DNA of 64,000 bases, from NCBI RefSeq assembly GCF_003626575.1, contig NZ_RBDY01000036.1, positions 1 through 64,000 on the forward strand. The letters run 5' to 3'. This document shows positions 1 through 64,000 of this stretch, piece by piece. Origin of the DNA: Streptomyces radicis. GTDB lineage: Bacteria > Actinomycetota > Actinomycetes > Streptomycetales > Streptomycetaceae. Position 1 is the first letter of the stretch, and the number at the start of each line of letters is the position of its first letter. The notes beneath the pieces are model-generated. The model was given only the letters and a program-made list of their open reading frames with translations, was not told the DNA's origin and made no database searches. Made by a program: the position numbers and the translations under genes.

Positions 1-211
1 GATGGCCCTCATGTGGGCCGCCGAATGGCCCCTCGCCCAGCACCTCTCCGACGGCACACCCAGCATGTCCGCCAACCCCTTCATGGACTCCCACCTCGTC
101 TACGCCCTCGCCCTCATCACCCTCGCCACCCTCCACGCCGACCGCACCTGGGGCCTGGCCCACCTCTGGCAACGCCTCCCCCTCATCCGCACCACCCCCT
201 GGCTCCACTGA
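1..211 (+). CDS. DoxX-like integral membrane protein, C-terminal fragment
   Basis: The gene starts before the window, and only about 69 C-terminal residues are visible. They hold one clear hydrophobic segment (HLVYALALITLATLHA) preceded by a polar stretch with NPFMDSHL and followed by a short basic tail (RTTPWLH). This resembles the last membrane helix and tail of actinobacterial DoxX/DoxD-type quinone-linked membrane proteins, an identification made from memory of the family. The gene ends about 85 bases before the convergent oxidoreductase stop. The fragment is too short to establish function. Confidence 0.5.
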   Translation, partial: MALMWAAEWPLAQHLSDGTPSMSANPFMDSHLVYALALITLATLHADRTWGLAHLWQRLPLIRTTPWLH

Positions 212-295
212 CCCCCAACCCCCGCCCGGGACGCCCACCACCGGCGCCCCGGGCGCACGTCGTCCCTCCGCTCCCGGGTGCCCCCGCCGCCCCGG

Positions 296-1180
296 TCAGC
301 GCCGTATCAGCAGCTCGACCACCCCGGTGGTGTCCTCGTCGGGGTGCCCCTCGGCGAGGCGACGCTCCATCAGGGCCAGATAGGGCGCGATCAACTCGGC
401 GCTCACCCCCTGCTCCTCGGCGGTGCGCAGCAGGGTCGCGCTCCCGGCCACCTGCATCGCGAGGTTCGACACGACCCCCTTGGTGTAGTCGTCGCTCTCC
501 AACTGCTCGGCGACCTTCCCCGCCGACTGGCTCATGGCGACCAGCCACCCGGAGAGCAGCGGCGCGAACTCGCTCGGCCTGATGTCCTCCCGGCGGACCA
601 GGGCGAAGGCGTGCGCCACACCCGCGAACATGCCGTTCATCGCGCTGAGCAACGCCACGTCGTGCAGCGCGGCGAACCCGGCGTCCTCCCCGACGAACGT
701 CGCCCCCGCGGGCACGGTCAGGGCCTCCCTGCGCTCCTCGAACAGGTGGCGGTCCCCGCTGTAGAAGACATAGGCGCCCGAACCCTCGACGCCGATCATC
801 GGCGGGACGGCCATGATGCCGCCGTCGAGATAGCGGGCGCCCCGCTTCTCGGCCCAGGTGGCGCGGGCGCGAGCCTCGGCGGGGGTGCTCGTCGTGATGT
901 TCACCAGGTCCCGGCCCGCGAGGTCCGTGGTCGTGAGCGTCTCGTCGACGGAGGCGTCGTCGAGCAGGCAGGCGATCACGAGCGGGCTCGCGGCCACGGC
1001 CTCCGCGGCGGTGCTCGCGACCGTCGCCCCCGCATCGGCGAGCGGGTCGGCCCGCGCCGGGGTGCGATTCCAGACGGTGACGGGATGGCCCGCGGAGAGC
1101 CAACTCCTGACGAGCGCGGCGCCCATGGCGCCCAGCCCGAGAACGGTGATCGGCTGCGGTCTCGTGATGTTGTCGGTCAT
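296..1180 (-). CDS. NAD(P)-binding oxidoreductase, imine-reductase / beta-hydroxyacid dehydrogenase type
   Basis: A 294-residue protein that begins with a Rossmann fold: VLGLGAMGAALVRSWL is the GxGxxG dinucleotide site, and VWNRTPARADPL follows the second strand as in NADPH-using enzymes. The mostly helical C-terminal half, with DDYTKGVVSNLAMQ, matches imine reductases and 6-phosphogluconate-dehydrogenase-like proteins. Length is normal for the family. I chose the ATG at 1180; an upstream in-frame ATG at 1216 would run into the promoter region. It is divergent from an HxlR regulator, a common arrangement in which the regulator controls the reductase. The natural substrate cannot be read from the sequence. 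A paralogous, broken copy lies at 17871. Confidence 0.85.
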   Translation of the reverse strand: MTDNITRPQPITVLGLGAMGAALVRSWLSAGHPVTVWNRTPARADPLADAGATVASTAAEAVAASPLVIACLLDDASVDETLTTTDLAGRDLVNITTSTPAEARARATWAEKRGARYLDGGIMAVPPMIGVEGSGAYVFYSGDRHLFEERREALTVPAGATFVGEDAGFAALHDVALLSAMNGMFAGVAHAFALVRREDIRPSEFAPLLSGWLVAMSQSAGKVAEQLESDDYTKGVVSNLAMQVAGSATLLRTAEEQGVSAELIAPYLALMERRLAEGHPDEDTTGVVELLIRR

Positions 1181-1221
1181 GCCATTTAGGCTGGTCGAGG
1201 ATGCCGGGGTGGGCAAGAACG

Positions 1222-1233
1222 CACTTTGAAGTG
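1222..1233. promoter_or_regulatory. Candidate HxlR operator
   Basis: CACTTTGAAGTG has arms CACTT and AAGTG around a 2-base centre. It lies in the 95-base gap between the divergent reductase and HxlR genes. Position and symmetry fit a homodimeric winged-helix regulator; binding is inferred. Confidence 0.45.
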
Positions 1234-1275
1234 GGTGGTTTCCCCCGGGTGAGCGAGCAGGCAGGAGGGTTGGAC

Positions 1276-1620
1276 ATGGCGACGGCGGCGAGGCCGGGGG
1301 GACCGGCGGGACACGTCTGTGGGATCGACGCGGCGATGTCGGTGATCGGTGGCAAGTGGAAGGTGCTGATCCTGTGGGCGCTGGGCGAGAGGGCGTGCCG
1401 CTTCGGGGAGTTGCGCAGGCGGCTGCCCGGCGTCACGGAGAAGGTGCTGGCGTCGCACCTGCGCGAGATGGAGGAGCACGGCATCGTGCACAGGGAGGCG
1501 CATGACGAGGTGCCGCCCCGGGTGGTCTACTCCCTGACGGAGAACGGCACTTCGCTCAACGCCGCGCTGGTGCCGCTCGGCATGTGGGGGAGAGCGCACG
1601 TGCTCGGCATCGCCGCGTGA
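1276..1620 (+). CDS. HxlR-family winged-helix transcriptional regulator
   Basis: A 114-residue protein consisting almost wholly of an HxlR domain: CGIDAAMSVIGGKWKVLILWAL at the start, with a Cys before the first helix as in redox- or aldehyde-sensing members, then FGELRRRLPGVTEKVLASHLREME as the recognition region and a wing with VPPRVVYSLTENG. The ATG at 1276 is preceded by GGAGGG at good spacing, so I prefer it to in-frame starts upstream. It probably controls the divergent reductase gene and itself. The inducing signal is unknown. Confidence 0.88.
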   Translation: MATAARPGGPAGHVCGIDAAMSVIGGKWKVLILWALGERACRFGELRRRLPGVTEKVLASHLREMEEHGIVHREAHDEVPPRVVYSLTENGTSLNAALVPLGMWGRAHVLGIAA

Positions 1621-1713
1621 GCGCCACCCCGGCGCGCCAAGAGACCCGAGGCGCCCACGACACCGAAGACACCGCCCAAGGCGCCGAGGAGGCGCCCATG
1701 ACACCGGAGGCGC

Positions 1714-2667
1714 TCAGGCGTTGGGCGTCGCCACGGGCACGAGGCGTTTACGGGCCCAGTAGAGCTTCTGCGCCAGCAGCGTCAGGGTGCCGGCGATCAG
1801 GATGCCCAGCAGATTGAGCCCGAGCTGGGTCATCGAGCCACGGGCGTCGGCGAAGTGGCCGTAGCCAAGGGCGAGCGCGGCGTGCCCCGCGGCGGGGACG
1901 GTCGTCACCGAGATCGCCACGCCCACGAGCATCCCGGCCTTGGCGGAGGTCAGGGACAGGATCCCGGCGATCCCGGCCAGCGCCGCCACCACGAACGACA
2001 TCGCGTCGGGCCTCCAGACGAACTGGCTCGCCGGGTGCGGCCCCTCGAACATCGCCTTGGAGAACAGCCCGAACACATCCATCAGCAGGGCGAACGCGCA
2101 CGTCAGCAGCGCGGCGAGCGGGAAGCCGACGAGCAGCGCCACGACGGGCCGCACCGCCCGGCGCGGGGTCCACATCGCCACGCTCGTGCAGATCCCGGCC
2201 AGCGGACCGAATTCAGGCCCCACCGCCATCGCGCCCACCAGCAGGATCGCGCTGTCGAGCATGACGCCGGAGGCGGCCAGCATCGTCGCCACGACGAGGA
2301 ACGCCAGCCAGGTCACGGACAGCCGTGACTCTCCCTGGGTGGCCTCGTCCATGGCCTCCCACAGCACGGCGTCCACGCCCTCGCCAGGCGCGTCGCGCTC
2401 GGCCCTGGCGGAGCGGGTCGAGAGCGACAGATCGACATTGTCGACGATGATCGCGCCGTCGTCGGACAGCCCGAGCGCGCGCAGGTGACCGATCAGCGCG
2501 TCCGCCGCCTCGCGCGCCACGTCGCACAACACCACATCCCCCACGGGCTCCTGCGCGACCCCGGGCAGGACCATCAGGTGCGCGGTGCCGACGGTGCGCC
2601 GCAACAGGGCGACGACGTCCTCGGTCCGCTCGGCCGGGGTGATCAACCTCATCTGGAGCATGGGCAT
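1714..2667 (-). CDS. DUF389 family multi-pass membrane protein
   Basis: A 317-residue protein with a soluble N-terminal domain of about 110 residues (LITPAERTEDVVALLRRT...) followed by several hydrophobic segments between about 118 and 305, including LAFLVVATMLAASGVMLDSAILLVGAMAVGPEFGPL. The ILLVGAMAVGPEFGP segment is typical of the DUF389 (TIGR00341-like) family, whose molecular role is not established. Start choice is not decisive: ATG codons at 2667 and 2661 are both possible. It is convergent with the HxlR gene and shows no operon partner. Confidence 0.82.
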   Translation of the reverse strand: MPMLQMRLITPAERTEDVVALLRRTVGTAHLMVLPGVAQEPVGDVVLCDVAREAADALIGHLRALGLSDDGAIIVDNVDLSLSTRSARAERDAPGEGVDAVLWEAMDEATQGESRLSVTWLAFLVVATMLAASGVMLDSAILLVGAMAVGPEFGPLAGICTSVAMWTPRRAVRPVVALLVGFPLAALLTCAFALLMDVFGLFSKAMFEGPHPASQFVWRPDAMSFVVAALAGIAGILSLTSAKAGMLVGVAISVTTVPAAGHAALALGYGHFADARGSMTQLGLNLLGILIAGTLTLLAQKLYWARKRLVPVATPNA

Positions 2668-2789
2668 GCCCGGCAGACTACGAGGGTCGGCGGGTCTCGG
2701 CGCTCTCCGCCCCGGTCCGGCGCCACCGTCGGCCGCCGCGCCCCCGCCGCGACCCGTCGCGCCCCCGCCCCGGCCCCCGCCGCGCCCCC

Positions 2790-3428
2790 CTACGACCCGT
2801 CAGCGCCGTTGGCCGCCGCGACCTCCGCCCTGATCCCCGCCATCAGCAGCCGTAGCCCGAAGCGGAACTGTTCATCCGACCCGACGACAAACAACTCCTC
2901 GCCGGGCACATGGCTCCCCGGCAGCCCGTCGAGCATCGAGCGCACCTGCTCCCAGCGTTCGTCACGCGAGCCCGCCCGCACGGCCATGGCCAGCGAGGAC
3001 GCCAGATACGCCACGAGCGTCTGGAGGCAGCGCACCGCCGTCGCCGGGGGCAGCCCCGTGGTCACCAGCGCCGTCACCAGCCCGACGGCGACGCGCCGCC
3101 CGTTCGCCCCCATCGGCGGCCTGGCGGCCACGTGCGCCGCGATGCCCGGGTGCCGCAGCGCGGCCGAACGGATGGCGTCGGCGGTGGCGAAGACCCGTTC
3201 GTCCCAGGGGAGTTCGGCGTCGGGCGACGGGACGTCGGCCAGCGCGAGATCGGCGACGGCGTCGAGCAGGGCCTCTCGGTTGGCGAAGTGCCGGTAGAGC
3301 GCCATCGGGTCGCAGCCGAGCTCGGCCGCGATCCGGCGCATCGACATCGCCTCCGCGCCGTCGCGGTCCCCCAAATCGGACGCGGTGCGCACGATCAGCT
3401 CGGGCGAGAGGAAGCGGGACGTTGCCAT
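2790..3428 (-). CDS. TetR-family transcriptional regulator
   Basis: A 212-residue protein with an N-terminal TetR helix-turn-helix: MSMRRIAAELGCDPMALYRHFANREALLDAVADL at about residues 28-61. The C-terminal ligand-binding part is helical (residues 75-205) and resembles tetracycline-repressor-like C domains. It is divergent from a small membrane protein at 3541. Two near-identical palindromes lie between the genes, a strong sign of autoregulation and of control over the neighbour. The ligand is unknown. Confidence 0.9.
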   Translation of the reverse strand: MATSRFLSPELIVRTASDLGDRDGAEAMSMRRIAAELGCDPMALYRHFANREALLDAVADLALADVPSPDAELPWDERVFATADAIRSAALRHPGIAAHVAARPPMGANGRRVAVGLVTALVTTGLPPATAVRCLQTLVAYLASSLAMAVRAGSRDERWEQVRSMLDGLPGSHVPGEELFVVGSDEQFRFGLRLLMAGIRAEVAAANGADGS

Positions 3429-3446
3429 GGGCCCATTCTGGCACCG

Positions 3447-3463
3447 TGTCTACGGTGTAGACA
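3447..3463. promoter_or_regulatory. TetR operator, copy 1
   Basis: TGTCTACGGTGTAGACA is a perfect palindrome, arms TGTCTAC/GTAGACA around a 3-base centre, starting 18 bases upstream of the tetR start codon. Its centre is 31 bp from that of copy 2, about three helical turns, which puts both on one face of the DNA. Confidence 0.8.
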
Positions 3464-3477
3464 TGGCGCTCCCTTCC

Positions 3478-3494
3478 TGTCTACGCTGTAGACA
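3478..3494. promoter_or_regulatory. TetR operator, copy 2
   Basis: TGTCTACGCTGTAGACA has the same arms as copy 1, and only the central base of the 17 differs. It lies about 46 bases upstream of the divergent membrane-protein gene, so a repressor bound here could block that promoter. Confidence 0.8.
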
Positions 3495-3540
3495 TCCGGC
3501 CGCGCACCCCGCGTCCCCGCCGATCGAAGGAGAAGAGACC

Positions 3541-3912
3541 GTGCGTTCCCCCCTGATCGTCGGCCGAGGGCTGGCCGTCTTCATCGGCGTCGGCACCCTG
3601 GGCAACGTGGTGATCCGCGGCGTTGAGGAGCACTTCGTCGTTCCCGACCTGCTCATCGCCGTCGCGCTGCTGGTGGCCGCGGCGCTCCCGCCCGCGCACG
3701 CGGTGCCGTTGCTCGGCGTGGCGTTCGGCATGGCCTCGGGCGTGTTCACCGTGGCGACCTTCTCCTATGTGGCGCGCGGCGAAGTGGGCGTCCCCGTCAC
3801 GCTGTTCGCGGTGTCCTGCCTGGCCATGGCCGCCGTGCTCACCTGGCGCGCCGCGTCGCCCGGCGGGGACTCGGCCCCCGCCGGGCGGGTCACCGCGGCC
3901 TCGCCGTCCTGA
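3541..3912 (+). CDS. Small integral membrane protein under TetR control
   Basis: A 123-residue protein starting at GTG 3541 after GAAGGAGAAGAG. It has three or four hydrophobic segments: LIVGRGLAVFIGVGTLG, LLIAVALLVAAALPP, VPLLGVAFGMASGVFTVATFSYV and VTLFAVSCLAMAAVLTW. No enzymatic motif is visible and I do not recognise a named family. The divergent TetR gene and shared operators suggest a repressed membrane function, such as export or envelope adaptation, but that is inference. Confidence 0.75.
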   Translation: MRSPLIVGRGLAVFIGVGTLGNVVIRGVEEHFVVPDLLIAVALLVAAALPPAHAVPLLGVAFGMASGVFTVATFSYVARGEVGVPVTLFAVSCLAMAAVLTWRAASPGGDSAPAGRVTAASPS

Positions 3913-3932
3913 ACGACGGCGCTTCGCGACCG

Positions 3933-4436
3933 CTACGCGCCCGGCGCACGCGCCTCGCGCGCCTCGTCGGCGGCCGCCACCGGCGTCCGGGGGGACGTCG
4001 GTTCGGCCCCGGCTCGCGCCCCGGTCCCGGCCCCCGTCCCGCGCGTCGCCGCGGGGGACGGCAGGAGGAACGTCGCGGCCAGCGTCGCGACGAGCAGCCC
4101 GGCCGCCCCGAGCGCCGCCCCCGCGCCGACCGCCACCGCCCAGGGCGCGATGGCCAGCCCGGCCTTGACGGAGCCCATGCCGACGCCCACCTGGAGGAAC
4201 TGCGTCGGCTCCACCAGGGGCGTGCCGCCGCGCGCACGCGCCCGGCGCTGATGCAGGGCGAACGCGCCCGGCGCGAGCGCCCCCACGACCACGAGCGCGG
4301 TGGCCCGGCCCGGCCAGTGGCCCTCGTCGGACAGGGCGATCAGCGGATGGAGCAGCAGCACCAGGGCGGCGGTGGAGAGCGCCGCGCCCGGCAGGTCGAG
4401 CCGGGGCGCGCTCGCCACCCGCCTCGGCCGCACCAC
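3933..4436 (-). pseudogene. Remnant of an MFS (DHA2/EmrB-type) drug transporter
   Basis: The open frame contains recognisable pieces of a 14-helix major facilitator in the correct order but with the intervening parts missing. PRLDLPGAALSTAALVLLLHPL is a mid-protein helix. HQRRARARGGTPLVEP is the usual loop, and it joins directly to FLQVGVGMGSVKAGLAIAPWA with a helix lost. GAGAALGAAGLLVATLAATFLLP then jumps to the last helix. The N-terminal half is absent. Upstream of about 4405 the transporter similarity stops and the opposite strand becomes a truncated MarR gene. A functional transporter of this size is implausible. Confidence 0.7.
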
Positions 4437-4704
4437 GGGCGCCGTGACGCGGCTGCTCGACCGGATGGATGGCGCGGGCTACATCCGCCGCGCCTCCGCC
4501 CTCCACGACCGCCGCCGCGTCGTCGTCGAGCCGACCCTTGACGGGCTGGCTCGCTGCGCGGAGTACTACGAGGGCCTGGGCGAGCGCACGACGGCGATGC
4601 TGTCGACGTTCGACGGGCCCCAACTCCGCGCGATCCTCGAGTTCGTGACGACGAGCAGGGAGGGCACGGTCGCGGAGGCCGCCCGCCTGCGCGAGGACGG
4701 CTGA
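4404..4704 (+). pseudogene. Truncated MarR-family regulator (C-terminal half)
   Basis: The frame shows the MarR recognition helix and wing: ALATRLGRTTGAVTRLLDRMDGAGYI, then RRASALHDRRRVVVEP, followed by the C-terminal dimerisation helix ending at REDG. The N-terminal helices are missing. Upstream, the same DNA becomes MFS coding sequence on the other strand. This looks like a divergent marR/MFS pair that lost both 5' ends and the promoter region between them. An in-frame ATG at 4300 exists, but the protein it adds has no MarR similarity. Confidence 0.7.
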
Positions 4705-4853
4705 ACGCGCCGGACGCGAACGCGCGCCCAACGCCGGACGCACCCAACGTGCCCAACGCGCCGAACGTGAAACGTGAACGCCCGCCGAACGCCGACAAAC
4801 CCTTTGCCGCGTACCCCGGTTGATGGAAGGGTGACGCGCCGGAGGTGGGGACG

Positions 4854-5360
4854 GTGGACGCTGGAGGAACGGCCGACCGCGTGACGCTGCCTGTCGTCGT
4901 GCGGGATCTGCTGCCCGAGGACCTGGAGCGCTGCGGCTGGTCCGGGTCGCCGCTCCATCTGGCCGCGGTGGCCAAGGAGTTGACGAGGGTCCGCGCGGGG
5001 GAGGTCGACTACCTGGCCGTCTGCCCACCTTCCGGGCTTCCCGTGGCCATCGGCGCCGTCGACCATGTGGACCGGCCGGGCGTGGGCAAGCTGTTCCAGC
5101 TGGTCGTCCACCCGGCGCTGCGCTCGTGCGGCCTGGGAACGCGCCTGATCGCGGCGGCCGAGCACCGCGTGCGCGTCCGCGGCCTCGCCCATGCGGAGAT
5201 CGACGTCGAGGAGGACAACTCCAGGGCTCGCGCCCTGTATGAACGCCTCGGCTACGTCGCCTACGGCTCGGCACCCGTCGGCTGGGACGAGGAGCGCACC
5301 GACGGCTCCGTCACTCGCTATGAAACGGTGTGCACGCTGATGCGCAAGCGGCTGCCCTGA
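4854..5360 (+). CDS. GNAT-family N-acetyltransferase
   Basis: A 168-residue protein with a classic GNAT core. KLFQLVVHPALRSCGLGTRLIAAAEHRV carries the acetyl-CoA-binding R/Q-x-x-G-x-G/A loop, and EDNSRARALYERLGYVAYG is the typical C-terminal substrate-side motif. GTG 4854 is preceded by GGAGG eight bases upstream; another GTG at 4845 overlaps that site and is less likely. The acceptor substrate is unknown. It stands alone between the MarR remnant and a convergent hypothetical gene. Confidence 0.85.
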   Translation: MDAGGTADRVTLPVVVRDLLPEDLERCGWSGSPLHLAAVAKELTRVRAGEVDYLAVCPPSGLPVAIGAVDHVDRPGVGKLFQLVVHPALRSCGLGTRLIAAAEHRVRVRGLAHAEIDVEEDNSRARALYERLGYVAYGSAPVGWDEERTDGSVTRYETVCTLMRKRLP

Positions 5361-5372
5361 GTCCTTGAACGG

Positions 5373-5750
5373 TCACTCCGCGCGACCCTGGCCCACGACC
5401 GTGTCGAAGTGCGGCCAGCCGTCCGTCTCGGTCCTGCCGGGGGAGGCGGGCAGGGCCAGGCCGGGCAGAGCCGCGTCCAGCAAGACCCGAACGGTCCCCG
5501 GACGGTGGAGGTTGAGGTAGGCCCGGTCCGGCAGCCGTATCAACGCCCCTGCCTCGAACGCGGAGTTGGAGATGATCCGCCCGGGCCCAGGGCGGAAGAC
5601 GAGCCCGAGGCGGCGTCGGGTGCCCTCGCGGTAAAGGGACAGCACCAGGCGGCAGTTGGCGTAGTCGGAACGGTCAACGTGCTGACGCACGGCCCAACAC
5701 CATGTCGTTCCGCCCACGACGAGGCGCCGCAGACGGCGATCGGTGCCCAT
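5373..5750 (-). CDS. Conserved-looking hypothetical protein
   Basis: A 125-residue protein, unrecognised. The first half is basic and rich in beta-prone residues (TTWCWAVRQHVDRSDYANCRLVLSLY, RRLGLVFRPGPGRIISNS), and the C-terminus has LNLHRPGTVRVLLDAAL. No signal peptide or membrane segment is visible. Codon use matches its neighbours, and the frame is open on the strand expected from third-position GC. It is convergent with the acetyltransferase and 29 bases downstream of the thioesterase on the same strand, so it may be cotranscribed. Confidence 0.6.
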   Translation of the reverse strand: MGTDRRLRRLVVGGTTWCWAVRQHVDRSDYANCRLVLSLYREGTRRRLGLVFRPGPGRIISNSAFEAGALIRLPDRAYLNLHRPGTVRVLLDAALPGLALPASPGRTETDGWPHFDTVVGQGRAE

Positions 5751-5779
5751 GCCGCCACGTTAACGGCGAACGGCGGGGG

Positions 5780-6205
5780 TCAGCCAGCCAGTTGGGCGGC
5801 CGCGACGGGGACGAGGGGCTCATCGATCCGGTGCCTGCCGAACGCCTCCCGCTCCAACTCCGTCAGCGCACGCGGCCGTTGGCGCACCGGATCCACGCCC
5901 ACCCAGGTCGAGGTGATCTCGGCGAAGATCACCGAGCCGTCCGTGATCCGCGCGATCCCCGTCACCGAGGACCGGCCCAGCTTGGTCACCGTGGTCTCGA
6001 TCCGCACCCGGCGCTGGTACGGGCACGGCGCCTGGTAGCGCGCCGTGTGCTGCACGGCGACGAACGCCGGGGGAACGCCCTCGGCCGTCGCCGCGAGATC
6101 CGCCCACGAGTCCTGTACCCAGGCCAGCATGCGGGCGTTGTTCACGTGACGGTGAAAGTCCAGGTCGGCCAGGGAGACGCGCTGCTCCCACACATGCGGA
6201 GTCAT
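5780..6205 (-). CDS. Acyl-CoA thioesterase, 4HBT hotdog fold
   Basis: A 141-residue hotdog protein. The N-terminal motif DLDFHRHVNNARMLAWVQDSW is the signature of 4-hydroxybenzoyl-CoA/YbgC-type thioesterases, with the Asp-x-x-x-His-x-x-Asn pattern on the catalytic helix. Later strands include TARYQAPCPYQRRVRIETTVTKLG. The ATG at 6205 gives the usual length; an earlier in-frame start at 6256 adds residues outside the fold. It probably hydrolyses an acyl-CoA; chain specificity cannot be read. Confidence 0.83.
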   Translation of the reverse strand: MTPHVWEQRVSLADLDFHRHVNNARMLAWVQDSWADLAATAEGVPPAFVAVQHTARYQAPCPYQRRVRIETTVTKLGRSSVTGIARITDGSVIFAEITSTWVGVDPVRQRPRALTELEREAFGRHRIDEPLVPVAAAQLAG

Positions 6206-6354
6206 GCCCGCCAGCCTGCCCGACGCCACGCCGTACCGGAGGCGACAATCCCCCATTCGGCCTAGCGTGGGCGCCGAACTTCACTCACAGAACATCTGCA
6301 CATCTGCTCCGACCTCGATGCGCGGTGAACTCCGGTCTCGCGCACGGTACTTGA

Positions 6355-6780
6355 TCATCGGGGCGGCCCGGCGGTGAGCCGTACGCAGGGTGAGACAAAG
6401 TCATCCGCGAAGTGATCGGCCCCGAACCCGGACGCGACCAGAACGCGCAGCACCGCCTCATTCATCGCGGCGCCGACCTCGCCGCGGCGCCGGATCAGCG
6501 GGTCGTCCATCCTGCGCTCGCGGACGCACGCGATGACCGCCTGGTTCATCTCCGCGCTGATCTTCCAGCGGGCGTAGACGCCGCCGAGCGCGTCGGCCTT
6601 GGCGTCGACCCAGACCTGCACGCCCGAGTCGCCGAACTCCTCGCGCAGCACCGGCAGTCCGGCCGCCCGCAGCGCGGCGTCCACCGCGTCGGCGAGCGCC
6701 GCCCTGGCCGCCAGCACCTCCTCGGTTGCCCTGGGGTCCCCCCCGGGCGCGGCGTCGGAGGTGTCGGATGTATCGGACAT
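6355..6780 (-). CDS. Candidate immunity protein for the RHS toxin
   Basis: A 141-residue protein directly downstream of the RHS toxin, 13 bases after its stop on the same strand. It begins with a polar, Asp/Ser-rich stretch, then is mainly helical (ALADAVDAALRAAGLPVLREEFGD, QAVIACVRERRMDDPLIRRRG, AMNEAVLRVLVASGFG). I recognise no named family. Small acidic proteins in this position are usually the cognate immunity factor of polymorphic toxins, so the role is inferred from position and size. Confidence 0.65.
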   Translation of the reverse strand: MSDTSDTSDAAPGGDPRATEEVLAARAALADAVDAALRAAGLPVLREEFGDSGVQVWVDAKADALGGVYARWKISAEMNQAVIACVRERRMDDPLIRRRGEVGAAMNEAVLRVLVASGFGADHFADDFVSPCVRLTAGPPR

Positions 6781-6793
6781 GAACGAACACTCC

Positions 6794-9700
6794 TCATCGG
6801 CCGTCGGCGCGTCGGATCATATCGGACAGCAGATCCGCGCTCGCCTGGTTCATGAGCAGCGCGTCATCGGCCGACAACGGGGGCGAGTTGTAGTAGGGAA
6901 CGGACCACGACACGTTGACCTGGCCCATGCTGGAGTCGATGAGGTTCTGGCAGTTGGCGCACGGCTGGCGCTCCGTGTAGAGGTCGATGACCCGCTGTGG
7001 GTCGATGCCGCGCTGCTCGAGCTGCTGGAGGATGTGTCCCTCGGAGTGTCTGCCCGCGCCGCTGAACCCGACGATCAGCTCGTCGAGCCCCTGCACCCGG
7101 GCGACCGCGACGTTGTGGTCGGCGTCCCAGTAGCCCGCGTTCCTGCGCTCCTGGAACGCCCGCTGGCTCAAGTCCGTGCTGTTGTAGCGGATTTCGCCGA
7201 CCGGGTGGGCCGCGAGGCCCAGCGCGTCCGACCAGGTCAGCGGATTGTGGGGATAGCCGAAGACATGGGGCGAGGGCCCGAGCCCCAGCGGGTCGGGGGA
7301 GGTGTAACGCCCGGCGAAGGGGTCGTAGTAGCGGTGCAGGTTGTAGTGCCACCCGGTCTCCGCGTCGGCGTACTGCCCCGGGAAGCGCAGCGGCATCCGC
7401 CGTGCGTCGCCCTGGAGTTGGGTGGGAACGCCCCACAGACTCGCGCGGGCGTGCCAGGCGACGGAGCCGTCCTCGTCGACGAGATGCGTCGGCGCGCTGG
7501 CCAGGTCGGTGACGATCGCGTAGAAGCGCCGGTCGAACGCGTCCTGGTCCGCGTCGGGCCCGAGGCGTTCGATCTGGGCTACGGGCCGCAGCCCGTCGTA
7601 CTCCCACGTCGTGGTCGCGGCCCCGTCGGAGGCCGACGGCGTACCGCTCCGTTGCTCGACGAGCTGCGTCTCGTCCCATGTGAACGTCGTCTCCTCGACC
7701 ACCTCGCCGCCGTCGTCGAGCCGCTGCTTCGCGACCCGGCGGCCGAAGGGGTCGTAGAGGTAGCGCCACAGGGTCCCGTCCGGCGTGACCACCCGGGCCA
7801 GCCGGTCCTCCGCGTCCCACACATAGCGCCATACATCGGGCTTGCGGGACAGCCGCGTTCGCTGCTGCTTGATGACGCGCCCTGCGTCGTCGTACCAGTA
7901 CCTGACGCCTCCGGCCCGGGTCAGCAGGCCCCCGCGATACTCCCGGTCCCCGACCGCCGTGCCCTCGACCGCCGCGCCCCCGTCGGACGACGCCGACTCG
8001 CCCCAGCGCGCGGAGAGTTGGTCGCCGACGTCGTTGTACCGGTAGCTCTCCCGGCCGTCGGGGGCCTCGACGTCCAGGACGCGGCCGACCGGGTCGAGCC
8101 GGTAACGGGTCTCGCCCGACGGCTCGGACACCGACACGGGATAGTGGTCCGCGCGGTACGCGAAGGTTCGCCGCACCATCGGCCCGCCGCCGGAGGACGC
8201 CGGGGCGCCAGGACCGGCCTGTGCCGCCCGCGCCGCCGTGACGGTCTGCTCGGTCAACCGGGCGGCGGCGTCCCAGGATTGGGCGGTGTCCAGGATGCCG
8301 AAGACGTCCTGCCCGATGAGGCGCCCCGCCGGGTCGCGGTGGAACGTGACCGTTCGCCCGGCCGCGTTCAGCGCGACGGCGCGCCCCGCCTCGTCACGCT
8401 CCCACCGGGTGACGTGCCCCGCGGGGGTGGTCCGGCTGAGCGGCCTGCCCAGCGGGTCATGAGTGAGGCTGAGCGTCCTGCCGTTGACCGTCTCGGTCAG
8501 CAGGTTCCCCAGGACGTCGAACGTGCGGACCAGCTCGACGCCGGGGGAGCGGGCGGCGACGACGCGCCCGGCCTCGTCGTACTCGAAGGTGGTGACAGCG
8601 CCCTCGGAGGTCTCCTTCCTGACCACGCGACCGGCGAAGTCCCTGGTGTAACGCACGGACTGGCCCGCCGCGTTGACGCGCGAGGTCACCCGGCCCGCGG
8701 CGTCCCGCGCGTAACGGGTGACGCGCCCGTCGAAGTCGCTCTCCGCCACCAGGCGTCCGGCCTCGTCATAGCCGAAGTCCCACGTCTCATCACGGGAGTT
8801 GCGCACGGCGGTGAGACGCAGCTCCGAGTCGCGCTCGAACGTGTAACGGCGCCCGTCGGGCCAGGACTTGGACGTCTCCAGATCGAACACGCCATAGGTG
8901 GAACGGGCCACGCCGCCGTTCTCGTCCGTCAGCTCCAGGACGTTGCCCTCCGCGTCCCGGGCCCAGGTGCGTTGACCCCCCAACGCATTGGTGACGCGGG
9001 CCGGTTGACCGTCAACGGTCCACTCCGTCGTCGTGGTCGCCCCGAGCGGGTCGGTGCGCCGCACGACCCTGCCGAAGGCGTCGCGGTCGAAGCGGGTCGT
9101 CCGCCCGAGGCCGTCGGTGACGGCCACGGGGAGTCCGGCGGCGTCGCACAAACGCCGGGTGCTGTGGCCGAGTTGGTCCGTGGTCTCGGCGGTGGCGCCG
9201 GTGGGGTGGTGGGAGAGCCGCACGACATTTCCGGCCGGGTCGGTGATCGCGACGCGATTGCCCCGGTCGTCGTGGACCTGCGCCCAGACCGAGCCGTCGG
9301 CCAGGGTCGTGCGGACGGGCTGCCCGGCGGCGTCGCGCTCCACGAACAGCTCGGTCCCGGCCGGTCCCTCGATGGCGAGGAGGTCGCCGTAGCCGTCGTA
9401 GCGGAAACGCGTGGTGGTGCCGACGGGGTCGGTGACGCCGGTGGCCCGGTCGTAGCGGTCCCACTCCCAAGCGGTCGTGTTGCCCAACGGGTCGGTCTCG
9501 GCCGTGAGTTGGAAGCTGTCGTTGAACTGGTGGACGGTGGCGTGGCCGAGGGAGTCCGTCACGGTGGTGCGGTGGTCGGCCGCGTCGTACGCGTAGTGGT
9601 ACTCCAACGCGCGCTCGGACCCGGTGGTGTGGACGCACCGCCCGTCCTCGTCGTACTCGTACGCGTACCAGTAGCCGTTGCGGTCCTCCCAGCGGGTGAT

Positions 9701-11386
9701 CCTGGCGTGGTCGTCGTAGGTGAACGTCAGTGGTAGTCCTGAGGAGTTGTGGATCTCGCTCAGCAGGCCGTTGTGGTAGTCGTAGCGGCGCAGAACGGGC
9801 CGGTCGGGGTCGTTGAGCAGGCGCAGCTCGGTGACGCGGCCGCGCTCGGTGGCGACGCCGACGCGGTAACCCCCGCTGTGGCTGACCTCGGTGGGCGCGC
9901 CCGTGGCGGGGTCGTACGCGAACCGGATGGTGTTCCCGTTCCGGTCGGTGACCGAGGCGAGGGGGAGCTCGGCGCCGGGGCGTCCGGGGACGGGGGCGAA
10001 ACGCAGCGTGTGCCCGGTCTCCCGCTGGCGCACGGTGAGCGGCGAGCCGGGCCGTCCGTCCCAGGTCAGCCCCCACCGCGGGCCCTCCACAGGGAAGACG
10101 GGCTCGTCGGGATCGGGGCGTGGGTAGAGCAGGGTCATGCCGTCGGCGGTGTGGAAACGGACACCGTGCTCGTCGAGCTCCAGCCGTTGGTCGAGGGTGG
10201 AGGCCCAGGAGCGGCCGAAGCAACGTCCGTGGCGGTGGCTGGAGATGTGGTGGCGTTCGATGATCAGTGGGAGGACGCCGGGGAGTTGGACGTCGGTGGC
10301 CGACATCAGCAGCTCGCCGGTGGCCATGTCGACGGGGTCGCCGCATGCGTTGCGGCCGTTCATGGGGACGGCGTCGCCGCGGGTGCGGCGGCCCAGGCCC
10401 AGGGCGCCCTGCCGGATGCCGCGCAGTCCGGTACGGGCCAGGCCCCTGACCCCGGCCGCCAACGCCCCCAGCGTGGTGAGGCCTTTCATGCCGGGGATGC
10501 AGTCCAGGGCTGCCATGGCGACGTCGAAGAGTGATGCCTCGCCTCTGGCGTATTTGATCAGTGTGTCGGCCAGGACGATCAGCGCGGCGGCGAGGACGAC
10601 CCAGGCCAGGGGGCCGCCGATGATCATGACGACGACGCCGAGGACGGCGACGACGAGCTTGGCGATGTCGACGATGGTGTCCCAGTTGTCGACGACCCAG
10701 TCGATGGCGTCCTCCCACCACGACCGGTTCTGGATGCCCGCGTCGGAGGCCGCCTCGATGTCACGGGCGCAGATCCGGGCGGCCTCCTCGCGCATCTCCT
10801 TGGCCTGCCGGGCCAGTTCGCGGGCGGCGGAGAGGTCGGCCTGGGCGGCGTCGACGCGGCCCTGTGCGGCGGATGCGGCGGCCTCGGCGGCGTCGTGGTC
10901 GCGCACCGCGGAGCGGATCTCGCTCTCGGAGGGCGGCTCGGGGTCCTCGCCCTCCTCCTGGAGGCGTTCGGCCTCCTCACCCGCCCGCCCCACCCAGTCC
11001 TCCGCGCCGCCCAACTCCGTCTGCGCCGCCCGCAGATCCGCCTGCGCCGCGATCGCCCGGTCCAGCGCGCGATCCGCCTGCGCCTGCGCGCGTTGCAACT
11101 CCGGCCAGTACCGCGCGAGGGCGTCGGCGGCCATGTCGTAGGACGTCTGAAGTTTGGTCAGGTTCTCGGGAACGCCGTCGAACTCCCCGCGGAACGCGTC
11201 CGCGGACAGCCCCGACCAGTCCTGCACGGCGCGGTCGGAGGCCATCCCCCGGATCTGCGACAACGCCTCCCCGACATCGTCGGCGAACTCCTGGAGATCC
11301 TCCGCCAGGGTCCGAACCTCCTCCGGATCCCCCGGAGTCGGATCCGAGTCCATGTCCACCGGCGACCAGTCAGAAGCACGAGCCAT
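6794..11386 (-). CDS. WXG/RHS-repeat polymorphic toxin with C-terminal deaminase-like domain
   Basis: A 1530-residue protein from ATG 11386. Order of parts: WXG-type helical N-terminus (VQDWSGLSADAF near 57); long heptad-rich helices to about 205; a hydrophobic segment at 243-276; a DUF6531-like domain from about 345 (CGDPVDMATGELL); many YD/RHS repeats (DEAGRV, YDPFGR); and the RHS core end near 1350-1392 (YYDPFAGRYTSPDPLGL...NPLTWSDALGLA). The final 138 residues (coordinates 6794-7210) carry HSE (1447-1449) and PCANC (1475-1479), the zinc-site signature of nucleic-acid/nucleotide deaminases. The RHS shell normally encapsulates the toxin. The WXG head suggests ESX-type (type VII) export, although no secretion genes are nearby. 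Confidence 0.88.
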   Translation of the reverse strand: MARASDWSPVDMDSDPTPGDPEEVRTLAEDLQEFADDVGEALSQIRGMASDRAVQDWSGLSADAFRGEFDGVPENLTKLQTSYDMAADALARYWPELQRAQAQADRALDRAIAAQADLRAAQTELGGAEDWVGRAGEEAERLQEEGEDPEPPSESEIRSAVRDHDAAEAAASAAQGRVDAAQADLSAARELARQAKEMREEAARICARDIEAASDAGIQNRSWWEDAIDWVVDNWDTIVDIAKLVVAVLGVVVMIIGGPLAWVVLAAALIVLADTLIKYARGEASLFDVAMAALDCIPGMKGLTTLGALAAGVRGLARTGLRGIRQGALGLGRRTRGDAVPMNGRNACGDPVDMATGELLMSATDVQLPGVLPLIIERHHISSHRHGRCFGRSWASTLDQRLELDEHGVRFHTADGMTLLYPRPDPDEPVFPVEGPRWGLTWDGRPGSPLTVRQRETGHTLRFAPVPGRPGAELPLASVTDRNGNTIRFAYDPATGAPTEVSHSGGYRVGVATERGRVTELRLLNDPDRPVLRRYDYHNGLLSEIHNSSGLPLTFTYDDHARITRWEDRNGYWYAYEYDEDGRCVHTTGSERALEYHYAYDAADHRTTVTDSLGHATVHQFNDSFQLTAETDPLGNTTAWEWDRYDRATGVTDPVGTTTRFRYDGYGDLLAIEGPAGTELFVERDAAGQPVRTTLADGSVWAQVHDDRGNRVAITDPAGNVVRLSHHPTGATAETTDQLGHSTRRLCDAAGLPVAVTDGLGRTTRFDRDAFGRVVRRTDPLGATTTTEWTVDGQPARVTNALGGQRTWARDAEGNVLELTDENGGVARSTYGVFDLETSKSWPDGRRYTFERDSELRLTAVRNSRDETWDFGYDEAGRLVAESDFDGRVTRYARDAAGRVTSRVNAAGQSVRYTRDFAGRVVRKETSEGAVTTFEYDEAGRVVAARSPGVELVRTFDVLGNLLTETVNGRTLSLTHDPLGRPLSRTTPAGHVTRWERDEAGRAVALNAAGRTVTFHRDPAGRLIGQDVFGILDTAQSWDAAARLTEQTVTAARAAQAGPGAPASSGGGPMVRRTFAYRADHYPVSVSEPSGETRYRLDPVGRVLDVEAPDGRESYRYNDVGDQLSARWGESASSDGGAAVEGTAVGDREYRGGLLTRAGGVRYWYDDAGRVIKQQRTRLSRKPDVWRYVWDAEDRLARVVTPDGTLWRYLYDPFGRRVAKQRLDDGGEVVEETTFTWDETQLVEQRSGTPSASDGAATTTWEYDGLRPVAQIERLGPDADQDAFDRRFYAIVTDLASAPTHLVDEDGSVAWHARASLWGVPTQLQGDARRMPLRFPGQYADAETGWHYNLHRYYDPFAGRYTSPDPLGLGPSPHVFGYPHNPLTWSDALGLAAHPVGEIRYNSTDLSQRAFQERRNAGYWDADHNVAVARVQGLDELIVGFSGAGRHSEGHILQQLEQRGIDPQRVIDLYTERQPCANCQNLIDSSMGQVNVSWSVPYYNSPPLSADDALLMNQASADLLSDMIRRADGR

Positions 11387-11627
11387 CGAGTCGTCACCCC
11401 CCAAAGTGGGCCGACCACGACAGTAGGCGCGAAGTGGCCCGCGCCTCAATGGTGTTGCACGCGGCGCAGGCCGTGACCGGCTTCCACTCGACGCGATCGC
11501 CACCGTTGCGAGCTGAGGACGCGACGTAATAGGGCGGCAAACGGCTCGAGTTCATGTCGGGCGAGCCCCTGACCCTCGCCGTGACAACGGAGTTGTGGGC
11601 CAGCCGTTGGGTATCGCCCGGCAGGGC

Positions 11628-12203
11628 TCAGCGCTGAGAAGCGCGGATCAGGCGGAGTTGGCCGATCTCTGTGGCGTTCTTGGTCAGCTCCGTGTTGAGC
11701 CAGGCGAGGGTGTGGGCGATCGTGTGGGCCGGGTCGTGGGGCCAGGGGAACGGGGCCGTGGCGTCGAGGTCCTCGTCCGTGAGGCGCTCCAGCTTCTCCC
11801 GCCAGGCCGTGCGGAGTTCGTCGAGCCAGGCGATGGCGGCCTCGCCGCTGCCTGGCCAGGTGATCTCCGTGCGGTCGCGGGGAGTTCGGCCCTCCAGGTG
11901 GTCAAGGGTGACGCTCCACCACCAGCCGATGTGCCAGCTGATCCAGCCGATCGTCGGTACCGGGATCGGGTCGGGCTCCTCGTCCGACCAGTCGGGCACC
12001 CAGCCGCCCGCGCCCTCGGCGACGGGGCGCACGGTCCAGCAGAGGGGGCCGGGCTCCCACAGGAAGTCGTCCTCGTCGAGGCGCTCCAAGTGGTACGCGA
12101 AGAGGGCCCAGGCGAGGTCGAACTGCCAGCGCAGCAGGTCGACGCGGGAGGCGTTGACGGATGGCACGAGAGGGACCCTGGCACACGCCCGCGCCATCCG
12201 CAC
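11628..12203 (-). CDS. DinB-like four-helix protein
   Basis: A 191-residue protein resembling DinB_2/mycothiol-dependent proteins. It has VDLLRWQFDLAWALFAYHLERLDEDDFLWEP at the start, a central PTIGWISWHIGWWWSVTLDHLEGR with a metal-ligand-type His, and a C-terminal PAHTIAHTLAWLNTELTKNATEIGQLR with further His residues. Such proteins bind a divalent metal through three His residues, and several act in thiol-transfer chemistry. The first 12 residues look untypical; a GTG at 12167 may be the true start. No operon partner is evident. Confidence 0.78.
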   Translation of the reverse strand: MRMARACARVPLVPSVNASRVDLLRWQFDLAWALFAYHLERLDEDDFLWEPGPLCWTVRPVAEGAGGWVPDWSDEEPDPIPVPTIGWISWHIGWWWSVTLDHLEGRTPRDRTEITWPGSGEAAIAWLDELRTAWREKLERLTDEDLDATAPFPWPHDPAHTIAHTLAWLNTELTKNATEIGQLRLIRASQR

Positions 12204-12279
12204 AACGGTTATCCGATGAATCTCGCCGGGGCGCGCTCCTCGTCGAAGCGGGCGGCCGCCTCCGGTCGCTCTGCGACCG

Positions 12280-12687
12280 TCAGCAGGAGCTGACCCAGCG
12301 GTGGGAGAGGAACGTACGGCCCGCGCTGTAGCCGATGCCCGTGCCCCGGGGGACGCAGATGCTGCTGCCCTGGTAGTCGGCCTGGGAGTAGAGCCGCACG
12401 TGGATCAGCAGGCCCGGGCCGCCGTTGTTCTCGATGTAACGCACGCGGCTGGTCCCGGCCCAGCTGCAAACCGTTGTGCCGCTCCGCCAGTTGTTGTCGT
12501 TGCCAGACCAGGAGCACTGGCGGCCGCTGGTGTTGGTGGTGTCCCATACGCAGACGTTGCCCGCGGCGCAGGCCGCCTGCGTGCCGATGTCGCTCCGGGC
12601 GTCCTCCGCGCGGGCGTTGCCCGACATGCCCGTGAGGGCAAGGACCCCGGCGGCTCCGAGCAGCGTCAGTTTCTTGAGAGCGTTCAT
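12280..12687 (-). CDS. Secreted peptidase-inhibitor family I36-like protein
   Basis: A 135-residue protein with a clear Sec signal peptide: MNALKKLTLLGAAGVLALTG, then an AxA-type cleavage site near NARA-ED (about residue 27). The mature part has six cysteines and the pattern NVCVWDTTN...GRQCSWSG, followed by NNWR and RVRYIENN. This is a beta/gamma-crystallin-like layout typical of actinobacterial I36 (SMPI-like metalloproteinase inhibitor) proteins. GGGGAAG precedes the ATG. It likely acts outside the cell; inhibitor activity is inferred from the family. Confidence 0.75.
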   Translation of the reverse strand: MNALKKLTLLGAAGVLALTGMSGNARAEDARSDIGTQAACAAGNVCVWDTTNTSGRQCSWSGNDNNWRSGTTVCSWAGTSRVRYIENNGGPGLLIHVRLYSQADYQGSSICVPRGTGIGYSAGRTFLSHRWVSSC

Positions 12688-13076
12688 GGCTTCCCCCTGT
12701 GGTGAGTGCCGTGCGGTGGCGCAGATCCTGACATCCGGCCGAGTTGGCGACGAAGGGGTTCAGGTGGGGATGAATCGCTTGGCGGCGGGAGCCCGTATTG
12801 ATATGTGGCCGCGGTTCACCCGTTCGAGTGATGACGCGAGAGTGGGCGGTCGACTACTGTCTGTGATCAAGCGGGGAGTCGAGAGTGGGGGAAGTGATGA
12901 CGGTGTCGGATGAGGTACCAACGCCCCTGCGGGCACGGGTCTGTTGGCCGCCCTGATCAGGGGTGACCGCGCGGAGGGCGGGCGTTTCAGGGAGGAGTGA
13001 ATTCATTGCGGTCCCGCCCGCGCCTTGGTAGGTACGGACGAGGGGGACGACATGGACAGACATTTCGGGGGACTTC
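12688..13076. other. Intergenic region between divergent genes
   Basis: 389 bases between the inhibitor-like gene and the divergent ArsR-type regulator. It must carry the promoters of both. I see no convincing gene: the only short frame with a plausible ribosome site (around 12895) stops after about 20 codons. No repeat or strong hairpin stands out. Confidence 0.5.
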
Positions 13077-14084
13077 GTGCTGCGTATCCACTTCGACGGG
13101 GATGACCTCGCCCACACACGGGTCGCGGAGAGACCCGTCCCGGCCTGGGAGACGGTGCTGAGCCTGCACTGCCTCCACCACTCCGATCGCTGGATCGTCT
13201 CGCGCCGCTGGCGCCGGTCCGTCGCAGGGAGCGCGCCGCGCGCCACCCAGCTGCTGACCCAGCTCGTCCCGCCCCGTGGCTATTTCCCGGACTTCCTCAC
13301 CCCGGGACGCCAGCGGTACGGCCTGCGCGAGAGCGTCGCCGAGGTGCTGCGCACCCCCAGGGCCGAGCTGCGGCGCGACCTCGATCTGCTCGCGGCGGAG
13401 CGACCGTCGACCCCCTGGTCCAGGGCGCTGGGTCGGGGAGACGGCGACGCGTTGGAGCTGCTGGGCCGCGCCATGGCGTCCTACCAGCGGGCGGCCATCG
13501 CCCCGTTCTGGAGGCGCGTCCGCACCCGGGTGGAGGCCGACCGGGCGCGCCTGTCCCGGGAGCTGCTGAACGGCGGCACCGAGGCGTTGCTCGGAGGTCT
13601 GGCGCCCAGCATGCGCTGGCGCCGCCCGGTGCTGGAGGTCGACTATCCGGTGGACAGCGAGCTGCGGCTCGGGGGCCGGGGGTTGCTGCTGATCCCCTCG
13701 TTCTTCTGCTGGCGCACCGGCGTCACGCTCGTGCACCACGATCGCACCCCGGTGCTGGTGTACCCCATACCGCGGTGGCCGCTGACGAGCGGGCCGGTGG
13801 AAGACCGGCACCGGGCGCTGGCCGCGCTGGTCGGCACGACCAGGGCGGCGGTGCTCGAGAGCGTGGGCGAGGGCGCGACGACCGGCGACGTGGCGCGGCG
13901 CACCGGCGCGTTGGCATCCTCGGTCAGCCAGCACACCACCGTGCTGCGCGACGCGGGCCTGGTGGTGAGTGAGCGCCGCGGCAACACGGTGACGCACACG
14001 CTCACCCCCCTCGGCCGGTGCCTCCTCGCGGGCGGTGACCCCCAGGCACCGTCCATACGTTCCGGAGGTGAGGTGCCCTTGTAG
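13077..14084 (+). CDS. Large ArsR-type winged-helix regulator (DUF5937-like)
   Basis: A 335-residue protein in which the DNA-binding domain is C-terminal. RAAVLESVGEGATTGDVARRTGALASSVSQHTTVLRDAGLVVSERRGNTVTHTLTPLG (about residues 256-313) is a complete ArsR helix-turn-helix and wing. The N-terminal 250 residues have no obvious ligand motif and match the actinobacterial architecture in which a DUF5937-like domain precedes ArsR. No metal-binding ELCVCD-type motif is present, so metal sensing is unlikely. GTG 13077 follows a GGGGGAC site. Its targets are unknown; the divergent inhibitor gene is one candidate. Confidence 0.75.
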   Translation: MLRIHFDGDDLAHTRVAERPVPAWETVLSLHCLHHSDRWIVSRRWRRSVAGSAPRATQLLTQLVPPRGYFPDFLTPGRQRYGLRESVAEVLRTPRAELRRDLDLLAAERPSTPWSRALGRGDGDALELLGRAMASYQRAAIAPFWRRVRTRVEADRARLSRELLNGGTEALLGGLAPSMRWRRPVLEVDYPVDSELRLGGRGLLLIPSFFCWRTGVTLVHHDRTPVLVYPIPRWPLTSGPVEDRHRALAALVGTTRAAVLESVGEGATTGDVARRTGALASSVSQHTTVLRDAGLVVSERRGNTVTHTLTPLGRCLLAGGDPQAPSIRSGGEVPL

Positions 14085-14092
14085 GAGAGGCG

Positions 14093-14605
14093 CTACGGAC
14101 TGCTGACCCAGTCCGTGTCGTGGTCGAGGCGGGCCAGGAGCTGGTCGCGGTGCAACTCCGCGACCACCTCCGTCAGATCGGGGTGGCGCAGCAACGCCGC
14201 GGCCTGCCGGTCGCGTTCGGCGGGGAGCGTCAGGCGGCGGAACTCATGCTCGCCGCCGTCCACGGCGGCCACCGCCTGTCGCGCCAGGTCGGACGAGGTG
14301 AGCAGGCAGACGGCCCAGCTGGCGACCGTTTCGTCGACCCATGTGCGCCAGGCGAACTCCTCGCCCTCGGGCAGCACGGTGTCGGCGCCCACGATCCAGT
14401 CGAGATGTGCCGAGCCGCCGGGCCCGGCCATCGTGACCAGGGCCGCGTCCATGGCGGTCGGGTAGCGGAGCCAGGCGGCGACGGTGACGGCCTGGCGGGC
14501 CTGGACTTCGGCCAGGACTTCGTTCAGCGGGCCGTCGGCGGCGGGATACGCACGCAGAAGCCACTGGCTGGTCGCGGCTATGACGGGTGAGAGATCAGCG
14601 CACAC
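14093..14605 (-). CDS. Hypothetical helical protein
   Basis: A 170-residue protein from GTG 14605, chosen because GAGGAAG lies eight bases upstream. It is rich in Ala, Asp and Glu and predicted mostly helical (PLNEVLAEVQARQAVTVAAWL, ASWAVCLLTSSDLARQAVAAVDG, DRQAAALLRHPDLTEVVAELH). It has no signal peptide, membrane span or recognisable catalytic motif. It is convergent with the ArsR-type regulator, with 8 bases between the stops. I do not recognise the family. Confidence 0.6.
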   Translation of the reverse strand: MCADLSPVIAATSQWLLRAYPAADGPLNEVLAEVQARQAVTVAAWLRYPTAMDAALVTMAGPGGSAHLDWIVGADTVLPEGEEFAWRTWVDETVASWAVCLLTSSDLARQAVAAVDGGEHEFRRLTLPAERDRQAAALLRHPDLTEVVAELHRDQLLARLDHDTDWVSSP

Positions 14606-14903
14606 GGATGGGTCTTCCTCGTGCAGCGGGTGTGGGGGCGAGGTGAACCGCCCGCCAGCGTACCGGCCCGTGGTCCAAACCATCAGACCGCCGGGACACA
14701 GGTGCGCAACGTCATATCCGGCAACGCGCCACGCCCGTCGGTCACGCAGCGTGCCCGGCGCGCACGGCGCGGTGTCCGGCGCCACTCCATCGGCCCAACG
14801 GCGCGGTGTCCGGCGTGCGGGTGACGCCGCGCGCCCGCACGGTGGCGGGGGTGGCAGCGGTACACCACCCGCACCTTCAGGAACTTCCGAGCGGAGAGGC
14901 ACC

Positions 14904-15458
14904 ATGATCCCTGCGACACCCGCCCGAGCGGCCCTGAGCGCCCTGGGCGCCCTCCTCCTCGTCGGCTCATCGGCCGGCGTTGCCCATGGCCAGACCGACA
15001 CGCTGTCCACCACGGACGAGACATTCCTGACCTCGGCGCACCAGAGCAATCTGGCCGAAATAGCCGCGGGCGAGGACGCGCGGACGAGCGCCACCACCGA
15101 GTGCGTCAAGGAGGTCGGCGAGACGCTGGTCATCGACCACCGGCGGCTCGACGACTCCCTCACCGCACTGGCCGGGCGGCTGAACGTCGCGTTGCCCGAC
15201 GCCCCGACGCCCGAGCAGCAGCAGACGCTCGCTGACCTCGCGGCGCTTGCGGGCACCCCGACCTACGACGAGGAGTGGCTGCGCACCGAGGAGGCGGGCC
15301 ACCGCGCGACGCTCGAGCTGATCGACGACGAGATCAACGGTGGGGAGAACGCCGAGGTCATCGCCCTGGCCGAGGCCGCGCGCCCGGTGGTGGCGCTGCA
15401 CCTGGAGATGGTCGAGGGCGGCCGGTGCGACGCGCGCCCCTCGGGCAACGTCGACTGA
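14904..15458 (+). CDS. Secreted DUF4142 (ferritin-like fold) protein
   Basis: A 184-residue protein with a signal peptide: MIPATPARAALSALGALLLVGSSAGVAHG, cleavage near residue 29. The mature protein matches DUF4142. TDETFLTSAHQSNLAEIAAGEDAR is the typical first helix, then VKEVGETLVIDHRRLDDSLTALAGRLNVALP, and a final helical pair. The family has a ferritin-like four-helix fold and no proven reaction. ATG 14904 follows GGAGAGG. A strong hairpin 3' of the gene probably ends its transcript. The next gene codes for a hemerythrin, another metal-binding helical bundle. Confidence 0.85.
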   Translation: MIPATPARAALSALGALLLVGSSAGVAHGQTDTLSTTDETFLTSAHQSNLAEIAAGEDARTSATTECVKEVGETLVIDHRRLDDSLTALAGRLNVALPDAPTPEQQQTLADLAALAGTPTYDEEWLRTEEAGHRATLELIDDEINGGENAEVIALAEAARPVVALHLEMVEGGRCDARPSGNVD

Positions 15459-15480
15459 ACGCCCCACCCCCGCGCAGGAG

Positions 15481-15512
15481 AACGGCCCGCCGCCTTCGCC
15501 CGGCGGGCCGTT
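15481..15512 (+). terminator. Rho-independent-type hairpin after the DUF4142 gene
   Basis: A 12-bp perfect stem, AACGGCCCGCCG with CGGCGGGCCGTT, around an 8-base loop, 22 bases after the stop codon. The T-tract is short (TTCCCG), as usual in Streptomyces. Confidence 0.75.
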
Positions 15513-15537
15513 CCCGTGCGCCCCGGGGCCGAACGAC

Positions 15538-15562
15538 GTTTTCCTGGCGTCCCGTTGGTTAC
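15538..15562 (+). promoter_or_regulatory. Sigma-B-like promoter for the hemerythrin gene
   Basis: GTTT at 15538-15541 and GGTTAC at 15557-15562 are separated by 15 bases. The Streptomyces SigB consensus is GNNT-N14-16-GGGTAC/T, so there is one mismatch in the -10. It lies 65 bases upstream of the start codon. Confidence 0.4.
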
Positions 15563-15626
15563 CCGAGTGCCCGGTGCGAAGGCAGACCGGGCAGGACGTT
15601 CAGGCGAGACATCGAAGGAGACCGCC

Positions 15627-16190
15627 ATGGGACACGGCGGAGACATCATCCATGAACTCACCACGGATCACCGGGAGGTGGCGGAGCTCTTCTCCGACAT
15701 CGAGTCGATGCCACCGGGGGAGCCACGCCGCAAGCGGCTGGCCGACCAGGTGACGATCGAGCTCGTGCGCCACTCCATCGCCGAGGAGCAGTACCTCTAC
15801 CCGGCGGTGCGGGCCCAGGTTCCCGAAGGGGACGCGATCGCCGACCGCGAGATCGGCGACCACGCGACGGCCGAGCGCATCATGAAGGAGCTGGAGGAGT
15901 ACTCCGCGTCCCACGCGAGGTTCGACCAGCTGGTCGCCCGGCTGATGATCGAGGTCAGGGAGCACATCCAGGACGAGGAGGACCACCTCTTCCCGATGCT
16001 GCGCGCGGCGTGCACGCCCGAGGCGCTGGCCGACCTGGGCGACAAGGCGCGCCGCGCCAAGCGGATGGCGCCCACCAGGCCGCACCCCTCGGCCCCCGAC
16101 ACCCCGCCGCTGAACAAGGTCCTGGCCCCGGGCATCGGCCTGGTGGACCGGGCGCGCGACATGATCAGCGGGCGCGGCAGGGGGAGTTGA
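15627..16190 (+). CDS. Hemerythrin/HHE-domain protein
   Basis: A 187-residue protein starting at ATG 15627 with AAGGAG at ideal spacing. The hemerythrin helical bundle covers residues 1-140. The likely di-iron ligands are in LTTDHREVAELF, VRHSIAEEQYLYP, IGDHATAERIMKE and VREHIQDEEDHLFP, giving the expected H...HxxxE...H...HxxxD/E spacing. The C-terminal tail from about 150 is basic and Pro-rich and looks disordered. In actinobacteria such proteins are linked to oxygen, nitric oxide or redox stress. A SigB-like promoter upstream fits that role. Confidence 0.88.
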   Translation: MGHGGDIIHELTTDHREVAELFSDIESMPPGEPRRKRLADQVTIELVRHSIAEEQYLYPAVRAQVPEGDAIADREIGDHATAERIMKELEEYSASHARFDQLVARLMIEVREHIQDEEDHLFPMLRAACTPEALADLGDKARRAKRMAPTRPHPSAPDTPPLNKVLAPGIGLVDRARDMISGRGRGS

Positions 16191-16203
16191 GCCGGTCGGG
16201 CCA

Positions 16204-16236
16204 CGGGTCCCGGGCGAACGCCGTGCCCGGGGCCCG
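16204..16236. terminator. Bidirectional hairpin between convergent genes
   Basis: CGGGTCCCGGGC pairs with GCCCGGGGCCCG (one G-T wobble) across a 9-base loop, between the stop codons of the hemerythrin gene and the convergent NUDIX gene. Confidence 0.6.
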
Positions 16237-16238
16237 GA

Positions 16239-16712
16239 TCAGCCGCCCACGCCGAGCGCCTTCGCGATGACCGCGTGGACCAACTGGTCGGCGGGCAGCC
16301 GGTTCTCCTTGAGGCGTTCCAGGTCGTCAGGGCCGAACCAGTCCCACGCCGGGTGCTTGGACCACTCGAGGACCGGCGCGTCCAGGTCGCCGTCCACCTC
16401 GACGACGTAGTCCGCCTCGTGCCGCAGGCCGCGCCCGTCGTCGCCCTCCCACGTGATCACGCCGAGGAAGCGCGTCACCGCGCGCACCCGCCAGCCGGTC
16501 TCCTCCTTGACCTCGCGCACCAGGGCGTCGAGCAGCGTCTCGCCCTCCTCCACATGCCCCCCGACCAGGTCCCAGCAGTCGGGGAACAGCCGCCGCGTGG
16601 CGCTGCGCCGCTGGGCGAACGCCTGGCCGCGGGAGTTGAGCACCACCGCGGCCACGGCCCAGGTGCGGCCGCCGCCGGGCTCGGGGAACGCCACCCCGGG
16701 CGCCACCGCCAC
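16239..16712 (-). CDS. NUDIX hydrolase, probably fused to a regulator remnant
   Basis: About 157 residues from GTG 16712. The NUDIX box is clear: [26 protein letters not shown] matches G-x5-E-x7-R-E-x-x-E-E-x-G. [22 protein letters not shown] precedes it and [15 protein letters not shown] closes the fold. It should hydrolyse a nucleoside diphosphate-linked substrate. The start is uncertain: no ribosome site precedes the GTG codons at 16712 or 16706. The frame runs open upstream into the tail of the damaged AfsR-like regulator, so the domain could be translated as a fusion or may have lost its own start. Confidence 0.72.
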
Positions 16713-17728
16713 GGTCGCCGCGTCGGGGGAGAGGCCCGCGCCCCGCTCCCGTTCCGCCGCGAACTCCTCGGGCGCCAGGGCGGCGCGCGCGGCGGCCTCC
16801 ACGCGGTCGACATCGGCGCGTCGTCCCGCACGCCCAGCACGGCCGCCACCGCGCCAGGCACCCCCGCCCCGGTGACGGCGGCCAGCTCGACGAGCCACAC
16901 GCCGTCGGGGAAGCGGCCGGTCTCGCGCGCCGCGGCGGCGAGCGCGAGCCGCGTCTTCCCGACCCCACCGGGCCCGGTCAGTGTCACCAGGCGGGCCGAG
17001 GCCAGCCGTTCTCCGGTCTCTGCCAGGTCCTCCTCGCGGCCGATCAGCTCGGTCACGGGGGCGGGCAGATTGGTGCGCGCGGGGGGCGCGAGCGCCGCCT
17101 CCTGCCGCCCCGCGCGGTAGAGGGCGCGCATGTGCGCGGCGACGAGCCGCTCCCGCAAGGGGTGACGCTTGATCAGCGCGGGCAGCTCCGCGGTCAGCGC
17201 GTCGTGTTCGCCCAGGGCGAGGCGGGCCTCGGCGCGCTCCTCCCACGCCGTCAGCCGCCGTTCGTCCAGCCGGGTCACCGCGGCCCGCGCGAACGCCTCG
17301 TCGGCGAAGTCGGCGAACGCCTCGCCCCGCCACAGGTCGAGCGCCTCCCCGAGCAGCGCCGCGCGCGTGCGCGGGTCCCCGCTCGCGGCGGCGCGCCCGA
17401 GCAGCGCCTCGAACGCGCGCGCGTCCACCGCGTCGGGCGCGGCGTCGAGCGTGTAACCGGCGGGGCCGAGCGTGACCAGCGCCCGCCCGCCCGGCTCCGC
17501 CTCGGCCAGCGCGCGGCGCAGCTGCGAGACCCGCGCCTGAAGCGTGCCGGTGGGATTGCGCGGGGGGCGCGCGCCCCACAGGTCCTCGATCAGCCGGTCC
17601 GCCGGGACGGGGCCGCCGTCCCGCGCGAGCAGACCGGCGAGCAACGCCCTGACCTCGGTGTCGGGAACGATGACCGGCGTCCCCTCATCCGTCCACACGG
17701 CCAGCGGACCGAGCACCCCGAAGCGCAT
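16713..17728 (-). pseudogene. AfsR/SARP-type regulator, internally deleted and frameshifted
   Basis: From ATG 17728 the frame encodes an OmpR-type DNA-binding domain ([12 protein letters not shown]...[14 protein letters not shown]), a bacterial transcriptional activator (BTAD) domain to about residue 215, and the start of an NB-ARC ATPase ([21 protein letters not shown] is the P-loop). The usual BTAD-ATPase linker is missing (AALA joins [10 protein letters not shown]). At about 16812-16825 the ATPase stops after VLGVRDDA. A different frame resumes with [24 protein letters not shown], the usual extreme C-terminus of such regulators. Hundreds of residues and the frame are lost, so it is not a full regulator. 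Confidence 0.7.
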
Positions 17729-17870
17729 GCGGCCAGGCTAACCGGGCGGCCCTGCCACAGCGGGCTCCGCAGCCGTTCCACAGCGGGCTCCGTAGCGGGC
17801 CCGAAGCGTTCCCGAAGCGGCGGGGCGCACGGTGGGGCCCACGCACACGGCGGAGGAGACCGGGACGGAC

Positions 17871-18450
17871 ATGAGCACGCGTGAGCCGGTGACCGTGATC
17901 GGACTTGACGCGATGGGCGCGAAGATGGCCGAGATCCTTGTCGACGCGGGTCACCCGACGACCGTGTGGAACCGAACGGCATCCAAGGCCGATCGGCTGG
18001 TGGAACGCGGTGCCACCCTCGCCGCGTCCCCGACCGAGGCGTTGCGCGCCTCGGGACTCGCGGTCGTCAGCCTCGTCGACCACGGCGCGATGCACGACGC
18101 CATCGGCGCGGCCGACCCGGCGGCGCCGAGGGACCCGGTGCTGGTCGCCCTCAGCTCCGACACCCCTGAACAACTGCGCGGCGCGGCCCGTTGGGCGGCC
18201 GGGCACGGCGTGCGGTTCGTGGCGGGCACCTACCCCGGCGACGGGCACCTACCCCGGCGAGGAGAACAGCCTCGCGATGCAGGTCGTCGGCGCCGAGCGC
18301 GTCGTCGAGACGACGCGCGAGGCGGGCGTCGCGACCGGCCTGTCCGCCGCGGTGCACCACCTCTTCGCCAAGGCCGAGGCCGAGGGCCACGCGGCGGAGA
18401 GCGTGGCCAGTGTGTTCGAGACCCTGCGCACCCCGGCCTACAGTAGGCCG
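17871..18450 (+). pseudogene. Imine-reductase-like oxidoreductase, deleted and frameshifted
   Basis: The first 117 or so residues form the NADPH-binding half (VTVIGLDAMGAKMAEILVDAGHPTTVWNRTASKADRL) up to VRFVAGTYPG. The frame then shifts. One base over, it continues as YPGEENSLAMQVVGAERVVETTREAGV, the family's C-terminal helix region. The catalytic middle of about 100 residues is absent. At the joint, CGGGCACCTACCCCGGCGA occurs twice in exact tandem (18223-18241 and 18242-18260). Nineteen bases is not a multiple of three, so the duplication causes the shift. It is related to the intact reductase at 296-1180. Confidence 0.78.
18223..18260. repeat. Exact 19-bp tandem duplication at a deletion scar
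   Basis: Two abutting identical copies of CGGGCACCTACCCCGGCGA. Removing one copy restores a single reading frame through the damaged reductase gene. Confidence 0.95.
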
Positions 18451-18717
18451 ATGGCCGCGGAGACGGACGGGGAGTGGGTGCTCGTGGTCGCCGCGCGCAA
18501 CGACCGGGGCGACAGCGGGCGGCGCGGGTGGGAGCGATGGCTGCGCGGGTGGGGGATCGACTGGGACCCCTTCCACCCCCACGAGGTGCGGATCGACATC
18601 GCGCGCGTGGCCCTGCCCGACGGCGGCGTTGGATGCGTCGTCAGCAGGTCCGTGCGCACCACGGCGCTGCGCCGCCTCGGCATCGCGCCAGGCCCCCCGC
18701 CCGACGCCTCCGCCTGA
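18451..18717 (+). CDS. Small hypothetical protein
   Basis: An 88-residue frame from ATG 18451, immediately after the reductase remnant and in the same frame as its shifted second half. The composition is protein-like: EWVLVVAARNDRGDSGRRGWERWLRGWGIDWDPFHPHEVRIDIARVAL, ending in a Pro-rich tail. No ribosome site is obvious and no family is recognised. It may be a genuine small gene that the deletion brought into frame with the remnant. Confidence 0.5.
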   Translation: MAAETDGEWVLVVAARNDRGDSGRRGWERWLRGWGIDWDPFHPHEVRIDIARVALPDGGVGCVVSRSVRTTALRRLGIAPGPPPDASA

Positions 18718-18750
18718 CGCCACCTCCGCCTGACGCTTCCGCCCGGCCCC

Positions 18751-19386
18751 CTAGCCCATGCCCAGCTTGGCCTTGCGCAGGCTCAGCACCGCGTCCTCGT
18801 CGCCCTCGATCGACACCTTGGCCGCCTCCTGGCGCCCCATCGCGAACAGCAGCAGCTCGCCGGGATCGCCCGTGACCGTCACCACAGGGGTGCCCTTGTG
18901 GGCCACCGCCGTCTGCCCGTTGGGCCGCCTGAGCACCAGGCCCACCGGGCTGCGGCGGCCCATGATCCGCGCCCCCGACTCCAGCCGCTTCCACAGCGCG
19001 TCCGAGAACACCGGGTCGAGATCGCGCGGCTCCCACTCGGGCCGCGCGCGCCGCACGTCCTCGCCGTGGACGAAGAACTCCACGGTGTTCGCCGCCTCGT
19101 CGATCTGCTTGAGCGAGAACGGCGAGACCCGGGGCGGGCCGAGCCTGATCAGCTGGACCAGCTCGTCGTAGGGCCGCGACGCGAACTCGCTTCGCGTGCG
19201 CTCCCCCCGGGCGGCGAGCGGCTTGATCACGATCCCGGCCGCCGCGTCGGGCCGCCGCTCCCGCACCACCACATGGGCCGCCAGATCACGCGCCGTCCAC
19301 CCCTCGCACAGGGTGGCGGCCTCCGGGCCCGCGGACTCCAGGAGATCGGCCAGCAGCAGACGTTCACGCTTCGCATGCGTCGACAT
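18751..19386 (-). CDS. TIGR03085-family metal-binding protein (mycothiol-type DinB fold)
   Basis: A 211-residue protein with the maleylpyruvate-isomerase-like N-terminus: [42 protein letters not shown], where CxGWTxxDLxAHVVxRE is the family hallmark with a metal-ligand His. [14 protein letters not shown] supplies further His/Glu. Members of this group use mycothiol or bind a metal; the exact reaction for TIGR03085 is not known. It is divergent from hisI, with 60 bases between the two ATG codons. Confidence 0.88.
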
Positions 19387-19446
19387 GCGTCCAGCCTAGT
19401 CGTCCGCCCCGCGGAGCACCCCTCGAGCAGGAGGCAGAATGAACCC

Positions 19447-19827
19447 ATGTCCCCTACGTCACCTGGTACGTCACCGGGCCCGTCCCTCGATCCGGCCATC
19501 GCCGCGCGCCTGAAGCGCACCCCCGACGGGCTGGTCGCCGCCATCGCCCAGCAGTACGACACCGGTGAGGTGCTCATGCTCGGCTGGATGGACGACGAGG
19601 CCCTGCGCCGCACGCTGACCACGGGCCGCTGCACCTACTGGAGCCGCAGCCGCCGCGAGTACTGGGTCAAGGGCGACACCTCGGGGCACGCGCAGCACGT
19701 GAAGTCGGTCGCGCTCGACTGCGACGGCGACACCGTGCTCGTCCAGGTCGACCAGGTCGGCGGGGCCTGCCACACCGGCGACCGGACGTGCTTCGACGCG
19801 GGACGCCTGCCGTTCCCGACGCACTAG
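19447..19827 (+). CDS. hisI: Phosphoribosyl-AMP cyclohydrolase
   Basis: A 126-residue HisI, normal for the monofunctional actinobacterial enzyme, which opens the purine ring of PR-AMP in histidine synthesis. Motifs: [43 protein letters not shown], the metal-binding [12 protein letters not shown], and the zinc cysteines of [11 protein letters not shown]. It lies 11 bases upstream of trpE on the same strand, so the two are very likely cotranscribed, coupling a histidine step with tryptophan synthesis. Confidence 0.96.
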
Positions 19828-19838
19828 GCTCACGCGCC

Positions 19839-21362
19839 ATGACGACGCCAGACCTCGAGCGCTTCCGGACGCTCGCCAAGGAGCGCCGGGTGATCCCGGT
19901 CACCCGTCGCCTCCTCGCCGACGGCGACACCCCCATCGCCCTGTACCGGAAGCTGGCCGCCGAGCGCCCCGGCACGTTCCTGCTCGAGTCCGCGGAGAAC
20001 GGGCGGACGTGGTCGCGTTACTCGTTCATAGGCGTCCGCAGCGTCGCCACCCTGACCGTGCGCGACGGGCGCACGCACTGGCTCGGCACCCCGCCGGTCT
20101 CCGTCCCCACGGACGGCGACCCGCTGCGGGCCCTGCGCGAGACCATCGAGATCCTGCACACCCCGCACGACCCCGAACTACCGCCGTTCACCGGGGGGAT
20201 GGTCGGCTACCTCGGCTACGACATCGTCCGCCGCCTCGAGTCCATCGGCGACAGCACCCGCGACGACCTGGCGCTCCCCGAGCTGACCATGCTGCTCGCC
20301 TCGGACCTCGCCGTGGTCGACCACCGCGACGGCACGGTGCTCCTGATCGCCAACGCCTGGGGGCACCTCCCGCTCGCGGGGGAGAATCACCATGACCCCG
20401 ACACCGGCGTCGACGAGGCGTACCTGGACGCCGTGGGCAGGCTCGACGCCATGACCGCCGACCTCGCCCGCCCCGCGGGGGCCGAGGCCGTCGCCCTGCC
20501 GCCGTCCGAGCTGCCCCCGCACACCGCCCGCTGGGGCGGCGATGACTACCGGCGCGCGGTGGAGACCGTCAAGGAGTACATCAGGGCGGGCGACGCGTTC
20601 CAGGTGGTGCCCTCGCAACGGTTCGAGACCCCGTGCGCCGCGAGCGCCCTCGACGTCTACCGCGTGCTCAGGGCGACCAACCCCAGCCCTTATATGTACC
20701 TCTTCAGGTTCGACGGCTTCGACATCGTCGGATCGAGCCCCGAGGCGCTGGTCAAGGTCGAGGACGGCCGCGCCCTCCTCCACCCCATCGCGGGCACCCG
20801 AAGGCGCGGCGTCACCCCGCAGGAGGACGCGGCCCTCGGCGAGGAGCTGCTCGCCGACCCCAAGGAGCGCGCCGAGCACCTGATGCTCGTCGACCTCGGG
20901 CGCAACGACCTCGGCCGCGTGTGCCGCCCCGGCACCGTCGAGGTCGTCGACTTCATGTCGGTCGAGCGCTACAGCCACGTCATGCACATCGTCTCCACCG
21001 TCACCGGGCGGCTGGCGGACGACCGCACCGCCTTCGACGCCCTCATGGCCTGCTTCCCCGCAGGAACGCTCTCGGGCGCGCCCAAGCCGAGGGCGTTGCA
21101 GATCATCGAGGAGCTCGAGCCCACGCGCCGCGGCGTCTACGGCGGCTGCGTCGGCTACCTCGACTTCGCGGGCAACGCCGACACCGCCATCGCCATCCGA
21201 ACGGCCCTCCTGCGCGAGGGAGTCGCCTACGTCCAGGCGGGCGCCGGGGTCGTGGCCGACTCCGACCCCGTCGCCGAGGACACGGAGTGCGCGAACAAGG
21301 CGGCGGCCGTTCTGAGGGCGGTGGCCACAGCCGGGAAGTTGCGAGGTAGCGTGGAAGCGTGA
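19839..21362 (+). CDS. trpE: Anthranilate synthase component I
   Basis: A 507-residue TrpE that converts chorismate to anthranilate with the TrpG glutaminase (not in this window). The N-terminal domain holds the tryptophan-feedback site ([19 protein letters not shown]). The chorismate-binding domain spans about 235-500, with [33 protein letters not shown] and [19 protein letters not shown]. The start is 11 bases after hisI. Its 3' end overlaps the next gene by four bases (GTGA). Confidence 0.97.
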
Positions 21363-21982
21363 CCCGGAACCCCCCAAGCAGCGCCGCGGGCGCGCGCGCC
21401 TCGCGCCGCGCGCTGGGTGTCGCGCTGCTCAGCGGCGCCGCAGGGGCGGCGATCGTGCTGATCTCCGCCGGGCAGACCTGGGGCGAGGGCGAGACGGCCG
21501 CCACCGACGCGTCGCTGCCGGTCACGGCGAGCGGCAGCGCGGTCTCCGGCGTGCCGAGCGCGCTGGCCCTGGTCGGACTCGCCGCGCTCGTCGCGGTGTT
21601 CGCCGTCCGCAGAACGGGGCGGACCGTCGTCGCCTCGGTCCTCGCCCTGTCGGGGGCGGGCGCGATCGGGACCGCCGTGCTGGGCGCGGGCGACACCGAC
21701 GCCCTGGAGACCAGCGCCGCCGAGGCCATGGGCCTGACCGAGGCCGCGGTGACGAGCGTGAGCCACACGGGCTGGCCGTGGTTCTCCGCGCTCGGCGGGC
21801 TGCTGCTGCTGTGCGCGGGGCTCCTGGCGTTGAGCTACGGGCGCCAGTGGCCCGCGATGTCGGGCCGCTACGAGCGCGCTGGCCGCCGCGAGCGCGGGGA
21901 GCAGGGCCGCTCGGCCGCCCTCGGCGACGACCGCCCCGAGGACATCTGGCGCGCGCTCGACCGGGGCGAGGACCCCACGTAG
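21359..21982 (+). CDS. Trp-region membrane protein, TIGR02234 family
   Basis: A 207-residue membrane protein whose GTG overlaps the trpE stop, implying translational coupling. Four hydrophobic segments ([77 protein letters not shown]) flank an extracytoplasmic loop. The tail is charged. This layout and its place after trpE identify the actinobacterial Trp-operon-associated family TIGR02234, whose function is unknown. Confidence 0.9.
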
Positions 21983-22080
21983 GACCGTCCCCGCTGCCTG
22001 CGACAATGGCCACAAGCCACTCCGGCCCCCAGGACGGTCCCTCGACCGGGCGGCCGTCGATCACCGAGGAGCACTGAAAC

Positions 22081-22365
22081 ATGGCGCGCGAGAACCACCA
22101 CGGGAACACCCCGGCCGCCTGGACCGCTGTCATCATCATCATCGTCGGGTTCTGCGTCGGTAGCGCCTACACCGTGATGGCCCAGCCGTGGGGGGTGGCC
22201 GCCGGTGGCGCGGTCGTCGCGCTCGGCGCGGTGGTCGGCCTGGTGATGCGCTCCATGGGCCTCGGCCAGCCGGTCTCCTCCACGGCGGCGGTCGGCAAGG
22301 CGCCGACGGCCGCGGTCCCCGGCCAGTCGACGGGCGATGACCGCGAGGCGAGCGTCACCGGCTGA
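22081..22365 (+). CDS. HGxxPAAW-motif membrane protein
   Basis: A 94-residue protein with HGNTPAAW near the N-terminus, the motif that names this actinobacterial family. Two hydrophobic segments follow (VIIIIVGFCVGSAYTVMA and GVAAGGAVVALGAVVGLVM), then a polar tail. The family is regularly found next to TIGR02234 and trp genes. No biochemical role is known. Confidence 0.9.
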   Translation: MARENHHGNTPAAWTAVIIIIVGFCVGSAYTVMAQPWGVAAGGAVVALGAVVGLVMRSMGLGQPVSSTAAVGKAPTAAVPGQSTGDDREASVTG

Positions 22366-22415
22366 ACGCGGCGCGTTCCTTTGCGCGGGCGCGGCGCGCC
22401 GCCGATGCTGAACGG

Positions 22416-22796
22416 GTGCTCGCCGCCCCCCTCGCCGCGCTGGGCGCGGCGGCCGCCGCGTTCGCCGCGGTGGCCACGGTCGACCCCAACGTCCCCGGCC
22501 ACTACCCCCCTTGCCCGGTCCTCTCGCTCACCGGTCTCCACTGCCCCGCCTGCGGCGGCCTGCGCAGCGCCCACGCGCTGGCCCACGGCGACATCCTGAC
22601 GGCGCTCGGCGCGAACGCCCTGGCGTTGACCGCGTTCGTGACCTTCGCGACGACCCTGGCCCTGTGGCTCACCCATCGCACATTCCCCTTCACCCCCACC
22701 CCCCGCCACGCCTGGACGGCGGCAGCGGTGACGGCCGCGTTCACGATCACGAGAAACACTCCGTGGGGCACACCGCTGATCGCTGCGGTCCCCTGA
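22416..22796 (+). CDS. DUF2752 membrane protein
   Basis: A 126-residue protein from GTG 22416. PCPVLSLTGLHCPACGGLRSAHALAHGD is the DUF2752 signature, with a Cys-x-x-Cys-Gly-Gly that could bind metal. Hydrophobic helices lie on either side (LAALGAAAAAFAAVATV and LALTAFVTFATTLALWL). It is the last gene before the 1.2-kb repeat region. Function is unknown; in Streptomyces it commonly sits in this neighbourhood. Confidence 0.86.
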   Translation: MLAAPLAALGAAAAAFAAVATVDPNVPGHYPPCPVLSLTGLHCPACGGLRSAHALAHGDILTALGANALALTAFVTFATTLALWLTHRTFPFTPTPRHAWTAAAVTAAFTITRNTPWGTPLIAAVP

Positions 22797-23890
22797 GAGT
22801 CCGCCTGCGGCGCGCTGGGCCGCGTGGGGTGGTTGTTGTGGGGGTTCGCCTGCGGCGGGCTGTTGCGCTCGGCGCGCTCCGCAGGGCGGGTGGTGGCTGT
22901 GGTTCGCCTGCGGCGGGCTTGGCGGTCGTATGCGTTGTGCGGTGTACGGGGTGACTGCTGTTCGCCTGCGGCGAGCCGGGAGCTTGAGGTCTTGCCTGCG
23001 GCGGGTGGTGCGCCGTGCACAAGGCCGCGCACGCGGGGTGGCTGGGGGAGTGATCGAGGTGTACCTGCGGTGGGCTGGGATGCCGTGTGCGGGGTGGCCG
23101 CTGTGGAAGTTCGCCTGCGGGCTGCTGCGTTTCGTGGGCTACGCCGGGCTGGGTGTTGTCACGCGGGTGGTTGCTGTGAGGGGGCGCTTGTGGTGAGCCG
23201 TCTTGTGCGGCGACTTGAGGAGGCTCCCTGGTGCCGCCGGAGGTGTGTTGGTTGCCTGCGGGGCGGGTCCGGTGAGCGCGCTCGCCCTGCCGCAACCACG
23301 CCGAGCAGCGCGCAACGTGGCGGCCCTCCGCAGGCGTACCCCCATACGGTGGCCATCCCCGGACGGTGCAGCTCGCACCGCGTGGTGGTTCGCCATGGCC
23401 GGGTTCCTGGACGGCAGTCCTCGGTGCGGTGGAACCGGCCCTCCGCTCCGGGCCTCTCGGCGTAGCTGGCACAGTGCAGTGGCTCGCCGCAGCAGAAATA
23501 TTCCAAGCCCCCGGCCCGCCGCAGCCATCCTGTCCACCGCACAACGCGTACGGCCGCCCAGTCCGCCGCAGGCGACCTTGCGGTACCCCCCCACCTCGCG
23601 CGGAGCAGAACACGCATACGCTCAGCCCGCCGCAGGTGGGATTCACAGCGGTCACCCGGCGCGCGGCACGTCGCGCACGGCGCCCAGTCCGCCGTGGGCA
23701 GGACCTCAAGCTCCCGGTCCGCCGCAGGCGAAGGGCGGCTACCGGGCGCGCGGCACGACGCGTTCGGCGGCCAAGCCCGCCGCAGGCGATCAGCAGCGAC
23801 CCACACGCCGCACCTCGCGCACGGCGGCCAAGCCCGCCGCAGGCGAACCCGCAGGCGAGCCCGTGACCACCCCCGCGCGGGTCAGCGCGC
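22797..23890. repeat. Interspersed repeat cluster in two opposed orientations
   Basis: About 1.1 kb without a credible gene. The core GCCTGCGGCG(G/A)(G/A)C recurs on the plus strand near 22804, 22848, 22905, 22963, 22993, 23112 and, degenerate, 23064 and 23255. After about 23275 it recurs as its reverse complement near 23481, 23515, 23562, 23625, 23688, 23718, 23776, 23832 and 23889. Longer matches link the halves: GGGAGCTTGAGGTC at about 22979 is matched by GACCTCAAGCTCCC at about 23702. GCGTTGTGCGGTG near 22932 has a counterpart near 23540. The array could fold into a large imperfect cruciform or RNA structure between the upstream trpE-linked genes and trpC. Confidence 0.85.
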
Positions 23891-23987
23891 CGCAGGCGCT
23901 GCGCGGGGGATGCGGATGCGAACGCTCCGGGTCCTGGCGGATACCATCGAGGTGTTCGTATCTCCCCGGAGGGAAGGGGCCGGTCGC

Positions 23988-24794
23988 GTGAGTGTGCTGG
24001 ACGAGATCGTCGAGGGCGTCCGTGCGGACCTCGCCGAGCGGCAGGCGCGGGTGAGCCTCGACGACCTCAAGGCCGCCGCCGCGAAGGCCCCCGCGGCCAA
24101 GGACGGCGTCGCCGCCCTCAAGGGCGAAGGCGTCGCCGTCATCTGTGAGGTCAAGCGCTCGAGCCCCTCCAAGGGCGCGCTTGCCGCGATCGCCGACCCG
24201 GCCGCGTTGGCCGGGGACTACGAGGCCGGTGGCGCGGCCGCGATCTCCGTCCTGACGGAGGAGCGCCGTTTCGGTGGCTCGCTCGACGACCTCAAGGCCG
24301 TGCGCGCCCGGGTCGACGTGCCCGTGCTGCGCAAGGACTTCATCGTCACCGCCTACCAACTGTGGGAGGCCAGGGCGCACGGCGCCGACCTCGTGCTGCT
24401 CATCGTCGCCGCGCTCGGGCAGGACGCGCTGGTGTCGCTCGTCGAGCGCGCCGAGTCCATCGGGCTCACCCCGCTCGTCGAGGTGCACGACGAGGAGGAG
24501 GTCCAGCGCGCGCTCGACGCGGGCGCCAAGATCATCGGGGTGAACGCGCGGAACCTCAAGACGCTCGACGTCGACCGGCAGACGTTCGCCAGGGTCGCGC
24601 CCGAGATCCCCGCCCACGTCGTCAAGATCGCCGAGTCCGGCGTCCGCGGCCCGCACGACCTGATCGCCTACGCGAACGAGGGCGCCGACGCCGTGCTCGT
24701 CGGGGAGTCCCTGGTCACGGGCAAGGACCCGCGTTCCGCCGTGTCCGACCTCGTGGCCGCCGGGGCCCACCCGGCGCTGCGGCAGGGGCGCTGA
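23988..24794 (+). CDS. trpC: Indole-3-glycerol phosphate synthase
   Basis: A 268-residue TIM-barrel protein from GTG 23988, preceded by GGAGGGAAGGGG. Catalytic motifs: [11 protein letters not shown] (Lys and Ser), [30 protein letters not shown] (Lys), [31 protein letters not shown] (Glu, Asn, Arg), and [12 protein letters not shown] near the end. It converts CdRP to indole-3-glycerol phosphate. It heads the trpCMBA run and must have a promoter in or just after the repeat region. Confidence 0.97.
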
Positions 24795-24799
24795 CCGGA

Positions 24800-24964
24800 G
24801 TGTCGACCGGCGCGCGGTGCAGCGATCCGGCCCGGGGCACGCGCCCCCGCGGCTGTCGCGCGCCCGCGCGCCGCGTGCTCGGCCGCCGCGTGCGATACCA
24901 CATCGGGTGCGAGCCCGGCCAGATCAACGGCCGTCGATGGCGCCGCCCCGGGGTCTCCGCCTGA
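24800..24964 (+). CDS. trpM: TrpM-like small protein
   Basis: A 54-residue, very basic protein starting at GTG 24800, five bases after the trpC stop. The C-terminal part [32 protein letters not shown] matches my memory of the Streptomyces TrpM protein encoded between trpC and trpB. TrpM is reported to affect tryptophan metabolism and development, but its mechanism is unclear. The ribosome site is weak (GGAG overlaps the start), so translational coupling with trpC is likely. Confidence 0.75.
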
Positions 24965-25022
24965 GGCGGACCCCGTCGCGCCCGTCGTTTCGGTACACCC
25001 ATCTGGAAGGGCTTCGTTCCGC

Positions 25023-26300
25023 ATGTCCGTTGCTCACTTCTTTCCCGACCCCGATGGCCGGGTCCCCGACGCCGGGGGATACTTCGGCGCGTTCGGCGGC
25101 ACCTTCATCCCGGAGGCCCTGCGGGCCGCCGTCGATGAGGTCGCGGCCGAGTACGAGAAGGCGAAGGGCGACCCCGCCTTCGCCGCCGAGCTCGACGACC
25201 TCCTGATCCATTACACCGGCCGCCCCAGCCCGCTCACCGAGGTGCCGCGCTTCGCTGAGCACGCCGGGGGCGCCCGGATCTTCCTCAAGCGCGAGGACCT
25301 GAACCACACCGGCTCCCACAAGATCAACAACGTGCTCGGCCAGGCCCTCCTCACCCGTCGCATGGGCAAGACGCGGGTCATCGCCGAGACAGGGGCGGGC
25401 CAGCACGGGGTCGCCACGGCGACCGCCTGCGCCCTGTTCGGCCTCGACTGCACGATCTACATGGGCGAGGTCGACACCGAACGCCAGGCGCTCAACGTCG
25501 CGCGGATGCGCATGCTCGGCGCCGAGGTCATCCCCGTCACCTCGGGCAGCCGCACCCTCAAGGACGCGATCAACGAGGCGTTCCGCGACTGGGTGGCCAA
25601 CGTCGCGCACACGCACTACCTGTTCGGGACCGTCGCGGGCCCTCACCCGTTTCCCACGCTGGTCCGCGACTTCCACCGCGTCATCGGCGTGGAGGCGCGC
25701 CGCCAGATCCGGGAGCGCGTCGGGCGGCTGCCCGACGCGGTCGTGGCGTGCGTGGGCGGCGGGTCGAACGCCATCGGCCTGTTCCACGCGTTCATCCCCG
25801 ACGAGGGCGTGCGGCTCATCGGCTGCGAGGCCGCGGGCCACGGCGTCGAGTCGGGCGAGCACGCCGCGACGCTGACCGCGGGCGAGCCCGGCATCCTGCA
25901 CGGCTCGCGCTCCTATGTCCTCCAGGACGAGGAGGGCCAGATCACCGAGCCCTACTCCATCTCCGCCGGGCTCGACTACCCCGGCATCGGCCCCGAGCAC
26001 TCCTACCTCAAGGACGCGGGGCGCGGCGAGTACCGGCCCGTCACCGACGACCAGGCGATGCGGGCGCTGCGGCTGCTGTCCCGCACCGAGGGCGTGATCC
26101 CCGCGATCGAGAGCGCGCACGCGCTCGCGGGGGCGCTCGACGTGGGCCGCGAGCTGGGGCCCGAGGGGCTGATCCTGGTCAACCTCTCGGGGCGCGGCGA
26201 CAAGGACATGGACACGGCCGCCCGGTACTTCGGGCTCTACGACGAGCGGCGGGGCGAACGACAGGGCGAGCGACAGGGCACGAACGGAGCTGAGGCATGA
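25023..26300 (+). CDS. trpB: Tryptophan synthase beta chain
   Basis: A 425-residue PLP enzyme that joins indole and serine. [16 protein letters not shown] contains the PLP lysine; [36 protein letters not shown] (phosphate-binding glycine loop) and [14 protein letters not shown] are the other family motifs. The C-terminal tail is extended and charged. The stop overlaps the trpA ATG by four bases, ensuring matched output of the two subunits. Confidence 0.98.
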
Positions 26301-27115
26301 GCGGCAACGCACACCTCCTGGACGCCAGGCTCGCGGCGACCCGGGACGAGGGCCGCGCGGCCCTCATCGGGTACTTCCCTGCCGGGTTCCCCACCCTCGA
26401 CGGCGGCATCCGCGCCGTGACCGCCATGGTCGAGGCGGGCTGCGACATCGTCGAGATCGGGCTCCCGCACAGCGACCCGGTGCTCGACGGCCCGGTCATC
26501 CAGACCGCGGACGACATCGCGCTGCGCGGCGGCATCCGCATCGCGGGCGTGCTGCGCACCGTGCGCGAGGTACACGCGGCGACCGGCGCGCCGGTGCTCT
26601 GCATGACCTACTGGAACCCCGTGGACCGCTACGGCCCCGAGCGGTTCGCCGCGGAGCTGGCCGAGGCGGGCGGCGCGGGCTGCATCCTGCCCGACCTGCC
26701 CGTCGAGGAGTCGGAGGCCTGGCGGAAGGCCGCCGAGCAGCACGGTCTCGCCACGGTCTTCGTGGTCGCGCCGAGCAGCGCGGACGCCCGCATCGCCACC
26801 GTCACCGCGGCGGGCAGCGGCTTCGTCTACGCCGCCTCCCTCATGGGGGTGACCGGCACCAGGGCCTCGGTCAGCAGGGACGCCGCCGACCTGGTGCGGC
26901 GCGTGCGGGCCACCACCGAGCTGCCGGTGTGCGTGGGGCTCGGGGTGTCCAACGCCGTCCAGGCGTCCGAGGTGGCCGTGTTCGCCGACGGCGTGATCGT
27001 CGGCTCGGCGTTCGTCCAGCGCGTTCTCGAGCACATGGACGACGAGGAGGCGCGGCTCGCCGAGCTGCGGCTGCTGACCGCCGACCTCGCGCGCGGGGTC
27101 AGGGCCCGCGGCTGA
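26297..27115 (+). CDS. trpA: Tryptophan synthase alpha chain
   Basis: A 272-residue TIM barrel that cleaves indole-3-glycerol phosphate and channels indole to TrpB. Catalytic Glu lies in [20 protein letters not shown] and catalytic Asp in [31 protein letters not shown] and [29 protein letters not shown] form the phosphate-binding end. It is the last gene of the cluster and is followed by two hairpins. Confidence 0.98.
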
Positions 27116-27155
27116 ACGGAGCGCTGCTCAACGGACCGGTGCTCAACGGCCGGAC

Positions 27156-27207
27156 GCGCGCGCCGGGTTCACGCCCGGCGCGCGCTCCGGCTCACGGCCC
27201 CCGTGAG
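27156..27207 (+). terminator. Double hairpin terminator of the trp operon
   Basis: A perfect 12-bp stem (GCGCGCGCCGGG at 27156-27167 with CCCGGCGCGCGC at 27174-27185, 6-base loop) is followed by a second stem (CTCACGG 27191-27197 with CCGTGAG 27201-27207). Both sit between trpA and the next gene. Confidence 0.75.
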
Positions 27208-27240
27208 GGCCGGGCGCGTTTCCCCGCTACAGTCGGTGGC

Positions 27241-28473
27241 ATGGGGATTTCGGGGGCCGCGGGCAGCGCCGCGGGTCAGGAGGCGCCTTGGCGGGCGCCC
27301 ACGGTGGTCGAGGAGAGGCTCTACGCGGCGGGGGCCGAAGGGGACTGGCCCACCTTCTTCACGGTGCTCGCGGGGACGGATCTCTACTTCCCGATGTCCC
27401 GTGAGCTGATGGACGCCGTGCCGGGCTCGATCCCGTTCAAGCCGTTCCACGACCCGCGCTTCCAGGGCCTGTCGCTCGCCGTCTTCACGCGCGGCATGCT
27501 GACCGCGCCGAGCGGCGACCACGTCTTCGAGCGCAGCGACCTCAAGGCGTTGGCCAAGGGCTGGCCCAAGTCCGTCCGCTGGCTCGCGGTCAACCCCGGC
27601 ACCCCCGTCGAGACCTTCCTGCCCGCCGACCCCAAGCGCTGGAAGCGGCACACCAAGGCCTCGGCGCCCGAGCCGCAGCTCAAGACGCTGTGGACGGGGC
27701 ACAGGTACGACACGCTGGCGCACGGCATGGCCTGTGGCGCCATGCTCATGGTCAACAACGGCGCCATCTGGAACCACCTCGGCTGGCAGTGGGGCGGCTA
27801 CACCGAGGAGAAGGAGCTGCTGCGCACGTGGTGGGGCGTCTCGGGGCGCCCCGAGTGGCTCGAGACCACCGAGCAGCTGCTGCGCGGCGACGTCATCTCG
27901 CCCGCCTGGGAGTTCGCGCTGCGGGTGCGGCAGGCGTTGATGCAGGAGCACGGCACCGCGCCCGACGCGGTGCGCTGGCGTGAGACGGCGGAGCGCGTCC
28001 TGGTCTCGCGCACCGCGGAGGTGGTGGACAAGACGGGCCGCCCGCCCGAGTTCGACCTCGACGCCGACATCGCGCTGGTCCAGGAGCTGATCGGCCGCGT
28101 CCTGCGCTACGAGGCCCGCTTCCGCGCCGACGGCCTGCTGAGCGGCGACTCCTGTGTGCGCTCGGTCCTCGCCTGGGACTTCGGGCGCGCCTCCTGCATG
28201 GCCCGCTGGGGCCTGGGCGCCAGGTACGCCGACCTCGCCGAGACCGAGCGGGCGCTGCTGCGGGCGGGCGAGGCGAGCCGACAGGTGTACAGGTCGTGGG
28301 CGGAGTTCGCCATCGGCTTCGTGCTGGGCCGGTGCCTGCACTTCGACAGCGAGGAGTTCGGCGACTGGTACACGGACATGGTCGCCGTGCACCGGATCCT
28401 GAGCACCGAGCCCGAGAGCCCCTGGCTGAGCGTGCCCTGGGAGCAGTCGCCCGCGGACGTGCCCGAGCGCTGA
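27241..28473 (+). CDS. DUF1266 domain protein
   Basis: A 410-residue cytoplasmic protein from ATG 27241. The N-terminal 130 residues resemble SseB-like modules (VVEERLYAAGAEGDWPTFFTVLAGTDLYFP, then VFTRGMLTA). The C-terminal 260 residues match DUF1266, with WNHLGWQWGGYTEEKELLRTWWGV and SVLAWDFGRASCMARWGLGARY, ending in a Trp-rich helical segment around EEFGDWYTDMVAVHRIL. No catalytic residue set is established for the family. It follows the trp terminators and precedes the DsbA-like gene. Confidence 0.75.
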   Translation: MGISGAAGSAAGQEAPWRAPTVVEERLYAAGAEGDWPTFFTVLAGTDLYFPMSRELMDAVPGSIPFKPFHDPRFQGLSLAVFTRGMLTAPSGDHVFERSDLKALAKGWPKSVRWLAVNPGTPVETFLPADPKRWKRHTKASAPEPQLKTLWTGHRYDTLAHGMACGAMLMVNNGAIWNHLGWQWGGYTEEKELLRTWWGVSGRPEWLETTEQLLRGDVISPAWEFALRVRQALMQEHGTAPDAVRWRETAERVLVSRTAEVVDKTGRPPEFDLDADIALVQELIGRVLRYEARFRADGLLSGDSCVRSVLAWDFGRASCMARWGLGARYADLAETERALLRAGEASRQVYRSWAEFAIGFVLGRCLHFDSEEFGDWYTDMVAVHRILSTEPESPWLSVPWEQSPADVPER

Positions 28474-28541
28474 GGCGCGGCGGCCCGAGCCCGCCCCTCC
28501 GTGGGCGTGTCCTGACCGGGCGCCGCGTCGTTGGCCCTTGC

Positions 28542-29285
28542 GTGAGCGAACGGAATCGTCAGGGGAAGATCAGCGCGCGCGAGCGGCTGCGCGCGGAGCG
28601 GGAGCGCGAGCGGGCGGCGGAGCGCCGCAAGCGCACCGTCAAGGTCAGCGGCATCGCCGTCGCCGTCCTGGTGGTGGCCACCGGGGTCGGCATCATCGCG
28701 GCCAACGGCAACGGCGGGGGCACGGACGACACACCCGCCGTCGACCCGATCAGCGTGGGCAAGGGCGACGCCCCGGCCACCCTCGCGGTGTACGAGGACT
28801 TCCGCTGCCCGGCCTGCGGCCAGTTCGAGAACGGCTTCCGCGACACGGTCGCCGACCTGACCGACGAGGGCAAGCTGCGCGTGGACTACCACCTGGTGAC
28901 GATCATCGACGGCAACCTCGGCGGGAACGGCTCCAAGTTCGCCGCGAACGCCGCGCTGTGCGCGAGGGACGAGGGCAAGTTCGCCGAGTACCACGACGTC
29001 CTCTTCGAGAACCAGCCGCCCGAGTCGGACGACGCCTTCGGTGACAAGTCTCACCTGATCAACTTGGCGGGCGACGTGGAGGGCCTCGACACCGAGTCGT
29101 TCCGCTCGTGCGTCCAGAACGGCGACAACGACGAGTGGGTCCACCGTTCGAACAAGGGATTCCTGGGCTCCGACTTCAGCGGTACCCCCACGATCCTGCT
29201 GGACGGCGAGAACGTCTACGGCGACACCGACGACCCGCTCACCCCCGACCGCCTGCGCGAACGCGTGGACGAACTGGCCGGATAG
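28542..29285 (+). CDS. Membrane-anchored DsbA-like thioredoxin-fold protein
   Basis: A 247-residue protein from GTG 28542. A basic, coiled-coil-like N-terminus (ARERLRAERERERAAERRKR) precedes one membrane span (VSGIAVAVLVVATGVGIIAA, about 36-55). The extracytoplasmic part is a Thioredoxin_4/DsbA domain: LAVYEDFRCPACGQFENGF carries the redox CPAC, and the cis-Pro loop is in DFSGTPTILLDGENVYG. It probably forms or repairs disulfides in exported proteins. It precedes lgt, another envelope maturation gene. Confidence 0.9.
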   Translation: MSERNRQGKISARERLRAERERERAAERRKRTVKVSGIAVAVLVVATGVGIIAANGNGGGTDDTPAVDPISVGKGDAPATLAVYEDFRCPACGQFENGFRDTVADLTDEGKLRVDYHLVTIIDGNLGGNGSKFAANAALCARDEGKFAEYHDVLFENQPPESDDAFGDKSHLINLAGDVEGLDTESFRSCVQNGDNDEWVHRSNKGFLGSDFSGTPTILLDGENVYGDTDDPLTPDRLRERVDELAG

Positions 29286-29390
29286 CCGGACGGGTGCCGG
29301 ATCGTCGTCGGATCGGTGACGGACACGGGCGCCGGGATGGGGCAGGCGGATTCCGTCCCGGCGCCCTGGCACGGTAGCGTCGGGAGCACC

Positions 29391-30404
29391 ATGGAGATCC
29401 TTGCCTCATTCCCCAGCCCAAGCGAGAGCGAGATCCACCTCGGATCGATCCCGCTCCGCGGATACGCCCTGTGCATCATCATCGGCGTCTTCCTCGCCAT
29501 CTGGCTCGGCGGGCGGCGCTGGGTCGAGCGGGGAGGCAGGCCGGGCACGGTCGCCGACATCGCCGTGTGGGCGGTGCCCTTCGGCCTGATCGGCGCGCGG
29601 GTCTACCACGTGGTCACCGACTACCAGCTGTATTTCGACGAGGGCCGCGACTGGGTCGACGCGTTCAAGATCTGGGACGGCGGGATCGGCATCTGGGGCG
29701 CGATCGCCGGTGGCGCGCTCGGGGCCTGGATCGCCTGCCGCCGCAGGGGCATCGCGCTGCCGCCGCTGGCCGACGCGGTCGCGCCGGGGATCGCGTTCGC
29801 ACAGGCGATCGGTCGCTGGGGGAACTGGTTCAACCAGGAGCTGTACGGTCGCGCCACGGATGTTCCATGGGCCGTGGAGATCGACAACGGTCTCGACAAC
29901 GGGACCTTCCACCCCACCTTCCTGTACGAGTCGCTGTGGTGCGTGGGCGTCGGCGTGCTGGTGATCTGGGCCGACCGGCGGTTCAGGCTGGGGCACGGAC
30001 GGGCGTTCGCGCTGTATGTCGCCGCGTACACGGCGGGCCGCTTCTGGATCGAGTACCTGCGGATCGACGAGGCGCACGAGTTCCTGGGCCTGCGCCTGAA
30101 CAACTGGACATCGGTCCTGGTCTTCGCCGCCGCGGTGGCGTACCTGGTGATCTCGTCCAGGCGGGCGCCGGGGCGCGAGGAGCGGGTGGAGGCTCCTGAG
30201 GACGAGCCCTCCGACGCGGTGGAGTCGGCGGACGCCGCGGAGTCGTCGGAAGAGACGGACGCGGCGGACGCGGCGGAAGCGGCGGACACCGCCGAGACGG
30301 CCGATGCCCCCGCGCCCGCGAAGCTGGAGAAGGCCGCGAAGGCCGACGGGGCCGAGGGCGGGGACGGCGAGAAGGAGACGGCGCCCGCCGAGAAGGGGTC
30401 ATAG
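29391..30404 (+). CDS. lgt: Prolipoprotein diacylglyceryl transferase
   Basis: A 337-residue polytopic membrane enzyme that adds diacylglycerol to lipobox cysteines. The Lgt signature GRWGNWFNQELYG is intact, with HPTFLYESLW and GRAFALYVAAYTAGRFWIEYLRID following; the N-terminal IPLRGYALCIIIGV is also typical. ATG 29391 follows GGGAG. After about residue 255 comes a long acidic, Ala/Asp/Glu-rich tail with repeated DAAEAADTAE-type blocks, common in Streptomyces Lgt. It would modify lipoproteins such as the sugar and amino acid binding proteins downstream. Confidence 0.96.
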   Translation: MEILASFPSPSESEIHLGSIPLRGYALCIIIGVFLAIWLGGRRWVERGGRPGTVADIAVWAVPFGLIGARVYHVVTDYQLYFDEGRDWVDAFKIWDGGIGIWGAIAGGALGAWIACRRRGIALPPLADAVAPGIAFAQAIGRWGNWFNQELYGRATDVPWAVEIDNGLDNGTFHPTFLYESLWCVGVGVLVIWADRRFRLGHGRAFALYVAAYTAGRFWIEYLRIDEAHEFLGLRLNNWTSVLVFAAAVAYLVISSRRAPGREERVEAPEDEPSDAVESADAAESSEETDAADAAEAADTAETADAPAPAKLEKAAKADGAEGGDGEKETAPAEKGS

Positions 30405-30424
30405 CCCACCCGCCCCGGCCTCCC

Positions 30425-30460
30425 GGAGCCCCGCCGTCGCCCACGCGACGGCGGGGCTCC
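30425..30460 (+). terminator. Strong hairpin terminator after lgt
   Basis: A perfect 16-bp stem, GGAGCCCCGCCGTCGC with GCGACGGCGGGGCTCC, around a 4-base loop, 20 bases after the lgt stop. It separates lgt from the gltB promoter region. Confidence 0.85.
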
Positions 30461-30736
30461 GTCGTTGTCGCCGGTGGGAGGGCGGGGGCGGGGAATACGC
30501 CGGGTGGGGAAAACCGCTGAGGCTGATGGCGTTGCTTTGTTTCTGGGGGGTTTCAGATCCTTGTCCCCGGGCATGTGCAATGAGGCCCACAGCGTGGGCG
30601 TTGTCCGCATCGTGGACTGTCGTATCCGCTTCCCGGGATCCGACACATCGTGTAACCTGCACGAAAATTTAACGCACGCCAGGGCCAGCGTCGTCCCTCG
30701 GAACAATCACGCACCAAGACGACGACGGGAGAGCCG
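30461..30736. other. gltB upstream region
   Basis: 276 bases of lower GC than the surroundings, with no credible gene. It carries the GlnR-like box described separately and must contain the gltBD promoter. Several short T-rich tracts occur around 30530-30560, but I cannot assign a firm -10/-35 pair. Confidence 0.5.
30652..30667 (+). promoter_or_regulatory. GlnR-like box upstream of gltB
   Basis: GTAAC (30652-30656), six bases, then GAAAA (30663-30667) matches the GlnR half-module gTnAc-n6-GaAAc except for the last base. It lies 70 bases upstream of the gltB start. Only one module is clear; full GlnR sites usually have two. Confidence 0.5.
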
Positions 30737-35285
<4,549 letters not shown>

Positions 35286-35293
<8 letters not shown>

Positions 35294-36746
35294 TCCGAAG
35301 GGCTTTCTGACCACCCGGCGCGAGGTCGCGCGGACCCGCCCCGTCGAGACCCGGGTCAGGGACTGGAACGAGGTCTACGTCCCCGGCTCGCTCCTGCCCG
35401 TCATCAGCAAGCAGGCCGGGCGCTGCATGGACTGCGGCGTGCCGTTCTGCCACAGCGGCTGTCCGCTCGGGAACCTGATCCCCGAGTGGAACGACTACGC
35501 CTACCGCGGCGACTGGCGCGCGGCGAGCGAGCGGCTGCACGCGACCAACAACTTCCCCGAGTTCACCGGGCGGCTGTGCCCCGCGCCGTGCGAGTCCGCG
35601 TGCGTGCTCGGCATCAACCAGCCCGCCGTGACCATCAAGAACGTCGAGGTCACCATCGTCGACAAGGCGTGGGAGGCGGGCGTGATCACCCCGCAGCCCC
35701 CGCAGCGGCTCTCCGGCAAGACCGTCGCCGTCATCGGCTCGGGCCCCGCCGGGCTCGCCGCCGCCCAGCAGCTCACCCGGGCCGGGCACACCGTCGCCGT
35801 CTTCGAACGCGCCGACCGCGTCGGGGGGTTGCTGCGGTACGGCATCCCCGAGTTCAAGATGGAGAAGCGCCACCTCAACCGCCGCATCGAGCAGATGCGC
35901 GCGGAGGGCACCAAGTTCCGCACGGGCGTGGAGATCGGCAGGGACACCGACGCGGCGTCGCTGCGCAAGCGGTACGACGCGGTGGTCATCGCCGCGGGCG
36001 CCACCACCGCGCGCGACCTGCCGGTCCCGGGGCGTGAGCTGGGCGGCGTGCACCAGGCGATGGAGTATCTGCCGCTCTCCAACAAGGTGCAGGAGGGCGA
36101 CCTGATCGCCTCGCCGATCTCCGCCGAGGGCAAGCACGTCGTGGTCATCGGCGGCGGCGATACCGGCGCCGACTGCGTCGGGACCGCGCACCGGCAGGGC
36201 GCGGCGTCCGTGACCCAGCTGGAGATCATGCCGCGCCCGTCGGACGAGCGGCCCGCCCACCAGCCGTGGCCCACGTTCCCCATGACGTTCAAGGTCACCT
36301 CCGCGCACGAGGAGGGCGGCGAGCGCGTCTACTCGGTGTCCACCACGCGCTTCGAGGGCGACGGGAACGGCGACGTGCAGTGGCTGCACCTCGTCGAGGT
36401 GGAGTTCGTGGCGGGCAGGCTCACGCGGAAGCCGGGCACCGAGCGCCGCATCCCGGCCCAACTGGTCACCCTGGCCATGGGGTTCACCGGCACCGACCAG
36501 GAGAACGGGCTGGTCGCGCAGTTCGGCCTCGACCTGGACGAGCGCGGCAACATCGCGCGGGACGCGTCCTACGCCACCAACGTGGACGGCGTGTTCGTCG
36601 CGGGGGACGCGGGGCGCGGGCAGTCGCTCATCGTCTGGGCCATCGCCGAGGGCCGCGCCGCGGCGCGGGGCGTGGACCGCTATCTGACGGGCGAGTCACG
36701 GCTGCCCTACCCGATCAGGCCCACCGACCGTTCGCTCGCCGTCTGA
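35286..36746 (+). CDS. gltD: Glutamate synthase small subunit
   Basis: A 486-residue GltD that passes electrons from NADPH to GltB. The N-terminal Cys-rich region ([36 protein letters not shown]) binds two 4Fe-4S clusters. [17 protein letters not shown] is the FAD site, [17 protein letters not shown] the NADPH site, and [25 protein letters not shown] the C-terminal flavin loop. The start lies inside the gltB 3' end, so the two are translationally coupled. Confidence 0.98.
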
Positions 36747-36780
36747 GCCGAAGTACCGCCCCCGGAAGGGCTTTTGGGCC

Positions 36781-36796
36781 TCTGGCCTGGACCAAT
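36781..36796. promoter_or_regulatory. DasR-like (dre) site upstream of the sugar ABC operon
   Basis: TCTGGCCTGGACCAAT agrees with the dre consensus ACTGGTCTAGACCACT at 12 of 16 positions. It is 116 bases upstream of the binding-protein start, and a further GGTCCA half follows at 36806. A similar site precedes pepN. Confidence 0.5.
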
Positions 36797-36911
36797 GCGG
36801 TCAGAGGTCCAGCCCACAAACGGTGCCGTTCCGTGATGTGCGGACCTGGATCGGCCGTTCGCCGCGCTGTCACAATCAACGCCCATTCGATCGTTACGGA
36901 GGGGCGCTCGT

Positions 36912-38228
36912 ATGCGGCAATCTCCCCGGGGGCGTTCCCCCTTCTCGCTCCTGTCGCGGCGTCGGCGCCTGCTCGCCGGCGCCGCGGCGCTGTCGCTCGG
37001 CCTGCTGACGGCCTGCGGCGGCGACGGTGACGACGGCTCCGACGGCGGAGGTCCGACCCTCGAGGTCTGGATCATGGAGGGCACCAACCCCGACGCCGAG
37101 CCCTATGTGGAGGCGCTGGAGGCCGCGTTCGGCGAGGAGACCGGCGCCTTGCTCGACGTGCAGTTCATCCAGTGGGCCGACGCGCACGACCGGTTCACCA
37201 CGGCCATGGCGGGCGGTGAGCTGCCCGACGTGGCCGAGATAGGCACCACATGGGCGGCGGAGTTCGGCGCGGCCGGGGCGCTTGCCGACCTCTCGGGGAG
37301 CATCGACGAGGCGGGCCTCGGCGACGACCTGGTGCCGGGGCTCATCGACGCGGCCACCGTGGACGGGTCCGTCTACGGCATGCCGTGGTACGCGGGCATC
37401 CGCTCGCTCATGTACCGCGCGGATGTCTTCGCCGAGCACGACCTCCAACCGCCCACCACCTGGGACGAGTTGCGCGAGGTCGCGCTGCGACTGCGCGACC
37501 TCGAGCCCGACATGATCCCCTTCCCGGTCTCCGGCGGCAGCGAGTACGGCCTCTACCCGTTCATCTGGGGCGCGGGCGGCGAGATCGCCGAGCGGGACGG
37601 CGACGGCTGGCGTTCCACCATCAACTCCCCCGAGGCCGTCGAGGGGATCGAGTTCTACACGTCGCTGGCCACCGAGGACGGCCTCTCCGTCGCCGCCGCC
37701 GAGACCTGGCTCGAGACCGACCAGCTGGAGAGCTTCCAGAACGGCCAGGCGGCCATGGTCGTCAACGGCAACTGGACCGTGAACACGCTCATCCAGGCCG
37801 ACCCCGCGTGGGCCGAGCAGGTCGGCGTGGTGCCGCTGCCCGGCCAGGAGAGCGGCTTCAGCCCGTCCTTCGTCGGCGGCTCGCTGCTCGGGGAGTTCAC
37901 CAGTGACGAGCCCGAACTCGCCTGGCGGCTCATCGAGATGATGACCACGGGCGAGCTGGCCGCCCAATGGGCCGACCAGTCGGGGTACTTCCCCGGGCAG
38001 CAGTCGCTGCTCGAGGAGGTCCAGGGGGAGGAAGAGCCGCTGGTGGCGCCGTTCGCCCGGCAGATGCTCGAGGCGGGCGCCGCGCTCCCGGTGACCGAGC
38101 TGTACGGGCAGGTCCAGGGCGAGCAGATCGTCCAGGGCATGCTCCAGCGGATCCTCTCGGGCGACCAGAGCCCCCAGGAGGCCGCCGACGAGGCCGCCGC
38201 GGCCATGGACGAGACCTTTGGCGGCTGA
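36912..38228 (+). CDS. Sugar ABC transporter substrate-binding lipoprotein (CUT1 type)
   Basis: A 438-residue lipoprotein. The N-terminus has a twin-arginine-like basic run (SRRRRLLAG) and a lipobox LLTAC with the lipidated Cys near residue 35. The mature protein matches family-1 extracellular solute-binding proteins: TLEVWIMEGTN, FTTAMAGGELPDVAEIG, YGMPWYAGIRSLMYRADVF, AAMVVNGNWTVN. It overlaps the first permease gene. The upstream DasR-like site suggests chitin- or N-acetylglucosamine-derived sugars as ligand, by inference only. Confidence 0.9.
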   Translation: MRQSPRGRSPFSLLSRRRRLLAGAAALSLGLLTACGGDGDDGSDGGGPTLEVWIMEGTNPDAEPYVEALEAAFGEETGALLDVQFIQWADAHDRFTTAMAGGELPDVAEIGTTWAAEFGAAGALADLSGSIDEAGLGDDLVPGLIDAATVDGSVYGMPWYAGIRSLMYRADVFAEHDLQPPTTWDELREVALRLRDLEPDMIPFPVSGGSEYGLYPFIWGAGGEIAERDGDGWRSTINSPEAVEGIEFYTSLATEDGLSVAAAETWLETDQLESFQNGQAAMVVNGNWTVNTLIQADPAWAEQVGVVPLPGQESGFSPSFVGGSLLGEFTSDEPELAWRLIEMMTTGELAAQWADQSGYFPGQQSLLEEVQGEEEPLVAPFARQMLEAGAALPVTELYGQVQGEQIVQGMLQRILSGDQSPQEAADEAAAAMDETFGG

Positions 38229-39186
38229 TCCGAGGAAGGCCGGGCCCGCCGCGCCCAGGGCCCGTGCCGCGCGCCGCGCGGCATGGGCCCGCGCCTCGCG
38301 CCCCTGGCTGCTGCTCGCCCCGGCGCTCGCCGTGCTCGCGGTGCTGCTGTTCTGGCCGCTGGTGCGCGTGCTGCTGCTGTCGTTCCAGGACTACGGGCTG
38401 CGGCAGATCAACACCGGCGAGAGCAACTACACAGGTCTCGACAACTACCGCGAGATCCTGGGCGATTCGTTCCTGTGGACCACGGTGCTGCCCAACACCG
38501 TGGGGTTCGCGGCGACGTGTGTGACCCTCACCGTGGTGGTCGGCACCCTGGTCGCGCTGCTGCTGCAACGCCTCGGGCGCGCGTGGCGGGCCATCTGCTC
38601 GACGGCGATCATGATGGCCTGGGCGATGCCCGCGGTGACCGGCACCTATGTGTGGATCTGGGTGTTCGACCCGCTCAACGGCGTGGTCAGCGGCGGCCTC
38701 GACGGGCTCGGGCTGATCGAGCCGCGCGAGACCAACTGGTTCACCGACCGCTGGTCGTTCTACGCGATCGCCACGCTCAACGTCGTCCACCACGGCTTCC
38801 CCTTCGTGGCCATCACCGTCTACGCGGCGCTGCTGACCATCCCGCGCGAGCTGCCCGAGGCGGCGACGGTGGACGGGGCGAACGCCTGGCAGCGGTTCTG
38901 GCACCTCACCGTCCCGACCATAAGGCCGGTCTTCATGGTGGTGACGATCCTGTCGATCATCTGGGACTTCAAGGTCTTCGCGCAGATCTACCTCATGCCG
39001 GGCGGCGCGGGCGCCAACCCCGACGTCCTCAACCTCGGCGTGTGGTCCTACATCGAGTCCTTCAGCCGCAACCAGTACGGCCTCGGCTCGGCCATCGCGG
39101 TCCTGCTCACGCTGCTGCTGCTCGCCATCACCGTCGTCTATGTGCGGGCCCTGTCCAAGGAGTCCGACGAGGGGGACGCCCCGTGA
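38218..39186 (+). CDS. Sugar ABC transporter permease, MalF-like
   Basis: A 322-residue membrane protein starting at TTG 38218 inside the binding-protein 3' end. Six or so hydrophobic segments begin at PWLLLAPALAVLAVLLFWPL. The ATPase-contact EAA loop is IPRELPEAATVDGANAWQRFWHLTVPTIRP. GFPFVAITVYAALL is typical of CUT1 MalF-type subunits. No ATPase gene accompanies the operon, as is usual in Streptomyces, where MsiK energises several sugar importers. Confidence 0.92.
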   Translation: MAADPRKAGPAAPRARAARRAAWARASRPWLLLAPALAVLAVLLFWPLVRVLLLSFQDYGLRQINTGESNYTGLDNYREILGDSFLWTTVLPNTVGFAATCVTLTVVVGTLVALLLQRLGRAWRAICSTAIMMAWAMPAVTGTYVWIWVFDPLNGVVSGGLDGLGLIEPRETNWFTDRWSFYAIATLNVVHHGFPFVAITVYAALLTIPRELPEAATVDGANAWQRFWHLTVPTIRPVFMVVTILSIIWDFKVFAQIYLMPGGAGANPDVLNLGVWSYIESFSRNQYGLGSAIAVLLTLLLLAITVVYVRALSKESDEGDAP

Positions 39187-40010
39187 CCCGCCGCACCTCC
39201 ACCGCGGGAAGGATCGGCATCGCCGCGGCCGTGACGGCGCTGCTCGCGTTCACGCTCTTCCCCGTCTACTGGATGATCTCCTCCGCGTTCGACCCCGAGG
39301 CGGACCACCGCGGCTCCGAGGTGCTGCCCTCGGGGTTCACCCTCGACCACTTCTCCCATGTGCTCGACGACGGCGAGTTCGGCCGGTATCTGGCCAACTC
39401 CGCGCTGGTGGGCCTCGGCACGGTGCTGCTCTCCGGGCTGCTCGCGCTCTTCGCGGCCGTCGCGGTGGCCCGCTTCCGCTTCCGGCTGCGCACCCAGGTG
39501 CTGGTGATGATCCTGGTGGTGCAGATGGTGCCGCTCGAGGCGTTGGTCATCCCGCTGTTCCTCCAGATGCGCGACCTGGAGCTGCTCAACAGCCTGATCG
39601 GCCTGACGATCGTCTACCTGGCGTTCTCGCTGCCGTTCGCCGTCTGGACGCTGCGCGGCTTCGTCGCCGCGGTGCCGAGGGAGGTCGAGGAGGCGGCGTA
39701 CCTGGACGGCTGCGGCTGGTGGGGGATGTTCTCCCGGATCCTGCTGCCGCTCGTCGCCCCCGGGCTCGTGGCCACGAGCGTCTTCGCGTTCATCGTCGCC
39801 TGGAACGAGTTCGTCTTCGCGTTCGTCTTCATGCAGGACGACAGCAAGTACACCGCGGCCGTCGGGCTGCACCGCTTCTTCGGCCAGTACAGCACCGACT
39901 GGGGCGCGGTCATGGCGGGCTCGACGCTGATCACGCTGCCCGTCCTGATCTTCTTCGTCCTGGTGCAGCGCCGCCTGGCCGGGGGCCTGGCGGCGGGCGC
40001 GATCAGGTGA
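39183..40010 (+). CDS. Sugar ABC transporter permease, MalG-like
   Basis: A 275-residue membrane protein from GTG 39183, overlapping the previous stop (GTGA). Hydrophobic segments begin at IGIAAAVTALLAFTLFPVYWMISS. The EAA loop is VPREVEEAAYLDGCGWWGMFSRILLPLVAPG, and FIVAWNEFVFAFVFM is a strong CUT1 MalG signature. It completes a binding protein-permease-permease operon and precedes the chorismate mutase by 23 bases, so readthrough is possible. Confidence 0.93.
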   Translation: MTRRTSTAGRIGIAAAVTALLAFTLFPVYWMISSAFDPEADHRGSEVLPSGFTLDHFSHVLDDGEFGRYLANSALVGLGTVLLSGLLALFAAVAVARFRFRLRTQVLVMILVVQMVPLEALVIPLFLQMRDLELLNSLIGLTIVYLAFSLPFAVWTLRGFVAAVPREVEEAAYLDGCGWWGMFSRILLPLVAPGLVATSVFAFIVAWNEFVFAFVFMQDDSKYTAAVGLHRFFGQYSTDWGAVMAGSTLITLPVLIFFVLVQRRLAGGLAAGAIR

Positions 40011-40033
40011 GCCCGCCGCATAGGGTGGGGCGC

Positions 40034-40462
40034 ATGAACAGCGTTGACGACCGGGATCACGTTGACAACCAGGATCACGGGGACAACCGGGATCACGGGG
40101 ACAACCGGGATCACGGGGACGACCGGGACGACCTGGACGAGTCCGTCCGCGCGGAGCTCGAGCAGCTGCGGGACAGCATCGACAACATCGACGCCGCCGT
40201 CGTCCACATCCTGGCCGAGCGCTTCAAGGCGACGCAGCGGGTCGGGCGGCTCAAGGCCGAGCACCGGCTCCCGGCCGCCGACCCGGCGCGCGAGGCGCGC
40301 CAGATCAAGCGGCTGCGGCAGCTCGCGGAGAGCGCCAAGCTGGATCCGGCGTTCGCCGAGAAGCTGCTCAACTTCATCATCGCCGAGGTGATCCGCCATC
40401 ACGAGACGCTCGCGAGCGAGTCCGTGACCGGTGGCGGATCACCGTCGGGCGACCGGCGGTAG
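40034..40462 (+). CDS. Chorismate mutase, AroQ type, with repeat-coded N-terminus
   Basis: A 142-residue protein. The AroQ helical core spans about 38-125: RAELEQLRDSIDNIDAAVVHILAERFKATQRVGRLKAEHRLPAADPAREARQIKRL, then FAEKLLNFIIAEVIRHH. The Arg, Lys, Asp and Glu residues expected around the active site are present. It converts chorismate to prephenate for Phe/Tyr synthesis, competing with TrpE. The first 35 residues are an odd Asp/His/Asn-rich tail coded by a perfect-to-near-perfect 18-bp tandem repeat (40046-40135) and are not part of the fold. Confidence 0.9.
   Translation: MNSVDDRDHVDNQDHGDNRDHGDNRDHGDDRDDLDESVRAELEQLRDSIDNIDAAVVHILAERFKATQRVGRLKAEHRLPAADPAREARQIKRLRQLAESAKLDPAFAEKLLNFIIAEVIRHHETLASESVTGGGSPSGDRR
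40046..40135 (+). repeat. Five 18-bp tandem repeats inside the chorismate mutase gene
   Basis: Five in-frame units based on GACAACCGGGATCACGGG. Units 3 and 4 (40082-40099, 40100-40117) are identical; units 1, 2 and 5 differ by a few bases. They encode Asp-Asp/Asn-Arg/Gln-Asp-His/Asp-x hexapeptides. Confidence 0.92.
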
Positions 40463-40541
40463 GCCCGGGCGGGCCGCGCTCGGCCCGCGTACCCGGCGAG
40501 CACCGAGGTGAACTCCCGGGGCCGCTGACAGCCGTCAGGAC

Positions 40542-40557
40542 ATTGGACTGGACCAAT
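40542..40557. promoter_or_regulatory. DasR-like (dre) site upstream of pepN
   Basis: ATTGGACTGGACCAAT has outer arms ATTGG/CCAAT. Read on the reverse strand it matches 12 of 16 dre consensus positions. It shares 13 of 16 bases with the site upstream of the sugar transporter. It ends 51 bases before the pepN start. Confidence 0.5.
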
Positions 40558-40608
40558 CGCGTCGGCGGGGAGTTCCGGTACGCCGTCCGCTGCGGCACGA
40601 TGATCCCC

Positions 40609-43116
40609 ATGGCCACACTGACACGCAGCGAAGCGGAAGACCGCGCCCGCCTCATCGAGGTCCGCCGGTACGCGATCGACCTCGACTTCACCGGCGGCGA
40701 GGAAACGTTCACCTCCGCCACCACGATCCGCTTCCACGCGCGCCAGGCCGGGGACACCTTCGCCGAGTTGCGGCCCACCGCCGTGCACCGCGCCACCCTC
40801 GACGGCGAGGACCTCGACCCCGCGGCGTTCGCCGACGGGCGCATCGCGCTGACCGGCCTCGCCGAGGGCGAGCACGAGCTGTCCGTCACCGCCGACCTGC
40901 CCTACTCGCGCACCGGCGAGGGCATCCACCGCTTCACCGACCCCGCCGACGGGCTCACCTACCTCTACAGCATGTGCTGCATGACCGAGAGCCCCCTGGT
41001 CTACGCGGCGTTCGACCAGCCCGACCTCAAGGCCGTCTTCGACGTCACCGTCACCGCGCCCGAGGACTGGACGGTGCTGGGCAACGGCGTCGCAACGCGC
41101 GTCGACGGCGAGCCGGGGCGCTGGATCTGCGCCACCACGCCGCCGCTGAGCACCTATCTGATGGCCGTCGTCGCGGGCCCCTACCACTCGGTGCGCACCG
41201 AGCACGCGGGCCTGCCGTTCGGGCTGCACGTGCGGCGTTCGCTGGCCGAGCACCTCGACAAGGACGCGGACGAGCTGTTCGACCTCACCAGGCGCTGCTT
41301 CGACCGGTACGCCGAGCTGTACGACGAGCCCTACCCGTTCGACTCCTACGACCAGGCGTTCGTCCCCGAGTTCAACGCGGGCGCCATGGAGAACCCCGGA
41401 CTCGTCACCCTGCGCGACGAGTTCATCTATCGCTCGGCCGTCACCGAGACCCAGCGCCAGACGCGCGGCGTCGTCATCGCGCACGAGATGGCCCACATGT
41501 GGTTCGGCGACCTGGTCACCCTGCGCTGGTGGGACGACATCTGGCTGAACGAGTCGTTCGCCGAGTTCATGGGGTACCAGGTCATCGACGACACGACCGA
41601 CTACGCGCCGTGGACCGAGTTCGCCGTCGCCCGCAAGACGTGGGGGTACGACGCCGACCAGCGCCCGACCACCCACCCCGTCGCCCCCGAGCCCGACGCG
41701 GTGCCCGACACGGCGTCGGCCTGGCTCAACTTCGACGGCATCTCGTACGCCAAGGGCGCGTCGGCGCTGCGTCAACTGGTCACCTGGCTCGGCGAGAAGG
41801 ACTTCGTCGCCGGGATCAACGACCACTTCGCCCGCCACCGGTTCGGCAACGCGACCCTCGCCGACTTCATCGGCTCCATGGCCCGCGCCTCGGGCCGCCC
41901 CGTGCCCGAGTGGGCCGACCGCTGGCTGCGCACGAGCGGCCCCGACACGCTCGCCCCCGAGGTCATCGACGGCGCGGGGGAGTGGCGGCTGCGGCTCGCG
42001 CACTCCGGGGGGCGCCCGCACCGGCTCACGCTCGGGGCGTACGACGAGGAGGAGGGGCGCGCGGTCCTCCGCGAGCGCCACAACCTCGACCTGCCCGCCG
42101 CCGACGGCACCGCCGAGCGCGCCTTTCCCGGGGCCAGGCCCGCGCTGCTCGTGGTCAACGACGGCGACCTCACCTATGCCAAGGTGCGGCTCGACCGCGC
42201 CTCGCGCGAGACGGCGCTGCGCGTTCTCCCCACCCTGCCTGACCCGTTGACCAGGACCGTCGTCTGGGCCTCGCTGCGCGACATGGTGCGCGACGGCGAG
42301 CTCGACCCGCTCCTGTACGCCGACGCGGCCCGCCGCCTGCTCCCAGACGAGCCCGCCACCGCGCTCGTGGAGTCGGTCATCGACTTCGCCAGCGGCCAGG
42401 TCGCGGGCGTCTACCTCGCGGGCGGGCGGCGGGCCACCGCGCTGCGCCTCGTCGGCGACCTCGCCGCCGAGCTGCTCGGCCCCGCCGCTACCGACCCCAC
42501 CCGCCGCCTGATCGCGGCGCGGGCGGCGATCGGCGCCGCCACCGAGCCCGGCGAGCTGCGCGCGTGGTGGGAGGCGGGCACGGTCCCCGGCGGGCCGCAC
42601 CTCGACCCCGAGCTGCGCTGGCTGCTGCTGCACCGGCTCGCCGTCCTCGGCGCCACCACGCGCGAGGAGATCGCGGCCGAGGCCGCGCGCGACGCCACCG
42701 CCGTGGGCGAGGAGGGCGCGGCCCGCTGCCGCGCCGCCCTGCCGGACGCGGAGGCCAAGGCCGCCGCGTGGGAGGCGATGTTCGACCCCGCCGACCGGCT
42801 GTCCAACTACCTCTTCGTCGCGACTGCCCAGGGCTTCTGGCACCCCGAGCACGAGGAGCTGCTCACGCCCTACGTCGAGCGCTACTTCCCGGCCGCCACC
42901 GCCCTGGCCGCCCGCCGCGGCCACACCCTGGGCGTGATGGCCGCGCGGTACGCCTACCCCGCGGCGATCGTCGGCAAGGAGACCGCCAGGCTGACCGAGG
43001 AGTGGCTGCGCGACCACGAGCCCGTCCCCGCCCTGGCCCGCGGTCTGGTCAACCAGCTGGACGACATGCGGCGCGCGCTCGACGTGCGGCACGCGTTCAG
43101 GAGGGGCGGCCTGTGA
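40609..43116 (+). CDS. pepN: Aminopeptidase N
   Basis: An 835-residue M1 zinc aminopeptidase. GAMENPG is the exopeptidase specificity motif. VIAHEMAHMWFGDLVTLRWWDDIWLNESFAEFMGYQ holds the zinc site HEMAH (292-296) with the downstream Glu of NESFAEF. The C-terminal ERAP1-like helical domain runs from about 510. ATG 40609 begins MATLTRSEAEDRARLI, typical of actinobacterial PepN. It removes N-terminal residues from cytosolic peptides. The DasR-like site upstream could link peptide use to amino-sugar supply. Confidence 0.96.
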   Translation: MATLTRSEAEDRARLIEVRRYAIDLDFTGGEETFTSATTIRFHARQAGDTFAELRPTAVHRATLDGEDLDPAAFADGRIALTGLAEGEHELSVTADLPYSRTGEGIHRFTDPADGLTYLYSMCCMTESPLVYAAFDQPDLKAVFDVTVTAPEDWTVLGNGVATRVDGEPGRWICATTPPLSTYLMAVVAGPYHSVRTEHAGLPFGLHVRRSLAEHLDKDADELFDLTRRCFDRYAELYDEPYPFDSYDQAFVPEFNAGAMENPGLVTLRDEFIYRSAVTETQRQTRGVVIAHEMAHMWFGDLVTLRWWDDIWLNESFAEFMGYQVIDDTTDYAPWTEFAVARKTWGYDADQRPTTHPVAPEPDAVPDTASAWLNFDGISYAKGASALRQLVTWLGEKDFVAGINDHFARHRFGNATLADFIGSMARASGRPVPEWADRWLRTSGPDTLAPEVIDGAGEWRLRLAHSGGRPHRLTLGAYDEEEGRAVLRERHNLDLPAADGTAERAFPGARPALLVVNDGDLTYAKVRLDRASRETALRVLPTLPDPLTRTVVWASLRDMVRDGELDPLLYADAARRLLPDEPATALVESVIDFASGQVAGVYLAGGRRATALRLVGDLAAELLGPAATDPTRRLIAARAAIGAATEPGELRAWWEAGTVPGGPHLDPELRWLLLHRLAVLGATTREEIAAEAARDATAVGEEGAARCRAALPDAEAKAAAWEAMFDPADRLSNYLFVATAQGFWHPEHEELLTPYVERYFPAATALAARRGHTLGVMAARYAYPAAIVGKETARLTEEWLRDHEPVPALARGLVNQLDDMRRALDVRHAFRRGGL

Positions 43117-43314
43117 CCGCCGGGCGCGGCGGTCCGCGACGGGTGTGACGCTCCGGGATCCCACGCCTCGGGGAGCGTTCGGGAACACTTCGGCGGTCCG
43201 TTAACTCGTTGGGGGGAACGGCTCGCAACGCCGGGACCGCGCCGGGGGCGCCCGCGTAGCTTGTGCCCGTCCGGCCCAAGCCGGCGCCCCCACGCACCCG
43301 AGAGAGACCGAAGC

Positions 43315-44802
43315 ATGGCCGCGCCCCCCACCCCCGACCCCACCCTGCTCGCGGGCGGCCCCGCCGGGCCCCGCGCCCTGCGTCCCCTGGTGGAGACCGT
43401 TCTCGCCGCCCTCGCCGATGGCGCTGCCGCGCGCTGCGGGCCGCTGCCCCGCGGCGGCCCCGACGCCGTCACCCGTCGGCTGCTGACCCGCTACGGCGCC
43501 GCGCTCCCGGCGCAGGGCACCGGCGCGCACGACGCGCTGCACTCCCTGGTGACCGCACTCGCCGAGGGCGCCGCCGACCCGGCCGACCCCCACTGCGCGG
43601 CCCATCTGCACGCCCCGCCGCTGGCCGTCGCCGCCGCGGCCGACCTGGCCGCGGCGGCGCTCAACCCCTCGATGGACTCGTGGGACCAGGCCCCCGCCGC
43701 GTCCGTCCTCGAACGCCATCTCACCGGCGCGCTCGCCGCGTTGGTCCACCCCGCGGGTCCCGCGCCCGACGCCCTGGTCACCACGGGAGGCACCGAGGCC
43801 AACCTCCTGGGCGCCCTTCTCGCCCGCGAGCGCCTCGGCCCCCGGCTGACCCTGGTGTGCGGGGCCAACGCCCACCACAGCGTCCGGCGCGCGGCCTGGC
43901 TGCTCGGCCTTCCCGCGCCCCTCGTGCTGCCCACGCCCACCGGCGCCCTCGACCCCGGCGCCGTCGCCGCGGCCCTCGACCGCCTCGACGCGGCCGGGGC
44001 GGCCCGCGCCCTGGTCGTGGCCACCGCGGGCACCACCGACGCCGGGCTCATCGACCCGCTGCCCGGGCTCGCCGACGCCCTCGCCGCCCACCGCGCCCGA
44101 GGGGCCGCGGCGCTGCACGTCGACGCGGCCTACGGCGGCCCGCTGCTGCTGAGCGACGCCCACCGGGCCAAGGTCGCCGGGCTCGACCGCGCCGACTCCG
44201 TGACGCTCGACCTGCACAAGCTGGGCTGGCAGCCGGTCGCCGCCGGTCTTCTGACCGTCCCCGACACCGCGTGGCTGGCCGCGCTGACCCAGCGCGCCGA
44301 CTACCTCAACGCCGAGGACGACACCGAGGCGGGGCTGCCCGACCTGCTCGGCCGCTCGCTGCGCACCACGCGCCGCCCCGACATCCTCAAGATCGCCGTG
44401 ACCATACGCGCCCTCGGCACCACGGGCCTCGCCGCGCTGGTGGACAGCGTGTGCGACGCCGCGCGCGCCCTGGCCGCCCTGGTCGCCGCCGAGCCGCGGC
44501 TGACCCTGTGGGCCCGGCCCACCATCTCCACCGTGCTCTTCCGCCCCGCGGGCGCGGCCGACGAGCAGGTCGCCGCCATCCGCCGTCGGCTGCTCGCCGA
44601 GGGCCGCGCCGTCCTGGGCCGCGCCTGCGCGCTCGACGCGGCCGGGCGCCCGGCGCTGTGGCTGAAGGCCACCCTCCTCAACCCCCAGGCGCAGCACAGC
44701 GACCTGGCCGCCCTGATCAAGCTCGTCCTCGACCAGGCGGACCACACCACAGAGCCCGAGCACCCCGAGCATGAAAGCCCCGCGAAGGACGGCAGCCGAT
44801 GA
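43315..44802 (+). CDS. DesA-like PLP-dependent amino acid decarboxylase
   Basis: A 495-residue group II decarboxylase. DALVTTGGTEANLLGALLARERL binds the cofactor phosphate, ALHVDAAYGGP (Asp270) contacts the PLP nitrogen, and SVTLDLHKLGWQP contains the Schiff-base Lys302. The sequence resembles siderophore lysine or diaminobutyrate decarboxylases such as DesA, which makes cadaverine for desferrioxamine. Ala-rich and strongly GC-biased codons. Its stop overlaps the following N-hydroxylase ATG, so the two act together. Confidence 0.85.
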   Translation: MAAPPTPDPTLLAGGPAGPRALRPLVETVLAALADGAAARCGPLPRGGPDAVTRRLLTRYGAALPAQGTGAHDALHSLVTALAEGAADPADPHCAAHLHAPPLAVAAAADLAAAALNPSMDSWDQAPAASVLERHLTGALAALVHPAGPAPDALVTTGGTEANLLGALLARERLGPRLTLVCGANAHHSVRRAAWLLGLPAPLVLPTPTGALDPGAVAAALDRLDAAGAARALVVATAGTTDAGLIDPLPGLADALAAHRARGAAALHVDAAYGGPLLLSDAHRAKVAGLDRADSVTLDLHKLGWQPVAAGLLTVPDTAWLAALTQRADYLNAEDDTEAGLPDLLGRSLRTTRRPDILKIAVTIRALGTTGLAALVDSVCDAARALAALVAAEPRLTLWARPTISTVLFRPAGAADEQVAAIRRRLLAEGRAVLGRACALDAAGRPALWLKATLLNPQAQHSDLAALIKLVLDQADHTTEPEHPEHESPAKDGSR

Positions 44803-46205
44803 CCCCCGTGGACCCGCACGCCCCGTTCGACCTCATCGGCATCGGCATCGGCCCCGCCAACCTCTCGCTCGCCGCCCTCGCCCAGGGCAGGCCCGACCTG
44901 CGCACCGCGTGGTTCGAGCGCGAGGCGGCGTTCCACTGGCACCCCGGGCTGCTGATCGAGGGCACCACGCTGCAAGTCCCGTTCCTGGCCGACCTGGTGA
45001 CCCTCGCCGACCCGACGAGCCCCTATGGCTTCCTCAGCTATCTGCGGCACCAGCAGCGGCTGTTCCCCTTCTACGTCGCCGAGCGGTTCCACATCCCGCG
45101 CGCCGAGTACGACGCGTACTGCCGCTGGGTCACGGGCCAGCTGCCCGGGCTGTTCTTCGGCCACCACGTGGACGGCGTGCGGTGGAGCGCCGAACGTGCC
45201 GTCTTCGAGCTCGACATCACCAGGCTCGGGCCCGACGGGGCGCCCGTCGAGGCGACCCGCGCGCACGCCCGCCATCTCGCCGTCGGCATCGGCACCGCAC
45301 CGCACGTCCCCGAGCCGCTGCGCCCGCTGGCCGACTCGTCCGCCGTGCCCGTGATCCACTCCGCCGACTACCTCGACCACCGCGAGCGGCTCCTCGCCCT
45401 CGACCACCTCACGGTCGTCGGCTCGGGCCAGTCGGGCGCCGAGGTCTTCCTCGACCTGCTGCGCCGCCGCGCCCCCGGCCGCGAGGGGCTGCACTGGATC
45501 ACCCGCAGCCCCGCGTTCGCGCCCATGGAGTACAGCAAGCTCGGCCTCGAGCACTTCACGCCCGACTACACGCGGTACTTCCACGGGCTGCCCGAGCCGG
45601 TGCGCGACCGGCTGCTGGCCCGGCAGGGCCAGCTGTACAAGGCGATCGACGCCGGGACCCTGGCCGCCATCCACGACGAGCTGTACGAGCACGGCCTGCG
45701 CGCCGGTTGGCCCGACGCGACGCTGCTGCCAGGCGTCGCCGTCCGCACCGCGGGCCGCACGGGCACCGCGGAGATCGAGCTGCACCTGGAGCACGCGGAC
45801 TCGGAGGAGCGCAGCAGGCTGCGCACCGCGGGGCTCGTGCTGGCCACGGGATATCGCGAACGGCCCCTCGCCCCGCTGCTCTCGGCCCTCGAGCCCGGGC
45901 TGCGCAGGGACGCGGCGGGGCGGCCCGAGGTGACCGAGGACTACCGGCTGGTGCTCGATCCGGCCGTCACGGGCGCGGTGTTCGCGCAGAACGCCGAGCT
46001 GCACACCCATGGCGTCGGCGCCCCGGACCTCGGCCTGGTCGCGCACCGGGCGGCCACGATCCTCAACGCCCTGCCGGGCGGCGAGCGCTATCCGCTGCCC
46101 ACGCGCACCGCGTTCACGACCTTCGGCCTCGCACCCGCCGGCGCACGCCGGGTCCCGGCGCAGCGTTTCGTGGCGGAAAGCGCTGGGCAGATTACCACTC
46201 GATAA
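44799..46205 (+). CDS. DesB-like FAD-dependent amine N-hydroxylase
   Basis: A 468-residue flavin monooxygenase of the lysine N6-hydroxylase/SidA group. FDLIGIGIGPANLSLAAL is the FAD site; FHWHPGLLIEGTTLQVPFLADLVTLADPTSPYGFLSYL is strongly conserved; LTVVGSGQSGAEVFLDLL is the NADPH site; and LVLATGYRERPL is the C-terminal ATGY motif. Paired with the decarboxylase it should give an N-hydroxylated diamine such as N-hydroxycadaverine. The acyltransferase and NIS synthetase needed to finish a desferrioxamine are not adjacent. The last codons and the region after it are markedly less GC-rich. Confidence 0.88.
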   Translation: MTPVDPHAPFDLIGIGIGPANLSLAALAQGRPDLRTAWFEREAAFHWHPGLLIEGTTLQVPFLADLVTLADPTSPYGFLSYLRHQQRLFPFYVAERFHIPRAEYDAYCRWVTGQLPGLFFGHHVDGVRWSAERAVFELDITRLGPDGAPVEATRAHARHLAVGIGTAPHVPEPLRPLADSSAVPVIHSADYLDHRERLLALDHLTVVGSGQSGAEVFLDLLRRRAPGREGLHWITRSPAFAPMEYSKLGLEHFTPDYTRYFHGLPEPVRDRLLARQGQLYKAIDAGTLAAIHDELYEHGLRAGWPDATLLPGVAVRTAGRTGTAEIELHLEHADSEERSRLRTAGLVLATGYRERPLAPLLSALEPGLRRDAAGRPEVTEDYRLVLDPAVTGAVFAQNAELHTHGVGAPDLGLVAHRAATILNALPGGERYPLPTRTAFTTFGLAPAGARRVPAQRFVAESAGQITTR

Positions 46206-46367
46206 AAGGTCTCTGCCGATGTCCCGGGTGAATAAGGGCTCATAAGAGCGGGCCCCCGCTCATAATTGAAAAGTTCCCCGGTCTTGTCGGTCTCTCTTTA
46301 AATCCCGGCCTCCGTGTGGTCACTTCCGGATAGCTCTCTACTGGCCGGTAGCTCCTATGGTTGCCAT

Positions 46368-47801
46368 ATGCGCCGAGCGAAAATCGTTTGCACACTTGGG
46401 CCTGCCACCGACTCATATGAGCGCATCGCCGCGCTCGTCGACGCGGGGATGAACGTAGCCCGGCTCAATCTCAGCCATGGCGCTCACCGAGAGCACGAAG
46501 TGCGCTACCAGCGGGTGCGCCGCGCCGCCGAGGAATTGGGGCGCAGCGTCGGAATCATGGCGGATCTCCAGGGCCCGAAGATTCGGCTCGGCAGCTTCCG
46601 TGAAGGGCCCGTGCTCCTGGAGACCGGCGACGAATTCACCATCACGACCGAGGACGTCGCGGGCGACCAGGACCACTGCGGCACCACCTACGCCGGGCTG
46701 CCCGGCGATGTCGCCCCGGGCGAGCGGATCCTGGTGGACGACGGCCGCGTCGCCCTCGAGGTCGTCGCGGTCGAGGGCCCCCGTGTGCGCACGCGCGTCG
46801 TCGAGGGCGGCCTGGTCTCCGACCACAAGGGCCTCAACCTCCCTGGCGTCTCGGTCTCCGTCCCCGCGCTCTCCACCAAGGACATCGACGATCTGCGGTG
46901 GGCCCTGCGCGCGGGCGTCGACATCATCGCCCTCTCCTTCGTGCGCGGCGGCGACGACATCAAGGACGTCCACCACGTGATGGCCGAGGAGGGCCGCTTC
47001 CTGCCGGTGATCGCCAAGATCGAGAAGCCGCAGGCCGAGGAGAACCTCCAGGACATCGTGGACGCCTTCGACGGCATCATGGTCGCCCGCGGCGACCTGG
47101 GCGTCGAAGTCCCGCTCGAGGCCGTGCCGATGGTGCAGAAGCGGGCGGTCAAGCTCGCCAAGCGGAACGCCAAGCCCGTGATCGTGGCGACGCAGATGCT
47201 CGACTCGATGATCGAGTCCTCGCGGCCCACGCGCGCCGAGGCGTCCGACGTGGCCAACGCCGTGATGGACGGCACGGACGCGGTGATGCTCTCCGGCGAG
47301 ACCAGCGTGGGCCGTTACCCCGTGGAGACCGTCCGCACGATGAGCCGCATCGTGTGCGCCGCCGAGGAGGAGCTGCTCGCGCGCGGCCTCACGCCGCTCG
47401 ACCAGGGCACCAAGCCCCGCACCCAGGGCGGCGCCGTGGCCAGGGCCGCCGCGGAGATCGGCGACTTCCTCGACGCCAAGCTGCTGGTGGCGTTCACGCA
47501 GAGCGGGGACACCGCGCGCAGGCTCTCGCGGTCGCGTTCGCCGATCCCCGTGGTGGCGTTCACGCCCGACCCGGCCACGCACGCGCAGCTGACGCTGACC
47601 TGGGGGGTGGAGACGCACCTGGTCCCGGCCGTGCAGACCACGGACGAGATGGTGGCACAGATGGACGAGCAGCTGCTGAGTATCGGGCGCTGTCGCAAGG
47701 GCGAGATCGTGGTGATGACGGCGGGCTCGCCGCCCGAGACGCCCGGCACGACCAACCTGGTCCGGGTCCATCACGTCGGCGAGGACGACTCGCCGCACTG
47801 A
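46368..47801 (+). CDS. pyk: Pyruvate kinase
   Basis: A 477-residue pyruvate kinase that transfers phosphate from PEP to ADP. MRRAKIVCTLGPATDSYERIAALVDAGMNVARLNLSHG starts the barrel; the active-site signature VIAKIEKPQAEENL includes the catalytic Lys; MVARGDLGVEVPLEAVP and VIVATQMLDSMIESSRPTRAEASDVANAVMDGTDAVMLSGETSVG follow; the C-terminal domain ends near HVGEDDSPH. ATG 46368 is preferred to 46314 because the family begins at this Met-Arg-Arg. The leader upstream (46206-46367) is unusually AT-rich. Confidence 0.97.
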   Translation: MRRAKIVCTLGPATDSYERIAALVDAGMNVARLNLSHGAHREHEVRYQRVRRAAEELGRSVGIMADLQGPKIRLGSFREGPVLLETGDEFTITTEDVAGDQDHCGTTYAGLPGDVAPGERILVDDGRVALEVVAVEGPRVRTRVVEGGLVSDHKGLNLPGVSVSVPALSTKDIDDLRWALRAGVDIIALSFVRGGDDIKDVHHVMAEEGRFLPVIAKIEKPQAEENLQDIVDAFDGIMVARGDLGVEVPLEAVPMVQKRAVKLAKRNAKPVIVATQMLDSMIESSRPTRAEASDVANAVMDGTDAVMLSGETSVGRYPVETVRTMSRIVCAAEEELLARGLTPLDQGTKPRTQGGAVARAAAEIGDFLDAKLLVAFTQSGDTARRLSRSRSPIPVVAFTPDPATHAQLTLTWGVETHLVPAVQTTDEMVAQMDEQLLSIGRCRKGEIVVMTAGSPPETPGTTNLVRVHHVGEDDSPH

Positions 47802-47822
47802 TCAGGGCGCCGTGCCCATCAG

Positions 47823-47906
47823 TGCCGGGTGCGGGATTCGAACCCGCATGCCCTCACGGGCAGAGGTGTTTGAGACCTCCGTGTATACCGGTTCCACCAA
47901 CCCGGC
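47823..47906 (-). tRNA. tRNA-Leu (anticodon CAA)
   Basis: On the minus strand the acceptor stem GCCGGGT pairs with ACCCGGC plus discriminator A. The anticodon stem GAGGT/ACCTC closes the loop CTCAAAC, giving anticodon CAA for UUG codons. A long variable arm (TGCCCGTGAGGGCA) and the T arm GCGGGTTCGAATCCCGC are intact. At 84 bases it fits a class II tRNA. CCA is not encoded. It lies between pyk and the response regulator, transcribed against both. Confidence 0.95.
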
Positions 47907-47996
47907 GAGTGACGCGGTCAGTGTAGCCGCTCGGCCGCCGCGTGAGCGACTGGGTACTCTCATGGGTGGCCCAGCCGGCAGGAAACGAGGAGCACC

Positions 47997-48677
47997 GTGA
48001 GCACCCCCGACGTCCCTGACGAGCCCACCACCCCGGCGGAAGCCGCGGACGAGGCGGCTCATGTCCCGCCCCACACCACGCGCGTGGTCATCGCCGAGGA
48101 CGAGGCACTGATCCGGCTCGACCTCAAGGAGATGCTCGAGGAGGAGGGCTACACCGTCGTCGGGGAGGCGGGGGACGGTGAGCGCGCGGTCGAGCTGGCC
48201 AGGGAGCTACGGCCCGACCTGGTGATCCTCGACGTGAAGATGCCCGTCATGGACGGGATCTCCGCCGCCGAGAAGATCGCGGGGGAGTCCCTCGCGCCCG
48301 TCCTGATGCTGACCGCGTTCTCCCAGCGCGACCTGGTCGAACGGGCGAGGGACGCGGGCGCGATGGCGTACCTCGTCAAGCCGTTCAGCAAGAGCGACGT
48401 GGTGCCCGCGATCGAGATCGCCGTCTCCCGCTTCCAGGAGCTGACCGCGCTCACCAAGGAGGTCGCCGACCTCGCGCAGCGGCTGGAGACGCGGAAGTTG
48501 GTGGACCGCGCCAAGAGCGTGCTCCAGACCCAGTACGGGCTGACCGAGCCCGCGGCGTTCCGCTGGATCCAGAAGACGTCGATGGACCGCAGGCTGTCCA
48601 TGCACCAGGTCGCCGAGGCCGTGATCCAGGACGCCGAGGAGAAGCGGCAGAAGCAGCAGAAGCAGCGATCCGAGTAG
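47997..48677 (+). CDS. ANTAR-domain response regulator (PdtaR-like)
   Basis: A 226-residue protein from GTG 47997 after GAGGAG. The receiver domain spans about 28-145: VVIAEDEALIRLDLKEML (acidic pocket), DLVILDVKMPVMDG (phospho-acceptor Asp), LMLTAFSQ and AYLVKPFSKSD (Lys). A linker helix leads to the ANTAR RNA-binding domain (DLAQRLETRKLVDRAKSVLQTQYGLTEPAAFRWIQKTSMDRRLSMHQVAEAVI). It should act as an antiterminator or RNA-level regulator on phosphorylation. The PdtaS-type kinase is not in the window. Confidence 0.93.
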   Translation: MSTPDVPDEPTTPAEAADEAAHVPPHTTRVVIAEDEALIRLDLKEMLEEEGYTVVGEAGDGERAVELARELRPDLVILDVKMPVMDGISAAEKIAGESLAPVLMLTAFSQRDLVERARDAGAMAYLVKPFSKSDVVPAIEIAVSRFQELTALTKEVADLAQRLETRKLVDRAKSVLQTQYGLTEPAAFRWIQKTSMDRRLSMHQVAEAVIQDAEEKRQKQQKQRSE

Positions 48678-49029
48678 CCGAACGCCTTTCGCGCGGCTCG
48701 TGCAAAGGTTCGCAGTGAGTTAACAGCGCGTTAAAACGCCCGAAAAGCGACGTCGCTCCCCGCGTTCCCCTTCGGTGGGGGGCGTGCGGGGGGCGCGCTT
48801 CGGGCCGGTCCGGGATGAGCGGATCTTGCCCGTAACGTCCGCTCACCGGTGCGCCGTGTTCTGTTTCCGGCGTATGCCACAGGTCACGAGGCGATCACAT
48901 CTGTCGCGACAGTGTGTTCGTGCAGCGTGTGGGGCAATAGATTCCGCTGCACGCCGCATCGGTGTGCCGTGAGCACTAGGGAAGCCGTGCGGCCTCGACA
49001 TGACGGCCTCGCTCCAGGGGGTTTTCCAC
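48678..49029. other. livJ upstream region
   Basis: 352 bases without a gene. Just after the regulator stop, an imperfect inverted repeat (about 48680-48713, CCTTT/AAAGG arms) may end that transcript. The remainder should hold the liv promoter. A perfect palindrome, CTGTCGCGACAG, lies at 48901-48912, about 120 bases before the livJ start. Confidence 0.5.
48901..48912. promoter_or_regulatory. Palindromic candidate operator upstream of livJ
   Basis: CTGTCGCGACAG is a perfect 12-bp palindrome in the promoter region of the branched-chain amino acid transporter. I know no regulator assigned to it. Confidence 0.35.
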
Positions 49030-50187
49030 GTGCTCAACAAGTCCATCGTGAGACTCGCGATACCGGTCGCCATCGGGGCACTCGCGCTCACCGCTTGCGG
49101 AAGTGACGAAGGGGACGGTGGTGGGGCGTACAAGATCGCGTACCAGGGCCCGCTGTCCGGCACCAACGTCGCGCTCGGCGAGAACATGCAGAACGGCATT
49201 CAGCTCGCCATCGACGAGGCCAACGAGAGCGGTGAGTACGACTTCGAGATCGAGTACTTCGCCGCCGACGACCGCGGCGCCGAGGGCGATGCCACCACCG
49301 CGGCCCAGACCGCGATCGACGACGCCGACGTGATGGCGGTCGTCGGCCCGGCGTTCTCGGGACCCGCCAACATCTCGGCGCCGCTCTACGGCCAGGCCGG
49401 GCTCGCCGCCGTGTCCTCGTCGGCGACCCTCCCCGCGCTCACCGAGCAGGGCTTCCAGACCTTCCTGCGCGCCGTGCCCAACGACAACGCCCAAGGCCTG
49501 GCCATGTCGGACTTCCTCGTCGGCCAGGACGGCGTCGAGAACGTCATGGTGATCAGCGACTCCACCCCGTACGGCGAGGGCCTCTCGGACGTCGCCCAGT
49601 CCGAGCTCGAGGGCGCCGGGGTCACGGTCGAGCGCGAGACCGTTCCGGCCGACACCGTCGACTACGGCAGCGCCGCGCGCACGGTCGTGGACTCGGGGGT
49701 GGACGCGCTCATCTACGCGGGTTACTACGAGGGTCTCGCGCCGTTCGCCACCCGCCTCGCCGAGGCCGGCTTCGACGGCATCGGGATCTCGGGTGACGGC
49801 TCGAACGACGACGAGCTGATCAACCTCGCCGGTGACTCCGTCGAGGGCTGGTACCTCACGTGTCCGTGCACCGACGCGGCGGAGGAGCAGGCCACCGCCG
49901 AGTTCGCCGAGCGCTACGAGGCGGCCTACGACACCCCGCCCGGCACCTACTCCGCGGAGTCGTACGACGTCGCCAACATGATCATCGAGACCATCGCTGG
50001 GCTCGGTGACGACGTCAGCCGCCAGGCCGTGTACGAGGCGCTCGCCGGCGCCGAGTACGAGGGCCTGACGAAGACGTTCGCGTTCGACGAGAACGGCGAA
50101 TTCACCAATACGGCGATCTTCATGTACCAGGTCGAGGGCGGCCAGCGCGGCTACCTCGGCCCGGTCGAGGAACTGGCCGCCGGCTGA
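49030..50187 (+). CDS. livJ: Branched-chain amino acid ABC transporter, binding lipoprotein
   Basis: A 385-residue lipoprotein from GTG 49030 (AGGGGG upstream; an ATG at 49000 is also in frame). Signal: VLNKSIVRLAIPVAIGALALTAC, with lipobox LTAC. The mature part is a periplasmic-binding fold of the Leu/Ile/Val group: YKIAYQGPLSGTNVALGENMQNGIQLAIDEAN, VMAVVGPAFSGPANISAPLYG, MVISDSTPYGEGLSDVAQ, and YSAESYDVANMIIETIAG. It delivers amino acids to LivHM, encoded directly downstream. Confidence 0.92.
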   Translation: MLNKSIVRLAIPVAIGALALTACGSDEGDGGGAYKIAYQGPLSGTNVALGENMQNGIQLAIDEANESGEYDFEIEYFAADDRGAEGDATTAAQTAIDDADVMAVVGPAFSGPANISAPLYGQAGLAAVSSSATLPALTEQGFQTFLRAVPNDNAQGLAMSDFLVGQDGVENVMVISDSTPYGEGLSDVAQSELEGAGVTVERETVPADTVDYGSAARTVVDSGVDALIYAGYYEGLAPFATRLAEAGFDGIGISGDGSNDDELINLAGDSVEGWYLTCPCTDAAEEQATAEFAERYEAAYDTPPGTYSAESYDVANMIIETIAGLGDDVSRQAVYEALAGAEYEGLTKTFAFDENGEFTNTAIFMYQVEGGQRGYLGPVEELAAG

Positions 50188-50277
50188 GCCCGCAGGCCCG
50201 GCGGGGCGGGGCGCCACCCGCTCCGCCCGCCGGGCCACCACGCATCGCCGCTCGTTCCCACAAGGAAGTCAGTTCCC

Positions 50278-51201
50278 ATGTCCCTTTCCGATATCTGGGA
50301 CGTCCTCGTCCTGGGGCTGGTGCTCGGCTCGCTCTACGCCGTCATCGCCATCGGCTACACGCTCGTCTACGGCGTGCTGCAACTGCTGAACTTCGCGCAC
50401 AGCGAGGTCTTCATGGCCGGGGGCTTCGGAGGCGTCATCGCCCTCACCCTCATCGAACCGGCCGTGGACCCCTCGGGCCTGCAATCGGCGCTCTATGTGC
50501 TCCTCGGTATTCTGGGTGGAGCCATTCTGGGTGGCCTTGTCGCATTCGGTCTTGAAAAGGCCGCCTATCGCCCGTTGCGCAGACGCAACGCCCCGCGCCT
50601 GGTCTTCCTGATCACGGCGATCGGCGCCTCGTTCTTTCTCTACAACCTGGCCGGCAAGATGTTCGGGCGCTATCCGCTGCCCATGCCGACGATGTACGAG
50701 AACAGGCAGGTGTTCGAGATCTTCGGCACCTCGGTCAGCGTGACCCAGCTGCTGATCCTGGTCGCCGGGCTCCTCATGCTCGTGACGGTCGACTTCGTGG
50801 TGAACCGCACCAAGCTCGGCTCGGGCATCAGGGCGGTCGCCCAGGACCCCGAGGTGGCGTCGCTGATGGGCGTCGACATCGACAAGGTGGTGTCGAGGAC
50901 GTTCGTGCTCGGCGGGCTGATGGGCGGCGTGGCGGGGTTCCTGTTCGGCACCAACCTCCAGGTCGAGTACACGATGGGCTTCCTGCCCGGCATCACCGCG
51001 TTCGCCGCCGCCGTCCTCGGCGGCATCGGCAACGTGCGGGGCGCCATGCTCGGCGGGCTCACCCTCGGCGTCGTCGAGTCGTTCACGGTGGAGCTGTGGG
51101 GCGACGGCTGGCGCTACGTCGGCGCGTTCGTGGTGCTGGTGCTCGTGCTGATGTTCAGGCCGACGGGAATTCTCGGTGAGCGTGTGGGGAGGACGGCATG
51201 A
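50278..51201 (+). CDS. livH: Branched-chain amino acid ABC transporter permease
   Basis: A 307-residue membrane protein with eight or so hydrophobic segments. GLVLGSLYAVIAIGYTLVYGVLQLLNFAHSEVFM is the classic LivH N-terminus. GIRAVAQDPEVASLMGVDIDKVVSRTFVLGG is the ATPase-contact loop, and AVLGGIGNVRGAMLGGLTLGVVES is typical of the last helices. AAGGAAG precedes ATG 50278. It overlaps livM by four bases. Confidence 0.96.
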   Translation: MSLSDIWDVLVLGLVLGSLYAVIAIGYTLVYGVLQLLNFAHSEVFMAGGFGGVIALTLIEPAVDPSGLQSALYVLLGILGGAILGGLVAFGLEKAAYRPLRRRNAPRLVFLITAIGASFFLYNLAGKMFGRYPLPMPTMYENRQVFEIFGTSVSVTQLLILVAGLLMLVTVDFVVNRTKLGSGIRAVAQDPEVASLMGVDIDKVVSRTFVLGGLMGGVAGFLFGTNLQVEYTMGFLPGITAFAAAVLGGIGNVRGAMLGGLTLGVVESFTVELWGDGWRYVGAFVVLVLVLMFRPTGILGERVGRTA

Positions 51202-52649
51202 GCGCCCAGGCTCCCGCCAAGGGACGGCCATCGGCTGCCAAGCTGCGGCAGCGGGCCTGGTACCGGCATCCGCGCTGGGGCAGGCTCACCGCCCTGGTGA
51301 TCACCGCCCTGGTGGTCGCCCAGGTCACCGGCGAACAGGGCGTGCGCGGTGACCTCTTCGCCGCCCTCGAGGCCAACTTCACCGGCTCGGGCGTGTGGAT
51401 CTGGCTCGGCGTCTTCGTCGCGATCTGGCTGGTCCGCGAGTTCGCGCACGACGTGATCAAGGCGTTCACCTCCTCCGTCAAGCAGGAGGCCGCGCGCCCG
51501 GTCGACAGCCCCAAGGAGCTGGCGCCCAGCGGGGGTTACTCCCTGGGCCGCGTCCATGTGTGGCTGCCAGCGCTGATCGCCAGGACGGTGCGGCTCGGCA
51601 ACGCCGTGCTGCGCGACAACAGGAACATCAGGTACGCGGCCCTCGGCGGCCTGCTGATCTTCCTGGTGCTGCTGCCCCTCATGGTGACCACCCGCTGGCA
51701 GCAGGTCATGGTCGACCAGATCGGCATGTTCGTGCTCGTCGCCATCGGCCTCAACGTGGTCGTCGGCTGGGCCGGCATGCTGGACCTCGGCTTCATCGCG
51801 TTCTTCGCGATCGGCGCCTACAGCGCGGCCTACTGGACCGGCGGGCTGCCGGTCGAGCCGCCCGTCGAGCTGAACAACTTCCTGGTGATCCCGCTCGCCG
51901 TGGTCACCTGCCTGATCGCCGGAATCCTGCTCGGCGCGCCGACACTGAGGCTGCGCGGCGACTATCTGGCGATCGTGACGCTCGGCTTCCACGAGATCGT
52001 CTACCTGACCGCGCGGAACTGGAACGACTTCACCGGCGGCACGAGAGGCGCCCAGACGGACCGTTTCTCCGTGGACCTGGGCTTCTGGTCCTACGAGTGG
52101 GGCCTCGACCCACAGCCCTACTACTGGCTGCAACTGGCGTTCGTCGTCGCGGTGCTCGCGCTGTTCCTGCGCCTCGAGCACTCCCGCGTCGGCCGCGCCT
52201 GGACCGCCATCAGGGAGGACGAGGTCGCCGCGGCGGCCACCGGCGTGGACACCGTCCGCTTCAAGCTGCTGGCGTTCGCCATCGGCGCGTCCACCTCGGG
52301 CATCGCGGGCGTCGTCTACGCGAGCAAGCTCGGCTACATCAACTCCGAGATGTTCATGGTGCTGCTGTCCGTGCTCGCCCTGTCCTATGTCGTCTTCGGC
52401 GGCATGGGCTCGATCCCCGGCGTGCTGCTCGGCACGGCGATCCTGGTCTGGCTGCCCGAGGCGCTGCGCGACACCGTCGACCCGCAGGACCGTTACATGT
52501 ACCTCGGCGGGCTGCTGGTCGTGATGATGATCTACCGGCCGCAGGGCCTGCTGCCCTCGCGACGACGGCAGCGCGAGCTGAAGATGGCCGAGGAGGGCGC
52601 CGGGGGCGCCGACGCCCTGGGGGCGCAGCCTGGAGGTGCGCGGGGATGA
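51198..52649 (+). CDS. livM: Branched-chain amino acid ABC transporter permease
   Basis: A 483-residue permease, longer than usual because about 130 N-terminal residues, including two extra hydrophobic stretches, precede the LivM core (MVDQIGMFVLVAIGLNVVVGWAGMLDLGFIAFFAIGAYSAA). The core has LRLRGDYLAIVTLGFHEIVYL, the contact loop SRVGRAWTAIREDEVAAAATGVDT, and YVVFGGMGSIPGVLLGTAILV. Both ends overlap its neighbours (ATGA), consistent with one livJHMGF transcript. Confidence 0.95.
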   Translation: MSAQAPAKGRPSAAKLRQRAWYRHPRWGRLTALVITALVVAQVTGEQGVRGDLFAALEANFTGSGVWIWLGVFVAIWLVREFAHDVIKAFTSSVKQEAARPVDSPKELAPSGGYSLGRVHVWLPALIARTVRLGNAVLRDNRNIRYAALGGLLIFLVLLPLMVTTRWQQVMVDQIGMFVLVAIGLNVVVGWAGMLDLGFIAFFAIGAYSAAYWTGGLPVEPPVELNNFLVIPLAVVTCLIAGILLGAPTLRLRGDYLAIVTLGFHEIVYLTARNWNDFTGGTRGAQTDRFSVDLGFWSYEWGLDPQPYYWLQLAFVVAVLALFLRLEHSRVGRAWTAIREDEVAAAATGVDTVRFKLLAFAIGASTSGIAGVVYASKLGYINSEMFMVLLSVLALSYVVFGGMGSIPGVLLGTAILVWLPEALRDTVDPQDRYMYLGGLLVVMMIYRPQGLLPSRRRQRELKMAEEGAGGADALGAQPGGARG

Positions 52650-53602
52650 CGACCGAGTTGAAGAAGGACGCCGAGGCCGGGGTGGGCGGTGACGTCCTCG
52701 ACGCCAGCGGCATCACCCTCCGCTTCGGCGGCCTGACCAGCCTCGACGATGTGGCGCTGCGCATGGCGCGCGGCGAGATCCTGGCGGTCATCGGGCCCAA
52801 CGGGGCGGGCAAGACCTCCCTGTTCAACTCGTTGACCGGCGCCTATGTCCCGCAGGAGGGGAGGATCACCTTCCGTCCGAGGAGCGGCGGCGAGCACGAG
52901 CTGCGCGGCCGCAAGCCGCACAAGGCCAGCCGCCTCGGGGTGGCGCGGACGTTCCAGAACATCCGCCTCTTCGGCGCGTTGACCGTGCTGGAGAACGTCA
53001 AGATCGCCGTGGAGACGCGGCAGAAGACCGACCCGATCTCGATCATGCTCGGCCTGCCCAACGCGCGGCGCGACGAGCGGGAGAGCGACCGCAAGGCGCA
53101 CGAGGTGCTGCGCTTCGTGGGCCTCGACCACCGGATGAACGAGATCGCCGCCGCGCTCAGCTACGGCGAGCAGCGGCGCCTGGAGATCGCGCGGGCGCTG
53201 GCCACCAGGCCGGAGCTGCTGCTGCTCGACGAGCCGGCGGCGGGCACCAACCCCACGGAGAAGCGCGACCTCGAGGGCCTGATCCGGCGGATCAACACCG
53301 AGCTGTCCGTGAGCGTGCTGCTGATCGAGCACGACATGCGGCTGGTGATGTCGGTGGCCGACCGGGTCGTGGTGCTCAACTTCGGCCGGAAGATAGCCGA
53401 GGGCACTCCAGGCGAGGTCCAGCAGGACCCCGCGGTGATCGAGGCGTACCTGGGCACGTCGGGCGAGGAGGATCGCGCCCTGGTGGCCGAGATGGTCGCC
53501 GAGCACGAGGCGGAGCAGGGCGCGGTGCCCGCGGACGTCCCGGGCCCCCGGGACACCCCGGAGCCCGAGGGCGCCGCGAAGGACGAGGAGGAGCGGTCGT
53601 GA
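52646..53602 (+). CDS. livG: Branched-chain amino acid ABC transporter ATP-binding protein
   Basis: A 318-residue ATPase. Walker A is GPNGAGKTS, the Q-loop lies in VARTFQNIRLFG, the signature is ALSYGEQRRLEIARAL (SYGEQ in place of LSGGQ, as usual in LivG), Walker B is LLLLDEPAAG, and the switch His is in LLIEHDM. The C-terminal 40 residues form an acidic, Pro/Glu-rich extension beyond the family core. ATG 52646 overlaps the livM stop. Confidence 0.95.
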   Translation: MTTELKKDAEAGVGGDVLDASGITLRFGGLTSLDDVALRMARGEILAVIGPNGAGKTSLFNSLTGAYVPQEGRITFRPRSGGEHELRGRKPHKASRLGVARTFQNIRLFGALTVLENVKIAVETRQKTDPISIMLGLPNARRDERESDRKAHEVLRFVGLDHRMNEIAAALSYGEQRRLEIARALATRPELLLLDEPAAGTNPTEKRDLEGLIRRINTELSVSVLLIEHDMRLVMSVADRVVVLNFGRKIAEGTPGEVQQDPAVIEAYLGTSGEEDRALVAEMVAEHEAEQGAVPADVPGPRDTPEPEGAAKDEEERS

Positions 53603-54369
53603 GCGTCGGACTCGACAAGGAGGCGGGGGCGGCGCCCGTTCCCGAGGACGGCTCGCCCGCCCTGCTCGAACTGCGGGACCTGCACGTCTTCTACGGCGCG
53701 ATCGAGGCGCTCAAGGGCGTCAGCCTGACCGTGGCCGAGGGCGAGGTGGTGGCCCTGCTCGGCGGCAACGGCGCGGGCAAGTCCACCACGCTCAAGACCG
53801 CGTCCGGCATGATGGCGCCCCGCACCGGCGAGGTGTGGCTGCGCGGCGAGCGCGTCGACGGCATCAAGTCGCACGAGCTGGTGCGGTTCGGCATCGGGCA
53901 CGTCCCCGAGGGGCGCCGCGTGTTCCCGCGGATGACCGTCCTCGAGAACCTGAGGATGGGCGCCTACCGGCTGCGCCGCCCCGACCCGGCCGACATCGAC
54001 CGCGTGTTCACGCTGTTCCCGGTGCTGGCCCAGCGGCGCAAGCAGGTCTCGGGCACCCTCTCGGGCGGCGAGCAGCAGATGCTCGCGATCGGCCGCGCCC
54101 TCATGGGCAAGCCGGAGCTGCTGCTGCTCGACGAGCCGTCGATGGGCCTGGCGCCGCTGATCGTCCAGCAGATCTTCGAGATCCTCAAGGAGATCAACGA
54201 CCAGGGCACCACGCTGCTGCTGGTCGAGCAGAACGCCTCGCAGGCGCTCCAGCTCGCCGACCGCGGCTATGTCCTGGAGACCGGCTCGGTCGTGATGGCC
54301 GACGAGGCGTCGGCCCTGCTCGCCGACCCGCGGATCCGCGCCGCCTACCTGGGCGAGGCGGCCGAGTGA
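53599..54369 (+). CDS. livF: Branched-chain amino acid ABC transporter ATP-binding protein
   Basis: A 256-residue ATPase, the second of the heterodimeric pair. Walker A GGNGAGKST, signature TLSGGEQQMLAIGRAL, Walker B LLLLDEPSMGLAP, and ENLRMGAYRLRR are all typical of LivF. The GTG start overlaps the livG stop (GTGA). It is the last gene of the liv operon and ends before a large inverted repeat shared with the convergent thioesterase gene. Confidence 0.96.
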   Translation: MSVGLDKEAGAAPVPEDGSPALLELRDLHVFYGAIEALKGVSLTVAEGEVVALLGGNGAGKSTTLKTASGMMAPRTGEVWLRGERVDGIKSHELVRFGIGHVPEGRRVFPRMTVLENLRMGAYRLRRPDPADIDRVFTLFPVLAQRRKQVSGTLSGGEQQMLAIGRALMGKPELLLLDEPSMGLAPLIVQQIFEILKEINDQGTTLLLVEQNASQALQLADRGYVLETGSVVMADEASALLADPRIRAAYLGEAAE

Positions 54370-54378
54370 CGCCGTGAC

Positions 54379-54423
54379 GCGGCGCCCGCGTTCGGGCCCT
54401 CGGGGTCAGGACGCGGGCGCCGC
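54379..54423. terminator. Bidirectional hairpin between livF and the thioesterase gene
   Basis: GCGGCGCCCGCGT (54379-54391) pairs perfectly with ACGCGGGCGCCGC (54411-54423) over a 19-base loop. The right arm lies inside the last codons of the convergent thioesterase gene. Confidence 0.65.
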
Positions 54424-54903
54424 GTCGCCGGGGTCGGCCGCCCGCGGGCTGACGGCGGGGCGCAGGGCGCAGGTCAGGCGGGCGGTGCAGACGCGCTTGC
54501 CCGCCTCGTCCGTGATGGTGATGTCGTACGTCGCCGAGGTGCGCCCGGTGTGCGCGGGCGTGGCCACGCCCGTCACCAGACCCGAGCGGACGGCGCGGTG
54601 GTGCGTGCAGTTGAGGTCCACGCCCATGGCGACCTTGTTCGGCCCGGCGTGCAGCATCGCGCCCACCGAGCCCAGCGTCTCGGCGAGCACCGCCGAAGCG
54701 CCGCCGTGCAGCAGCCCGTACGGCTGTGTGTTGCCCTCGACCGGCAGGGTGCCGATCACCTTCTCCGGCGATGCCTCGAGCACGGAGACGCCCATCCGCT
54801 CGCCGAGCGACCCGGCGGAGAAGAGCGCGGCCACGTCGAGGCCGAGCCCGGCCCACTGATCGACGACGTGCGGCGGGAAGTGCGTCGTGATGCGGTCACC
54901 CAT
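54406..54903 (-). CDS. PaaI-type hotdog thioesterase
   Basis: A 165-residue hotdog-fold protein. LPVEGNTQPYGLLHGGASAVLAETLGSVGAML contains the HGG-x-x-x-x-x-x-E motif of PaaI/ComA-type acyl-CoA thioesterases (Asn, His and Glu near the active site). VDLNCTHHRAVRSGLVTGVA and KRVCTARLTCALRP form the remaining strands. The last 15 residues are Ala/Asp/Pro-rich and coincide with the terminator arm. The physiological acyl-CoA is unknown. Confidence 0.87.
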   Translation of the reverse strand: MGDRITTHFPPHVVDQWAGLGLDVAALFSAGSLGERMGVSVLEASPEKVIGTLPVEGNTQPYGLLHGGASAVLAETLGSVGAMLHAGPNKVAMGVDLNCTHHRAVRSGLVTGVATPAHTGRTSATYDITITDEAGKRVCTARLTCALRPAVSPRAADPGDAAPAS

Positions 54904-54927
54904 GGACAGCGTTGTATCAGGGCCGCC

Positions 54928-57210
54928 TCACCGCTCGGGCGCCGGGGTGAGCCGGACGACGATCGACTTGCTCGCGGGGGTGTTGCTCACGTCGGCGGTC
55001 GCGTCGAGCGGGACCAGCACGTTCGTCTCGGGGTAGTACGCCGCCGCGCAGCCGCGCGCGGTGGGGTAGCGCACGACGCGGAAGCCGGGCGCGGTGCGCT
55101 CCGAGCCGTCGGTCCACTCGCTGGTGATGTCGACGTACGCGCCGTCGGCCAGGCCGAGTGCGTCGGCGTCGGCGGGGTTGACCAGGACGACGCGGCGGCC
55201 GCCCGTGATGCCGCGGTAGCGGTCGTCGAGGCCGTAGATCGTGGTGTTGTACTGGTCGTGCGAGCGCAGCGTCTGGAGCAGCAGGCGCCCCTCGGGCACC
55301 TCGGGGCTGGTCACCTGGGCGGCGGTGAACATCGCCTTGCCCGTCGCGGTCGGGAACGTCCGCTCGTCGCGCGGCGCGTGGGGCAGCGCGAAGCCGCCAG
55401 GGTGGGAGACGCGTTCCTCGAAGTCGGCGAAGCCGGGGATCACCCGGGCGATGCGGGCCCGTACGGCGCGGTAGTCGCGCTCGAACTCCTCCCACGGCGT
55501 GGCGCTCTTCTCGCCGAGCACCCTGCGGGCCAGGCGGCACACGATCGCGGGCTCGGACAGCAGCTGCGGCCCCGCGGGCTTCAGCCGCCCGCGCGAGGCG
55601 TGCACGATGCCCATCGAGTCCTCGACCGTCACGAACTGCGGCCCCGCGGCCTGCACATCGCGCTCGGTGCGGCCCAGCGCTGGCAGGATCAGCGCCCTCG
55701 CGCCCGTGACGCAGTGCGAGCGGTTCAGCTTGGTGGAGACGTGCACGGTCAGCCGCGCCTTGCGCATCGCGTCCTCGGTGACGGCCGTGTCGGGGCTGGC
55801 CGCGACGAAGTTGCCGCCCATCGCGAAGAAGACCTTGGCGTCGCCGTCGCGCAGCGCGCGGATGGCCTCCACGACGTCGAACCCCGGCTCGCGCGGCGGA
55901 TCGATGCCGAACTCCGCGCCCAGCGCGTCGAGGAACGCCCCGGCGGGCTTCTCGGTGATGCCCATCGTCCGGTCGCCCTGGACGTTGCTGTGCCCCCGCA
56001 CGGGGCAGACCCCGGCCCCTGGACGGCCGATGTTCCCGCGCAGCAGGAGGAAGTTGACGACCTCCTTGATGGTGTCGACGGCGTGCTTGTGCTGGGTCAG
56101 GCCCATCGCCCAGCAGACGATGACGCGCCGCGAGGCGAGCACCATGGCCAGGGCGCGCTCGATGTCGGTGCGCGACAGGCCCGTCGCGCGCCTGGCCTCC
56201 TCGGAGTCGGTCGCGCGCGCGACCGCGGAGAACGCGTCGAAGCCGTGCGTGTGGCGGCGGATGAACGGCGCGTCGATGGCGCCGCCGCGGTTGATGATCA
56301 GCTTGTTGAGCAGCCGGAAGAGCGCCTGGTCGCCGCCCAGCCTGATCTGGAGGAAGAGGTCGGTCAACGGGGTGCCGCCGCCGGCGAGGCCGCGCGGGGT
56401 CTGGGGGTTCCTGAAGCGTTCGAGCCCGGCCTCGGGCAGGGGGTTGACCGTGATGATCCTCGCCCCCGAGGCCTTCGCCTTCTCCAGCGCGGTCAGCATC
56501 CGCGGGTGGTTGGTGCCGGGGTTCTGCCCGGCGACGATGATCAGGTCGGCCTGGTACAGGTCGTCGAGCAGCACGCTGCCCTTGCCGACGCCCAGCGTCT
56601 CGGTGAGCGCGGCGCCCGATGACTCGTGGCACAGGTTGGAGCAGTCGGGCAGGTTGTTGGTGCCGAACTCGCGGGCGAACAGCTGGTAGAGGAACGCCGC
56701 CTCGTTGCTCGTGCGGCCCGAGGTGTAGAAGACGGCCTGGTCGGGGTGGGGCAGCCCGCGCAGCTCGTCGGCGATCAGGTCGAACGCCGCGTCCCAGCCG
56801 ATCGGCTCGTACCTGTCCCCGCCCTCGGGAAGGTACATCGGGTGGGTCAGGCGCCCCTGCTGCCCCAGCCAGTACCCGGAGCGGCGCGCGAGGTCGTCCA
56901 CCGGGTGCTCGGCGAAGAACGCGGGCGTGACGCGGCGCAGCGTCGCCTCCTCGGCGACGGCCTTGGCGCCGTTCTCGCAGAACTCGGCGGCGTGCGGCTT
57001 GCCGGGCTCGGGCCACGCGCAGCCGGGACAGTCGAAGCCCCCGTGCTGGTTGACGCGCAGGAGGGTGAGCGCGGTCCGCCTGACGCCCATCTGCCGCTGG
57101 GCGTTCTTCATGGCGTGCCCGATCGCGGCAGGTCCGGCGGCCGTGTTCAGCGGCTCCGAGACCGAGGGGGCGTCCTGGACAGGATCGGAGGCGGGCGGCT
57201 TGGCAGACAT
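54928..57210 (-). CDS. FdhF/YdeP-family molybdopterin oxidoreductase
   Basis: A 760-residue protein from ATG 57210. The N-terminal CPGCAWPEPGKPHAAEFCENGAKAVAEEA is characteristic of the YdeP subgroup, which lacks the complete 4Fe-4S motif of true formate dehydrogenases. GYWLGQQGRLTHPMYL, FYTSGRTSNEAAFLYQLFAREFGTNNLPDCSNLCHESS and the C-terminal molybdopterin-dinucleotide-binding domain (TLRSHDQYNTTIYGLDDRYRGITGGRRVVLVNPADA) are clear. Its substrate is unknown. It is divergent from polA, with 58 bases between the start codons. Confidence 0.9.
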   Translation of the reverse strand: MSAKPPASDPVQDAPSVSEPLNTAAGPAAIGHAMKNAQRQMGVRRTALTLLRVNQHGGFDCPGCAWPEPGKPHAAEFCENGAKAVAEEATLRRVTPAFFAEHPVDDLARRSGYWLGQQGRLTHPMYLPEGGDRYEPIGWDAAFDLIADELRGLPHPDQAVFYTSGRTSNEAAFLYQLFAREFGTNNLPDCSNLCHESSGAALTETLGVGKGSVLLDDLYQADLIIVAGQNPGTNHPRMLTALEKAKASGARIITVNPLPEAGLERFRNPQTPRGLAGGGTPLTDLFLQIRLGGDQALFRLLNKLIINRGGAIDAPFIRRHTHGFDAFSAVARATDSEEARRATGLSRTDIERALAMVLASRRVIVCWAMGLTQHKHAVDTIKEVVNFLLLRGNIGRPGAGVCPVRGHSNVQGDRTMGITEKPAGAFLDALGAEFGIDPPREPGFDVVEAIRALRDGDAKVFFAMGGNFVAASPDTAVTEDAMRKARLTVHVSTKLNRSHCVTGARALILPALGRTERDVQAAGPQFVTVEDSMGIVHASRGRLKPAGPQLLSEPAIVCRLARRVLGEKSATPWEEFERDYRAVRARIARVIPGFADFEERVSHPGGFALPHAPRDERTFPTATGKAMFTAAQVTSPEVPEGRLLLQTLRSHDQYNTTIYGLDDRYRGITGGRRVVLVNPADADALGLADGAYVDITSEWTDGSERTAPGFRVVRYPTARGCAAAYYPETNVLVPLDATADVSNTPASKSIVVRLTPAPER

Positions 57211-57268
57211 GGGCCGATCGTCGCACGGACGGCGGGCTCTGTCAGTGGTCCGTGGCAGGATCGGGAAC

Positions 57269-59971
57269 GTGGCTGAGAACGCATCGCAGACGACCACCGC
57301 GCCCCGCCTCCTCCTGCTGGACGGACATTCGTTGGCGTACCGGGCATTTTTCGCGTTGCCCGCGGAGAACTTCACGACGACGGTCGGCCAGCCGACGAAC
57401 GCGATCTACGGATTCACGTCGATGCTGGCGAACACCCTTCGTGACGAGGCGCCCACGCACCTCGCGGTCGCGTTCGACGTCTCGCGCGTGACATGGCGCT
57501 CCGAGCGGTACGCGGAGTACAAGGCGACGCGTTCGGCGACCCCCGAGGACTTCAAGGGGCAGGTCGAGCTGATCGGCGAGCTGCTCGACGCGATGCGGGT
57601 GCGGCGGTTCGCGGTCGACGGCTTCGAGGCGGACGACGTCATCGCCACGCTCGCCACGCGCGCGGCCGACGAGGGCTTCCAGGTCTCCGTCGTCACGGGC
57701 GACCGGGACGCGTTCCAGCTGGTGAGCGACCAGGTCACGGTGCTCTACCCGACCAAGGGCGTCTCGGAGCTGACGCGCTTCACCCCGGAGAAGGTCGAGG
57801 AGAAGTACGGCCTGACGCCCACGAGATACCCCGACTTCGCGGCGCTGCGCGGCGACCCGTCGGACAACCTCCCCGGCATCCCCGGCGTCGGCGAGAAGAC
57901 GGCGGCCAAGTGGATCAAGCAGTTCGGGTCGCTCGCCGAGCTGGTGGACCGCGCCGACGAGGTGAAGGGCAAGGCCGGGGAGAATCTCCGGGCCCATCTC
58001 GCCTCCGTCACGCTGAATCGCGAGCTGACCGAGCTGGCCCGCGACGTGGACCTCGGCTGCGACCCGGCGGACCTGATCAGGACGCCGTACGACGTGGACG
58101 CGGTCACGGTGCTGCTCGACACCCTCGAATTCCGGAACGCAAGCCTGCGCGAGCGGCTCTTCGCCGTCGACCCGGGCGCCCAGCAGGAGGAGGCCGTCGC
58201 GCTGCTCGCCGGGCCCGAGGTGGCCGGAGTCGTGCTGGGCGCGGGGGAGTTGGGCGCCTGGCTCGAGGCGGCGCGCGGGCCGCTCGGGATGGCCGTCGAG
58301 GACGACTGGAAGCTGGGCGCGGGCAGCGTGCACGCCGTCGCCCTGGCCACCGCGGACGGGCCCGCGGCGTGGTTCGACCCGGCGGCGCTCGACGCCGAGG
58401 ACGAGGCGGCGTTCGCCCGCTGGGCCGCCGACCCGGAGCGCCCCAAGGTCCTGCACAACGCCAAGGGCGTGCAGCGGGTGTTCGCCGAGCACGGCTGGTC
58501 GGTCGCGGGCGTCACGATGTGCACCGCGCTGGCCGCGTATCTCGTCCAGCCGGGCCGCCGCTCGTTCGCGCTCGACGCGCTGAGCGTGGAGTTCCTCGGC
58601 CGCGAGCTCGACGCGCCCGCCGACGCCAGCGGCCAGCTGGCCTTCGGCGCGGACGACGCCGCGCAGGCCGACGCCCTGATGCGGCAGGCCAGGACCGTGG
58701 TGGACCTGGGCGAGCTGTTCCGCGAGCGGCTCGCCGACGTGGGCGCCACCGCGCTGCTCGACGACCTCGAGCTGCCGACCTCCGCGCTGCTCGCCCGCAT
58801 GGAGCGCTCGGGGATCGCGGCCGACCTGGCGTGGCTCGAGCGCCTCGAGCAGCAGTTCGCCGCGGCGGTCCAGCAGGCCGTCGCCGAGGCGCACGCCTCC
58901 GTGGGCCACGAGTTCAACCTCGGCTCGCCCAAGCAGCTCCAGGAGGTGCTCTTCGGCGAGCTCGGCCTGCCGAAGACCAAGCGCACCAAGACGGGCTACA
59001 CCACCGACGCCGACGCGTTGACCTGGCTGGCCGCGCAGACCGAGCACGAGCTGCCGGTCATCATGCTGCGCCACCGCGAGCAGGCGAGGCTGCGCACCAC
59101 CGTCGAGGGGCTGATCAAGACCATCGCCCCCGACGGGCGGATCCACACGACGTTCCAGCAGACCGTGGCCGCCACGGGCCGCCTGTCGTCCACCGACCCG
59201 AACCTCCAGAACATCCCGGTCCGCATCGACGAGGGCCGCGCCATCCGCCGCGGCTTCGTCGTCGGCGAGGGCTTCGAGTCCCTGCTGACGGCGGACTACA
59301 GCCAGATCGAGCTGCGCGTGATGGCGCATCTCTCCGAGGACAAGGGCCTGATCGAGGCGTTCACCTCGGGCGAGGACCTGCACACCACGGTGGCCTCCCA
59401 GGTGTTCTCGGTCGGCAAGGACCAGGTGGACGCCGAGATGCGGCGCAAGATCAAGGCCATGAGCTACGGCCTGGCGTACGGGCTCTCCGCGTTCGGCCTC
59501 TCCCAGCAGCTGACCATCCCCGCAGACGAGTCCCGCAAGCTGATGGACACCTACTTCGAGCGGTTCGGCGGGGTGCGCGACTATCTCCAGCGCGTGGTCA
59601 AGGAGGCCGCCGCCATCGGCTACACCGAGACCCTGCTGGGTCGCCGCCGCTATCTGCCCGACCTGACGAGCACCAACAGGCAGCGCCGCGAGATGGCCGA
59701 GCGCATGGCGCTCAACGCCCCGATCCAGGGCACCGCGGCCGACATCGTGAAGATCGCCATGCTTCGTGTGGACGACGCCCTGACCCGCGAGGGGCTGGCC
59801 ACCCGGCTCCTCCTCCAGGTGCACGACGAGATCGTGCTCGAGGTCGCCCCGGGGGAGCGGGAGCGCGTGGAGGAGGTCGTGCGCCGCGAGATGACCGGCG
59901 CGGTCACCCTGCGCGCCCCCCTGGACGTCTCGATCGGCTCGGGCTCCACCTGGGAGTCCGCCGCACACTAG
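57269..59971 (+). CDS. polA: DNA polymerase I
   Basis: A 900-residue family A polymerase from GTG 57269. The 5'-nuclease domain spans residues 1-290: LLLDGHSLAYRAFFALP, VDGFEADDVIATLA, VTGDRDAFQLV and GDPSDNLPGIPGVGEKTA. The middle segment is a degenerate 3'-exonuclease-like domain without an obvious DEDD set, as in other actinobacteria. The polymerase core is intact: motif A DYSQIELRVMAHLS, motif B RRKIKAMSYGLAYGLSAFGL, motif C LQVHDEIVLEV. It functions in repair and Okazaki-fragment processing. Confidence 0.97.
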   Translation: MAENASQTTTAPRLLLLDGHSLAYRAFFALPAENFTTTVGQPTNAIYGFTSMLANTLRDEAPTHLAVAFDVSRVTWRSERYAEYKATRSATPEDFKGQVELIGELLDAMRVRRFAVDGFEADDVIATLATRAADEGFQVSVVTGDRDAFQLVSDQVTVLYPTKGVSELTRFTPEKVEEKYGLTPTRYPDFAALRGDPSDNLPGIPGVGEKTAAKWIKQFGSLAELVDRADEVKGKAGENLRAHLASVTLNRELTELARDVDLGCDPADLIRTPYDVDAVTVLLDTLEFRNASLRERLFAVDPGAQQEEAVALLAGPEVAGVVLGAGELGAWLEAARGPLGMAVEDDWKLGAGSVHAVALATADGPAAWFDPAALDAEDEAAFARWAADPERPKVLHNAKGVQRVFAEHGWSVAGVTMCTALAAYLVQPGRRSFALDALSVEFLGRELDAPADASGQLAFGADDAAQADALMRQARTVVDLGELFRERLADVGATALLDDLELPTSALLARMERSGIAADLAWLERLEQQFAAAVQQAVAEAHASVGHEFNLGSPKQLQEVLFGELGLPKTKRTKTGYTTDADALTWLAAQTEHELPVIMLRHREQARLRTTVEGLIKTIAPDGRIHTTFQQTVAATGRLSSTDPNLQNIPVRIDEGRAIRRGFVVGEGFESLLTADYSQIELRVMAHLSEDKGLIEAFTSGEDLHTTVASQVFSVGKDQVDAEMRRKIKAMSYGLAYGLSAFGLSQQLTIPADESRKLMDTYFERFGGVRDYLQRVVKEAAAIGYTETLLGRRRYLPDLTSTNRQRREMAERMALNAPIQGTAADIVKIAMLRVDDALTREGLATRLLLQVHDEIVLEVAPGERERVEEVVRREMTGAVTLRAPLDVSIGSGSTWESAAH

Positions 59972-60043
59972 GCCCTGCCCGGGCGGGCTTCGGGGACCAC
60001 CCCGCGCCGTGGGATGCGCTGCTCCCCCGAACCCTCGGTGGGC

Positions 60044-60425
60044 GGTACCCCCACGAGCGCGCCCCTCCGGGGCGGGTGGTGTGCCCTGCGAGGGCAGGCC
60101 CCCTCCGGGGCGGGTGGTGCCCCCGCGGGCAGGACCCTCCGGGGCCGGGAAGCCGCCCGACGGGCGTGTGCCTCCGGGGTCTGGGGGTGCCTCCACGGGC
60201 GTCCCCCTCCAGGGCTGGGGGTGCCCCCACGGGCGGGTTTCTCGGAGGGCGTGGGGGTGCCTCCACGGGCTGGACCCTCTGGTGCCGGGGGCCCGCCGAT
60301 GGGCGGGTTTCTCGGGGGCTGGGTGTGCCCTGCGAGGGCAGGCCCTTCCGGGGGCGGGGGCCCCCGACGGGCGTCCCCCTCCAGGGCCGGGAGGTGCCCC
60401 CGCGGGCAGGCCCCTTCCGGGGAGG
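60044..60425. repeat. Tandem array of about eleven 35-bp GC-rich repeats
   Basis: About eleven imperfect units of 33-38 bases between polA and the transglycosylase gene. Each unit has a GGTGCCCCCACGGGC-like half and a CCCTCCGGGGCCGGG-like half, and each half is partly self-complementary. Unit starts recur near 60044, 60079, 60117, 60153, 60189, 60223 and onwards. No coding signature is seen on either strand. The whole region 59972-60614 lacks a credible gene. Confidence 0.85.
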
Positions 60426-60614
60426 ATCGCAGCTCGTACGGTGGGAGGTACCTCCCGGACGGAGTCCGGGGTGGGGGTACCTGCCCGGAGGGCATCGCTC
60501 TTCGCCCAACCGCCACACTGGCGACACCGGCATGTCCTGGCCCCCGAACGCACCGGTGTCGTACTGTCGTTCCGGTCGATGGAGACGCCGGACCGCAGAT
60601 GGAGGGGAACGCGC

Positions 60615-62051
60615 GTGGGGTTGCGTAGCGTCAGGATCCGCAAGGGCATTTCCGGTTCGGCGGTGGCCGCCGCCGCGATGGCGGCGCTGACCGCGTCGCA
60701 GGCGCCCGACCTGCTGGGCGGCGACAGCGCGGGCGCGAGCGAGCCGCCCGAGCGGCGGCCGTCCGCGGAGGAGCCGGACATCGCGGGACCCGAGCTGCCT
60801 CCGGAGCTGCCCTACCACACGGACCTCCCGCCCCTGGACACGGTGGGTCCTGGCCAGGGCGGCGGCGGTGACGACGACCCGTCACTCGGCCCCTCGGAGG
60901 CGGGCATTCCCGCCACCGTGCTCGACGCCTACCGCAGGGCCGAGGCGACGCTCGCCGACACCACCCCAGGGTGCAACCTCGACTGGCGCGTGCTGGCCGC
61001 GATCGGCAAGGTCGAGTCGGGCCACGCCCGCGGCGGCGCCGTCGACGCCGACGGCACCACCACGACGCCGATCCTCGGCCCCGTCCTCGACGGGAACGGC
61101 TTCGCGCGGATCCACGACACGGACAACGGCCGCTGGGACAGCGACGTGGTCTACGACCGCGCGGTCGGCCCGATGCAGTTCATCCCGTCCACGTGGGCCC
61201 GTTGGGGCGCCGACGGGAACGGCGACGGCGACGCGAACCCCAACAACGTCTACGACGCCACCCTCGCCGCCGGGAACTACCTGTGCCACTCCGACCGTGA
61301 CCTCTCCCGCTCGGACGACCTCGACCGGGCGTTGTTGAGCTACAACCACTCGTGGGACTACGTGCGGACGGTGCGGGCCTGGCTCGACTTCTACCGCGAC
61401 GAGGCCCACGAGGTGCCCGACGGCCGCGGCTCGCTGCCCGACAGCCCCGGCGCGGGCAGCGGCGACCCGGCGGGCAGCGGCGACGGCGGCCGGGACGAGC
61501 GCCCGGACGACGACCTGCCTTCCCCCTCCCCCTCCCCGAAGCCGCCGGTCGACGAGGAGGGTTCGGTCACCCCCGTCCCGCCGGACGACGACCCGGAGGA
61601 GCCCGAGGAGCCCGAGGAGCCGCAGAACCCCGAGGAGCCGGAGGAGCCGCAGAACCCCGAGGAGCCGGAGGAGCCGCAGAACCCCGAGGAGCCGGAGGAG
61701 CCGGAGGAGCCCGAAGAGCCCGAGGAGCCGGAAGAGCCCGAGGAGCCGCAGGATCCCGAGTGCCCCGAGGACCCGGAGAGCCCCGAGGACCCCGAGAGCC
61801 CGGAGGCCCCGGGCGAGGAGACCGGCGAGCCCACCCCTTCGCCTTCGCCCACGGATCCGACGGACGACCCCACGGACGACCCCACGGACCCGACCGACCC
61901 GGGTGACGACGAGGGCGAGGACGGGGACGACTGCTCCGGCGAGGAGGAGCCCGAGGACCCCGAGGATCCTGAGGCGGCCCCCGAGGAGCCCGAGGCCACG
62001 GAGACCCCCGAGCCCACGCCGAGCGCGACACTCACCCGCCGCGCCGTCTGA
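60615..62051 (+). CDS. Secreted lytic transglycosylase with Pro/Glu repeat tail
   Basis: A 478-residue protein from GTG 60615, preceded by GGAGGGG. Signal-like N-terminus: a basic start then SAVAAAAMAALTASQAPDLL. The SLT/goose-lysozyme-like domain covers about 95-260: LDWRVLAAIGKVESGHARGG holds the catalytic Glu; VGPMQFIPSTWARWGADGNGDGDANPNNVYDATLAAGNYLC is typical of actinobacterial murein transglycosylases; LLSYNHSWDYVRTV closes it. From about 320 the protein is a Pro/Glu/Asp-rich tail with repeated EEPEEPQNP blocks, probably a wall-spanning stalk. It cleaves peptidoglycan glycan strands. Confidence 0.88.
   Translation: MGLRSVRIRKGISGSAVAAAAMAALTASQAPDLLGGDSAGASEPPERRPSAEEPDIAGPELPPELPYHTDLPPLDTVGPGQGGGGDDDPSLGPSEAGIPATVLDAYRRAEATLADTTPGCNLDWRVLAAIGKVESGHARGGAVDADGTTTTPILGPVLDGNGFARIHDTDNGRWDSDVVYDRAVGPMQFIPSTWARWGADGNGDGDANPNNVYDATLAAGNYLCHSDRDLSRSDDLDRALLSYNHSWDYVRTVRAWLDFYRDEAHEVPDGRGSLPDSPGAGSGDPAGSGDGGRDERPDDDLPSPSPSPKPPVDEEGSVTPVPPDDDPEEPEEPEEPQNPEEPEEPQNPEEPEEPQNPEEPEEPEEPEEPEEPEEPEEPQDPECPEDPESPEDPESPEAPGEETGEPTPSPSPTDPTDDPTDDPTDPTDPGDDEGEDGDDCSGEEEPEDPEDPEAAPEEPEATETPEPTPSATLTRRAV
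61620..61700 (+). repeat. Three exact 27-bp tandem repeats in the transglycosylase tail
   Basis: Units at 61620-61646, 61647-61673 and 61674-61700 are identical and in frame. They encode the nonapeptide unit PQNPEEPEE and sit inside a longer (EEP)n tract. Confidence 0.93.
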
Positions 62052-62085
62052 GACGGCGGTCGGGAGGCGAGCACCACCCCCACCT

Positions 62086-62113
62086 GCGGCCGGGCGGCCA
62101 TCCGCCCGGCCGC
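62086..62113 (+). terminator. Terminator after the transglycosylase gene
   Basis: A perfect 12-bp stem, GCGGCCGGGCGG with CCGCCCGGCCGC, around a 4-base loop, 35 bases after the stop codon. Confidence 0.8.
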
Positions 62114-62226
62114 GGGCGCGTTCACGGCGGGATGTACGCGAGGGATCACACAGCGCTCGCCGAACGGACACCCGACAGAAGTGCCAGATTTGGCCCGATA
62201 GGGCCCCTGGTGGGGCGAACCGCGCA

Positions 62227-62255
62227 TTGACCCTGCTGGGATGCCGCCGTATGCT
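62227..62255 (+). promoter_or_regulatory. Housekeeping (HrdB-type) promoter of rpsA
   Basis: TTGACC (62227-62232), exactly 17 bases, then TATGCT (62250-62255). Both boxes are close to the sigma-70/HrdB consensus and stand out in the GC-rich setting. The predicted transcript would begin near 62262. Confidence 0.75.
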
Positions 62256-62455
62256 ATAAGACGCGCTGCGGGCCTGCGCGCTTCAGACAGAGCAGGCCGC
62301 GCTCGCATCTGTTGTATGTCCCCTCGGTTGTCGAGGCGCTTCCGGTCACGGACTAGTCGGAGAGCGCTTCTCAGGCCCTCCGGCTTCGGCAGTGCGATAC
62401 GGGCTCTCGGCGTAGCAGTGCCTACGAACATGTCCGTACCGGAGCCCTTTACCAC

Positions 62456-63961
62456 ATGACGAGCAGCACCGAGACCACCGTGACCACCCCGCAGGTTGCG
62501 GTCAACGACATCGGTTCCGAGGAAGCCTTCCTCGCCGCGATCGACGAGACGATCAAGTACTTCAACGACGGCGACATCGTCGACGGCGTCATCGTGAAGG
62601 TCGACCGGGACGAGGTCCTGCTCGACATCGGTTACAAGACCGAGGGCGTCATCCCCTCGCGCGAGCTGTCGATCAAGCACGACGTCGACCCCAACGAGGT
62701 CGTCGCCGTCGGCGACGAGATCGAGGCCCTCGTCCTCCAGAAGGAGGACAAGGAAGGCCGCCTGATCCTCTCCAAGAAGCGCGCCCAGTACGAGCGCGCC
62801 TGGGGCACCATCGAGAAGATCAAGGACGAGGACGGCATCGTCACCGGCACGGTGATCGAGGTCGTCAAGGGCGGTCTGATCCTCGACATCGGCCTGCGCG
62901 GCTTCCTGCCCGCCTCGCTGGTCGAGATGCGCCGGGTCCGCGACCTCCAGCCGTATGTCGGCAAGGAGCTCGAGGCCAAGATCATCGAGCTCGACAAGAA
63001 CCGCAACAACGTCGTCCTGTCCCGCCGCGCCTGGCTGGAGCAGACCCAGAGCGAGGTCCGCCAGACCTTCCTCACCACCCTCCAGAAGGGCCAGGTGCGC
63101 TCCGGCGTCGTCTCCTCCATCGTCAACTTCGGCGCGTTCGTGGACCTGGGCGGCGTGGACGGCCTCGTGCACGTCTCCGAGCTGTCCTGGAAGCACATCG
63201 ACCACCCCTCCGAGGTCGTCGAGGTCGGCCAGGAGGTCACGGTCGAGGTCCTCGACGTGGACATGGACCGCGAGCGCGTCTCCCTGTCGCTCAAGGCGAC
63301 CCAGGAAGACCCGTGGCAGCAGTTCGCCAGGACGCACCAGATCGGCCAGGTCGTCCCCGGCAAGGTCACCAAGCTGGTGCCGTTCGGCGCGTTCGTCCGG
63401 GTGGACGAGGGCATCGAGGGCCTGGTCCACATCTCCGAGCTGGCCGAGCGCCACGTGGAGATCCCGGAGCAGGTCGTCCAGGTCAACGACGAGATCTTCG
63501 TCAAGGTCATCGACATCGACCTGGAGCGTCGCCGGATCAGCCTCTCGCTGAAGCAGGCGAACGAGAACTTCGGCCCTGACCCCATGTCGGTCGAGTTCGA
63601 CCCGACCCTGTACGGCATGGCCGCGTCCTACGACGACCAGGGCAACTACATCTACCCCGAGGGCTTCGACCCCGAGGCGAACGACTGGCTGCCCGGGTAC
63701 GAGAAGCAGCGCGAGGAGTGGGAGCGCCAGTACGCGGAGGCGCAGCAGCGCTTCGAGCAGCACCAGGCGCAGGTCATCAAGTCCCGCGAGGCGGACGCGC
63801 AGGCCGAGGCCGAGGCGTCGGGCGGTGGCGGTGGCGCCGCTCCGTCGGGTGGTTCCGGCGGCGGTTCGTACTCCTCGCCCCAGTCGGACGACTCGGGTGC
63901 GCTGGCCTCCGACGAGGCGCTCGCCGCGCTGAGGGAGAAGCTGGCCGGCGGCCAGAGCTGA
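62456..63961 (+). CDS. rpsA: 30S ribosomal protein S1
   Basis: A 501-residue S1 with four OB-fold S1 domains at about 35-105 (GDIVDGVIVKVDRDEVLLDIGYKTEG), 120-185 (VTGTVIEVVKGGLILDIGLRGFLP), 205-275 (VRSGVVSSIVNFGAFVDLGGVDGLVHVSELSW) and 290-362 (VVPGKVTKLVPFGAFVRVDEGIEGLVHISEL). The count of four is normal for actinobacteria, against six in E. coli. A Gly/Ser-rich linker and a short acidic helix end the protein. It binds mRNA and helps start translation. Confidence 0.98.
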   Translation: MTSSTETTVTTPQVAVNDIGSEEAFLAAIDETIKYFNDGDIVDGVIVKVDRDEVLLDIGYKTEGVIPSRELSIKHDVDPNEVVAVGDEIEALVLQKEDKEGRLILSKKRAQYERAWGTIEKIKDEDGIVTGTVIEVVKGGLILDIGLRGFLPASLVEMRRVRDLQPYVGKELEAKIIELDKNRNNVVLSRRAWLEQTQSEVRQTFLTTLQKGQVRSGVVSSIVNFGAFVDLGGVDGLVHVSELSWKHIDHPSEVVEVGQEVTVEVLDVDMDRERVSLSLKATQEDPWQQFARTHQIGQVVPGKVTKLVPFGAFVRVDEGIEGLVHISELAERHVEIPEQVVQVNDEIFVKVIDIDLERRRISLSLKQANENFGPDPMSVEFDPTLYGMAASYDDQGNYIYPEGFDPEANDWLPGYEKQREEWERQYAEAQQRFEQHQAQVIKSREADAQAEAEASGGGGGAAPSGGSGGGSYSSPQSDDSGALASDEALAALREKLAGGQS

Positions 63962-63970
63962 GCCGAAGGC

Positions 63971-63990
63971 CCACCGCGATCGCGCGGTGG
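63971..63990 (+). terminator. Hairpin after rpsA
   Basis: CCACCGCG pairs with CGCGGTGG around a 4-base loop, 9 bases after the rpsA stop. The window ends before any T-tract can be judged. Confidence 0.55.
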
Positions 63991-64000
63991 ACGATATGAC

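What the first reader, a model, noticed from the sequence alone, without database searches (positions are those of the whole stretch)
6355..11386. RHS polymorphic toxin with a deaminase-type warhead and a candidate new immunity protein
The RHS protein ends in a 138-residue domain after the RHS core boundary, with HSE (1447-1449) and PCANC (1475-1479), the pattern of zinc-dependent nucleic-acid/nucleotide deaminase toxins. Its N-terminus is WXG-like with coiled coil and a hydrophobic segment, not a signal peptide. The gene 13 bases downstream encodes a 141-residue protein I cannot place in a known immunity family. Deaminase toxins of this superfamily include cytidine deaminases acting on DNA. 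The substrate and subfamily here cannot be told by eye.
Basis: partly seen in the sequence, partly recalled or inferred. Interest (0 to 1): 0.68.

Follow-up and report, generated by a model that had tools for sequence, protein, structure and literature searches.

The report
Streptomyces deaminase toxin with matching antidote
A Streptomyces bacterium carries a large, probably secreted protein tipped with a predicted base-changing enzyme toxin, and the small gene right behind it belongs to an unnamed family that follows this same toxin tip at nearly every related locus examined, so it is very likely the antidote.

Summary
Window 6794-11386 (-) encodes a 1,530-aa WXG/T7SS-signal + RHS protein. 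Its last 138 residues are a separate tip that matches Pfam XOO_2897-deam (E 1.6e-18) and is modelled as a zinc-deaminase fold. Two paralogues in the same genome share the scaffold (67% and 57% identity) up to residue 1393/1394 and then carry unrelated tips, which fixes the cassette boundary. The 141-aa product of 6355-6780 has no Pfam, NCBIfam or PDB relative above threshold. A profile built from it and nine homologues not beside this toxin finds a family member directly behind the tip at 36 of 37 related loci (Streptomyces, Actinacidiphila, Nocardia, Amycolatopsis); at the 37th the contig ends 23 bases after the toxin. 0 of 30 control RHS-core loci have it. It follows the tip on WXG-RHS, HINT and ricin-lectin carriers alike. 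Best reading: a T7SS-type polymorphic toxin of a known deaminase family with its cognate immunity protein, from an unannotated family. Homologues without the toxin are common; one sits where an orthologous RHS gene has another tip. The substrate is unknown; toxicity and neutralisation are untested.

The parts
6794..11386 (-). RHS polymorphic toxin, 1,530 aa (P0001)
10742..11332 (-). WXG100 / T7SS_signal N-terminal domain, residues 19-215 (WSG at residue 57)
   Evidence: Pfam PF21725 1.2e-7 and PF06013 1.6e-6, both just over cut-off; WSG position
10562..10675 (-). hydrophobic stretch, about residues 238-275 (end set by eye)
   Evidence: Kyte-Doolittle scan, best 19-residue window starts at 238
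10127..10342 (-). DUF6531 domain
   Evidence: (1.7e-23)
7214..7435 (-). RHS-associated core (TIGR03696) that ends just before the tip
   Evidence: (residues 1318-1391)
6797..7210 (-). C-terminal deaminase toxin domain (XOO_2897 family), residues 1393-1530
   Evidence: PF14440 E 1.6e-18; paralogue scaffolds align only up to residue 1393/1394; AF2 pLDDT 94.3
7040..7048 (-). HSE motif: H (zinc ligand) and E (catalytic), roles by family inference
   Evidence: H and E invariant in 33 aligned toxin domains, the window plus 32 of 37 loci
6950..6964 (-). PCANC motif: the two zinc-binding cysteines, roles by family inference
   Evidence: P, C, C invariant in the same 33 domains
6355..6780 (-). cognate immunity protein, 141 aa (P0002), unannotated family
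   Evidence: homologue directly behind the toxin at 36 of 37 related loci; no match over a cut-off seen for 31 members in Pfam and NCBIfam

Best explanation
A polymorphic antibacterial toxin of Streptomyces. The WXG/T7SS-signal N-terminus takes the protein to an ESX (type VII) secretion machine. The RHS core probably holds the tip in a shell. In a susceptible neighbour the 138-residue tip, a zinc-dependent deaminase of the XOO_2897 family, removes an amino group from a base in nucleic acid or nucleotides. The gene 13 bases downstream makes an acidic alpha/beta immunity protein that probably binds the tip and blocks its active site in the producer and its kin. Shown by computation: the architecture, the modular tip, the deaminase family and predicted fold, and the tight coupling of tip and downstream gene. 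Inferred: export by T7SS, the RHS shell, toxicity, neutralisation, the binding mode. Unknown: the substrate.
For: Tip = PF14440. AF2 model pLDDT 94.3; best structural matches are zinc deaminases, blasticidin S deaminase Z 9.4, rmsd 2.3 over 89 residues. Same-genome paralogues share the scaffold and differ in the tip. P0002-family gene directly behind the toxin at 36 of 37 loci, the only miss at a contig end; the same with a profile made only from P0002 and nine homologues not beside this toxin. Three of the 37 (L081, L091, L105) are loci that supplied the query; without them 33 of 34. The best place of each of 3 plasmid records with the tip has it as well. Controls: 0 of 30 RHS-core loci carry it. 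The pair sits on WXG-RHS, HINT and ricin-lectin carriers. Toxin and partner divergence correlate, r 0.73 over 29 pairs, highest of 2,000 permutations 0.24. Two EccB genes in the genome; a WXG100 gene behind the pair in relative L080.
Against: No experiment was done. The tip is acidic overall (pI 5.0), so nucleic-acid binding is not obvious. P0002-family genes without this toxin are common: 19 of 27 confirmed members among 30 P0002-seeded loci show no toxin in the locus, about 1.5 kb each side or less, and two plasmid members have none within 4 kb. At one tip locus (G141) the partner is SUKH-4 instead. The toxin-partner correlation is expected of any linked genes with shared history. The WXG100 and T7SS_signal scores are only just over cut-off. 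No complex was modelled. Z 9.4 is not far above the level at which the tool warns of merely common arrangements.
Confidence: 0.88

Rival explanations
1. P0002 is not immunity but a chaperone or secretion partner of the RHS toxin.
For: It is small and acidic and sits directly behind the toxin gene; a T7SS nuclease has small partner proteins that aid its export (abstract start in a search listing).
Against: It follows the tip, not the carrier: present with RHS-, HINT- and ricin-type carriers, absent from 30 of 30 control RHS-core loci, 29 of them read for 1,500 bases behind the core and one (L157) for 776. The stretches held behind the two same-genome paralogues gave no hit to the profile.
Confidence: 0.07
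2. The tip is a nucleotide or nucleoside deaminase (for example acting on a free nucleotide pool) and not a DNA or RNA mutator.
For: Structural matches are led by small-molecule deaminases (blasticidin S deaminase, cytidine deaminases); the tip is acidic, pI 5.0.
Against: Deaminase toxins from three other families mutate DNA (passages of PMC7901873); TadA-like nucleic-acid deaminases are also among the structural matches. Over 29 tips the pI ranges from 4.7 to 9.1.
Confidence: 0.3
3. The P0002 family is a general actinobacterial protein, sometimes adopted as immunity, whose main role lies elsewhere.
For: 19 of 27 confirmed members in P0002-seeded loci have no toxin in the locus; some sit in similar neighbourhoods in more than one genome; two plasmid members have no tip within 4 kb.
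Against: When the search starts from toxins, the partner is present at 36 of 37 loci. One member without the toxin sits behind an RHS gene whose orthologue bears the deaminase tip, which fits orphan immunity. In 197 class-level genomes the family profile matched only 5 (a capped first look, so a lower bound).
Confidence: 0.15

Closest known systems
XOO_2897-like deaminase toxins (Pfam PF14440)
   Same: The tip scores 67.1 bits against a cut-off of 27; H-x-E and PCxxC present; carried by polymorphic toxins.
   Different: In the passages seen of Zhang et al. 2012 (PMC3482391) this family is named with SUKH immunity. Here the partner is a different, unannotated family.
DddA (SCP1.201 family) and SsdA (BaDTF2) interbacterial deaminases
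   Same: Deaminase-superfamily warhead; SsdA with an immunity protein over its active site (passages of PMC7901873).
   Different: Other families; listed as T6SS effectors (passage); substrates known (dsDNA, ssDNA), here unknown.
Streptomyces umbrella toxin UmbC1
   Same: Streptomyces polymorphic toxin with a deaminase tip and an immunity gene right downstream (passages of PMC11062931).
   Different: ALF-repeat umbrella particle with TAT signal and an Imm1 partner; here WXG-RHS with a new partner family.
XOO_2897-deam + SUKH-4 systems
   Same: Same deaminase Pfam family, fused to SUKH-4 in this genome (L129) and beside SUKH-4 in L040.
   Different: SUKH-4 is not among the families listed for P0002 or for the 31 family members.

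Membership tests
XOO_2897-like deaminase (PF14440) | Pfam score over the curated cut-off | tested here: met
   67.1 bits vs 27, E 1.6e-18
XOO_2897-like deaminase (PF14440) | H-x-E and P-C-x-x-C zinc/catalytic motifs, conserved | tested here: met
   H, E, P, C, C invariant in 33 domains, the window plus 32 of 37 loci; some relatives have one residue more between the cysteines
XOO_2897-like deaminase (PF14440) | cytidine-deaminase-like fold | tested here: met
   AF2 pLDDT 94.3; top PDB rows nearly all zinc deaminases, Z 9.4, rmsd 2.3 over 89
XOO_2897-like deaminase (PF14440) | deaminase activity, zinc binding, substrate | not testable with these tools
   needs a bench assay
Polymorphic toxin (RHS type) | constant scaffold with exchangeable C-terminal tips | tested here: met
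   two same-genome paralogues, 67% and 57% identical up to residue 1393/1394, other tips
Polymorphic toxin (RHS type) | cognate immunity gene directly behind the tip | tested here: met
   as genomic coupling: 36 of 37 loci, 0 of 30 control loci; neutralisation itself not tested
T7SS (ESX) substrate | WXG100/T7SS signal domain | tested here: met
   just over cut-off
T7SS (ESX) substrate | export machine in the genome and actual export | tested here: inconclusive
   two EccB genes found; other components were not searched and export is not shown
SUKH immunity | Pfam SUKH match of the partner protein | tested here: not met
   no SUKH match for P0002 nor among the 17 families listed for 31 members at E <= 1
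SCP1.201/DddA deaminase (PF14428) | Pfam match of the tip | tested here: not met
   not listed for the tip at E <= 1; 0 matches in the own genome (whose control genomes did not ring either)

The most novel reading that the evidence does not exclude
P0002 founds a new immunity family specific for XOO_2897-type deaminases. In actinobacteria it takes the place of the SUKH partner, works by its own fold as a deaminase inhibitor, and also spreads as orphan immunity that protects strains without the toxin. The tip would then be a base-editing enzyme of a class for which I saw no assay, with a ready-made natural inhibitor.
Probability: 0.55. Interest if true: 0.6.

Novelty: new variant of a known kind. 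Interest (0 to 1): 0.45.

Why it matters
Deaminase toxins from three other families mutate DNA (passages). I saw no assay of the XOO_2897 family in the listings, but a screen of over 200 deaminase proteins from InterPro (Huang et al. 2023; known to me only through a commentary) may have included it. This locus and its relatives give a defined set of toxin-partner pairs for testing substrate and inhibition. A natural protein inhibitor of a deaminase is a useful reagent. The homologues without the toxin let one test how immunity outlives toxin swaps.

Tried and rejected
PDB sequence searches with tip and partner gave only chance-level matches (best E 1.6 and 0.1). The partner's predicted fold (pLDDT 89.6) had no PDB match below E 0.4 by Foldseek; VIA-align best Z was 5.8, to phage lambda tail terminator gpU, a middling value the tool warns about; the viral library gave nothing at E <= 0.001 (best 0.017). 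I therefore name no fold and do not claim a new one. A padloc scan gave one weak match for the RHS protein (LeoBC, 9.5e-5, residues 68-273, in the helical N-terminal part) and none for P0002; not pursued.

DUF6891 matched 2 of 31 partner proteins, best E 2.6e-5; the one row seen is under its cut-off, 24.6 vs 27 bits. A remote tie is possible and was not pursued. The other weak hits seen (LytR_C and so on) were below cut-off.

Class-level search with the partner profile: 5 of 197 genomes; at most 21 candidates per genome were scored, so this is a lower bound. Besides the window, L160 (another family) also has the tip; L162, L163 and L164 show none in about 1.5 kb each side.

P0002 against plasmids by tblastn: 2 records, with 70% and 57% of the query covered, neither among the 3 plasmid records that have the tip. 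Both are true family members by profile and have no tip within 4 kb. The 3 tip records have 5 places in all; I looked at the best place of each.

Rows dropped: 3 of the 30 P0002-seeded loci (L022, L028, L029) did not match the family profile and were treated as chance. Of 11 tip matches with E below 1e-6, 10 have a family member behind them and G141 has SUKH-4 instead. The 37 loci come from 35 genomes (two loci each from Streptomyces sp. CB02261 and S. lavendulae). The mirror-tree test used 29 pairs: the window and the 28 loci present in both alignments A4 and A6. A4 holds P0002 and 30 of the 36 partners; left out were L084 and L106 (longer fusions), L088 (split over two frames), L101 and L109 (near or exact copies) and L108 (no start found). 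A6 holds the window and 32 of 37 tips; left out were L098, L101, L108, L109 and L114. Control loci: 30 loci, the best match of each of 30 of the 61 genomes searched; L157 is cut 776 bases behind the core, the others hold 1,500.

Paper searches: XOO_2897 + deaminase, 3 papers; PF14440, no occurrence in the ten listed papers; structure-based deaminase clustering; interbacterial deaminases, Rhs, T7SS and Streptomyces; 'nucleotide deaminase domain-containing', no occurrence in the eight listed. None of the listings, abstract starts or passages I saw describes this partner family. Iyer et al. 2011, which I recall as the founding paper of the family, is not held, Huang et al. 2023 was not read, and subscription journals are mostly absent, so prior description cannot be excluded.

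Full report
The thing itself. On the minus strand, 6794-11386 encodes a 1,530-residue protein and 6355-6780 a 141-residue protein, 13 bases further on. The large protein has a WXG100/T7SS-signal N-terminus, DUF6531, RHS repeats, an RHS-associated core ending at residue 1391, and a C-terminal tip. The genus is Streptomyces by inference: genome G180 is marked 'same genus' and its 209,069-base contig with this pair has the length of the Streptomyces olivaceus contig with the same pair.

The tip is modular. The window's genome has two more proteins that are 67% and 57% identical to it from residue 1 up to 1393 and 1394, and then differ. One of those tips resembles YwqJ deaminases below the cut-off (E 0.0023), the other matches nothing in Pfam at E <= 0.5. 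This is the mark of a polymorphic toxin: constant carrier, exchangeable warhead.

The tip is a deaminase. Pfam XOO_2897-deam scores 67.1 bits against a cut-off of 27. In 33 aligned tips (the window plus 32 of 37 loci) the H, E, P, C and C of the two motifs never change. The AlphaFold2 model has pLDDT 94.3. Its best solved matches are zinc deaminases: blasticidin S deaminase, cytidine and dCMP deaminases, TadA (best Z 9.4, rmsd 2.3 over 89 residues; Foldseek best E 2e-4). Zinc geometry was not measured, because no model coordinates were laid in the script box (file listing).

The neighbour is tied to the tip. A scan of the genome-contig collection with four tip sequences gave 37 loci from 35 genomes: Streptomyces, Actinacidiphila, Nocardia and Amycolatopsis. 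A profile of the P0002 family found a member directly behind the tip at 36 of 37; in L096 the contig ends 23 bases after the toxin. That profile contained some of the same loci, so I repeated the test with P0002 plus nine homologues that do not sit beside this toxin: again 36 of 37, one gene per locus (split over two frames in L088), in 406,662 bases, and all 37 frames start no more than 150 bases past the toxin's end on its strand. Three of the 37 loci (L081, L091, L105) had supplied query sequences; without them it is 33 of 34. The best place of each of 3 plasmid records with a matching tip has the partner as well. As a control I took 30 loci at RHS cores, the best match of each of 30 Streptomycetaceae genomes: 0 of 30 have the partner, 0 of 30 have this tip; 29 hold 1,500 bases behind the core, one only 776.

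It follows the tip and not the carrier. The same pair is found on the window's WXG-RHS protein and, among 8 relatives scanned, on HINT proteins, a ricin-lectin protein, and proteins with no other Pfam domain. Tip and partner divergence go together, r 0.73 over 29 pairs against a permutation maximum of 0.24; linked inheritance alone could give this.

Members without the toxin. Of 30 P0002-seeded loci in the family, 27 hold a true family member; 8 have the deaminase in the locus, 19 do not. Twelve of these 19, and one further member, were also looked at in wider stretches of 9.5 to 15 kb, and none had the tip there. Two plasmid members have no tip within 4 kb. One case is telling. Loci L080 and L076 are the same chromosomal site: flanking proteins 82-100% identical and RHS scaffold 62% identical up to residue 1393/1366. 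In L080 the tip is the deaminase; in L076 it is another, unnamed tip; both have the P0002-family gene, 65% identical, in front of the same downstream WXG-type genes. Other members without the toxin, for example in L074 and L075, remain unexplained.

The partner family is unannotated. For 31 members no match over a cut-off was seen in Pfam or NCBIfam; full rows were shown only for P0002 and the members scanned singly. In one annotated plasmid the toxin is called 'nucleic acid/nucleotide deaminase domain-containing protein' and the partner 'hypothetical protein'. The model (pLDDT 89.6) is alpha-beta-beta-alpha-alpha-beta-beta without a clear structural relative.

How it most likely works. The WXG-type N-terminus and two EccB genes in the genome suggest type VII export; a WXG100 gene lies behind the pair in L080. 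The tip would deaminate a base in a neighbour's nucleic acid or nucleotides, and P0002 would block it in the producer. Export, toxicity, substrate and blocking are inferred. Deaminase toxins known to mutate DNA belong to other families (passages of PMC7901873). The tip's acidity (pI 5.0; 4.7 to 9.1 over 29 tips) leaves a nucleotide substrate open.

Compared with what is known. Zhang et al. 2012 name SUKH proteins as immunity to XOO2897 deaminases (passages), and this fits two other proteins seen here (L129, L040). The window pair uses a different partner. I call the toxin a member of a known family and the pair a new variant. Iyer et al. 2011 is not held, so an earlier mention of this partner cannot be ruled out.

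Noticed in passing
L129 945-3122 (-), own genome contig C10: A 725-aa protein fuses an XOO_2897 deaminase (E 6.5e-37) to a SUKH-4 immunity domain (E 7.3e-50), toxin-type and antidote-type domains in one chain. Weak tip matches over the same stretch, often in frames of 700-1,000 aa, are common among the 149 of 200 Streptomycetaceae genomes with any match and may be its orthologues; not checked one by one.
   Followed up: partly
L124 512-5032 (+), own genome contig C4: A paralogous WXG-RHS protein (67% identical) ends in another deaminase-like tip with CAEI and PCPDAC motifs (YwqJ, E 0.0023, under cut-off) and has an unnamed 129-aa reading behind it.
   Followed up: partly
L125 2481-7381 (-), own genome contig C1: A second paralogous WXG-RHS protein (57% identical) with a tip of no Pfam family and an overlapping 129-aa downstream gene, a candidate unknown toxin-immunity pair.
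   Followed up: partly
L076 8052-8414 (+): Unnamed RHS tip that stands where the related locus has the deaminase; by eye it recalls ADP-ribosyltransferases, but Pfam finds nothing at E <= 0.5.
   Followed up: partly
L107 and L109 (Streptomyces lavendulae CCM 3239): Toxin-immunity copies with identical printed tips and partners lie about 190 kb from each end of the chromosome in opposite orientation, which fits terminal inverted repeats.
   Followed up: no
L084 6520-7668, L106 6664-7677, L063 3526-4923 (-): P0002-family proteins with an extra C-terminal part of about 200 aa or more; no Pfam match over cut-off in the two scanned, L084 and L106.
   Followed up: no
L074 4739-5571 (-), L075 4766-5230 (-): P0002-family genes (two in tandem in L074) in a similar neighbourhood in two genomes of the window's genus, without the toxin in 15 kb.
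   Followed up: no
L168 3920-4393, L169 3863-4282: P0002-family genes annotated 'hypothetical protein' on two Streptomyces plasmids, no deaminase tip within 4 kb; an IS21 transposase gene overlaps the end of one.
   Followed up: partly
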